Assembly: GCA_913030825.1 (NCBI GenBank)
Contig: CAJWCU010000028.1
Coordinates: 1 to 37,042 of the forward strand
Source: an uncultured Rhodospirillaceae bacterium
Lineage (GTDB): Bacteria; Pseudomonadota; Alphaproteobacteria; Rhodospirillales; Casp-alpha2
Length of the DNA: 37,042 nucleotides
Direction: 5' to 3'
Shown here: piece by piece, positions 1 to 37,042 of the stretch
How the letters are laid out: each line of letters begins with the position of its first letter
Position numbering within the stretch: the stretch's first letter is position 1
Program-made: the position numbers and the translations under genes
Notes under the pieces: generated by a model
What the model was told of the DNA's origin: nothing
Databases searched by the model: none
Seen by the model: the letters and a program-made list of their open reading frames with translations, nothing else

Positions 1-643
1 GGCCGCCGTCTGTCTCGCCGCTACAGTCTGCTACTGGTTATGAGTCCGGAGCCTAGGTCGGCCCCTGTGACCTTTAGGCGGAGAGCCCTGGACATACGTC
101 ACAGGCTCCCCGACCGCATAGGTCAAGGGTGGCTTTTGCGGTCCCACCAGACCGCTAGTGCAGGGGTTTCCACGCCCCAGAGCGATGCGTCTTCGCTCCG
201 AGGCACAGAGTAATCAATTGAAACAAGGTCAGAAAGGGTAATCGCTGAATTGCTGGTCAGTCTTCGCCCCGACGCTTCCACGCAAATCCGCGATAGCCTT
301 TCCTGAAGCACAGATACAATTTTTTGCAGAATTCATTGTAGGTGGGGTCAGGTACCCGAGCCTCCGTTTTCGCCAATCTGAGCGTCACGGGGCATTGGTA
401 TCTGGGCTTTTCTAGCTATCGCAGATCGCAGACTAGGGAATTTGTGTTCATCATTGCAGATTTGGCCAAGCAACTCTGACGACTCGATTAATCAGCATTC
501 AAGACAACGTTCGATAAGGCGCTTAACGACATTAATCATGCTGGTCATCTCCCGCGAATTCATAGGAGGTTCATAGAAAACGGGAAAACAACATTCGACG
601 TCGAACCCACTTGGAAAACCCTCAAACTAGACGAGAGCGCCAT
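1..643. other. Island sequence without a convincing gene
   Basis: No recognisable gene is seen in this stretch downstream of the methyltransferase. One open frame on the minus strand (123..311, GTG start, 62 codons) has no clear ribosome-binding site and no recognisable family. Its sequence is not absurd for a protein (the tail contains ETPALAVWWD), so it could be a small gene or the end of a decayed one. The first 200 bases are GC-richer than the following 450. No tRNA, integrase fragment or attachment repeat is visible, so the left end of the island lies outside the window. Confidence 0.4.
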
Positions 644-1696
644 TCAGTGAACTGAAGAGCCAAATTTTTCGACATGGCGTAAAATTGATTGGCCAATCAC
701 TTCCCCCAAACGCACTGGCACGGCATTGCCGATCAACCGTCCGATACCTTTAAAATTTATTTTTTGGCCTTCCTCAATGAAGGCATATTCGCGGTCAAAG
801 GATTGAAGCATCGCAGCTTCTCGCAACGAAATTGCTCGATCTTGCTGCGGGTGACCAAACCGGCCATTGCCAAAGCCAAAGCATTGGGTCGTAATTGTGG
901 GTGACGGAGTATCCCATTCCATTCTTCCATACACGCCTGGATATGTTTTTCCTGTCGTCCTCTTGTGACACTCCGCGATTAGTTGTTCAGGCCAATCTCG
1001 CCAAGTTCCGCCAGGCTTGGATGCCCTTATCCGCTTCATGTTGATTTCGGTCAGCGTACTAGAGACGTGGAGACGATCAATTGACGCAGCTTCCCCAGCT
1101 GCAAGCGGCGGCAATTCCTCAATTGTCTGGCGTACAGTTTTCCAGTCAACCTTCGAAGGATGCGTTGCCGCGATCGGCATAATCGGTCCAAGGCGTGACG
1201 CCAATAGCACAAGACGGCGGCGAGTCTGCGGAAGGCCATAATGATGGCAGTCGATGTGATCGAACCAGACGTAATAACCTTGCTCAGTAAGAGTCGATTG
1301 GAACTTCTTAAACACCTTGTGATTTTTCAATTGGAAGACGTTTTCCATGGTGACCAACTCAGGTCTTATTTCCATCACCAACCGTCCGAAAGCGTTTAGC
1401 AGTCCCCATTTGTTAGGCTCATAAGTGTAGCGCCCCCGACTGTAGTTCGAAAAAGGCTGGCAAGGTGCACATCCAGCAAGTAGCCGATAAGACCCGCCAC
1501 TCAAATGGTCGGCCACAAAATCTGCTGACAAGGTCATCACATCCTGCTTGAGGAAATCAGACCCATTGTTGGCCTTATACGGGAACTCGCACAAAGGATC
1601 GACGTCCACGCCAAGACCAACGTCAATCCCTGCGTTCAACAACCCCCGTGTCAGCCCACCGGCCCCACAGAACAAATCAATGGCCTTGATGGTCAT
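644..1696 (-). CDS. DNA (cytosine-5-)-methyltransferase
   Basis: Transfers a methyl group from S-adenosylmethionine to C5 of cytosine in a specific DNA sequence. The 350-aa protein has the family motifs in order: motif I AIDLFCGAGG at the N-terminus, motif IV with the catalytic PCQ (AGCAPCQPFSNYSRGR), motif VI ENV, motif VIII QTRRR, a variable target-recognition stretch, and a C-terminal motif IX/X region ending IGNAVP. The frame is open 55 codons further upstream, but those codons cross the divergent promoter region. MTIKAIDLF at 1696 fits the family start and has a GGTGA just upstream, so I chose it. It is divergent from the three-gene operon at 1794, with 97 bp between. No cognate restriction nuclease is recognisable beside it. 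It may be a solitary methylase or the self-protection part of the neighbouring system. Confidence 0.95.
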   Translation of the reverse strand: MTIKAIDLFCGAGGLTRGLLNAGIDVGLGVDVDPLCEFPYKANNGSDFLKQDVMTLSADFVADHLSGGSYRLLAGCAPCQPFSNYSRGRYTYEPNKWGLLNAFGRLVMEIRPELVTMENVFQLKNHKVFKKFQSTLTEQGYYVWFDHIDCHHYGLPQTRRRLVLLASRLGPIMPIAATHPSKVDWKTVRQTIEELPPLAAGEAASIDRLHVSSTLTEINMKRIRASKPGGTWRDWPEQLIAECHKRTTGKTYPGVYGRMEWDTPSPTITTQCFGFGNGRFGHPQQDRAISLREAAMLQSFDREYAFIEEGQKINFKGIGRLIGNAVPVRLGEVIGQSILRHVEKFGSSVH

Positions 1697-1710
1697 GCGC
1701 TCACCGTCAA

Positions 1711-1739
1711 TTGTTGCTTTCTGATCACCATAATAACAT
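1711..1739 (+). promoter_or_regulatory. Candidate promoter of the island operon
   Basis: TTGTTG at 1711-1716 and TAACAT at 1734-1739 are separated by 17 bp, resembling -35 and -10 boxes. They would give an mRNA leader of about 50 nt before the start at 1794. The short sequence GCTCACC occurs twice in this divergent region, near 1700 and 1744. This is seen by eye only. Confidence 0.3.
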
Positions 1740-1793
1740 CTATGCTCACCAGCATCGAGTATCGAATAACCGTTTGATTTTAGTACAGAATGA

Positions 1794-4040
1794 TTGATGT
1801 CCGTTAAAAAACTCTTGCTCGCTGAAGAGACCTCCTCCGACTTTGAGCCGGTGAAGTTCACCGTTGATGCCGCATTGTTACGTGAACTTGGCGAACGCCT
1901 TGTGGGTAGGCCGGAAATTGCGTTGGCAGAACTTGTTAAGAACGCCTACGACGCCGACGGAAGAATTTGTACGATTTCGTTCGAAGATGGTGCGATTGAA
2001 ATTGTCGACGATGGGCATGGCATGTCTGAGGCGGAATTCAAAGAATTCTGGATGCGCGTCGGTACGACCATCAAGCAACGAGAAACAATCTCTCGAAAGT
2101 TGGGGCGCCCTGTCACGGGCTCCAAAGGAGTTGGGAGGCTCGCAGTTCAATTTTTGGCATCTGAACTAGAGCTGACAACGACATCTGATGAAGACACAAC
2201 CCATAAGCTTCAAGCCTTTATCGATTGGGGGAAAGCTCAAGAGGCAACGCACTTAACTGAAGCTACAGCGATGTATCGGGTAACGGCTCGAGATGAGACT
2301 TATGCAAATGGCAGTATCCATGGCACTCGAATTCGGTTGGGGGGTATCCGACAAGCCTGGGGCACCGAGTCTATTCGTGAATTGGCACAAGAGTTATGGT
2401 TTCTCCAGCCTCCTTACAAGCACCCTGGAGGGACGGAAGAATATGGAAAAGAATGCGACCCCAAATCCTTCGCTATTGATCTCATTACCCCTAACGAAAA
2501 TCTCGCTGAAGTATTCGAAGAACAGATGCGAGCGGCTCTCTCGAACTGGCAAGCCCGCATCACTGGTGGCGTAGAAGATGGGCGCGACACAGGAATCGTT
2601 AGGGTAAAAATAGAGTTCAGCGATGGAGAGATATTCGAGGAAACATTCGACATCACCGATAAGGAGACCCCTAGGTCTTGTATTGATGAGATCGACTTTG
2701 AAATTCTTGTATTCAAGCTTTCCGGCCGACAGTCTCACGGAGTATCCGTTCACGAAGCACGAGACTACTTCAAGCAATTTGGCGGCATTCACGTCTACGA
2801 CAGCGGTTTCCGATTGCCGTATTACGGTATCGAGCAGGACTGGCTTGGTATTGAAATGGATCACTCTCACCGGATTCACAAATCGAGCTTGCTTCCCGAC
2901 AAATTACAAGTTTTCCGCGGACTGCAAGACTTGCCAAGTCTCGGGCGCATTTATGGCGTCGTCAACATCAACACTTCTCACGAATCCCAAGTCGCAGAGG
3001 AAGCAAATGGAGACGATCAATATTTAGTCCCGCAAATCTCTCGTGATCGGCTAGTTGACAACGATGCATACCGCCAATTGAAAAGAGCTGTTCGTGTTGC
3101 TGTGGACTACTATGCAACCCGCGTCCGCGTTCGGCGTTATCGCGAATGGGAGATGGATAGGTATTTAATTGAACCGGCTGAACGGATTGATCGCGTTCGC
3201 AAAGTCCTTGTCTCCTATGAACGTGAAATTCCGGACACGGTTTTTACTGAGCTTTCGACCCGTATTGAGGATGCTGTTGCGGCTGAAAAAGCTGCTCAAA
3301 GGTCGAGCGAAGAAGAAAAAGCTCTTCTTGGAGCCCTTGCCTCCGCTGGCATGGCCGCACTTGCACTTGAGCACGAAGTTGGCAAAGAGCTGACAGAGCT
3401 AGACAACCTGATAGAAGACCTTGAAGTGCGAGCGGCAGCCTCAAACTTCGAAGAGCTTGAGGGCATCATTTCAGCTCTAAAGAGCTGGTCTAATCGCGTT
3501 CGGGACACAAGACGCATTTTCTCACCTCTAATGGATGAAGGAAGTCGTAAGACGGCGCAAAGGTACAAGGCAGGCGCAACGATTTCCCAAGTCAAACGAA
3601 ACATGCGATCACTGCTTCGAGATATCGATGTAGATGTAAGGGGCGTTGCGAAAGACCTGCGGTTGCCATCAGCAACTATGGCTGACTGGAACGCAATATT
3701 TCAAAATGTGTTTATCAATGCGGTCAATGCGATGCTCGATGCCACGGATCGAAGGATTGTATGTCAAGGAGGCATTGTTGGGGAGACCGCGTATCTGACA
3801 GTGAGCGATACTGGTGTAGGGATTGATCTCTCTGACGCAGAAGATTTGTTTAAGCCATTCGAACGCCGACTAGAGATTTCAGACGAACGAAAAGCGCTCG
3901 AACTTGGGGGGCGAGGATTGGGACTAACGATCGTCCGTCTCATTGCCGATGCGATAGGTTGCACAACTTCTTTCGTCGAACCTGAGGAGCCATTTGCGAC
4001 CACCTTCAAACTGACTTGGGAGCATGAGAATGCCCATTGA
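1794..4040 (+). CDS. Dual GHKL protein: MORC/HSP90-like ATPase fused to histidine-kinase core
   Basis: This 748-aa protein has two ATP-binding domains of the GHKL superfamily. The N-terminal one shows an N-box (ALAELVKNAYDAD, E46/N50/D53), a DDGHGM box at about 71-76 and a GSKGVGR loop at 109-115, as in HSP90/MORC/MutL ATPases. A middle region follows, then a charged helical stretch with AALALEHEVGKEL, which resembles a DHp H-box with H527 as the likely phosphoacceptor. The C-terminal domain (about 630-740) has a kinase-type N-box (N642), DTGVG (D672) and GGRGLGL (705-711). I infer a sensor in which an MORC-like ATPase controls a histidine kinase whose partner is the next gene. The start is ATGATG with a weak ribosome-binding site; either ATG is possible. 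It overlaps the next gene by 17 bp. GC is lower than in the core genes. Prokaryotic MORC/MutL-like ATPases are known to occur beside methylase and defence genes. Confidence 0.85.
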   Translation: MMSVKKLLLAEETSSDFEPVKFTVDAALLRELGERLVGRPEIALAELVKNAYDADGRICTISFEDGAIEIVDDGHGMSEAEFKEFWMRVGTTIKQRETISRKLGRPVTGSKGVGRLAVQFLASELELTTTSDEDTTHKLQAFIDWGKAQEATHLTEATAMYRVTARDETYANGSIHGTRIRLGGIRQAWGTESIRELAQELWFLQPPYKHPGGTEEYGKECDPKSFAIDLITPNENLAEVFEEQMRAALSNWQARITGGVEDGRDTGIVRVKIEFSDGEIFEETFDITDKETPRSCIDEIDFEILVFKLSGRQSHGVSVHEARDYFKQFGGIHVYDSGFRLPYYGIEQDWLGIEMDHSHRIHKSSLLPDKLQVFRGLQDLPSLGRIYGVVNINTSHESQVAEEANGDDQYLVPQISRDRLVDNDAYRQLKRAVRVAVDYYATRVRVRRYREWEMDRYLIEPAERIDRVRKVLVSYEREIPDTVFTELSTRIEDAVAAEKAAQRSSEEEKALLGALASAGMAALALEHEVGKELTELDNLIEDLEVRAAASNFEELEGIISALKSWSNRVRDTRRIFSPLMDEGSRKTAQRYKAGATISQVKRNMRSLLRDIDVDVRGVAKDLRLPSATMADWNAIFQNVFINAVNAMLDATDRRIVCQGGIVGETAYLTVSDTGVGIDLSDAEDLFKPFERRLEISDERKALELGGRGLGLTIVRLIADAIGCTTSFVEPEEPFATTFKLTWEHENAH

Positions 4041-5274
4041 AAAAATCGTTATCTGTGACGACGAGTTGAAACGCACAGAACGATGGGCAAATCGCCTTGG
4101 AGCGCTTGAAGCTGTGGCATCCCGCTATGAGATTGTCATAGCGACACCCGATGATATTGGCAAAGCATACAAAGAACTTGAGGAGCGCCGAGAGGCCCTA
4201 CGATCTGACCCCAAGATCCAATTCGAAGGGAATCTGTTCGATTCTGCGAATATTCTTGTGTTGGACCAAGACCTGCTGCATCTCGAATCAGAAGGGAAAT
4301 ACGCGGTCGGAAATGAACTCGCATATCTTGCCCGCGTATTTTCGGGTGCGGGCTTTATCACGGTACTAAACGAATTTGGCATAAGGAACTTCGACCTTTC
4401 TCTAGTCGAAGATGCAATGGCCCGAGCAGATATAAATGTCGGCTCAGACCATCTAGATAATCCAGGTCTATGGACAGAGCCTTTTGAGGGGTTTCGCCCG
4501 TGGCACTGGCCTGTAATACCGAAAGCCGCAAGTACTTTTCAGCAACGTGTGAAAGAGGTTCAAGAAGCGCTTGATGAACCTGTATTCGGTTTTTTTGGAT
4601 TCGAGGAGCGTGAGCTTCGACAAATGTCGCGATCCGTTTTGGGGGTAGTTATGGCCGACAAAGGAGACGGCACCCATTCGAGCGGCTTAGAGACAACTTT
4701 TAAGGATTTCGTTCTTTATTCGCATGGCGCTGGCATGAATAGCCGCGACGCAAAAGCAATAGAAACCCGACCAGATATTATTGCCCGAGTTGCTGCTGCG
4801 CGTTCAGCGAAGTGGTTGGAGCGACAAGTCGTTGTCTCGCAGGACGTGCTAGTAGATGCGCCCCATCTCGTGTCGCGCATGCCATTTCTAATGACGGGAG
4901 ATCACAGTAAAATTTCTGACTGGAATCGTACAACTGCGTTTGAGGGCGAACTACTCATTGACGGCTCCATCGAAAAATACCGTTTCGAGAGACCTGACTG
5001 GTTGTATCGGCCAGCCTTTTGGTGGAACAGAATTGAGGATTCTGAAGAAATTCAAGCGCTAATGGAAAAGTGGGACGGAATGCCCTGTCCATTTGTATTT
5101 CGTGAAGACACCTCTTCCTTTGGGACCGAAGAGAATTCATTGGAATTTGTCGCTGAAGTGCCCAGTGTTTTTGATCGTAGGTACGTTTCCAATCCCGACA
5201 CCGATGAATTCGGAGATGACAACCATAGTCCGAAGAAGGTCACGCACACTGACTCGCATCGGCTGGCCATGTGA
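4024..5274 (+). CDS. Receiver-like response-regulator protein with unknown C-terminal domain
   Basis: This 416-aa protein starts with a receiver-like fold: KIVICDDE (acidic pair D12/D13), NILVLDQDL with candidate phosphoacceptor D81, GFITVLNE with T113 at the fourth strand, and PVIPKAA with K167 at the fifth. The loop between the acidic pair and the aspartate is longer than usual, so the domain is not canonical. The remaining 240 residues match nothing I recognise and have no visible helix-turn-helix, so a DNA-binding output is not supported. A GGGAG lies 1 base from the ATG at 4024 but 7 bases from the in-frame ATG at 4030, so the true start may be 4030 (414 aa). It overlaps the kinase gene upstream, and its stop overlaps the next start. 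I infer that it receives phosphate from H527 of the kinase and acts as regulator or effector. Confidence 0.75.
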   Translation: MRMPIEKIVICDDELKRTERWANRLGALEAVASRYEIVIATPDDIGKAYKELEERREALRSDPKIQFEGNLFDSANILVLDQDLLHLESEGKYAVGNELAYLARVFSGAGFITVLNEFGIRNFDLSLVEDAMARADINVGSDHLDNPGLWTEPFEGFRPWHWPVIPKAASTFQQRVKEVQEALDEPVFGFFGFEERELRQMSRSVLGVVMADKGDGTHSSGLETTFKDFVLYSHGAGMNSRDAKAIETRPDIIARVAAARSAKWLERQVVVSQDVLVDAPHLVSRMPFLMTGDHSKISDWNRTTAFEGELLIDGSIEKYRFERPDWLYRPAFWWNRIEDSEEIQALMEKWDGMPCPFVFREDTSSFGTEENSLEFVAEVPSVFDRRYVSNPDTDEFGDDNHSPKKVTHTDSHRLAM

Positions 5275-5936
5275 AACTTCCCATGGCAAATGCTCGGTTA
5301 TCACAGAACCTCCGCGGGGTCATTGAGTGGCTCTACAAAGATGGCGCTAAATGGCGCAGGTCTCTTGATAGCAACGATTGGCGGGCGGATGCAGCTGACA
5401 CAATTTCAGCATTCTACAAGATCTTTCAAAATGAGAACGATTTCCGGCATTTCATGCCCGATGGAAACTGCCAAGAAGTCGAATTCGAGAAAAGGTTGGT
5501 GGTAATAAAACCACCTGTCGATGACAAGTCGGTCTTTCCGACCCTCCATTGTTCTTGGGGTGGCTTAGATACAGACACACCCCGAATAAGGCTGTGCTTG
5601 GGTCTGTTCGTCAGAGTTGGCAAAGGAATGCGCTTCTTCGGCCAACGCTTTGAAGCGCCCCATGGTCCTGGTGATCATAACTACTATCACGCTCAACCGA
5701 TTACCGGATTTAATAAGAACGATGAAATCCTTCAAAGGTTTGCGCCGAGATGGCTGCCCGACAGCTATCCAGCTGTCCCAATACTGTGTGAAGACCCGTT
5801 TGAGCTGACTGCTCTCATGCTTGTCAGCCTATATGGTCAATCCATCCTGAACCAGCTTCGCTTGTTGAGTAGTCGTAATGTGATTGATGGAGGAGCCGCT
5901 AAATCAGTCAATAATTTGATCAAGCGAATTTCCTAA
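5271..5936 (+). CDS. Conserved-looking protein of unknown function, third gene of island operon
   Basis: This 221-aa protein starts with GTG overlapping the TGA of the receiver gene, which is typical of translational coupling. An alternative ATG lies at 5283 but has no ribosome-binding site. No signal peptide or membrane segment is visible. It has a mixed soluble composition and a His/Tyr-rich stretch (GPGDHNYYHAQ, around 139-149) in the middle that could be a functional site. I do not recognise the family, and no PD-(D/E)XK, HNH or PLD nuclease motif can be seen. Position suggests it works with the dual-ATPase kinase and the receiver protein, possibly as output or adaptor. It is the last gene before the island edge. 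Confidence 0.7.
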   Translation: MKLPMANARLSQNLRGVIEWLYKDGAKWRRSLDSNDWRADAADTISAFYKIFQNENDFRHFMPDGNCQEVEFEKRLVVIKPPVDDKSVFPTLHCSWGGLDTDTPRIRLCLGLFVRVGKGMRFFGQRFEAPHGPGDHNYYHAQPITGFNKNDEILQRFAPRWLPDSYPAVPILCEDPFELTALMLVSLYGQSILNQLRLLSSRNVIDGGAAKSVNNLIKRIS

Positions 5937-6201
5937 AAACGACAAGAATCACGAGCATTGCTCCACGCACACGATCGTCCCCAACATTCAAGATTCGCGA
6001 TTGAGAACATCCGGTGCAAAGGCGTATGGCAGCAAGAATAAGGGGTTGGATAACCACTATGCCTGCTGCCATCTGCTGCCATTCCCAACACCCAACGAAG
6101 CCATATCCGGCGCAAAAGGGCGTCGGAGCGGATAGAGTGCGGAGGCTTTAAGTTGTTGAGATTTAGCGGCTTTCGGATTTAGCGATTTTTGCCCTTGAGA
6201 G
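5937..6201. other. Island right-end noncoding segment with direct repeats
   Basis: About 265 bp without a credible gene lie between the last island gene and the broken tRNA. Two copies of GATTTAGCG lie 16 bp apart (6160-6168 and 6176-6184), close to the tRNA break. Short direct repeats of this kind next to an attachment site can be integrase arm or excisionase sites, but nothing proves it here. Confidence 0.4.
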
Positions 6202-6240
<39 letters not shown>

Positions 6241-6330
6241 CTTGGTCGCTGGCACGATGGGGCGGAACATACCCCCAACGTTCCGGGCCTGGCAAGCATA
6301 CGTTCACCGATCGCCATCGAAGCAGCCGCG
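6241..6330. other. Spacer between broken tRNA and hydrolase stop
   Basis: This 90-bp chromosomal spacer holds no gene that I can see. It would have contained the promoter of the tRNA-Arg gene, which reads leftwards from 6240, but no clear -35/-10 pair is recognisable. Confidence 0.4.
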
Positions 6331-7368
6331 CTATTTCCCCGTATCGCGCTTTGCCGCCAATGTTCGGGCCGCGCGATCGTCCGCATCGGAGGGCAACGGC
6401 GCCGAGGCGTCCGTGATCCAGGCCAGGATATCGCGCCAGACCGTTTCGGCGTCGAGATCCCGCAGCAGCATGTGATAGCCGCCGTCGTAAAGCGCGAAGA
6501 CCTGGCGGTTCCGGGCTTCGGCGGGCAGCCGCCGGACCATATCGAAGGTCGGCTGGCCGGGGATGATCTCGTCCTTTTCGCCGTAGAGGATCAACGCCTT
6601 GTTCTCGAGTTTCGGGGCCGCGGCCAGGGCCTGGTCCATCAGATCGACGAGCCCATGCACGGTTTCAGCCCGCGTGCGTTTGATCACCAGGGCGTCACGA
6701 CCAAGGGCGCGCAGCATGGCGATATTGTCAGAGGGTTGAATGTTCAAACCTTGGGCGGTCAAGCGATAGGTCGGGATGGTATGGGCCGTCAGCCAAAGGG
6801 CCGCCTTTTCATACCAGGCCATGGCCGCCCGGCCCCAGACGGCCGGTGCCGCCAGAATCAGGCCGTCGGCATAGGGCGCCTTGCCGCCCGCGCCTGTCGC
6901 CGCGACCATGGCGACGGCGCCACCCATGCTTTCGCCGAGCACATAGATCGGCACGTCCGGATGTGCACGGCGAACCAGGGCGACGAAATCGGTGAGGTCA
7001 CGGGCGTAGGTCTCCGCGCCCGCCCAAAGGCCCCGGCGCGGACCGTCGCCAAAGCCGCGCTGGTCGTAGGCGTAGGACAGCACCCCCCGGTCGGCCAGCC
7101 ATTTTCCGGGAGCGTCGAAGAAATTTGAGTAGTCGTTGAAACCGTGCAGCGCGACGACGACGGCCTTCGGCTTGCCGTCTTCCGGCGTCCAACGGCGCGT
7201 CGTCATGCGGATGCCGTCTGCGGCGACGAACCAGTCCATCATGAAATGCGGCGGTTCCGTGCGCGGGCCCGACGGATAGGTGACCGGCACGGCGCATGCC
7301 GCAATCAGAAAGCCGCAGAGCGCCAAGGCACAGAAGCGCCCAGGCCGCGCCGCGGCGGAACGGCTCAT
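6331..7368 (-). CDS. Lipoprotein alpha/beta hydrolase (monoacylglycerol lipase-like)
   Basis: A serine hydrolase, probably acting on lipid or ester substrates in the envelope. The 345-aa protein begins with a lipoprotein signal peptide: basic N-terminus, hydrophobic ALALCGFLIAA, and C25 in a LIAAC lipobox. The mature part is a serine aminopeptidase/lysophospholipase-type fold with HGFNDY (oxyanion region, 75-80), nucleophile elbow GESMGG (S147), acid D266 in LYGEKDE and H299 in GGYH. The frame is open further upstream inside the ABC gene. The chosen ATG at 7368 overlaps the TGA of that gene as ATGA, so the pair is translationally coupled. The exact substrate is unknown. Confidence 0.88.
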   Translation of the reverse strand: MSRSAAARPGRFCALALCGFLIAACAVPVTYPSGPRTEPPHFMMDWFVAADGIRMTTRRWTPEDGKPKAVVVALHGFNDYSNFFDAPGKWLADRGVLSYAYDQRGFGDGPRRGLWAGAETYARDLTDFVALVRRAHPDVPIYVLGESMGGAVAMVAATGAGGKAPYADGLILAAPAVWGRAAMAWYEKAALWLTAHTIPTYRLTAQGLNIQPSDNIAMLRALGRDALVIKRTRAETVHGLVDLMDQALAAAPKLENKALILYGEKDEIIPGQPTFDMVRRLPAEARNRQVFALYDGGYHMLLRDLDAETVWRDILAWITDASAPLPSDADDRAARTLAAKRDTGK

Positions 7369-8393
7369 CGCGAGGCGGCCTCGCGAACGCTGCCGCCTGC
7401 GTCCAAGGGGGCCCTGTCTGCGGCGTCCGACGACGTCAGGCGGAGGAAGACCTCTTCCAGATCGGCTTCCTTGGTCGTCAGGTTGGTGATCTTGTATCCG
7501 GCGTCCTGGATCGCGGCGATGATTTCGCCGGAATGAGCCCGCGACGGCGGATAGGAAACCGCGACCTGACGGGGCCCGGGCCGTTCCGTGCGGAAGGCCT
7601 CCAAGGCGGCTGGGATCGCCTCGATCTCCCGATCGACGGTGATCAGCATTTCCTTTGAATCGAGGCGCGCCAGCAGCGCCGCCGTTTCGTCGCAAGCGAC
7701 CAGTTCGCCATGATTGATGATGGCCACCCGATCGCAGAGGTTTTGCGCCTCTTCCAGATAATGGGTGGTCAACAGGATCGTCGTGCCGCGGGCGTTCAAT
7801 TCGCGCATCGATTCCCAAAGCTGGCGGCGCAATTCCACATCGACCCCGGCGGTGGGTTCATCCAGGATCAAGACGGGCGGCGAATGGACCATCGCCTTGG
7901 CGACCAACAGCCGCCGACGCATCCCGCCCGAAAGCGAACGGGCATAGGCGTCGGCCTTGTCCGCCAGGCCGACGGCGGCGAGGATGTCGTCGGCGCGGCG
8001 TTTGTCCGCCGGTACGCCGAACAGTCCGGCCTGCACCTCCAGCAATTCGCGGGGTGTGAAGAACGGATCCAGATTCAATTCCTGGGGCACGACCCCCAGC
8101 GACATGCGGGCCGCCCGCATCTCGCGGTCGATATCATGGCCCCAGACCTTGGCCTCGCCCGAGGTCTTGAGCACCAGGCCCGCCAGGATATTGATCAGTG
8201 TCGATTTGCCGGCACCATTGGGCCCCAGCAAGGCAAAGAACGACCCCCGGGGGACGTTCAGAGACAGGTCCTTCAACGCGACCTTGCCGCCGTCGGCTGC
8301 CGCCGGATCGCCCTTGCGCTGGCGATAGACCTTGCGCAGGTGGTTGAGTTGAACCGCATGTTCCGGGGCATTCTGGGGGGTCGGGACCGTCAT
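7365..8393 (-). CDS. ABC transporter ATP-binding protein (YadG/DrrA-type)
   Basis: The ATPase subunit of an ABC-2 type exporter. The 342-aa sequence has Walker A GPNGAGKST (57-65), Q-loop Q104, signature LSGGM (154-158), Walker B LILDEP with D178/E179, and H-loop H211. A C-terminal extension with an ACT-like stretch (about 235-320) is typical of the DrrA/CcmA group. Family members normally sit beside an ABC-2 permease gene. Here the gene downstream is a lipoprotein hydrolase and the gene upstream is divergent, so no permease is visible. It may serve a permease elsewhere, or the hydrolase may be functionally linked (inference). The 208-bp upstream region holds a perfect palindrome. Confidence 0.9.
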   Translation of the reverse strand: MTVPTPQNAPEHAVQLNHLRKVYRQRKGDPAAADGGKVALKDLSLNVPRGSFFALLGPNGAGKSTLINILAGLVLKTSGEAKVWGHDIDREMRAARMSLGVVPQELNLDPFFTPRELLEVQAGLFGVPADKRRADDILAAVGLADKADAYARSLSGGMRRRLLVAKAMVHSPPVLILDEPTAGVDVELRRQLWESMRELNARGTTILLTTHYLEEAQNLCDRVAIINHGELVACDETAALLARLDSKEMLITVDREIEAIPAALEAFRTERPGPRQVAVSYPPSRAHSGEIIAAIQDAGYKITNLTTKEADLEEVFLRLTSSDAADRAPLDAGGSVREAASR

Positions 8394-8533
8394 TGGTTCC
8401 TCTGCGGGTTGAATGGGCGATGAGATGTCGTCGGTTCCCGGCCACCGGCAGCGCCGGAATAAAGCCGCCGCGGAATGCCGCTGTGTATTGATTGTCGGGC
8501 CGCAATCGGTATCATCCGCGAAAGCCCAGGGTC

Positions 8534-8557
8534 AACGATCATTCCGGAATGATCGTT
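8534..8557. repeat. 24-bp perfect palindrome in divergent promoter region
   Basis: Half-site AACGATCATTCC is followed directly by its exact complement. A second overlapping inverted repeat (CCGGAA-6-TTCCGG, 8544-8561) shares its right half. It lies between the divergent ABC ATPase and zinc-finger genes, 45 bp from the start of the latter, a position typical of an operator for a dimeric repressor. There is no T-tract, so a terminator is unlikely. Confidence 0.6.
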
Positions 8558-8601
8558 CCGGACCGGGGCAATTCTAGGGCAACGAGCTTGAGGGATTGGA
8601 C

Positions 8602-8784
8602 ATGGACCCGGAAGACCCCATCTACGTGGAAACCCATACCGTTGCCTGTGACGGCGGCGGCGGGCCGTTGGGACACCCCAAGGTCTTTCTGACCTTCGAC
8701 GAAAGCGGCGAGATCGTCTGCCCCTATTGTTCCAGGCACTATCTTCTGAGCCCGGACGCCCCGGCCGCCGGCCACGGCCACTAA
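8602..8784 (+). CDS. Zinc-finger domain protein, zf-CHCC (NDUFS6-like)
   Basis: This 60-aa protein has the zf-CHCC pattern: VACDGGGGPLGHPKVFL gives the first Cys and His, and IVCPYCSRHY gives the Cys pair. Proteins of this family are the bacterial counterparts of the NDUFS6 subunit of respiratory complex I, which binds zinc and is needed for assembly. The ATG at 8602 is preceded by GAGGGA at 6-nt spacing; an in-frame TTG at 8596 falls inside that spacing and is less likely. It stands alone upstream of polA, divergent from the ABC ATPase gene. Complex I genes are not in the window. Confidence 0.88.
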   Translation: MDPEDPIYVETHTVACDGGGGPLGHPKVFLTFDESGEIVCPYCSRHYLLSPDAPAAGHGH

Positions 8785-8870
8785 TCCCAAGCGCCCGGAG
8801 GAACGCGCCGCGTTCCGAACGGCGATGTCTGCCCACCAGATAACGGCCCCGGCCGAACCGACGAGGTTAC

Positions 8871-11654
8871 ATGACCGACCAGCGCGAACACGTCTTTCTG
8901 GTGGACGGCTCCGGCTTCATCTTCCGCGCCTATCACGCCCTGCCGCCGATGACGGCACCGGACGGCACGCCGACCAATGCGGTCTTCGGTTTCACCAAGA
9001 TGCTGATGAAGCTGGTCGAGGACACGGAAGCCGATTTCGTCGCCGTCATTTTCGACCGCGCGCGCAAGACGTTTCGGTCCGACATCTATCCCGAATACAA
9101 GGCTCACCGCCCGCCGCCGCCGGACGACCTGATCCCGCAGTTCGAATTGGTGCGCAAGGCGACGGCGGCGTTGAACGTCGCGTCCGTCGACATGGAAGGC
9201 TTCGAAGCCGACGACCTGATCGCGACCTACGCCCGACAGGCCCGCGAACGCGGGGCCGAGGTCACCATCGTCTCGTCGGACAAAGACCTGATGCAGCTGG
9301 TCGACGACCAGGTCGTGCTATTCGACGCCATGAAGAACCGCGAGATCGGCGTCGATCAGGTCATGGAAAAATTCGGCGTCGCCCCGAACAAGGTCATCGA
9401 CGTGCAGGCGCTGGCCGGTGATTCGTCGGACAACGTGCCGGGCGTCGCCGGGATTGGTGTGAAGACCGCCGCCCAATTGATCACCGAGTACGGGGATTTG
9501 GATACGCTGCTCGCCCGCGCCGAGGAGATCAAACAGCCCAAGCGCCGCGAGAACCTGATCGAACAGGCCGACATGGCGCGGATTTCACGTGACCTAGTGA
9601 CCTTGAAGGACGACGTGCCCGTCGGCATGACCATCGACGAAATGCACAAGAAGGCGCCGGACGCGGAAACCCTGCTGCCCTTCCTGCGCGAACTGGGATT
9701 CAAGTCGCTGGCGACCACGGTGGAGAGCCGTTTGGGCCTGGCCCCTTCCGGCGATGCCGGCGGCGCGGCGGGCGCCCCGGCGCAGTCGCCAGCCGCCCTG
9801 GCGCCGCAGTACGAGTTGGTTCAGACCCTCGACCAATTGAAGACCTGGATCGGCGCGGCCTATGCGACCGGAACCGTCGCCGTCGATACCGAGACCGACG
9901 CCCTGGACGCCATGGGCGCCGGGCTGGTCGGCGTGTCCCTGGCCTGTGAGGCCGGACGGGCCTGTTATATCCCGCTGGCCCATGTGTCGTCGGCGCCGCA
10001 GGGGCAATTGGATTTGGGCGGCGACGCGGCGGAAGGCGGCGACGCGCCCGACCAGATTCCCATGGACGAAGCCATCGCCGCACTGAAACCCATGCTGGAA
10101 GACCCGTCGATCCTCAAGGTCGGGCAGAACATCAAATACGACATTCAGGTCCTGGGCCGCTACGGCATCGAAGTCGGCCCGGTGGACGATACAATGCTGC
10201 TGTCCTACGTCGTCGACGGCGGCCTGCACGGCCACGGCATGGATGAACTGGCGCGCGATTTTCTGGATTACGACACGATCAAGTTCAAGGACGTGGCCGG
10301 TTCCGGCAAGTCGCAGGTTTCGTTCGATCAGGTTCCATTGGACAAAGCGCTGGACTACGCCGCCGAGGACGCGGACATCACCCTTCGCCTGCACAACATC
10401 TTCAAGCCGCGCCTGGTCGCGGAACACATGGTAACGGTCTACGAGACCTTGGAACGCCCGCTGCTGAACGTGCTGCGCGATATGGAGCGCCGGGGCATTA
10501 AGGTCGATGCCACGGTGTTGAAGGACCTGAGCGCCGATTTCGCCGGGCGCATGGGAGACCTGGAAATCGAAATCCACAAGCTCGCGGGCCACGAATTCAA
10601 CATCGGCAGCCCCAAGCAGTTGGGCGAAATCCTGTTCGATGAAATGGGCCTGGAAGGCGGCAAGAAGACCAAGACCGGCGCCTACGGGACCGGCGCCGAC
10701 GTGCTGGAGGAGCTTGCCGCGCAGGGCCACGACCTGCCGCAGAAGGTTCTGGACTGGCGGCAGTTGTCCAAGCTGAAAAGCACCTATACGGATAGCCTGG
10801 TCGGCGACATCGACCCCAAGACCGGGCGCGTCCATACCAACTATTCCCAGGCCGTGGCGGCGACCGGACGCCTGGCGTCGTCGGACCCCAACCTGCAGAA
10901 CATCCCGATCCGATCGGAAGAGGGCCGCAAGATCCGCACCGCCTTCGTCGCCGACAAAGGCCATGTCCTGATGTCCGCCGACTATTCGCAGATCGAATTG
11001 CGCCTGCTGGCTCATGTCGCGGATATCGACGTGCTGAAACAAGCCTTCCACGACGGCCTGGACATTCACGCTCTGACGGCCAGTCAGGTTTTCGGGATTC
11101 CCGTCGAGGGCATGGACCCCATGGTCCGCCGCCGCGCCAAGGCCATCAATTTCGGCATCATCTACGGCATTTCCGCCTTCGGCCTGGCGCGCCAGTTGGG
11201 CATCTCGCGGGGCGAGGCCGGCGAATACATCGACGCCTATTTCGAACAGTACCCCGGCATCAAGGATTACATGGAGCGGACCAAGGAACAGGCCAAGAAA
11301 CACGGCTTCGTCGAAACCGTGTTCGGGCGCAAATGCCATGTCCGCGGCATCAACGACCGCAATCCCAACATGCGCGGCTTCGCCGAGCGCGCGGCGATCA
11401 ACGCGCCGATCCAGGGCGGCGCCGCCGACATCATCAAGCGCGCCATGATCCGGTTGCAGGACGCGCTCGACGACGGCGGGCTGAAGGCCCGCATGCTGCT
11501 GCAGGTGCATGACGAACTGATCTTCGAAGTCCCGGAAGACGAGGTCGAAAAGACCCGCGAGGCCGTGACCAAGGTGATGTCGGGTGCGGCGCACCTGTCG
11601 GTGCCACTCGACGTCGACGTCGGCACCGGCGCCAATTGGGACGAGGCGCATTAG
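8871..11654 (+). CDS. polA: DNA polymerase I
   Basis: Fills gaps and removes RNA primers in replication and repair. The 927-aa length is close to the 928 of E. coli. Domains: N-terminal 5' nuclease (about 1-290, starting with VDGSGFIFRAYHALPPM), 3'-5' exonuclease (about 320-520) with the metal ligands D339/E341 (DTETD) kept, so proofreading is probably active, and the polymerase domain with motif A SADYSQIELR (D704) and motif C QVHDELIFEV (D881), one residue from the E. coli numbering. The ATG at 8871 has GAGG 5 bases upstream. A GC-rich inverted repeat lies just after the stop but lacks a T-tract. Confidence 0.98.
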   Translation: MTDQREHVFLVDGSGFIFRAYHALPPMTAPDGTPTNAVFGFTKMLMKLVEDTEADFVAVIFDRARKTFRSDIYPEYKAHRPPPPDDLIPQFELVRKATAALNVASVDMEGFEADDLIATYARQARERGAEVTIVSSDKDLMQLVDDQVVLFDAMKNREIGVDQVMEKFGVAPNKVIDVQALAGDSSDNVPGVAGIGVKTAAQLITEYGDLDTLLARAEEIKQPKRRENLIEQADMARISRDLVTLKDDVPVGMTIDEMHKKAPDAETLLPFLRELGFKSLATTVESRLGLAPSGDAGGAAGAPAQSPAALAPQYELVQTLDQLKTWIGAAYATGTVAVDTETDALDAMGAGLVGVSLACEAGRACYIPLAHVSSAPQGQLDLGGDAAEGGDAPDQIPMDEAIAALKPMLEDPSILKVGQNIKYDIQVLGRYGIEVGPVDDTMLLSYVVDGGLHGHGMDELARDFLDYDTIKFKDVAGSGKSQVSFDQVPLDKALDYAAEDADITLRLHNIFKPRLVAEHMVTVYETLERPLLNVLRDMERRGIKVDATVLKDLSADFAGRMGDLEIEIHKLAGHEFNIGSPKQLGEILFDEMGLEGGKKTKTGAYGTGADVLEELAAQGHDLPQKVLDWRQLSKLKSTYTDSLVGDIDPKTGRVHTNYSQAVAATGRLASSDPNLQNIPIRSEEGRKIRTAFVADKGHVLMSADYSQIELRLLAHVADIDVLKQAFHDGLDIHALTASQVFGIPVEGMDPMVRRRAKAINFGIIYGISAFGLARQLGISRGEAGEYIDAYFEQYPGIKDYMERTKEQAKKHGFVETVFGRKCHVRGINDRNPNMRGFAERAAINAPIQGGAADIIKRAMIRLQDALDDGGLKARMLLQVHDELIFEVPEDEVEKTREAVTKVMSGAAHLSVPLDVDVGTGANWDEAH

Positions 11655-11779
11655 CCGGCCGACCGGTTGGCCCTCCCCTCTATTCTGTCCTTTTTCAGTC
11701 CGAAATCAATGGCATGGCCCTTGCAAGACCTACCTGGGGACTACGCATGCCCACAATCGGCCCAGCAGGAGGAGAGCCC

Positions 11780-12313
11780 ATGAAAGTCGACAATATTGCC
11801 GCCATTCTGACCCAGCAGAACAGCCACAAACCGGCCGCCGCCGATGCCGGGTCGGGCTCTTTCGCCGAGATGATGGCCGCCTCCGTCGAGGCGTCGAAAA
11901 ACGACGAACCCGAAGCCGCCCAGACCGACATGGACTTCATTCGTGAGAATGGATTCGCCGCTTACGCCAAAGAGGTGGAGAAGCGGAAAATGGAGGAAAT
12001 GCGGGAGGAAATCCTCGCCCGCATGGGTCTTTCCGAGGAAGACCTGGACAAGATGCCCGCCGAACAGCGGGCCGCCATCGAGGACCTGATCGCCCAGGAA
12101 ATCCAGCGCCGCATGCAGGCCAACGCCGAGGCCGAAGACGACGACAAGGGCGGCCTGGCCGGTATGCCGAACGACGCCCGCGACATCGCCGATCCGGGCA
12201 ATACGGGTTCCGGTGGCCTGGCCATGCTGGCTGTCATGGAAGCCCGCGATGCTTCGCCGGACCTCACCGCTGGTGGGAATCATTTGCCTGGTGACGAGGA
12301 AGAATCTTCCTGA
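11780..12313 (+). CDS. Conserved hypothetical protein, acidic, helical
   Basis: This 177-aa protein has no signal peptide or membrane segment. The central part (about 52-115), rich in charged helix (EVEKRKMEEMREEILARMG, then DKMPAEQRAAIEDLIAQEI), looks like the conserved core. The tails are low-complexity, Ala/Gly and acidic. The frame is open upstream to 11636, but AGGAGGAG ends 5 bases before the ATG at 11780, which fixes the start. It converges with msrQ, leaving 20 bp between the stops. The function is unknown to me. Confidence 0.8.
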   Translation: MKVDNIAAILTQQNSHKPAAADAGSGSFAEMMAASVEASKNDEPEAAQTDMDFIRENGFAAYAKEVEKRKMEEMREEILARMGLSEEDLDKMPAEQRAAIEDLIAQEIQRRMQANAEAEDDDKGGLAGMPNDARDIADPGNTGSGGLAMLAVMEARDASPDLTAGGNHLPGDEEESS

Positions 12314-12333
12314 TTTGACCTGATCTGCCGCCT

Positions 12334-12996
12334 TCAGGCAGCCTTCGCGCCGGCCTCTTCAGAGGCGGCGGAGGCTGCCGCTGCGCGGACGCGAAAATGA
12401 ACGCGGAGCCGTGCCGCCGCCCGGTAGGCCAGAAGTGCGCCCGCGATCCCACCGTAGATCAGAGGTTCGATCTGAAACCCTTTGCGCATCATGAAGAAGT
12501 GCACGGGGGCGGCGATCGCGGCGACGTAGACCAGCTTGTGCAGGCGCGTCCAATTGCGCCCGCCCAGTTTCTTGACCATGGCCTTGGGCGAGGTCACGGC
12601 CAGCGCCGTCAGGATCACCAGGGCCAGCATGCCGACGGTGATGTAATTGCGCTTGAGAATGTCCTGCCAGATGGCACCCCAGGCGAAATACTGATCGAGC
12701 GCCACGTAGCTTGCGACATGCAGCAGGGCGTAGAAAAACGCATAGAGGCCCAGCATGCGCCGGAACCGCATGGCCCCGGTCCAACCGGTCAGGCCACGCA
12801 GAGGCGTCACGGCCAGGGCGATCAGAAGGAACCGGATCGCCCAATCGCCGGAATAGCGGTTGATGAACTCCGCCGGGTTGGGGCCGAACTGTGCCGACGC
12901 CCCGAGCCAGAACAGCCAAGCCAGCGGCGCCAGCGACGCCAGATGGACCAGCGGCTTCAAAACCCGGATACGGTGGGCATCGGTATTCACCAACAC
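12334..12996 (-). CDS. msrQ: Heme-containing membrane subunit MsrQ of periplasmic Met-SO reductase
   Basis: An inner-membrane b-type cytochrome that passes electrons from the respiratory chain or flavin reductase to MsrP. The 220-aa sequence has about six hydrophobic segments, the ferric-reductase-like FRRMLGLYAFFYALLHVASY region with a heme-binding His, and a second conserved His in NWTRLHKLVY. It starts with GTG 19 nt after the msrP stop and is co-transcribed with it. The C-terminus ends in an Ala-rich tail. Confidence 0.93.
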   Translation of the reverse strand: MLVNTDAHRIRVLKPLVHLASLAPLAWLFWLGASAQFGPNPAEFINRYSGDWAIRFLLIALAVTPLRGLTGWTGAMRFRRMLGLYAFFYALLHVASYVALDQYFAWGAIWQDILKRNYITVGMLALVILTALAVTSPKAMVKKLGGRNWTRLHKLVYVAAIAAPVHFFMMRKGFQIEPLIYGGIAGALLAYRAAARLRVHFRVRAAAASAASEEAGAKAA

Positions 12997-13015
12997 ATCC
13001 CCAACGCGAGGCGGC

Positions 13016-14026
13016 CTAATAGAAGGTGCGCAGGTTCATGCCTGCGTAGAGATCCGCGACCTCTTCTTCGTAGCCGTTGAACATCAGAGTCGGCTGCTTG
13101 ATCGGCAGACCGAAGAGGTTGTTCTGGCCGATGACCTTTTCGGCGGCCTGGCTCCAGCGCGGATGGCTGACGTTCGGATTGACGTTGGAATAGAAGCCGT
13201 ATTCGCGGCCGTTGGCTTCATTCCACGAGGTCGGCGGCTGTTTCTCCGTGAAGCGGATCAGGACGATGGATTTAATCGACTTGAAGCCATACTTCCACGG
13301 AACGACCAAGCGCAATGGCGCGCCGTTCTGATTGGGCAGAACCTCGCCATGCAGGCCGACGGCCAGCAGGCTCAGCGGGTTCATCGCCTCGTCCATGCGC
13401 AGGCCTTCCTTGTACGGCCATTCGAGAACCTGACGGTTCTGACCCGGCATCTGGTTTGGATCGAACAGGGTTTCGAAATAAACGTACTTGGCCTTTGACG
13501 TGGGTTTCAGGCGACTGATCACCTTGGATAGCGGAACGCCGAGCCAAGGGATGACCATGGACCAGGCCTCGACGCAGCGGAAACGGTAGACCCGGTCTTC
13601 GATGTCTTCGGCCTTGATCAGATCGTCGATGTCGTAGGTACCGGGTTTTTCCACGGCACCTTCGACCTTGACCGACCAGGGGGTCGGCTTCAGAAAACCG
13701 GCGTTCTCGTGCGGATCGCCCTTGCCCGTGCCCAGTTCGTAGAAATTGTTGTAAGTGGTGACCAGGTCATAGGCCGTGGGCTCGACGCCCAATGCCTTGG
13801 CCGTGTACTTCGGATTGACCGTACCGCTGAGCGCCTTCCCGGTTTCTGGGCGCCAGGCAGCCTGTGCCGGATTGCCAAGCCCGGCGCCCAGAAGCGGCGC
13901 CATGGCCATGGCCATGCCGCCGAATCCCATGGCACGCAGGATGGCGCGGCGATTGTCGAAGACGGATTTCGGCGTGATCTCGCTGGACCGGATCGAATGC
14001 AGGGGGCGGTTGCGGATGATCATCAT
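13016..14026 (-). CDS. msrP: Protein-methionine-sulfoxide reductase catalytic subunit MsrP
   Basis: A periplasmic molybdopterin enzyme that repairs oxidised methionine in envelope proteins. The 336-aa product has a Tat-type N-terminus (NRRAILRAMG with R26/R27, then a hydrophobic stretch to an AQA cleavage site) and the molybdenum-ligand cysteine C151 in YRFRCVEAWSM. The frame is open for 58 more codons, but AAGGA lies 6 bases upstream of the ATGATG at 14026, matching the usual N-terminus. It is first in the msrPQ operon and divergent from the GST gene, with 166 bp between. Confidence 0.95.
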   Translation of the reverse strand: MMIIRNRPLHSIRSSEITPKSVFDNRRAILRAMGFGGMAMAMAPLLGAGLGNPAQAAWRPETGKALSGTVNPKYTAKALGVEPTAYDLVTTYNNFYELGTGKGDPHENAGFLKPTPWSVKVEGAVEKPGTYDIDDLIKAEDIEDRVYRFRCVEAWSMVIPWLGVPLSKVISRLKPTSKAKYVYFETLFDPNQMPGQNRQVLEWPYKEGLRMDEAMNPLSLLAVGLHGEVLPNQNGAPLRLVVPWKYGFKSIKSIVLIRFTEKQPPTSWNEANGREYGFYSNVNPNVSHPRWSQAAEKVIGQNNLFGLPIKQPTLMFNGYEEEVADLYAGMNLRTFY

Positions 14027-14192
14027 GTGTTTCCTTGTACTCGCGATGTCTGGGGACAGTATAAGCCGGGAAACCGGCGCACGAATAAGGCGAAGTCGGG
14101 GCTGAGCCGTCACATCTTCGCGAGGGTTTCGCGAGCGGGCGTGCGATTTGCCGGTTTCCATTTCACTGAAATCCGGTGTAGGAGACTCACCC

Positions 14193-14861
14193 ATGCGCAC
14201 GCTCTATCACCTTTGGATGTCGCCCTTTTGCCGCAAGGCCAGAATCTTCCTGGGCGAGAAGAAATTGGAACACGAGCTCCGGATCGAAAACATCTGGGAG
14301 CGGCGCGAGGAGTTCCTTGCCCTCAATCCCGCCGGGAACGTGCCGGTCCTGGTCGAAATCGACGGTACGGCGATTTCGGGTGCTGACGTGATCTGCGAAT
14401 TCCTGGACGAAGTCCATGACGACCCACCCCTGATCGGCCGCACGCCGGTCATCCGCGCCGAGGTCCGCCGCCTGACCAATTGGTTCGACGAGAAGTTCAA
14501 TAAGGAAGTCACGGAGAACCTGGTCGGCGAGAAACTGCTGAAACGCTTCCTCGGTCAGGGGGAGCCGAAGGGGGCACGCATCCGCGCCGGGCACGCCAAT
14601 ATCCATCAGCACCTTTTGTACCTGTCGTTCCTGGTTGAGCGGCGGCGCTGGCTGGCAGGCGACGATTTTTCCATGGCCGACGTGGCGGCGGCGGCGCATC
14701 TGTCCTGTGTCGATTACCTGGGCGATGTTCCCTGGGAAGACCATCCCGAAGCGCGCGACTGGTATGCCCGGGTGAAATCGCGGCCGAGCATGCGATCGGT
14801 TCTGTCGGACCGCATGCCGGGCTTCCCCCCGCCCAAGCATTACGCCGATCTGGATTTTTAA
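14193..14861 (+). CDS. fzlA: GST-fold protein, probably FzlA (FtsZ-binding division factor)
   Basis: This 222-aa glutathione S-transferase-fold protein has a thioredoxin-like N-domain (MRTLYHLWMSPFCRKARIFL) and a helical C-domain. The C-terminal PPPKHYADLDF tail and the ENIWERREEFL and AAAHLSCVDYLGDVPW segments match what I recall of alphaproteobacterial FzlA, the GST-like protein that binds FtsZ and activates constriction in Caulobacter. The ATG at 14193 has AGGAGA at good spacing; the upstream open frame is not used. The stop overlaps the convergent TPR gene by 3 bases. If not FzlA, it is an ordinary GST. Confidence 0.75.
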   Translation: MRTLYHLWMSPFCRKARIFLGEKKLEHELRIENIWERREEFLALNPAGNVPVLVEIDGTAISGADVICEFLDEVHDDPPLIGRTPVIRAEVRRLTNWFDEKFNKEVTENLVGEKLLKRFLGQGEPKGARIRAGHANIHQHLLYLSFLVERRRWLAGDDFSMADVAAAAHLSCVDYLGDVPWEDHPEARDWYARVKSRPSMRSVLSDRMPGFPPPKHYADLDF

Positions 14862-15784
14862 CGGCGCGGCGGCGCGTCGCTTCCCATAGGCGCCGGAGCC
14901 GGGGCTGCACCCTCGGGTTTCACATCCATTGTTTCGATGTTCTGGCGCGCCGGGACCGCGGCGGCGGCATCGGGCATGGCGTTCAGGATTTTCATCCAAT
15001 CGGTCCGCGCCCCCGCGTCGTCGCCTTTCATGCGGCGCAGGATGCCGCGCTCCAACAAGGCTTCCGGATTGCCGGGATTCAATTCCAACGCGGTATTGGC
15101 ATCGGCCAGCGCGTCTTCGGACCGGTCCAGATATCGGCGGGCGCTGGCGCGAAGCGCATAAACGTCGTCGCGCGACGGCGCCAGGTTGAGCGCCGCACTC
15201 AGGTCGGCTTCCGCCGCCGAATAATCACCCTTGGCCGCCCAGGCCTGGGCCCGGTCGACCAGCATGTCCGGCGCGCCGGGCTTGAGACCGATCGCCGACG
15301 TGAAGGCACGAATGGCATTTTCCGGGCGCTCGTCCAACAACCAGGCCTGCCCCGCCTGATCCCAAAGGCCGGCCTTGACCTCGGGCTCGGCAAGCGAATC
15401 CTGGGCCAAGCGTTCAAGACGGTTCGCCGCTTCCGAATATTGTTCCAAGCCGATCAAGGCGACAGCGGCGCAGTGATCGGCGGCCGTTCCACCGCCTTCG
15501 GCGCGCCAGGCGATGGCGTCCTCGAACCCGTCCTGGGGGCGGCGCCGGGCGGTGGCCATGCATTCGCCATATCGTTTGGCCCGTTCGGCGGCGGCCTTTT
15601 TGGCGCGTTCGCGGGCGGCCTTGCTCGCGGCGACGCCTTCGACGGTGCTGTCAGCCGGGGCATGGGCCGGCGCCTGGCCCCATGCGGCGGGCGGGGCCAG
15701 GACGACGATCACGGCAACTGCCGCCGCGCCCGAAAGGCGGCGGAGAACGGCGGCGAAGATCGGGAACCCTGGCATGGCGGACAT
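14858..15784 (-). CDS. Exported tetratricopeptide-repeat protein
   Basis: This 308-aa protein has an N-terminal signal peptide (hydrophobic AAAVAVIVVLAPPAAWGQA), a charged Lys/Ala-rich helix, and at least four TPR units between about 130 and 270 (for example SAAEADLSAALNLAPSRDDV and EDALADANTALELNPGNPEA). It ends in a Pro/Ala-rich tail. It is probably a periplasmic scaffold; no partner can be named. There is no good ribosome-binding site at 15784, and the second Met at 15775 is an alternative. It converges on the FzlA-like gene with a 3-base overlap. Confidence 0.82.
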   Translation of the reverse strand: MSAMPGFPIFAAVLRRLSGAAAVAVIVVLAPPAAWGQAPAHAPADSTVEGVAASKAARERAKKAAAERAKRYGECMATARRRPQDGFEDAIAWRAEGGGTAADHCAAVALIGLEQYSEAANRLERLAQDSLAEPEVKAGLWDQAGQAWLLDERPENAIRAFTSAIGLKPGAPDMLVDRAQAWAAKGDYSAAEADLSAALNLAPSRDDVYALRASARRYLDRSEDALADANTALELNPGNPEALLERGILRRMKGDDAGARTDWMKILNAMPDAAAAVPARQNIETMDVKPEGAAPAPAPMGSDAPPRR

Positions 15785-15837
15785 CGTCTGTTTATAACCG
15801 ATCCCGCTTATAGGGGGCAGCGGCCCCCTCTGTCGAC

Positions 15838-16737
15838 ATGGGAGCCATCAAACGGATGCCGCAGCTTTTCTGTTTCGGATTGGGGTTCAGCGCCCTGGCC
15901 CTGGCGCGCGGCCTGACTGCCGAGGGTTGGGCCGTCGCCGGCACCTGCCGCACGGCGGGCAAGCAGGCCCGCCTGACCGACGAAGGGATCGCCGCCTATC
16001 TGTTCGACGGATCCGCGCCGCTTGATGAAAAGGCGACATCGGCACTCACGGCTTCGGACCATCTGTTGATTTCCATCCCGCCGGGCGGGCCGGAAGACCC
16101 GGTGCTGGCGCAAGCGGGCGGTGCCCTGCGCGCCGCCGCACCGTCGATCCGTTGGGCGGGCTATCTGTCGACCACGGGTGTCTACGGCAATACCAACGGC
16201 GCCGAAGTGACGGAGGACAGCCCCCTCGCCCCGACATCGGCGCGCGGCGAGAACCGCGTCGCCGCCGAGGCTGCCTGGCTTGCCCTTGGGGAAGAGACGG
16301 ACCTGCCGGTTCATGTCTTCCGGCTGGCCGGAATTTACGGCCCGGGGCGCAGCGTCCTCGACCAATTGCGCCACGGAACGGCGCGGCGTATCGATAAGCC
16401 GGGCCACAAATTTTCCCGCATCCATGTCGACGACATCGCAAGTGTGCTGCGCGCCTCCATGGCCGCCCCACGCGCCGGCGCCGTTTACAATGTCTGCGAC
16501 GACGAAGCGGCGGCCCAGGCCGACGTCGTCGGCCATGGCGCCGAATTGTTGGGGATGGATGCGCCCGAACTGGTTCCCTTCGACGTCGCCGCCGAGACCA
16601 TGTCGAAGATGGCGCTGAGTTTCTGGAAGGACGACCGCCTGGTCTCGAACCGGCGCCTGCATGAAGACCTGAACGTCACCCTGGCCTATCCCACCTATCG
16701 GGAAGGACTGGCCGCGATCCTGGCCGCCGGCGGATGA
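15838..16737 (+). CDS. SDR-family NAD(P)-dependent epimerase/dehydratase (YeeZ-like)
   Basis: An atypical short-chain dehydrogenase of 299 aa. The N-terminal Rossmann motif is GLGFSALALA, followed by GTCRTAGK as the cofactor-specificity loop. YLSTTGVYG supplies the Ser/Tyr active-site region, and FRLAGIYGPGRS is typical of the extended/atypical group with YeeZ. The substrate is unknown. An ATG at 15838 and another at 15856 are both possible; a GGGAG upstream of the second (about 11 nt) slightly favours it. It stands alone between a divergent TPR gene and an AT-rich spacer. Confidence 0.85.
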   Translation: MGAIKRMPQLFCFGLGFSALALARGLTAEGWAVAGTCRTAGKQARLTDEGIAAYLFDGSAPLDEKATSALTASDHLLISIPPGGPEDPVLAQAGGALRAAAPSIRWAGYLSTTGVYGNTNGAEVTEDSPLAPTSARGENRVAAEAAWLALGEETDLPVHVFRLAGIYGPGRSVLDQLRHGTARRIDKPGHKFSRIHVDDIASVLRASMAAPRAGAVYNVCDDEAAAQADVVGHGAELLGMDAPELVPFDVAAETMSKMALSFWKDDRLVSNRRLHEDLNVTLAYPTYREGLAAILAAGG

Positions 16738-16765
16738 TCTCGAAAAAACAAAATATCCTATAAAC

Positions 16766-16806
16766 GGAAAATTTTCCTTGATCCGGTAACCCTCTTACTG
16801 TAGGGT
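16766..16806 (+). promoter_or_regulatory. AT-rich promoter-like spacer with palindrome
   Basis: The 218-bp gap before the next gene opens with an AT-rich stretch, in contrast to its surroundings. It contains the palindrome GGAAAATTTTCC (16766-16777) followed at once by TTGATC (16778) and, 17 bp on, TAGGGT (16801). These could be an operator and a weak promoter for the gene at 16956. Confidence 0.3.
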
Positions 16807-16955
16807 GCTTTTAACGGCTGGCACAAATGCGTCCGCGCTTCGGCGACCACCGCGCCGGCCGTTCCTCAAACAGTTTCGACAATCCATCACGCGCGCCAAC
16901 GCGGCCCCAGGTTTGGGACCGTGCCAACGCGCGCGCGTTCCTATTGGAGACGACC

Positions 16956-17549
16956 ATGACCCCGAATGACTTTTCCGACCTCTCCGTCGCGACCGCCGCC
17001 CCGACTACCGGCCGCCAACGCCGCCGCAACCCCGCAGGCGGGCCGAACGGCTTCGACCGCAAGGCCTTCATCGCCCAACTGACGCAGGCCGACGGCGGCC
17101 TGGAAGACATCCTCGCCAAACGCCCGGCCGACCTGACCGAGGCGGAAGTCCGCAAGATCGCCGAACGCCGTCTGGCCCTGCCCGCCGGATCGGAGAAGGA
17201 TGCCCTGTTCCGCATCGAACAGGCCTTCTACGACGGCGTCTACGGCGATGAAGCGGCGGAGACCGACGGCACCGGTCGCCTGGTTCAGCCGACCGCCAAG
17301 CGCCCCGTGAAGATCCAACCCGTGCCCGCCCGCACCGCCGATGGCATGGAACTCGACCGCGCCGTTGCTTCCCTTGCGAAACGGGTCGCCGACGTCGCGG
17401 AATCGGAAGGCGCGCGCAACGCCGTGCGGTTCCTGCAGAACGGGCTGTCTTTTCTGGAATCCGCATTGGTGCAAAAACGACAATCTACGGCAATCTCGGG
17501 CCAGACGAAGACAATCCAAGCTACGGGGAACTTCCCTGGCCATTGCTGA
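16956..17549 (+). CDS. Hypothetical protein
   Basis: This soluble protein of 197 aa has no signal or membrane segment. The N-terminus is Ala/Arg-rich; then comes a charged helical part (KAFIAQLTQADGGLEDILAK, then EAEVRKIAERRLAL). The last 30 residues differ in composition (Gln/Thr-rich, ending FPGHC), and the coding-like GC bias drops there. A TTGGAGA 6 bases before the ATG at 16956 fixes the start; the upstream open frame is ignored. The function is not recognised. The C-terminus may have been altered by a rearrangement, since coding-like sequence reappears 130 bp downstream. Confidence 0.65.
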   Translation: MTPNDFSDLSVATAAPTTGRQRRRNPAGGPNGFDRKAFIAQLTQADGGLEDILAKRPADLTEAEVRKIAERRLALPAGSEKDALFRIEQAFYDGVYGDEAAETDGTGRLVQPTAKRPVKIQPVPARTADGMELDRAVASLAKRVADVAESEGARNAVRFLQNGLSFLESALVQKRQSTAISGQTKTIQATGNFPGHC

Positions 17550-17622
17550 TATGGGCCAAGTTTGACCAAGTCCAGCACATGGCTTGGCAACCGCCCAAGG
17601 CAAATTTTGAATGGAAACATCA

Positions 17623-17641
17623 GCTCCCCACGGGGGGGAGC
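17623..17641. repeat. Perfect 7-bp hairpin after hypothetical gene
   Basis: GCTCCCC and GGGGAGC pair around a 5-base loop. No T-tract follows on either strand, so this is at best a weak terminator or processing site for the gene ending at 17549. Confidence 0.35.
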
Positions 17642-17678
17642 GCTCTAAAATAGCCAGACATATAAAAGCCCCCCCTGC

Positions 17679-17813
17679 GGACACCTTGCGGAAAATGGCG
17701 CGAACGCGCCGACAATCCTAGACACGCCCCTCGACGCCGCCAAGGCGGAGTTGATGGAGCGCGCCCTGAAGGCCCGCGACGCCAACGACCTGGACGCCTT
17801 CGACGCGGGGAGA
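17679..17813 (+). pseudogene. Possible gene remnant
   Basis: One plus-strand frame reads like protein without a start codon: ILDTPLDAAKAELMERALKA followed by RDANDLDAFDAG. It has high third-position GC as in real genes here. It runs into the end of the convergent hydrolase gene. It could be the original C-terminus of the upstream hypothetical protein, displaced by a mutation or small insertion, or the end of a lost gene. The rest of the gap 17550-17678 shows nothing but the hairpin. Confidence 0.3.
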
Positions 17814-18599
17814 TCAGCAAAGTCCGGCGAGCAGCGCGTCCAGCGTCCGCGTCATGCGGTCGAGATCGTTGGGTTCAGATAAGCGGTGGCCGCCGTTCTT
17901 GACCAATTGAACCTCGACGTCGTCAGACGTCAGTTGTTCCTGTATCCGAAGCGCCGTCTTCCACGGTACGTCCTTGTCGAGCAAGCCGTGGATCAGGCGC
18001 ACAGGGATGTCCAATTCAATACGGTCATCGAGTAAGAGTTGATTCCAGCCATCGTCGATCAGCGGCTTGCTGATGCGATACGGCTCCTGGTCATCGTAAT
18101 CGTTCGGCAGGTCGACATGGCCGTCGCGGTCCAATTGTCGGCGCTGGTCCTCGGTGAAGGTGTTCCACATCAGATCTCGGGTGAAATCGGGCGCGGCGGC
18201 GAGGCCCAGGAGGCCCCGGATTCGCGATTTCCGCGCAAGCGCGGTCAGCAGCATGATCCAGCCGCCCATGGACGAGCCGACCAGGACGTGGTCGCCGACC
18301 GCAAGCTCGTCCAGCGCCGTCATCGCATCGGCCGCCCAGGCGCCGATGGAGCCTTCCTCGAAAACCCCGGAAGACTGCCCGTGACCGGTATAATCGAAGC
18401 GCAGGAAGGCGCGGCCTTGCGCCCGGCAATGGGCCTCCAGCGCCAGCGCTTTTCCCCCAGTCATATCCGATTTGAAACCTGTCAGAAACATGACGCCGGG
18501 AGACTTGCCAGCCAATTGGTGGTAGGCAATAGTCCTGCCGTCACCGCATTCCAGGATTTGCGGCGGAGTGTCGGGTGCACCATCTGAAGCAGAAGACAT
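17814..18599 (-). CDS. Alpha/beta hydrolase
   Basis: This 261-aa cytoplasmic serine hydrolase has nucleophile elbow GSSMGG, catalytic Asp in HGLLDKDVPW and His in NGGHRLS. The arrangement resembles ABHD10-like or carboxylesterase/palmitoyl-thioesterase-type proteins of Proteobacteria. The substrate is unknown. The frame allows a start at 18635, but MSSASDG at 18599 avoids overlap with the divergent glycosyltransferase and is preferred. Only 15 bp separate the two divergent starts, so at least one promoter must lie inside the opposite gene. Confidence 0.85.
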   Translation of the reverse strand: MSSASDGAPDTPPQILECGDGRTIAYHQLAGKSPGVMFLTGFKSDMTGGKALALEAHCRAQGRAFLRFDYTGHGQSSGVFEEGSIGAWAADAMTALDELAVGDHVLVGSSMGGWIMLLTALARKSRIRGLLGLAAAPDFTRDLMWNTFTEDQRRQLDRDGHVDLPNDYDDQEPYRISKPLIDDGWNQLLLDDRIELDIPVRLIHGLLDKDVPWKTALRIQEQLTSDDVEVQLVKNGGHRLSEPNDLDRMTRTLDALLAGLC

Positions 18600-18614
18600 G
18601 ATCGGTTTCCATCC

Positions 18615-19871
18615 ATGAACAAGATGCCGGACCATACCACCGGCGGCGGCGAAAACGAACGCGCGCAGTCCGAAAAAGGCACGGAGAAAGCGGCCCCGGC
18701 AGGCGAGCCCTTGGCAGGCGAAGAACGCCTAGCCACGGTGCTGCAGGTTCTGCCGGCGCTGGGAGCGTCCGGCGGGGTCGAGCGCGGCACGGTCGAAATC
18801 GCGGGTGCGGTCGTGGAAGCCGGCGGGCGGGCCATCGTGGCGTCTGCCGGCGGGCCGCTGGTCCATGACCTGGCCCGGGTCGGCGCGGAACATTTCGAAT
18901 TGCCGCTGGATTCCAAGAACCCGGTGACCCTGTGGCGCAACGTCGATCGCCTGGCCGATCTGATCCGCGCCGAAAAGGTCGATATCGTGCACGCCCGCTC
19001 GCGGGCACCTGCCTGGTCGGCCTGGGCCGCCGCCAAACGAACCGACACCCATTACGTCACCACCTTTCACGGCACCTACGGGGCGTCCAACCATTTCAAG
19101 CGGGTCTACAATTCGGTCATGACGCGGGGCGAGCGGGTCATCGCGATCAGCCAGTTCATCGCCGGCCACGTCCGCCAGCTTTACGGTGTACCCGCCAACA
19201 AGATTCGCGTCATCCACCGGGGCGTCGACCTGGACAGGTTCGATCCAAGCAAGGTTTCGGCGCAGCGGGTCGTCAATCTGGCGACGGACTGGATGCTGCC
19301 CGACGGCATGCCGGTTATCATGCTGCCGGGAAGGCTGACCCGCTGGAAAGGGCAGCCCGTGGTGATCGACGCGTTGGCGCGGCTCGGCCGCCGCGATATC
19401 CGCTGCCTCCTGGTCGGCGGTGATCAGGGGCGCGAGGAATATCGCGCCGAACTGGAAGCCATGATCGCCAACCGCGATTTGAACGAGGTCGTTCGCATGG
19501 TCGATCACTGCGATGACATGCCGGCGGCCTATATGCTGACCGACGTGGTGATTTCCGCTTCGACCGATCCGGAGGCCTTCGGCCGCGTTATCGCCGAGGC
19601 CCAGGCCCTGGGCCGCCCGGTGATCGCCACCGACCACGGCGGCGCCAAGGAAACGGTGATCCCCGGCGAGACGGGATGGCTGGTGCCGCCGGGCGATGCG
19701 GACGCCTTGGCCCAGGCCATCGAGAAGGTCCTGAAATTGGACAGCGCGCAGCGCAGCACCCTGGCCGGCAAGGCCATCGCCAACGTGCGCGACAATTTCT
19801 CCAAGGCCAACATGTGCACGAAGACACTCGACGTTTACGACGAGGTCCTGGGCATCCGCCCGGCGGGCTGA
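18615..19871 (+). CDS. Glycosyltransferase family 4
   Basis: This 418-aa GT-B fold enzyme transfers a sugar from a nucleotide-sugar donor, probably to a lipopolysaccharide or glycan acceptor. The N-domain has the GGVERGTVEIA acceptor loop. The C-domain has PGRLTRWKGQ and the E-x7-E donor site (EAFGRVIAEAQALGRPVIAT). The first 35 residues are a low-complexity extension, so a later start is possible, though no better ribosome-binding site is seen. It is followed after 4 bp by a GT9 gene, and together they look like an LPS-core or surface-glycan pair. Confidence 0.9.
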   Translation: MNKMPDHTTGGGENERAQSEKGTEKAAPAGEPLAGEERLATVLQVLPALGASGGVERGTVEIAGAVVEAGGRAIVASAGGPLVHDLARVGAEHFELPLDSKNPVTLWRNVDRLADLIRAEKVDIVHARSRAPAWSAWAAAKRTDTHYVTTFHGTYGASNHFKRVYNSVMTRGERVIAISQFIAGHVRQLYGVPANKIRVIHRGVDLDRFDPSKVSAQRVVNLATDWMLPDGMPVIMLPGRLTRWKGQPVVIDALARLGRRDIRCLLVGGDQGREEYRAELEAMIANRDLNEVVRMVDHCDDMPAAYMLTDVVISASTDPEAFGRVIAEAQALGRPVIATDHGGAKETVIPGETGWLVPPGDADALAQAIEKVLKLDSAQRSTLAGKAIANVRDNFSKANMCTKTLDVYDEVLGIRPAG

Positions 19872-19875
19872 CGCC

Positions 19876-20838
19876 ATGGCAGCCCCCGCCACCACCCCCC
19901 GCAACATCCTGGTCATCAAGCTGGGCGCCTTGGGCGATTTCGTCCAGGCCCTGGGCCCCATGCAGGCGATCCGCGATCATCACGCGGCGGAGCGCGACGG
20001 CGGCGCCGAATTGCATCTTTTGACCGCCCCCGCCTTCGTCGAATTGGCCGAGGCCTCGGGCCTGTTCGACCGCGTCATTCCCCACAAACGCATGAAGTGG
20101 AGCCAGTGGTCGAAGATCGCCGAATTTCGGCGCGAGCTATTCGCAGGCAATTATGCCCGGGTCTACGATTTGCAGACCTCCGACCGCTCGTCCTTCTATT
20201 TCCACCTGATGGGTCCCGGTCACAAGCCGGAATGGTCGGGCATCGCCAAGGGCTGTTCCCACCCCCACGCCAATCCGGACCGCGACCGCATGCATACGGT
20301 CGAACGCCAGGCGGAGCAACTCGCCATGGCCGGGATCGACGCGGCCATCCCCCCCTCCGATCTCTCCTTCGCCGCCGCGGATATTTCGCGCCTCGCGCTT
20401 CCCTCTCCCTACGCCCTGCTGATCCCCGGCGGCGCCCCCCACCGCCCCGGCAAACGCTGGCCCGCCGAACGGTTCGCCGATCTCGCCCTTCGCCTATCCG
20501 ATAAGGGCCTCGCCGCCGTTCTGATCGGAGCCGCCGAGGAACGCTCCCTGCATGACGAGATCATCCAGGCGGCCCCCGCCGCGCGGAGCCTCGCGGGCGA
20601 AACCTCCCTGTTGGAACTCGCGACCCTCTGCAGGGGGGCTGCATTGGCCGTCGGCAACGACACGGGCCCCATGCACATGGCGGCGATTTCCGGCATTCCC
20701 ACCCTGGTTCTCTATTCCCACGACAGCGATCCCGCCCTCTGCGCACAGCGCGGCCCCGCCGTTTCCATTTTGCGTGAACGCTCCCTGGCCGATCTTTCCG
20801 TCGATGCCGTTATCGCCGCTCTGCCGCCGCATGCTTGA
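19876..20838 (+). CDS. Glycosyltransferase family 9 (heptosyltransferase-like)
   Basis: A 320-aa GT-B protein of the WaaC/WaaF family, which adds heptose or a similar sugar to the LPS inner core. NILVIKLGALGDFVQALGPM at the N-terminus is the family signature. The C-terminal part has LLIPGGAPHRPGKRW and the donor-site GNDTGPMHMA motif. It starts 4 bp after the GT4 stop and is surely co-transcribed. Its stop overlaps the -35 box of the thrS leader promoter. Confidence 0.92.
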   Translation: MAAPATTPRNILVIKLGALGDFVQALGPMQAIRDHHAAERDGGAELHLLTAPAFVELAEASGLFDRVIPHKRMKWSQWSKIAEFRRELFAGNYARVYDLQTSDRSSFYFHLMGPGHKPEWSGIAKGCSHPHANPDRDRMHTVERQAEQLAMAGIDAAIPPSDLSFAAADISRLALPSPYALLIPGGAPHRPGKRWPAERFADLALRLSDKGLAAVLIGAAEERSLHDEIIQAAPAARSLAGETSLLELATLCRGAALAVGNDTGPMHMAAISGIPTLVLYSHDSDPALCAQRGPAVSILRERSLADLSVDAVIAALPPHA

Positions 20839-20865
20839 CAGACTCGCGCGGATTGCCGATATAAA
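20835..20865 (+). promoter_or_regulatory. Promoter of the thrS leader
   Basis: A perfect TTGACA (20835-20840) is followed by GATATA (20858, 17-bp spacing) or TATAAA (20860, 19-bp spacing). Either -10 puts transcription start at about 20870-20873, on or within a few bases of the leader ATG. No Shine-Dalgarno fits in between, so the leader peptide is probably translated from a leaderless mRNA. Confidence 0.65.
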
Positions 20866-20872
20866 CCCCAGC

Positions 20873-20932
20873 ATGTACGGAGCTTTGACCACTACCGGCA
20901 CCACCACGACCACGACCCGGAAAGGGCCGTGA
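20873..20932 (+). CDS. Threonine-rich leader peptide of thrS attenuator
   Basis: The 19-codon ORF MYGALTTTGTTTTTTRKGP has nine threonine codons (ACC, ACT, ACG), six in a row. It lies between a promoter and a terminator directly upstream of thrS. Its stop codon sits inside the 5' arm of the antiterminator hairpin. This is the standard design of ribosome-mediated attenuation: stalling at Thr codons when charged tRNA-Thr is scarce would favour the antiterminator and thrS expression. There is no ribosome-binding site, and the mRNA probably begins at or next to the ATG. Confidence 0.88.
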   Translation: MYGALTTTGTTTTTTRKGP

Positions 20933-20968
20933 CGGAAGCCTGTTGCCTGTCAGTTCCGTTTCGGCCCT
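20923..20968 (+). promoter_or_regulatory. Antiterminator hairpin of thrS attenuator
   Basis: AGGGCCG (20923-20929) pairs with CGGCCCT (20962-20968), and ACGGAA (20932-20937) with TTCCGT (20954-20959), making a 13-bp stem with a 2x2 internal loop. Its 3' arm shares CCCT with the terminator 5' arm, so the two structures exclude each other. A ribosome that reaches the leader stop at 20930 would cover the 5' arm and allow termination. Confidence 0.82.
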
Positions 20969-21000
20969 CCTCGCAGCCCGGCAGGAGGGTTTTTTGTTTT
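20965..21000 (+). terminator. Attenuator terminator upstream of thrS
   Basis: CCCTCCT (20965-20971) pairs with AGGAGGG (20983-20989) and is followed by six T, a G and four T. It is a strong intrinsic terminator located 31 bp before the thrS start rather than after a gene, which marks it as conditional. Confidence 0.9.
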
Positions 21001-21030
21001 CAACGACATTGAGTTTTCAGAATTAAGACG

Positions 21031-22986
21031 ATGGATCAGAACAAAGCAGCAAGCGGCGACGTGAAGGTGACCCTGCCCGACGGCAGCGTCCGGGAATTCG
21101 ACGGCCCGGTGACGGGGGCGGATGTCGCCGCCGATATCGGCCCCGGCCTGGCCAAGGCCGCGCTGGCCGTGAAGATCGACGGCGAATTGAAGGACCTCTC
21201 CACCACCATCGCATCCGACGCCGGTCTCGCCATCGTCACCAACCGGGACGAGGAAGGATTGGAGCTGCTGCGCCATGACTGCGCGCACGTCCTGGCCGAA
21301 GCGGTGCAGGAGCTGTACCCCGGCACGCAGGTCACCATCGGCCCGACGATCGAGAACGGCTTCTATTACGATTTCGCCCGCGACGAGCCCTTTTCCATCG
21401 ACGACCTGGAGAAGATGGAACAGAAGATGCACGAGATCATCGATCGCGACACGCCCTTCGTCCGCGAGGTTTGGGACCGTGACGACGCGATCCGTCATTT
21501 CGAGGACATCGGCGAGAAGTACAAGGCCCAGATCATTCAGGACCTTCCGGCGGACCAGGACATCAGCATCTACCGCCAAGGCGATTGGCTGGACCTCTGC
21601 CGCGGCCCGCACCTGCCGTCGACGGGGCGGGTCGGTCATTCGTTCAAGTTGATGAAGGTCGCCGGCGCCTATTGGCGGGGCGATCACCGCAACGAAATGC
21701 TGCAGCGGATTTACGGCACCTGCTGGTTCAACGACAAGGACCTGAAGGCCTACCTGCACATGCTGGAAGAAGCCGAGAAGCGCGACCACCGCCGCCTCGG
21801 CCGGGAAATGAATCTGTTCCACATCCAGGAAGAAGCCCCGGGCTCCGCCTTCTGGCACCCCAAGGGCTGGGCGCTTTACCGGACCGTTCAGGACTACATG
21901 CGCTCGCGCCTGGACGACGCCGGTTATGTGGAGGTCAACACCCCGCAGCTGGTCGACCGCGCCCTTTGGGAGGCATCCGGCCATTGGGAAAAATTCCGTG
22001 AGAATATGTTCATCTCGGAATCGGACGAGGAAAAGACCCTCGCCATCAAGCCCATGAACTGCCCCTGCCACGTGCAGATTTTCAAACAGGGCATCACCAG
22101 CTACCGCGACCTGCCGCTGCGCATGGCGGAGTTCGGGTCCTGCCACCGGAACGAGCCGTCGGGTGCTTTGCACGGCCTGATGCGCGTCCGTGCGTTTACC
22201 CAGGACGACGCTCATATCTTCTGCCGCCCGGATCAGATCGAGGAAGAAACCCGCATCTTCATCGACCTGCTGACCGGCATCTATAAGGACTTCGGCTTCG
22301 ACGAATTCGTCATCAAGTTCTCCGACCGGCCGGAGGTGCGTGCCGGGTCGGACGAAACCTGGGACCGCGCCGAAAAGGCGTTGTTGGACGCGACCAAGGC
22401 CGCCGGCCACGACCCGATCCTCAATCCGGGCGAGGGCGCGTTCTATGGGCCGAAGCTGGAATTCGTGCTGCGCGACGCCATCGGCCGCGATTGGCAATGC
22501 GGCACTCTGCAGGTCGATTTCGTCCTGCCGGAACGGCTCGACGCCCATTACATCGCCGAGGACGGCGCCAAGCACCGCCCGGTCATGCTGCACCGGGCGA
22601 TCCTGGGCTCGTTCGAACGGTTCATCGGCATCCTGATCGAGAACTACGCCGGGCGCTTCCCGCTTTGGCTCGCCCCCCATCAGGTGACGGTCGCGACGAT
22701 TACCAATGAATCCGACGCCTACGCCCAAGAGGTCGCCCAAGCCTGCCGCAAGGCTGGCCTGCGGGTCGAGACGGACTTACGGAACGAGAAGATCAACTAC
22801 AAGATCCGCGAACACAGCCACGCGCACGTCCCGGTCATCATGGTCGTCGGCGCCAAGGAGGCCGAGACCGGTACCGTCGCGATCCGGCGTCTGGGCGGCA
22901 AGAATCAAGAAATCCTTGCGCTGCAAGATGCGATGGATACATTAATGGCGGAAGCGGCGGGGCCGTTGGGCGCCGGGGAAGGCTGA
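21031..22986 (+). CDS. thrS: Threonine--tRNA ligase
   Basis: Charges tRNA-Thr with threonine and edits mis-attached serine. The 651-aa product has an N-terminal TGS domain (about 10-70), an editing domain with H82, H86, C190 and H194 all present, the class II core with zinc ligands C344, H395 and H521 (same spacing as C334/H385/H511 in E. coli), motif 2 [12 protein letters not shown], and a C-terminal anticodon-binding domain. It starts at ATG 21031 with a weak ribosome-binding site. Expression appears to be controlled by the Thr-rich leader and attenuator directly upstream. infC follows 169 bp later. Confidence 0.98.
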
Positions 22987-23097
22987 AAAGCCCCCCTTAT
23001 AAAAATCATAAACACCGATTTGCGTTCACGTTCCGCCGGAACGGGTTCCCGTGACGAAGCCGGGCAGAGTAGCCAAAGCGTCATGGAACCGCCAAGG

Positions 23098-23117
23098 CCG
23101 ATGCAATAAGGCATCGG
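23098..23117 (+). repeat. Hairpin in infC leader region
   Basis: CCGATGC and GCATCGG pair perfectly around a 6-base loop, 38 bp before the infC start. Another inverted repeat (TTCCGCCGGAA, near 23028) lies further up. There is no T-tract. These could form a structured 5' leader or a processing site between thrS and infC. Confidence 0.4.
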
Positions 23118-23155
23118 TGACACGAAGTTGACGAAACCGAACGAGGAGCAAGGCA

Positions 23156-23695
23156 ATAGCACGCCGCCCCATGCAACAGACGCCGCCCACCAAGGACGGC
23201 CCCAGGATCAACGATGATATCGACGTGGCCGAAGTCCGCGTCGTCGACGCCGACGGTGAAATGGTCGGCGTTCTCTCCACAAAGGAAGCCATTGAAATGG
23301 CGTTCGAGGTCGGTCTCGACCTCGTCGAGGTGTCGCCCAACGCGGCGCCGCCCGTGTGCAAGATCCTGGACTACGGAAAATTCAAATACGAAGCCCAGAA
23401 GAAAGCCAACGAAGCCCGCAAGAAGCAGAAGGTCATCGAGGTCAAGGAGATCAAGATGCGCCCGGGCATCGACGAGCACGATTACCAGACCAAGATGAAG
23501 GCCGTCCGCAAGTTCCTGGACAACGGCGACAAGGTCAAGATGACCATCCGTTTCCGGGGCCGCGAAATGGCCCACCAGGATCTGGGCATGAAGGTTCTGG
23601 ACCGAGTGCGCCAGGAAGTCGACGAGCAGGCCAAGGTCGAACAGTTCCCCAAGACCGAAGGCCGCCTGATGACCATGGTGATTGCGCCCCGGTAA
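23156..23695 (+). CDS. infC: Translation initiation factor IF-3 (ATA start)
   Basis: Binds the 30S subunit, blocks 50S joining and checks start-codon selection. With the start proposed here it is 179 aa; the body has the family sequence ([10 protein letters not shown], then [24 protein letters not shown] linker and C-domain ending MTMVIAPR). The first ATG in frame is at 23171, but it has no ribosome-binding site. Five codons upstream, ATA GCA CGC CGC CCC would give M-A-R-R-P, the usual IF-3 N-terminus, with GAGGAG 7 bases before the ATA. Rare start codons on infC (AUU in E. coli) serve autoregulation, because IF-3 itself rejects them. The usual rpmI and rplT genes do not follow; a terminator does. 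Confidence 0.93.
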
Positions 23696-23723
23696 TCCGG
23701 ACCAAAATTCAGACTTACACGAA

Positions 23724-23751
23724 CGCCGCCCCTCGGGGCGGCGTTTTTGTT
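23724..23751 (+). terminator. Intrinsic terminator of infC
   Basis: CGCCGCCC and GGGCGGCG form an 8-bp GC stem with a CTCG loop (23724-23743), followed by TTTTTGTTT. It lies 28 bp after the infC stop and ends the thrS-infC transcription unit. Confidence 0.93.
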
Positions 23752-23812
23752 TGCCCGGACCCCATCGTTGCCATCCACCCCACCCCATCCGACAATTGAA
23801 AGGAGACCTTCC

Positions 23813-24426
23813 ATGGGAAGCACTCAAGGGTCCCATAGCCTGCCCGCAGCCCCGCAATCCAATGGCCCGCAATCTTCCGATCCGACCACCCCGGCGCCCG
23901 CGCAGCCCCCCTCTGCCCCGCCACCCGGCGCCGCCGGCGGCCTGCCGGGGACCGGCGGCACGGATGGGTTCGGCGGCTTCGGCCAGACGTTCTTGAAAGA
24001 ATCCGTCGACCGGGGCCAGGCCAACTCCCCCCACCTCATACCAACCTGCCGCCGTCGCCGGGAGCGCCCCACCCCAACTTGACCGTCGATACGCCGAACG
24101 ACCTGTTGCAGCGGGCGCGGAAAATGCCCCGCCAAGCACCGGGCCTAAAGGCCAAGAACGTTCGGCGCTTGCTGAATGGAGGGATCGAGGCGGACCTGCC
24201 AATTGCCATATCTCAGCCGGCCTCGGGAGGTGAAAAGCGCAAACCGGGAAGCCGAGAACTCAGGCCAGACGATATCGACGCGATCAAAACCTTCCTGATC
24301 AACCTGGGCGACAATGCCGCCTTGGTCCTGGACTATTTCAAGAAGTTCGGGCTGCCGTCGGCGTTTACCTCTACCCTGGAAAACCCTATGCAACACCTTA
24401 TAAAAGACGAAGACAAACGGACGTAA
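23813..24426 (+). pseudogene. Frameshifted hypothetical gene
   Basis: Two consecutive frames look like one gene. The first starts at ATG 23813 (AAGGAG 8 bases upstream), encodes a Pro/Gly-rich N-terminus and runs to TGA at 24080. The second frame, one base off, is already coding-like before that stop (HTNLPPSPGAPHPNLTVDTP) and continues to 24426 with a charged helical C-terminus (DDIDAIKTFLINLGDNAALV). The frames meet at a run of six C (24027-24032): one lost C, a sequencing error, or slippage there would join them into about 200 aa. The second frame has only a TTG without a ribosome-binding site as its own start. The family is not recognised. Confidence 0.6.
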
Positions 24427-24465
24427 CACGCATCGCGTTTGCACGCTGCGTTGAGGAGGCCGACG

Positions 24466-25302
24466 TTGGGAATGCGATGGTTGACGCCCGAGGTCGCGCG
24501 GGGATTGCGACCGGTGGTGAAACTCATATCCCGAATTGCGATCGGCCTGATGGTTGTGGTCATGGGAACCCTGATCGTCTACGTCGCCACGGAACGCTAC
24601 CTCTCAGTCAATAAGCTCGACGATTTGGTAGATGAAGCAGCCCTCGTCGAAAGCTTCAATCTGGTCATGCATACGCAAGACAACGACGCCAACCTGTTCA
24701 ATCCAAGTCGAAAATGGATAACGGATATCCCCGTGCATTTCGACGCGTCGGTTCCGGCATGGCAACGACAGGCGATGGAAAGCCAGTTTCCCATCCTGAC
24801 CCGTCTGACGGGCCTTCGGTTCCTCGACGCGCCGGAGTTCGATCCCGAGAATTCGGTGGTCGTGGTCACGGCAAAAGGTCCGGACGCCATGCAATCCGCG
24901 GTCGACCGGTTTTTGGGTCGCCCATACCCGGTTGAAGGCATGGATAATGTTTTGTGCTTTGCTTTCGTCCCCGACGACCCGGGCGGCCGCATCCGGCGAG
25001 CCTTGGCGGTAATCGGCGACACGGAGCCGACAGCGTCAATTCGCTCCTGCCTTATCGAAGAACTCCTGCACACCCTGGGCCCGGTCGCCGATCACGCGAC
25101 CTATCCACTGTCGATCTTCAGCGAGTTCACCTATCCCGACGCAATTCCCTTGAACGACAAGATTCTCCTCCGCGCGCTCTACGATCCGGCGATCAAACCC
25201 GGAATGTCGCATTGGGAAACGCAGGAACTGATCCCCAGCATCGTTCATCGTCTGGTGGTCGGGGTGAAGGCGCGGGGGGAAGCCGCGCTCTATCAACGCT
25301 GA
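24466..25302 (+). CDS. Membrane-anchored DUF2927 protein
   Basis: This protein of about 278 aa has one N-terminal transmembrane segment (IAIGLMVVVMGTLIVYVA) and a periplasmic domain of the DUF2927 type, recognised by CLIEELLHTLGPVADHATYP followed by SIFSEF and the later LNDKILLRALYD. The role of the family is unknown; the E-E-L-x-H-T-L-G pattern resembles a metal-site helix, but that is inference. TTG at 24466 has AGGAGG at 6-nt spacing, while the ATG at 24472 is 12 nt away, so TTG is favoured. Confidence 0.8.
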   Translation: MGMRWLTPEVARGLRPVVKLISRIAIGLMVVVMGTLIVYVATERYLSVNKLDDLVDEAALVESFNLVMHTQDNDANLFNPSRKWITDIPVHFDASVPAWQRQAMESQFPILTRLTGLRFLDAPEFDPENSVVVVTAKGPDAMQSAVDRFLGRPYPVEGMDNVLCFAFVPDDPGGRIRRALAVIGDTEPTASIRSCLIEELLHTLGPVADHATYPLSIFSEFTYPDAIPLNDKILLRALYDPAIKPGMSHWETQELIPSIVHRLVVGVKARGEAALYQR

Positions 25303-25399
25303 CCCGATCCTGGATTGATAAAGAGCGCCCGGGCGTTGCCGCGGCCATTAAACTGACCTATGTCTTGGCCTTCCGCCACCCGCCCCGAGGAGCCTTGCC

Positions 25400-25621
25400 A
25401 TGAAACGCAAGAAACCGGCGCGGCGGAACCCGGTGGCCCGGTCGCTCAGGACCCTGCGCCAGCAGAAGGTCCAATCGGCCAAGGCCTACCGTCGTCGCGC
25501 CAAGCATGAAAAAGCCCGTCCCGAAAACTTAGATCGGGACGGGCTTTCTTTTTTGCGTTTCAGGGTCGCAAAACCGGAGCGGGCCGATCCGGTCCGCGAA
25601 CGTGGCTTTGCGCAAAAATAG
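25400..25621 (+). CDS. Small basic ArfA-like protein with in-frame terminator
   Basis: A 73-codon ORF with GAGGAG 10 bases before its ATG. The N-terminal half (RNPVARSLRTLRQQKVQSAK, then AYRRRAKHEK) resembles the ArfA pattern in which a basic helix is followed by R-x3-V-x3-K-x-Y-x-R-x2-KH. ArfA recruits RF2 to ribosomes stalled on non-stop mRNA. A 13-bp perfect terminator hairpin plus T-tract (25511-25554) lies inside the reading frame and would cut the mRNA after about 51 codons, before any stop. In E. coli, arfA carries a hairpin within its ORF, so the mRNA lacks a stop and is repressed by tmRNA until trans-translation fails; the active product is about 55 of 72 residues. The layout here matches closely. 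The alternative is a chance ORF over a bidirectional terminator. Confidence 0.55.
   Translation: MKRKKPARRNPVARSLRTLRQQKVQSAKAYRRRAKHEKARPENLDRDGLSFLRFRVAKPERADPVRERGFAQK
25511..25554. terminator. Strong bidirectional terminator inside the ArfA-like ORF
   Basis: AAAGCCCGTCCCG (25511-25523) pairs with its exact complement (25535-25547) around an 11-base loop. CTTTTTT follows on the plus strand and TTTTT on the minus strand. It serves convergent transcription of the ArfA-like gene and the mutase gene ending at 25650, but it falls within codons 38-52 of the ArfA-like ORF. Confidence 0.93.
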
Positions 25622-25649
25622 ACGCCCCCCAAGTGGGGCCGCGATCTGA

Positions 25650-27800
<2,151 letters not shown>

Positions 27801-27924
27801 GATCGTCTCTCCGGTTCTGCACTCAGGTTCCCCCCTGAAGTTACCCTCGAATTATACCCCTGCCATCCCGAGACAAAGGAATTTTTTGCGTGAAGGCCCC
27901 GGAAACCGCCGTAGTTTAGATTTA

Positions 27925-27967
27925 TGTGGATATCCACCACATATATTGTGGATAACTATATGTGGTG
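27925..27967. promoter_or_regulatory. DnaA box cluster and inverted repeat upstream of gcrA
   Basis: A consensus DnaA box, TTATCCACA, lies on the minus strand at 27947-27955. A near-match (ATATCCACA, minus strand, 27925-27933) is part of the 12-bp palindrome GTGGATATCCAC (27926-27937). An 11-bp inverted repeat, CACCACATATA (27935-27945) and TATATGTGGTG (27957-27967), frames the consensus box exactly. In Caulobacter, DnaA activates gcrA transcription, so the same control is likely here. Confidence 0.75.
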
Positions 27968-27974
27968 TAGCTGG

Positions 27975-28003
27975 TTGACGCTCTGGCGATATCTTGTCAT
28001 GAT
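27975..28003 (+). promoter_or_regulatory. gcrA: Candidate gcrA promoter
   Basis: TTGACG (27975-27980) and CATGAT (27998-28003) are 17 bp apart, directly downstream of the DnaA boxes. The predicted leader is about 140 nt. Confidence 0.45.
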
Positions 28004-28151
28004 TTGCCCTGTTGAGGCCCAATTTCGGGGCGAACTTAGGGCTTTTCGGGCCCGCGGCGCCCGGTTTGGCCTCTACCCCTGGGTATAAATTTTGGCTGCC
28101 GGCGGAAGCGTTTTTTAGGTTTCGGGCCGGCCAACGGAAAGCAAGGGTACC

Positions 28152-28538
28152 ATGAGCAACGAGACGACGAATGAATGGACGCCGCAACGGGTGAATGCCC
28201 TGATCGCGCTTTGGGACGAAGGTCTGCCGACCAGCGAGATCGGACGCCGTCTCGGAATCACCAAGAATGCCGTCATCGGCAAGGTCCACCGCCTGGGTCT
28301 CGCCAAGCGCGGATCGCCCATCAAGGAACGCCCCGACAAGCCGGAAATCAGCGAAAACCTGGTGACCATGGCCAAGTTGCGGACCGGCATGTGCAGCTGG
28401 CCGGTGGGCGAACCGAACGACCCGGATTTCCATTTCTGCGGCGAAGAGGCCGTCGACGGCAAACCTTATTGCCGCGACCATTGCGCCAAGGCCTACATCA
28501 AGATCACCAAGGACGGCCGCAAGGTCGCCGCCGCCTGA
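28152..28538 (+). CDS. gcrA: Cell-cycle regulator GcrA
   Basis: An alphaproteobacterial transcription factor that binds sigma-70 holoenzyme and GANTC-methylated promoters to drive S-phase genes. The 128-aa protein has the GcrA helix-turn-helix at 8-54 (EWTPQRVNALIALWDEGL, then SEIGRRLGITKNAVIGKVHR) and the C-terminal sigma-interacting part with C81-S-W-P, FHFCG (C96), and PYCRDH (C107, H110). The linker is shorter than in Caulobacter. DnaA boxes and a promoter lie upstream. A GC-rich hairpin follows the stop. Confidence 0.96.
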   Translation: MSNETTNEWTPQRVNALIALWDEGLPTSEIGRRLGITKNAVIGKVHRLGLAKRGSPIKERPDKPEISENLVTMAKLRTGMCSWPVGEPNDPDFHFCGEEAVDGKPYCRDHCAKAYIKITKDGRKVAAA

Positions 28539-28588
28539 TCCCGCGTCGCGCCGGCCTCGCCGGCGATCACGATTTTCCGTACCAAGGA

Positions 28589-28616
28589 CGCCCCGCTTGA
28601 AATTTCAGGCGGGGCG
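28589..28616. repeat. Hairpin after gcrA
   Basis: CGCCCCGC (28589-28596) and GCGGGGCG (28609-28616) enclose a second short palindrome TGAAATTTCA. This makes a long stem with no T-tract on either strand. It may act as a weak terminator or mRNA-stabilising element of gcrA. Confidence 0.5.
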
Positions 28617-28631
28617 CCTATCATTTGGGGC

Positions 28632-28725
28632 ATGAACACCGCATCGACGATCCTTTGGACCGGAGACCTCCGGCGAATTATCGACCCGGCCTCGTGAACG
28701 AGGACCGGGCCTTACGTGATTCGCC
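28632..28725 (+). promoter_or_regulatory. Structured leader with possible upstream ORF before the ACT-domain gene
   Basis: A hairpin CCCGGCCTCG-TGAA-CGAGG(A)CCGGG (28685-28709) is enclosed by GGCGAAT/ATTCGCC (28672-28678 and 28719-28725), giving nested stems. A 21-codon ORF (28632..28697, starting MNTASTILW) ends with its TGA in the hairpin loop. It contains scattered Thr, Ile, Leu and Trp codons but no run of one amino acid. It could be a translation-coupled regulatory leader or chance; no T-tract is present. Confidence 0.35.
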
Positions 28726-28759
28726 GTGAACGGCACCCCTTCCGACAAAGGACTGACCG

Positions 28760-29092
28760 ATGCAGACGCAAGACCGCGGGCATGCCCCGCAGACATTTCC
28801 CCATTCAACGACCGAACCCGTATCCGCGACGACGGAAGCGACCCAATGCTTTTCCGTGCAGGCCATGGCCGATCCCGGCACCCTGCCCCGGATCGTCGAG
28901 GTTTTCGCCAAACGCGGCCTCGTGCCCGACCGGATTCAAGCGGCCAAGGCACAGGCCCCGAAACGGGACCTAGTCATTGAGATCGATCTCGACGGATATG
29001 ATGCCGAGACGGCGCGCCTCATCGCGCAGGAACTGCGCCGTCAATTCTGTATCGAGGCCGTATTGGTCACCGAGTCCCAACCGGCGAATTGA
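28760..29092 (+). CDS. Small ACT-domain protein
   Basis: This 110-aa protein has a disordered Thr/Pro-rich N-terminus (about 30 residues) and then a single ACT-like fold: FSVQAMADPGTLPRIVEVFAKRG, then DLVIEIDL and AQELRRQFCIEAVLVTE. Such stand-alone domains (compare IlvM) bind amino acids and regulate partner enzymes. Here no partner enzyme lies beside it, so the ligand is unknown. AGGA 7 bases before the ATG at 28760 supports the start. The Nudix gene follows after 21 bp. Confidence 0.8.
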   Translation: MQTQDRGHAPQTFPHSTTEPVSATTEATQCFSVQAMADPGTLPRIVEVFAKRGLVPDRIQAAKAQAPKRDLVIEIDLDGYDAETARLIAQELRRQFCIEAVLVTESQPAN

Positions 29093-29113
29093 CATTGCAA
29101 GGGGGGTGCGCCG

Positions 29114-29968
29114 ATGAGTTATCTCGACCGCATCCGCGCGATCCAGACCTATGACGCGCCCGCCTACCGCCCGTTCATCGCGGGCGACACGCAGGTCGGC
29201 CTGGTCCATCGCGACATCGCGGGCGAGCTTGGCGGTTTTCCCGATATCCTGACCGTTACGGAGGCGGCCGTGACGCTGGCCCCCGGCCTGGCCGACCACG
29301 CCTCGCGGACGGCGGCCATGGCCGAGGTTCTGGCCGACCTCAAGGCGCGCGGCCTGATCAAGGGATGGCGGGGCGAGCCCTATGCCGTCAGCGAACGATG
29401 GGGCCGCCCACCCTTGTTCGAAATGGAACGCGCCGCCGTGCCCCTGTTCGGCACGGAAGGCTACGGCGTCCACGTCAACGGCTTCGTCCGGGACGAAGAC
29501 GGCGGCATGAAGATGTGGATCGGCAAACGGTCAATGACCAAGCCGACGGGCCCCGGCAAACTGGACCAAGTCGTCGCCGGCGGCCTTCCGGCGGGTATCG
29601 CCGTGGCCGACAACCTGATCAAGGAATGCGGCGAGGAAGCGGATATCCCACCCGAGATCGCGCGCCGCGCCCATCCGGTGGGCTCGGTCTCCTACTGCAC
29701 GGAGCGGCCCGAAGGCCTGCGCCGAGACATTCTGTTCAACTACGATCTGGAGCTTCCGGCCGATTTCATTCCGCGCAACACGGACGGCGAAGTCGAGGAA
29801 TTCTACCTCTGGCCCATGGAGCAGGTGATGGCCGCCGTGCGCGATACCGACGACTTCAAATTCAATTGCGGCGTCATCATTATCGATTTTCTGATCCGCC
29901 GGGGGTTTATCGGGCCCGATGATCCGGACTACGTTGACATTCTCCGGGGCATGCATACCTCCCGGTAG
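29114..29968 (+). CDS. DUF4743/Nudix hydrolase
   Basis: This 284-aa protein has an N-terminal DUF4743 domain (about 1-115) and a Nudix domain with the box GGLPAGIAVADNLIKECGEEA (156-176, K170-E171, E174-E175). The first conserved Glu of the canonical box is Ile here, as I recall for this subfamily. Eukaryotic relatives (plant NUDT20/24, yeast YJR142W) act on oxidised thiamine diphosphate derivatives, so a housekeeping role is likely (inference from family). A GGGGGG-rich sequence precedes the ATG. It lies in a same-strand run with the ACT protein, YtoQ and Pip. Confidence 0.88.
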   Translation: MSYLDRIRAIQTYDAPAYRPFIAGDTQVGLVHRDIAGELGGFPDILTVTEAAVTLAPGLADHASRTAAMAEVLADLKARGLIKGWRGEPYAVSERWGRPPLFEMERAAVPLFGTEGYGVHVNGFVRDEDGGMKMWIGKRSMTKPTGPGKLDQVVAGGLPAGIAVADNLIKECGEEADIPPEIARRAHPVGSVSYCTERPEGLRRDILFNYDLELPADFIPRNTDGEVEEFYLWPMEQVMAAVRDTDDFKFNCGVIIIDFLIRRGFIGPDDPDYVDILRGMHTSR

Positions 29969-30015
29969 ACGCCGAAATTAAAACAGTACGCCGCCAAAAA
30001 CGGAGGAAACCCCAC

Positions 30016-30495
30016 GTGAGCAATAACGGAAACGGCCAAGACGCCGCCTGGACGGTCTATCTGTCCGGCGAGATCCACACCGACTGGCGCGAACAGATCG
30101 AGGAAGGCGCCGCCAAGGCCGGCCTGCCCATCGACTTCGTCAGCCCGGTCACCGACCATGCCTCCAGCGACGATTGCGGCGTTGCCATCCTGGGCGACGA
30201 GCCGGACAATTTCTGGAAGGACCACAAGGGAGCGAAGGTCAACGCGATCCGCACCCGGACCCTGATGGAACGCGCCGACGTGGTTGTCGTGCGCTTCGGC
30301 GACAAGTACAAACAATGGAACGCCGCATTCGACGCCGGATACGCCGCCGCCTTGGGCACGCCGATGATCACGCTTCATGATCCGGATCTGACCCATGCGC
30401 TGAAGGAAGTGAACGGTGCGGCGATGGCGACGGCCCAAACGCCGGACCAGGTGGTGCGCCTGCTGCAATACGCAATCACCGGACATTTGAACTGA
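30016..30495 (+). CDS. ytoQ: YtoQ family protein
   Basis: This 159-aa soluble protein matches the YtoQ family: WTVYLSGEIHTDWREQIEEG near the N-terminus, and the RTLMERADVVVVRFGDKYKQWNAAFDAGYA core, which resembles nucleoside 2-deoxyribosyltransferase/TIR-like folds. The biological role is unknown. It starts with GTG at 30016, with GGAGG 9 bases upstream. It follows the Nudix gene by 47 bp. Confidence 0.9.
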   Translation: MSNNGNGQDAAWTVYLSGEIHTDWREQIEEGAAKAGLPIDFVSPVTDHASSDDCGVAILGDEPDNFWKDHKGAKVNAIRTRTLMERADVVVVRFGDKYKQWNAAFDAGYAAALGTPMITLHDPDLTHALKEVNGAAMATAQTPDQVVRLLQYAITGHLN

Positions 30496-30555
30496 TCCGA
30501 CCGCAGCGACGCGGGGATCGACCGAAGAACCCAATGAGACTGGAAAACCCCGACC

Positions 30556-31524
30556 TTGGATAAATCCAACGCCTCCTTGAACCGCCCGTCGCCGGACCTC
30601 TATCCCCGGATCGAACCTTTCGGTCAGGGGTACCTGGACGTTTCCGGGGGGCACCGGATTTATTGGGAACAGTCGGGCAATCCCGACGGCGTGCCGGTGG
30701 TTTTCCTGCACGGCGGGCCGGGGGCCGGGTCCAACCCCTCGCACCGGCGGTTCTTCGACCCCGACCATTACCGCATCGTGATTTTCGATCAACGCGGCGC
30801 CGGCCGCTCGACGCCCTTCGGATCGACCGAGGAAAACACGACCCAGGACCTGATTTCCGATATGGAGGCTCTGCGCGGGCATCTCGGGATCGACACTTGG
30901 TTCGTATTCGGCGGGTCCTGGGGCTCGACTCTCGCGCTGGCCTACGGCGTCGCCCATCCGGACCGCTGCCGGGGCTTCGCACTGCGCGGCATCTTTCTCG
31001 GCCGCAAGGCCGAGGTCGATTGGTTCCTCTACGGCATGAAACTGATCTACCCCGAGGCTTGGCGCCGGTTTTCCAGCTACCTGCCCGAGGCCGAACGGGG
31101 CGACATCCTGGGCGCCTACCACAAGCGCCTGATGGACCCGGACCCGGCGGTCCACCGCCCGGCGGCGGAGACCTGGAGCCAATTCGAAAGCGCCTGCTCG
31201 ACTCTGCACCATAACGAGGCCGGCGGCGGGGGCGGATCGGGCCGGGGGGCGCTGTCGTTGGCCCGGATGGAAGCCCATTACTTCGTCAACGACGTCTTCA
31301 TGCCGGAAGGTCACCTGCTTGAGAACCTGGACCGGATCAGCCATTTACCCTGCGTGATCGTGCAGGGCCGCTACGACATGGTCTGCCCGATCGCCACGGC
31401 GGACGAATTGGCCCGGGCCTGGCCCGACGCGACCTATGTGATCGTGCCCGACGCCGGCCATTCGGCCATGGAGCCGGGCATCCGGTCGGCCCTGGTCAGG
31501 GCCATGGACGGCTTCCGCCGCTGA
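30556..31524 (+). CDS. pip: Proline iminopeptidase
   Basis: Removes N-terminal proline from peptides. The 322-aa alpha/beta hydrolase has the family N-terminus (LYPRIEPFGQGYLDVSGGHRI), HGGPGAG oxyanion region (52-58), nucleophile elbow GGSWGS (S121), then Asp in GRYDMVCP and His in DAGHSAM. The only in-frame start before the conserved N-terminus is TTG at 30556; the nearby ATG at 30534 is out of frame. The ribosome-binding site is poor. It may be translated from the ytoQ transcript. Confidence 0.93.
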   Translation: MDKSNASLNRPSPDLYPRIEPFGQGYLDVSGGHRIYWEQSGNPDGVPVVFLHGGPGAGSNPSHRRFFDPDHYRIVIFDQRGAGRSTPFGSTEENTTQDLISDMEALRGHLGIDTWFVFGGSWGSTLALAYGVAHPDRCRGFALRGIFLGRKAEVDWFLYGMKLIYPEAWRRFSSYLPEAERGDILGAYHKRLMDPDPAVHRPAAETWSQFESACSTLHHNEAGGGGGSGRGALSLARMEAHYFVNDVFMPEGHLLENLDRISHLPCVIVQGRYDMVCPIATADELARAWPDATYVIVPDAGHSAMEPGIRSALVRAMDGFRR

Positions 31525-31656
31525 CCCCGGCCGTTTCCGGCCCGGTACAGGGCGGCCGACAAGGCGTCTCCCGTCTTGCATGATCGCCACGATTCCTTAA
31601 TATGCGGGCCTTGGGGACGCGCTCTCTTGCAGGGCGGCATACGGGGAAGGTCTGGA

Positions 31657-32190
31657 ATGTCAAAGAATCTCAATGTTTCGGCAATGCTGGCCGTTGCGGT
31701 CGCGCTGTCCACGGCGTTGGCCCCGGGCGAGGCGCGGGCCGAAGACGATCCCGATTTCCTGACCATCGCCGTCGGCAAGTTCGACATTTTCCGCGACCGG
31801 GAAAGCGATGCGGAAGTTCGCCTGGATTACCGGTTCGGCAACAAATTCTGGATCTTCAAGCCGTTCATCACGACAGCCTACGTCACCAACAATTCGTCCT
31901 TCATCGGGGCCGGTGTGCTGGCCGATATCTATCTGGGCCGGCGCTTCGTTCTGACGCCGCAGTTCTCGCCGACCTGGTGGCGCGGCAAGACGTCGAACCT
32001 GGACCTGGGACACGCATTGGAATTCCGCTCGCGGCTGGAACTGGCCTATCGGTTCGACGACCGCTCGCGCCTGGGCATTTCCATCGACCATTCGTCGAAC
32101 GCCGGTCTGGGCGACGGCAACCCGGGCGTCGAATCCGTGATGCTGAACTATTCCATTTCCATGGACAGCCTGCGCGGCCTGTTCAAATAG
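31657..32190 (+). CDS. PagL-like lipid A 3-O-deacylase
   Basis: An outer-membrane beta-barrel enzyme that removes an acyl chain from lipid A. The 177-aa precursor has a signal peptide with cleavage after ARA (about residue 28). The catalytic set is H145, S147 and E159 in IDHSSNAGLG...NPGVES, with the same spacing as H126/S128/E140 of Pseudomonas PagL. Alternating hydrophobic strands and a C-terminal LRGLFK fit a small barrel. The ATG at 31657 follows GGGGAAGG; upstream frame codons are ignored. Confidence 0.88.
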   Translation: MSKNLNVSAMLAVAVALSTALAPGEARAEDDPDFLTIAVGKFDIFRDRESDAEVRLDYRFGNKFWIFKPFITTAYVTNNSSFIGAGVLADIYLGRRFVLTPQFSPTWWRGKTSNLDLGHALEFRSRLELAYRFDDRSRLGISIDHSSNAGLGDGNPGVESVMLNYSISMDSLRGLFK

Positions 32191-32293
32191 GGCGCCTGAT
32201 CGCGCGATCGCACTGCCCCCCTTGGCGGCTGCCTTGCAGGGTCCCATCCCGCCATCAGCTGTGATATAGAGCCAACGCTTCGCGCCGCGCCGG

Positions 32294-32370
32294 GGCCCCG
32301 TAGCTCAGTTGGATAGAGCACAGGATTCCTAATCCTGGGGTCGCAGGTTCAAATCCTGCCGGGGTCACCA
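32294..32370 (+). tRNA. tRNA-Arg (anticodon CCT)
   Basis: A complete 77-nt cloverleaf: acceptor GGCCCCG/CGGGGTC (one G-T pair), D-arm GCTCAGTTGGATAGAGC, anticodon stem CAGGA with loop TTCCTAA (anticodon CCT, reading AGG), T-arm GCAGGTTCAAATCCTGC, and encoded CCA. It is intact, with no sign of integration. Confidence 0.96.
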
Positions 32371-32401
32371 GCCGCCGAAGCCACCCCGTCCCGGCCGCCC
32401 G

Positions 32402-33214
32402 TCACGCCCAACTCATTCCCTCGGCGGATACACCGACAATCCAACCGGCCTGGATCCAGCCTTGCAGCATGCCGGCGGCGCGCAGGGCGGCGTCTCCCTG
32501 ATCGGCAGCGACGGGGCCACTCGAACGAGCCAGGGCTTCGCAGATTTCCTGGAACGTCTTTCCGTCCCGCGCCAAGGAAAGACCCACCGCTTCGTCTCCG
32601 GACAAAGGACGGAATTGGACGCGCAAACTGTCGCCGTCGCGCCAGGCCGCCCAGGTTTCGGGTCCGGGAGAGATTGCCTCGGGCGCGGCGTCGGGATCGT
32701 CCTCGCGGGTCACCGCCTGTTGGAAGTCGGCGACGTCGTGGGTAAGGACAAAGGTATTCACCGCCGGATGAAAATCGAAAATCAACAGGGGCCAAGCTTC
32801 GGGCGGTGTTGCCGCGAGAACCTCGCCCGTTAGGACGTCGGCGTCCGGCGCATCGAACGCCAAACCCAACCCCCATTCAAATGCCGCCATGTCCCCGGCC
32901 ATGGGCAAATCGGACCAGGGAGACGTGGTCCGCAGCCAACCGGCGAAGCTCCGGCCGAGCCAACGCACGGACCGTTCCGTCGAAGGATGATCCGCCAGAT
33001 AGCCCGTAACCGCATCATCGAATTCTTCGTCGCCGAGCAGGGTATGGAGTGCCGGGAAATCTTCGCCCATCACCTCGCGCAGGCGCGCCAGATAGGCATG
33101 ATCGTAAACGCCCAGGTGCGGGCCGCCCGCCGTCAGGTGCGCCCGAACGGTCTCGTCGCCGGCCAGCAACCGGGACTGGAACAGGTCTTGAACGGTGGTC
33201 AGATCACCGGTCAT
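32402..33214 (-). CDS. bufC: Bufferin partner protein BufC (DUF2063)
   Basis: This 270-aa protein has an N-terminal DUF2063-type DNA-binding-like helical domain (LQSRLLAGD-like start, YDHAYLARLREVMGEDFPAL). In bufferin and methanobactin systems, the C protein presents the precursor peptide to the B enzyme. Its ATG overlaps the bufB TGA (ATGA), so the two are coupled. It is the last gene of the operon, just after the tRNA-Arg on the opposite strand. Assignment rests on the gene order as much as on sequence. Confidence 0.85.
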   Translation of the reverse strand: MTGDLTTVQDLFQSRLLAGDETVRAHLTAGGPHLGVYDHAYLARLREVMGEDFPALHTLLGDEEFDDAVTGYLADHPSTERSVRWLGRSFAGWLRTTSPWSDLPMAGDMAAFEWGLGLAFDAPDADVLTGEVLAATPPEAWPLLIFDFHPAVNTFVLTHDVADFQQAVTREDDPDAAPEAISPGPETWAAWRDGDSLRVQFRPLSGDEAVGLSLARDGKTFQEICEALARSSGPVAADQGDAALRAAGMLQGWIQAGWIVGVSAEGMSWA

Positions 33215-34077
33215 GCCGCCGCCCCGCCCGTCGCCTCGGCGGCCAGACGACGCGCCATAGCCAATTCGGCGACCAGGTCGGCGAAGGGTGGAATGTCAGC
33301 GTCCCGTTCGATCATCGTCGGCACGGCGCCAAAGCGGCACACGGCCTTTCGGTACAACTCCCAGACCGCATCGGCGACCGGCGCGTCGTGCGTGTCGACG
33401 ATGTGGTCGCCGTTGTTTTCGTGACCCGCCAGGTGAATCTGCTTCACCCGCTCCGCCGGGATCCCCGCCAGATAGGTCTCCGCATCGAACCCGTGATTGA
33501 AGGCGGAAACGTAAACATTATTGACGTCCAACAGCAGATCGCAATCGGCCCGCCGCGTCAGTTCGGCCAGGAAGTCCCATTCCGTCAGGCAATCCGCCGT
33601 GAAGGTCACGTAGGTCGAGGCGTTTTCCAAGGCGATGCGGCGGCCCAAAACGTCCTGCACCTCGCGGACACGCGCCGCGACATGATCCAAGGTTTCCTCG
33701 GTCAGCGGCAACGGCAGCAGGTCGTGCAGGTTGATGCCATGCGCCCCGGTCCAGCAGAGGTGGTCGGAAATCACCGCCGGTTCGATCCGGTCGGCCAGGT
33801 CTTTCAACGACAACAAGTAGTCACGGTCCAACGGGTCCGGCCCGCCGATCGACAGAGACACACCATGCATGGCCATGGGATAGCATTCACGCACGGCCAT
33901 CAGATTAGCCATCGGTCGGCCACCGACGGCCATGAAGTTTTCCGAGATGATTTCAAACCAATCCACCCCGGATCCGTCGCCGCCGCTCGCCGGTTGAGGC
34001 GCCGCCAGAACGTCGGAAAAATGCTGCGGTCGGAGCCCCAGCCCGAAACCGGAAATTTGATCGCCAGGTCGCGTCAT
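33211..34077 (-). CDS. bufB: Multinuclear non-heme iron oxidase BufB (DUF692/MNIO)
   Basis: This 288-aa TIM-barrel enzyme of the DUF692 family (MbnB-like) oxidises cysteines of a precursor peptide to oxazolone/thiooxazole-type rings using iron and oxygen. It shows the family stretches GFGLGLRPQHF, VDWFEIISENFM, AMHGVSLSIGG, VISDHLCWTG, ALENASTYV, LLDVNNVYVSAFNHG and HLAGHENN, rich in metal-binding His, Asp and Glu. ATG at 34077 is chosen; the longer frame runs into bufA. It lies 85 bp after bufA with a hairpin between. Confidence 0.93.
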   Translation of the reverse strand: MTRPGDQISGFGLGLRPQHFSDVLAAPQPASGGDGSGVDWFEIISENFMAVGGRPMANLMAVRECYPMAMHGVSLSIGGPDPLDRDYLLSLKDLADRIEPAVISDHLCWTGAHGINLHDLLPLPLTEETLDHVAARVREVQDVLGRRIALENASTYVTFTADCLTEWDFLAELTRRADCDLLLDVNNVYVSAFNHGFDAETYLAGIPAERVKQIHLAGHENNGDHIVDTHDAPVADAVWELYRKAVCRFGAVPTMIERDADIPPFADLVAELAMARRLAAEATGGAAA

Positions 34078-34102
34078 CTCGGCATCATATCCTGAAACGC
34101 AA

Positions 34103-34132
34103 TCGAGGGGCCGATTGTCACCGGCCCCTCGA
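34103..34132 (-). terminator. Hairpin between bufA and bufB (partial terminator or processing site)
   Basis: TCGAGGGGCCG and CGGCCCCTCGA form a perfect 11-bp stem with an 8-base loop, midway between precursor and enzyme genes. Only a weak T-rich stretch (TTGCGTTTC) follows in the direction of transcription. It would be expected to lower expression of bufBC relative to bufA or to stabilise the bufA mRNA. Confidence 0.6.
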
Positions 34133-34162
34133 CATTCATCTGCATGAAGTACGAGAAAGCGA

Positions 34163-34435
34163 TCAGCCCTTTTTGACCGTGCCGCCCTTATCCATGCATT
34201 CCTTGGCGGACTTGGTCGATACCCAGCCCTGGCCCTTGCAGGCGTTGTGGCCTTTGCATTCGTTGCCGGCGGTCTTGCACGAACCGTGGCCCTTGCACGA
34301 ATTGATGCCCATGCATTTGACGCCGTCGGCGGCCTTGGCGGCGGTCGGCGCGGTGGAAACGGCGGCACCGGCAATGAATAGGGCGGCGGCGGCGGTGGCC
34401 AGGGCGACGCCCGTGGTCTTTTTCTGGATAGACAT
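34163..34435 (-). CDS. bufA: Bufferin precursor peptide BufA (DUF2282)
   Basis: The 90-aa precursor has a signal peptide (ALATAAAALFIAGAAV, cleavage after AKA near residue 36) and a Cys-rich mature part with C41, C47, C53, C60, C66 and C80. Three cysteines lie in CKGHGSC/CKGHNAC-type repeats typical of DUF2282. In Caulobacter, such exported peptides are modified by a DUF692 enzyme and bind copper, protecting against metal stress. ATG at 34435 has GGAGAG at 7 nt; this Shine-Dalgarno is complementary to a sequence further upstream. It is the first gene of bufABC. Confidence 0.92.
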   Translation of the reverse strand: MSIQKKTTGVALATAAAALFIAGAAVSTAPTAAKAADGVKCMGINSCKGHGSCKTAGNECKGHNACKGQGWVSTKSAKECMDKGGTVKKG

Positions 34436-34441
34436 GCGTGA

Positions 34442-34494
34442 ACTCTCCTTTGCTGAAATTCGGGTCCGGCTCTGGTGGCCGGTCGAAGGAGAGT
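34442..34494 (-). promoter_or_regulatory. Shine-Dalgarno-sequestering hairpin of bufA
   Basis: In the mRNA direction, ACTCTCCTT (34494-34486) is complementary over 9 bases to AAGGAGAGT (34450-34442), which contains the bufA Shine-Dalgarno. A nested stem CCGGC/GCCGG (34482-34478 with 34470-34466) lies in between. Folding would hide the ribosome-binding site, so translation of the precursor may be switched by temperature, a ligand or a protein. The rest of the 168-bp gap upstream shows no clear promoter. Confidence 0.6.
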
Positions 34495-34603
34495 GTAGCG
34501 GCCCCGCCGGACCGCGGGCGTCACGTTGAGGTCGCAGCCCATCACAAGGGTGTGAGACGGATTTGAAGGTGCGCTGCGCAATATATGCCGCGCGACCGAT
34601 GGG

Positions 34604-35086
34604 TCACTCCGCCTCGTCGACGCCCCAGATACGAGCATGCTGGCCGTCGCCGCTGGCGGGGATCATGCGGACACGCTCGCTGATGCCGTCGTCGGTGAAT
34701 TCACGTTCGATCGCCAACAATGTCCCCGCCGGATGATCGCAGAGGGCCGCCATGTCGGCGCATTCGCGGCGCGCGGCATCCATCGCCGCCAGCATGTCTG
34801 GCGCGCCGTAGCGTTCGAAAATATGCGCCGCCAGGACGCGCTCGGCCTCCGCCACCTCGGGATCAGGCACGACCGCGACCTGCACGAAGGTCGAGCGCCC
34901 GAAATTTCCCAGGCCCATCCAGCCGCTTTTGAACGCCAACTGGCGTTTGTTGGACCAGGATGCCGGATCGCTCTCATCGGCCTGGAATTCAAAGGTTCCG
35001 GCGACCGCCCACTCCCCCGGCTGGGCAGGGTCCTCGAAGACGTTTTCATCCGATTGGTCCATACGGATCGTGCGTGCGAATTTCAT
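34604..35086 (-). CDS. Conserved hypothetical protein (possibly DUF6505)
   Basis: This 160-aa soluble protein starts MKFARTIRMDQSDENVFE, followed by PGEWAVAGTFEF and GWMGLGNFGRSTFVQVA. The pattern resembles what I recall of the alphaproteobacterial DUF6505 family, of unknown function; I am not certain. The C-terminal half is a charged helix. It precedes bufA on the same strand with 168 bp between, so it is probably not part of that operon. It is divergent from the protease gene, with 79 bp between starts. Confidence 0.75.
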   Translation of the reverse strand: MKFARTIRMDQSDENVFEDPAQPGEWAVAGTFEFQADESDPASWSNKRQLAFKSGWMGLGNFGRSTFVQVAVVPDPEVAEAERVLAAHIFERYGAPDMLAAMDAARRECADMAALCDHPAGTLLAIEREFTDDGISERVRMIPASGDGQHARIWGVDEAE

Positions 35087-35165
35087 TTTGGCGGCTGCCT
35101 CCCTTGGCCTGTTCAGACAATATAGAGGGCGGCATCCGGGCCCGCATCATGGTAAAGACAAGGGC

Positions 35166-36158
35166 ATGGTTTTCCGCATCTTCACCGCCCCGCTTTTGGC
35201 TATTCTGATTACCGCGATCCACCCCGTGGCCGCGGCCCGCGCGCAAGGGATTGACCCGGAAGCCGTCGCCGGGGCCGTCAATTCGGTCGTCGTCGTCTTG
35301 CCGCGCTGGCGGAATGTGCGCCCCGGCTTCGCACCGCGCAGCGGCGATCCGCGCATCGCGCCCGAAGGTTCGGGCGTCGCGATCCTGGCGGGCGGCTACG
35401 TGGTGACGAACGACCATGTCCTGGGCGACGCGATCAGCGTTTCGCTGCGCCTGGCCGACGGACGCAGGGCGCCGGCCGAGATCGTCGGCCGCCACAAGGC
35501 GACCGACATCGCCTTGTTGAAGACGACCGCCGATCTGACCGTCGCCGAACCGGGGCCCGTGCCCGGCTTGGCCGCACCCGTCTGCGCCATCGGCAATCCG
35601 TTCGGCCGGGGGCTTTCCGTCTCTTGCGGCGTGGTCTCTGCGATCGGTCGGGCCAACGCCGGGTTCAACGAGATCGAAGATTTCATCCAAACCGACGCAG
35701 CGGTCAATCCGGGCGGCTCGGGCGGTGCGCTGGTCGACGGCCAGGGGCGGTTTATCGGCATGGTCTCGGCGATCTTCGCGCAAGGGTCCGACGCCAATAT
35801 CGGCGTCAATTTCGCGGCGTCCCGTGCCTTGGTCGACCGGGTCGTCCGCGACCTTGCCGAGTTCGGCACCGTCCGCGAAGGCACCGCCGGGATGGACGTC
35901 CGGCCGTTGACGCCGGAAGAGGCGATTGTGAGCGCGGGCGTCGGCGTGGTCGAGGTCGCGCGGGACGGCCCGGCCCTCGCCGCCGGGATCGAAGCCGGCG
36001 ACATCGTCACCCGGGTCGGGAACCGTCCGGTGACCGCGCCCGGCGCGTTTCGCGCGTCCCTGTTCCGACACCGGCCCGGCGCGGACGTTCAAATGACGGT
36101 TCGGCGCGACGACGTGGAACGGCAGGGGACCGTCACGCTCGCCCCGCCGATGCCCTAG
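35166..36158 (+). CDS. HtrA/DegP-like serine protease with PDZ domain
   Basis: A periplasmic S1C-family protease of 330 aa. It has a signal peptide (FTAPLLAILITAIHPVAAARA), a trypsin-like domain with catalytic H84 (VVTNDHVLG), D114 (ATDIAL) and S185 (NPGGSGGA), and one C-terminal PDZ domain (about 240-325, with GPALAAGIEAGDIVTRVG). It is shorter than DegP, which has two PDZ domains, so it is closer to DegS in layout, but it has a cleavable signal rather than a clear anchor. The ATG at 35166 follows AAGGGC; the longer frame overlaps the divergent gene and is rejected. Confidence 0.9.
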   Translation: MVFRIFTAPLLAILITAIHPVAAARAQGIDPEAVAGAVNSVVVVLPRWRNVRPGFAPRSGDPRIAPEGSGVAILAGGYVVTNDHVLGDAISVSLRLADGRRAPAEIVGRHKATDIALLKTTADLTVAEPGPVPGLAAPVCAIGNPFGRGLSVSCGVVSAIGRANAGFNEIEDFIQTDAAVNPGGSGGALVDGQGRFIGMVSAIFAQGSDANIGVNFAASRALVDRVVRDLAEFGTVREGTAGMDVRPLTPEEAIVSAGVGVVEVARDGPALAAGIEAGDIVTRVGNRPVTAPGAFRASLFRHRPGADVQMTVRRDDVERQGTVTLAPPMP

Positions 36159-36180
36159 GCCGGACGAGCGTTTCAAGATC

Positions 36181-36972
36181 ATGGATTTCGCGGCGCCCGA
36201 CGTATCGGCCCTTCCCGACGCAGCCATGGAAATCGATTTCCAGGCGCTGTCCGATACGCGCCTTGCGGAAATGGAAACGGCGGCGATGGCCGTCGGCGAC
36301 AGCTTGGCCGAATTGTCCGCTCAGGGCACGACGCTGGTCGGTGACGTTCTGAAGGGTCAGGGCGAGTTTCTGCAATGGGACCATTACCCCGCGGGCGACG
36401 TTTACGACCGGACCAGCCACGCCCAGTACTATTACCACGCCCATCCTGCGGACAACCGGACGCCCGGCTACCCCGATGGGCTCTGGGCCACCGAGCATGG
36501 GCATTTTCATACGTTCCTGCGGGCCGAGGGCATGCCCCCCGGTGCGGTTTCGGCGGCCTTGCCGGGCAACCAGACGGGCGAAACCGCCGATGCGCTAAGC
36601 CATATCGTGGCGATTTCCATGGGCCGGGACGGCCTGCCGATGCGGTTGTTCACGACCAACCGGTGGGTCACCGGCGAACAATGGCACGACGCGGAAACGG
36701 TGATCGGGCTGATCGACCGGTTCACGGTCACCAGTCCCGTCCCGTCCCGCCCGGTGAATTCCTGGATCACCCATATGCTGCGCCTGTTCCGCCCGCAGAT
36801 CGAAGTGTTGCTGCGCCGGCGTGATGCCGCCCTGGTCGATTGGCAGACCCGCCATGCCGATACCGAAACGCCGGCGCATGAGGACCGGGGCCTGGAAGTG
36901 ACTTCGCTGACCGTCATCGATATTGCGGATCAGGTCGAACGCCTGGCGGCGGAGCGTGCCCGCCGCGCGTAA
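36181..36972 (+). CDS. Conserved hypothetical protein
   Basis: This 263-aa soluble protein has a distinct His/Tyr-rich core, HYPAGDVYD then AQYYYHAHPA and EHGHFHTFLR (about 67-112), which could bind metal, and a later NRWVTGEQWHDAE. I do not recognise a named family with certainty. It starts at ATG 36181, 22 bp after the protease stop, with a weak ribosome-binding site; a second Met at 36226 is possible. It is probably co-transcribed with the protease. Confidence 0.8.
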   Translation: MDFAAPDVSALPDAAMEIDFQALSDTRLAEMETAAMAVGDSLAELSAQGTTLVGDVLKGQGEFLQWDHYPAGDVYDRTSHAQYYYHAHPADNRTPGYPDGLWATEHGHFHTFLRAEGMPPGAVSAALPGNQTGETADALSHIVAISMGRDGLPMRLFTTNRWVTGEQWHDAETVIGLIDRFTVTSPVPSRPVNSWITHMLRLFRPQIEVLLRRRDAALVDWQTRHADTETPAHEDRGLEVTSLTVIDIADQVERLAAERARRA

Positions 36973-36974
36973 GA

Positions 36975-37042
36975 TCACTCGTCGGAAATCACCGCGCCCG
37001 CATCGATCAGCGCCTGGATCTCGTCGGCGCCGAAGCCGTGTT
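36975..37042 (-). CDS. C-terminus of probable CaiB/BaiF CoA-transferase (partial)
   Basis: The last 21 codons of a minus-strand gene enter the window: HGFGADEIQALI then DAGAVISDE and TGA at 36975. The G-x-x-x-x-E-I-x-A-L-x-x-A-G-A/V tail is typical of family III CoA-transferases, but 21 residues cannot prove it. It converges with the preceding gene, leaving only a couple of bases between. Confidence 0.45.
   Translation of the reverse strand, partial: HGFGADEIQALIDAGAVISDE

What the first reader, a model, noticed from the sequence alone, without database searches (positions are those of the whole stretch)
644..5936. Candidate new two-component-like defence locus: methylase plus MORC/HSP90-ATPase-histidine kinase, receiver protein and unknown third protein
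Seen: three genes with 17-bp and 4-bp overlaps, divergent from a complete m5C methylase, in a low-GC island ending at a tRNA. The first protein combines two GHKL ATP sites with an H-box (H527); the second has receiver residues D12/D13, D81, T113 and K167; the third is unknown. Known: MORC/MutL-like ATPases occur with restriction-modification genes, and Detocs shows that kinase/receiver pairs can act in phage defence. Inference: the N-terminal ATPase senses invading or unmethylated DNA and signals by phosphotransfer. The gene composition differs from systems I can name.
Basis: partly seen in the sequence, partly recalled or inferred. Interest (0 to 1): 0.82.

Follow-up and report, generated by a model that had tools for sequence, protein, structure and literature searches.

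The report
Methylase-linked kinase–receiver defence-like gene cassette
A mobile island carries a DNA methylase next to a three-gene signalling cassette (an unusual kinase, a receiver protein and an unnamed third protein); every copy found here, in phages, plasmids and distant bacteria, also lies near a methylase, so it probably recognises unmarked foreign DNA and triggers a response against it.

Summary
The four genes are where stated, in a ~50% GC island that ends at a 39-nt tRNA-Arg(CCG) fragment, not a whole tRNA. The kinase has two intact GHKL sites and an invariant His526-Glu527.

The architecture is not new in kind: a 2021 paper (PMC8011034) described such kinases paired with receiver-like proteins beside C5 methylases. 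This locus fails that paper's two Pfam models. It belongs to a separate, fully supported clade carrying a third gene family (T3) with invariant R, H, H and Q and no sequence or fold match.

The cassette was found at 28 loci, in several phyla, plasmids and phage contigs, with a C5 methylase at 28 of 28 and T3 at all 26 where it could be seen.

Best reading: a methylation-guarded, restriction-like phosphorelay with T3 or the receiver's C-terminal part as effector. Sensing, phosphotransfer and phage defence are inferred; no activity has been shown. Verdict: new variant of a known kind.

The parts
644..1696 (-). C5 cytosine DNA methyltransferase (ORF listed to 1861; likely start Met56 at 1696, inferred)
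   Evidence: PF00145 2.9e-44; best PADLOC model DrmMII 7.1e-89, then Type II MTase 1.5e-80; relatives start at MIDAVDLFCGAGG
1794..4040 (+). Kinase: N-terminal MORC/MutL-like GHKL ATPase (PF13589), linker, His526-Glu527 (counted from ATG 1797), C-terminal HATPase_c
   Evidence: partial match to the N-terminus of BbrUII/HgiDII restriction enzymes 8.6e-25; profile matches solved histidine kinases, best 2.6e-12 over model positions 470-705
4024..5274 (+). Receiver-like protein: REC-like N-terminal part (about residues 1-140, boundary inferred) plus a C-terminal part with no known relative (VDAPHL ... FCEDxSxF)
   Evidence: AlphaFold2 pLDDT 90.2; Foldseek's best hits are receiver domains, best E 4.6e-3, prob 1.00, none below 0.001; D12/D81 invariant
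5271..5936 (+). T3, third protein, signature G-x-R-[FY]-E ... H-x3-H-x-Q; candidate effector
   Evidence: R126, H136, H140, Q142 in 22 of 22 aligned and 4 of 4 added; E128 in 21 of 22 and 4 of 4; no Pfam, PHROGs, PDB-sequence or fold match; pLDDT 88.2
6202..6240 (-). 39-nt exact copy of the 5' half of tRNA-Arg(CCG), taken as the chromosomal edge of the island
   Evidence: 100% match to G000:C33:4269-4307; intact tRNA-Arg(CCG) there, between two ORFs related to tyrosine recombinases
1..6201 (.). Low-GC island, inferred to be mobile (left end lost at the contig end)
   Evidence: the window is G000:C28:1-37042 and begins at the contig's first base

Best explanation
A mobile, methylation-guarded, restriction-like signalling cassette. 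The C5 methylase marks the host's own DNA (family knowledge). The kinase's N-terminal MORC/MutL-type GHKL ATPase, the type of domain found in GHKL restriction enzymes, is inferred to clamp DNA and sense unmodified or abnormal DNA. That state is inferred to drive autophosphorylation at His526 by the C-terminal ATP site and transfer to Asp81 of the receiver. The activated receiver then switches on the effector: either its own C-terminal part or, more likely, T3, whose invariant Arg, two His and Gln with near-invariant Glu look like a catalytic site. Shown here: gene content, intact active-site residues, a REC-like fold prediction, co-occurrence, and copies on phage contigs and plasmids. Inferred: DNA sensing, phosphotransfer, effector role and phage protection.
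For: C5 methylase in 28 of 28 clade loci, lowest score 99 bits. With the same model (at least 60 bits within 8 kb), 1 of 58 loci in the largest group of non-clade kinase/receiver pairs has one, against 21 of 22 and 5 of 6 in two other groups. T3 in 26 of 28 clade loci, the other two being cut by contig ends, and in 0 of 121 non-clade loci. Genome scan: T3 in 4 of 398 genomes (one is the window's own); the receiver in those 4, adjacent, plus one weak hit. The three new loci carry methylase, kinase, receiver, T3 and Vsr and keep all the key residues. Both ATP sites and H526-E527 invariant in 22 of 22. N-terminal domain like BbrUII/HgiDII restriction enzymes. Copies on contigs with phage tail, endolysin or repressor genes, in five of the five viral-collection loci tested out of seven, on two plasmids, and behind DISARM drmA-B-C in L015. 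A GHKL ATPase residue is needed for phage defence by VcSduA (PMC12137116, passages).
Against: No activity has been measured. The receiver lacks the conserved Thr and Lys of receivers, so it may not work by ordinary phosphorylation. The profile alignment to CpxA does not place H526 on CpxA's phospho-His; it is off by roughly a dozen residues or more (which CpxA His is phosphorylated is recalled). T3's catalytic role rests only on conservation. No nuclease domain was recognised in the four proteins. The nearest kinases in the tree mostly lack a methylase. Methylase association could also mean regulation of restriction-modification, as the 2021 authors proposed. Half of the ten neighbour proteins tested for defence models had no match.
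Confidence: 0.55

Rival explanations
1. A two-component regulator of a restriction-modification system: the kinase/receiver pair (with T3 as accessory) controls expression or activity of the methylase and neighbouring R-M genes rather than attacking DNA.
For: This is the reading proposed in PMC8011034 (Discussion read). The kinase-receiver pair is conserved; receivers often regulate (general knowledge).
Against: No DNA-binding domain was recognised in the receiver; in the window the only other gene of this kind seen in the island is the methylase, and Vsr is present in 14 of 28 loci; the cassette is also found on phage contigs and plasmids.
Confidence: 0.2
2. A GHKL restriction complex in which kinase, receiver-like protein and T3 assemble on DNA as one machine; the HK-like half and the receiver act as an ATP-driven conformational switch without phosphotransfer, and T3 or the receiver's C-terminal part cuts DNA.
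For: The receiver lacks the conserved Thr and Lys; the N-terminus resembles BbrUII/HgiDII enzymes; VcSduA is thought to use a GHKL ATPase to control a nuclease (PMC12137116, passages).
Against: H526-E527, the second ATP site, and D12 and D81 are conserved, which is hard to explain without phosphoryl chemistry or metal binding.
Confidence: 0.2
3. A maintenance (addiction) module: the methylase protects the host, and loss of the island lets the kinase/receiver/T3 part kill the cell; phage defence is incidental.
For: Methylase at 28 of 28 loci and copies on mobile elements.
Against: Does not exclude defence; ordinary R-M systems can do both (general knowledge; R-M systems as selfish elements are also noted in PMC8011034).
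Confidence: 0.05

Closest known systems
HEF_HK / Response_reg_2 two-component-like elements (PF19191/PF19192; PMC8011034)
   Same: Soluble kinase with N-terminal HATPase_c_3 and C-terminal HATPase_c, His followed by an acidic residue, adjacent receiver-like gene, C5 methylase and often Vsr beside them
   Different: Window proteins match neither Pfam model at E<=1; in the clade HEF_HK appears in 4 of 22 at best 0.0038 and Response_reg_2 in 1 of 23 at 0.11; separate clade in the kinase tree; receiver lacks the Thr and Lys that the paper reports; carries T3, not described in the sections read (the paper does list unannotated neighbour families OG_20, 16, 24, 8 and 294, which I could not compare)
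BbrUII/HgiDII-type GHKL restriction enzymes (NCBIfam NF050001)
   Same: N-terminal GHKL ATPase domain, 8.6e-25
   Different: Only 176 of 659 model positions match, 87 bits against a cut-off of 550; ours continues into a kinase
VcSduA (GHKL-Shedu, paraMORC3; PMC12137116, passages)
   Same: GHKL ATPase N-terminus; an anti-phage protein
   Different: VcSduA has a DUF4263 nuclease in the same protein; no such Pfam match here
MORC/paraMORC ATPases of R-M systems (PMC2292703, two of four parts read)
   Same: GHKL ATPase in methylase neighbourhoods
   Different: About 70% of the MORC operons there have an SFII helicase, not seen in this island; no kinase half is described in the parts read
Detocs (recalled; not read here)
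   Same: Histidine kinase, receiver and effector used for phage defence (recalled)
   Different: Recalled effector is a nucleosidase; T3 has no match of any kind

Membership tests
HEF_HK/Response_reg_2 system (PMC8011034) | HATPase_c_3 plus HATPase_c in the kinase | tested here: met
   22 of 22 aligned kinases
HEF_HK/Response_reg_2 system (PMC8011034) | HEF_HK domain PF19191 | tested here: not met
   Window none at E<=1; 4 of 22 in the clade at E<=1, best 0.0038. Non-clade kinases did little better: 3 of 46 at E<=0.01 and 0 of 5 of another group at 0.1
HEF_HK/Response_reg_2 system (PMC8011034) | Receiver matching Response_reg_2 PF19192 | tested here: not met
   Window none at E<=1; 1 of 23 at 0.11; profile against one PF19192 carrier, L176, probability 0.3% (a single sequence, weak test)
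HEF_HK/Response_reg_2 system (PMC8011034) | Conserved receiver acidic residues | tested here: met
   D12 and D81 23 of 23, D13 22 of 23; all three in 3 of 3 added
HEF_HK/Response_reg_2 system (PMC8011034) | Conserved receiver Thr and Lys | tested here: not met
   T/S at column 113 in 2 of 23 and 0 of 3 added; K at 167 in 4 of 23 and 0 of 3; no Lys among the invariant or nearly invariant columns
HEF_HK/Response_reg_2 system (PMC8011034) | C5 methylase linkage | tested here: met
   28 of 28 loci
Type II restriction-modification | Methylase | tested here: met
Type II restriction-modification | Cognate restriction nuclease gene | tested here: inconclusive
   The kinase's N-terminus matches the ATPase part of REase models; no nuclease domain was recognised; T3's activity is unknown and the island's left end is missing
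BbrUII/HgiDII | Whole-protein match to NF050001 | tested here: not met
   87 bits against cut-off 550
DISARM | drmA/drmB with the methylase | tested here: inconclusive
   Methylase best model is DrmMII, but none of the other three proteins matches a Drm model; only these four were scanned, and the island's left end is missing
Detocs | Third gene a nucleosidase-type effector (recalled) | tested here: inconclusive
   T3 has no Pfam or PDB-fold match; the defining feature is recalled, not looked up
Histidine kinase/receiver pair | Phosphotransfer His to Asp | not testable with these tools
   Residues present; chemistry untested

The most novel reading that the evidence does not exclude
A restriction-type immune system in which self/non-self reading is uncoupled from attack by a His-Asp phosphorelay: a MORC-like ATPase fused to a histidine kinase reads DNA methylation state and, through an atypical receiver, turns on T3, an enzyme family with a new active site (R-x-E ... 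H-x3-H-x-Q) and possibly a new fold.
Probability: 0.3. Interest if true: 0.8.

Novelty: new variant of a known kind. Interest (0 to 1): 0.56.

Why it matters
Restriction systems normally let the nuclease itself read the methylation mark. A cassette that appears to route the decision through a kinase and receiver would join two-component signalling to restriction and would help explain why GHKL/MORC ATPases sit beside methylases. It would also give a compact bacterial relative for studying how MORC-type ATPases respond to methylation. T3 is a small conserved family with a candidate active site and no known relative, so it is directly testable.

Tried and rejected
Rejected: (1) 'named defence system': PADLOC gives generic methylase models, weak partial hits of the kinase (REase_II 1.5e-10 and 3.2e-7, DpdD 0.0054), one chance-level hit of the receiver (0.051) and none for T3. 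(2) 'Ordinary transcriptional two-component system': no DNA-binding output recognised. (3) T3 as a known nuclease or toxin: no convincing match in Pfam, PHROGs, PDB sequences, PDB folds or viral folds. Its topology (N-terminal helices, then strands, then helices) reminds me of some RNase-type folds, but that is recollection and Foldseek does not support it. (4) Methylase linkage as an artefact of wide flanks: the same model finds it in 1 of 58 loci of another kinase/receiver group. (5) Membership in the published Pfam families: failed. The models are narrow and also miss most other kinase/receiver pairs tested: Response_reg_2 0 of 55 and HEF_HK 3 of 46 at 0.01, and neither in five receivers and five kinases of another group at 0.1. 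So failure shows divergence, not an independent origin.

Led nowhere: close search of genome contigs with the receiver; 60 nearest relatives (only the own genome of 61); plasmids and phages for T3 of L008 and plasmids for the window's T3; viral-contig searches with T3 and receiver alignments (not conserved enough to search); a second class-wide scan whose only positive of 369 was G555, its own centre, already counted, so it added no new locus.
Full report
WHAT IS THERE. The window is the start of contig C28 of an unnamed 3.99-Mb draft genome. Its first ~6.2 kb is at 48-51% GC (1-kb blocks to 6000) against 59-69% beyond. The methylase ORF listed to 1861 overlaps the kinase ORF, but two relatives start at the residue matching Met56, so I place its start near 1696. 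Pfam gives DNA_methylase for the first protein, HATPase_c_3 and HATPase_c for the second, and nothing for the third and fourth. The kinase's N-terminus also matches the N-terminal part of BbrUII/HgiDII restriction enzymes (8.6e-25) and, weakly, MutL (1.5e-6).

ISLAND EDGE. No complete tRNA was found at the island's right edge. Positions 6202-6240(-) are an exact 39-nt copy of the 5' half of tRNA-Arg(CCG), whose intact gene is on contig C33 between two ORFs related to tyrosine recombinases. I infer integration at this tRNA. The left end is lost: bases 2-55 recur at C17:1-54 and at C2:299101-299154 (whether the latter is a contig end was not shown).

RELATIVES. Searches with the receiver and with a four-member kinase alignment, followed by profile searches of ORFs, gave 24 relatives forming one tight group; duplicates L001, L005, L033 and L091 were dropped. 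Three further loci came from searching 398 genomes of the phylum, so with the window there are 28. They include Caulobacter, Mesorhizobium, Methylobacterium, Pseudomonas, Acidobacteria-related, Chloroflexi, Actinobacteria, Nitrospinota and Poribacteria contigs (record titles), two actinobacterial plasmids and seven viral-collection contigs. Of the seven viral-collection loci I tested neighbours of five (L008, L009, L090, L092, L093; ten proteins chosen by me): each had phage genes such as tail, tape-measure, endolysin or repressor.

GENE CONTENT. C5 methylase 28 of 28, lowest 99 bits (in L018 a 126-residue piece); receiver 27 of 28 (L095 ends inside the kinase); T3 26 of 28 (L021 and L095 are cut by contig ends); Vsr 14 of 28, not in the window; a second, adenine-type methylase in 9 of 28, not in the window (NPPY motif seen by eye; annotated Eco57I-type in L006 and L007). 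The C5 model was built from 19 of these loci, so only the other nine are independent finds by that model. The methylase lies upstream, downstream, divergent or convergent. Control: among 121 non-clade loci from the same searches, the largest group of kinase/receiver pairs (58) has a C5 methylase (60 bits or more within 8 kb) in 1, two other groups in 21 of 22 and 5 of 6, and T3 is in none of 121. Methylase linkage is therefore a property of some branches, including this one, and not of the search.

RECIPROCAL TEST. Searching with T3 alone found 4 of 398 genomes, one being the window's own. The receiver search found those 4 plus one weak hit (E 1.3e-4), and T3 and receiver are adjacent in all 4. 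A scan of 369 genomes of another class found only G555, already among the four, with both profiles. In no locus seen did T3 occur without the receiver. The cassette is rare in these samples, about 1% or less.

PHYLOGENY. In a FastTree of 147 kinases the 25 included members of this group are monophyletic with support 1.0 on a branch of 0.87 (L006, L018 and L095 left out as broken or cut). Two carriers of the published Response_reg_2 domain fall elsewhere. The nearest neighbours are kinase/receiver pairs mostly without methylases, at weak support 0.66 for the immediate sister and 0.998 for the larger group. Kinase profiles of this and the other group align end to end (E 1e-114), and the receivers over 249 columns (98.1%), so I take them as one superfamily.

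ACTIVE SITES. Alignments held 22 kinases, 23 receivers and 22 T3 proteins; one search counted columns on them, and one search added L173-L175 (and, for T3, L019). Kinase: first-site E45, N49, D71, G108, K110 and second-site N637, N641, G705, G707, G709 all 22 of 22, D671 and G675 20 of 22; H526 and E527 22 of 22, plus 3 of 3 added full-length kinases. Against a full reading as a histidine kinase, the profile aligns to CpxA (2.6e-12) but the printed alignment does not put H526 on CpxA's phospho-His. Receiver: the model (pLDDT 90.2) has D12/D13 just after strand 1 and D81 at the end of strand 3. Foldseek's best hits are receiver domains, best E 4.6e-3, none below 0.001. N116, invariant (23 of 23 and 3 of 3), follows strand 4 where receivers usually have Thr/Ser; no Lys is invariant. 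Fifteen of the 22 receivers of another methylase-linked group were aligned and do keep an invariant Lys, while the 58-locus group (55 receivers aligned) has no invariant Lys either. T3: R126, H136, H140, Q142 in 26 of 26, E128 in 25 of 26; confident model (88.2) with no fold match at E<=0.001 (a second structural aligner was not available).

CONTEXT. Ten neighbour proteins that I picked by size or appearance were scanned with PADLOC; five matched at 1e-5 and five did not. The matches: in L015 the cassette follows DISARM drmA-drmB-drmC; L020 has a partly Mokosh-like protein; L022 has a Type II REase. With the phage and plasmid copies, this fits a defence setting but is not a measured enrichment.

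LITERATURE. PMC8011034 (2021; abstract, Introduction, Results and Discussion read) described the same kinase architecture, a receiver-like partner, 91.6% linkage across 644 regions and enrichment of C5 methylases and Vsr, and proposed control of R-M systems; it also lists unannotated neighbour families, one of which could be T3. PMC2292703 (first two of four parts) described MORC/paraMORC ATPases in R-M operons. PMC12137116 (passages) shows that a GHKL ATPase residue is needed for phage defence by VcSduA. A figure legend of DefensePredictor (PMC13092281, passages) names HATPase and REC among domains of predicted systems not validated as defensive, so others may have predicted a related system. 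PMC7159879 was seen in passages only and bears on none of this directly. A search for the two Pfam names found two papers, this one and one seen only as a listing. Searches for antiphage kinase/receiver or MORC systems showed capped lists (15 of 1,143; 5 of 5; 5 of 10,108; 4 of 4; 1 of 1; 10 of 40; 2 of 2; 15 of 132), and I saw no other description of this cassette in them. The library is open-access only, so absence from print is not shown. Detocs is recalled; the one paper naming it was not read.

VERDICT. The finding is real and conserved, a new variant of a known kind. The unnamed T3 family and its consistent linkage are the new part. Function is inferred.

Noticed in passing
window 2-55: 54-bp stretch identical at C17:1-54 and C2:299101-299154; perhaps a repeat that broke the assembly and hides the island's left part.
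   Followed up: no
window 59-199: 75% identical to C4:8100-8233 in the same genome; no ORF over 70 aa lies within 1-640.
   Followed up: no
L166/L178, G000:C33 around 4269-4307: Intact tRNA-Arg(CCG) sits between two tyrosine-recombinase-like genes, suggesting repeated integration at this tRNA.
   Followed up: partly
L015:845-12941: C5 methylase, drmA, drmB, drmC, kinase, receiver, T3 and (on the other strand) Vsr in a row: a DISARM and this cassette apparently combined or sharing one methylase.
   Followed up: partly
Second group (e.g. [quoted passage not shown]
   Followed up: partly
Largest group (58 loci, e.g. L025, L053): Large family of HATPase_c_3 kinases each with an adjacent receiver-like protein, methylase in 1 of 58; function unknown.
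   Followed up: no
L006, L007, L017, L018, L019, L020, L022, L024, L094: Clade loci that add an adenine-type methylase to the C5 methylase, so two marks may guard one cassette.
   Followed up: no
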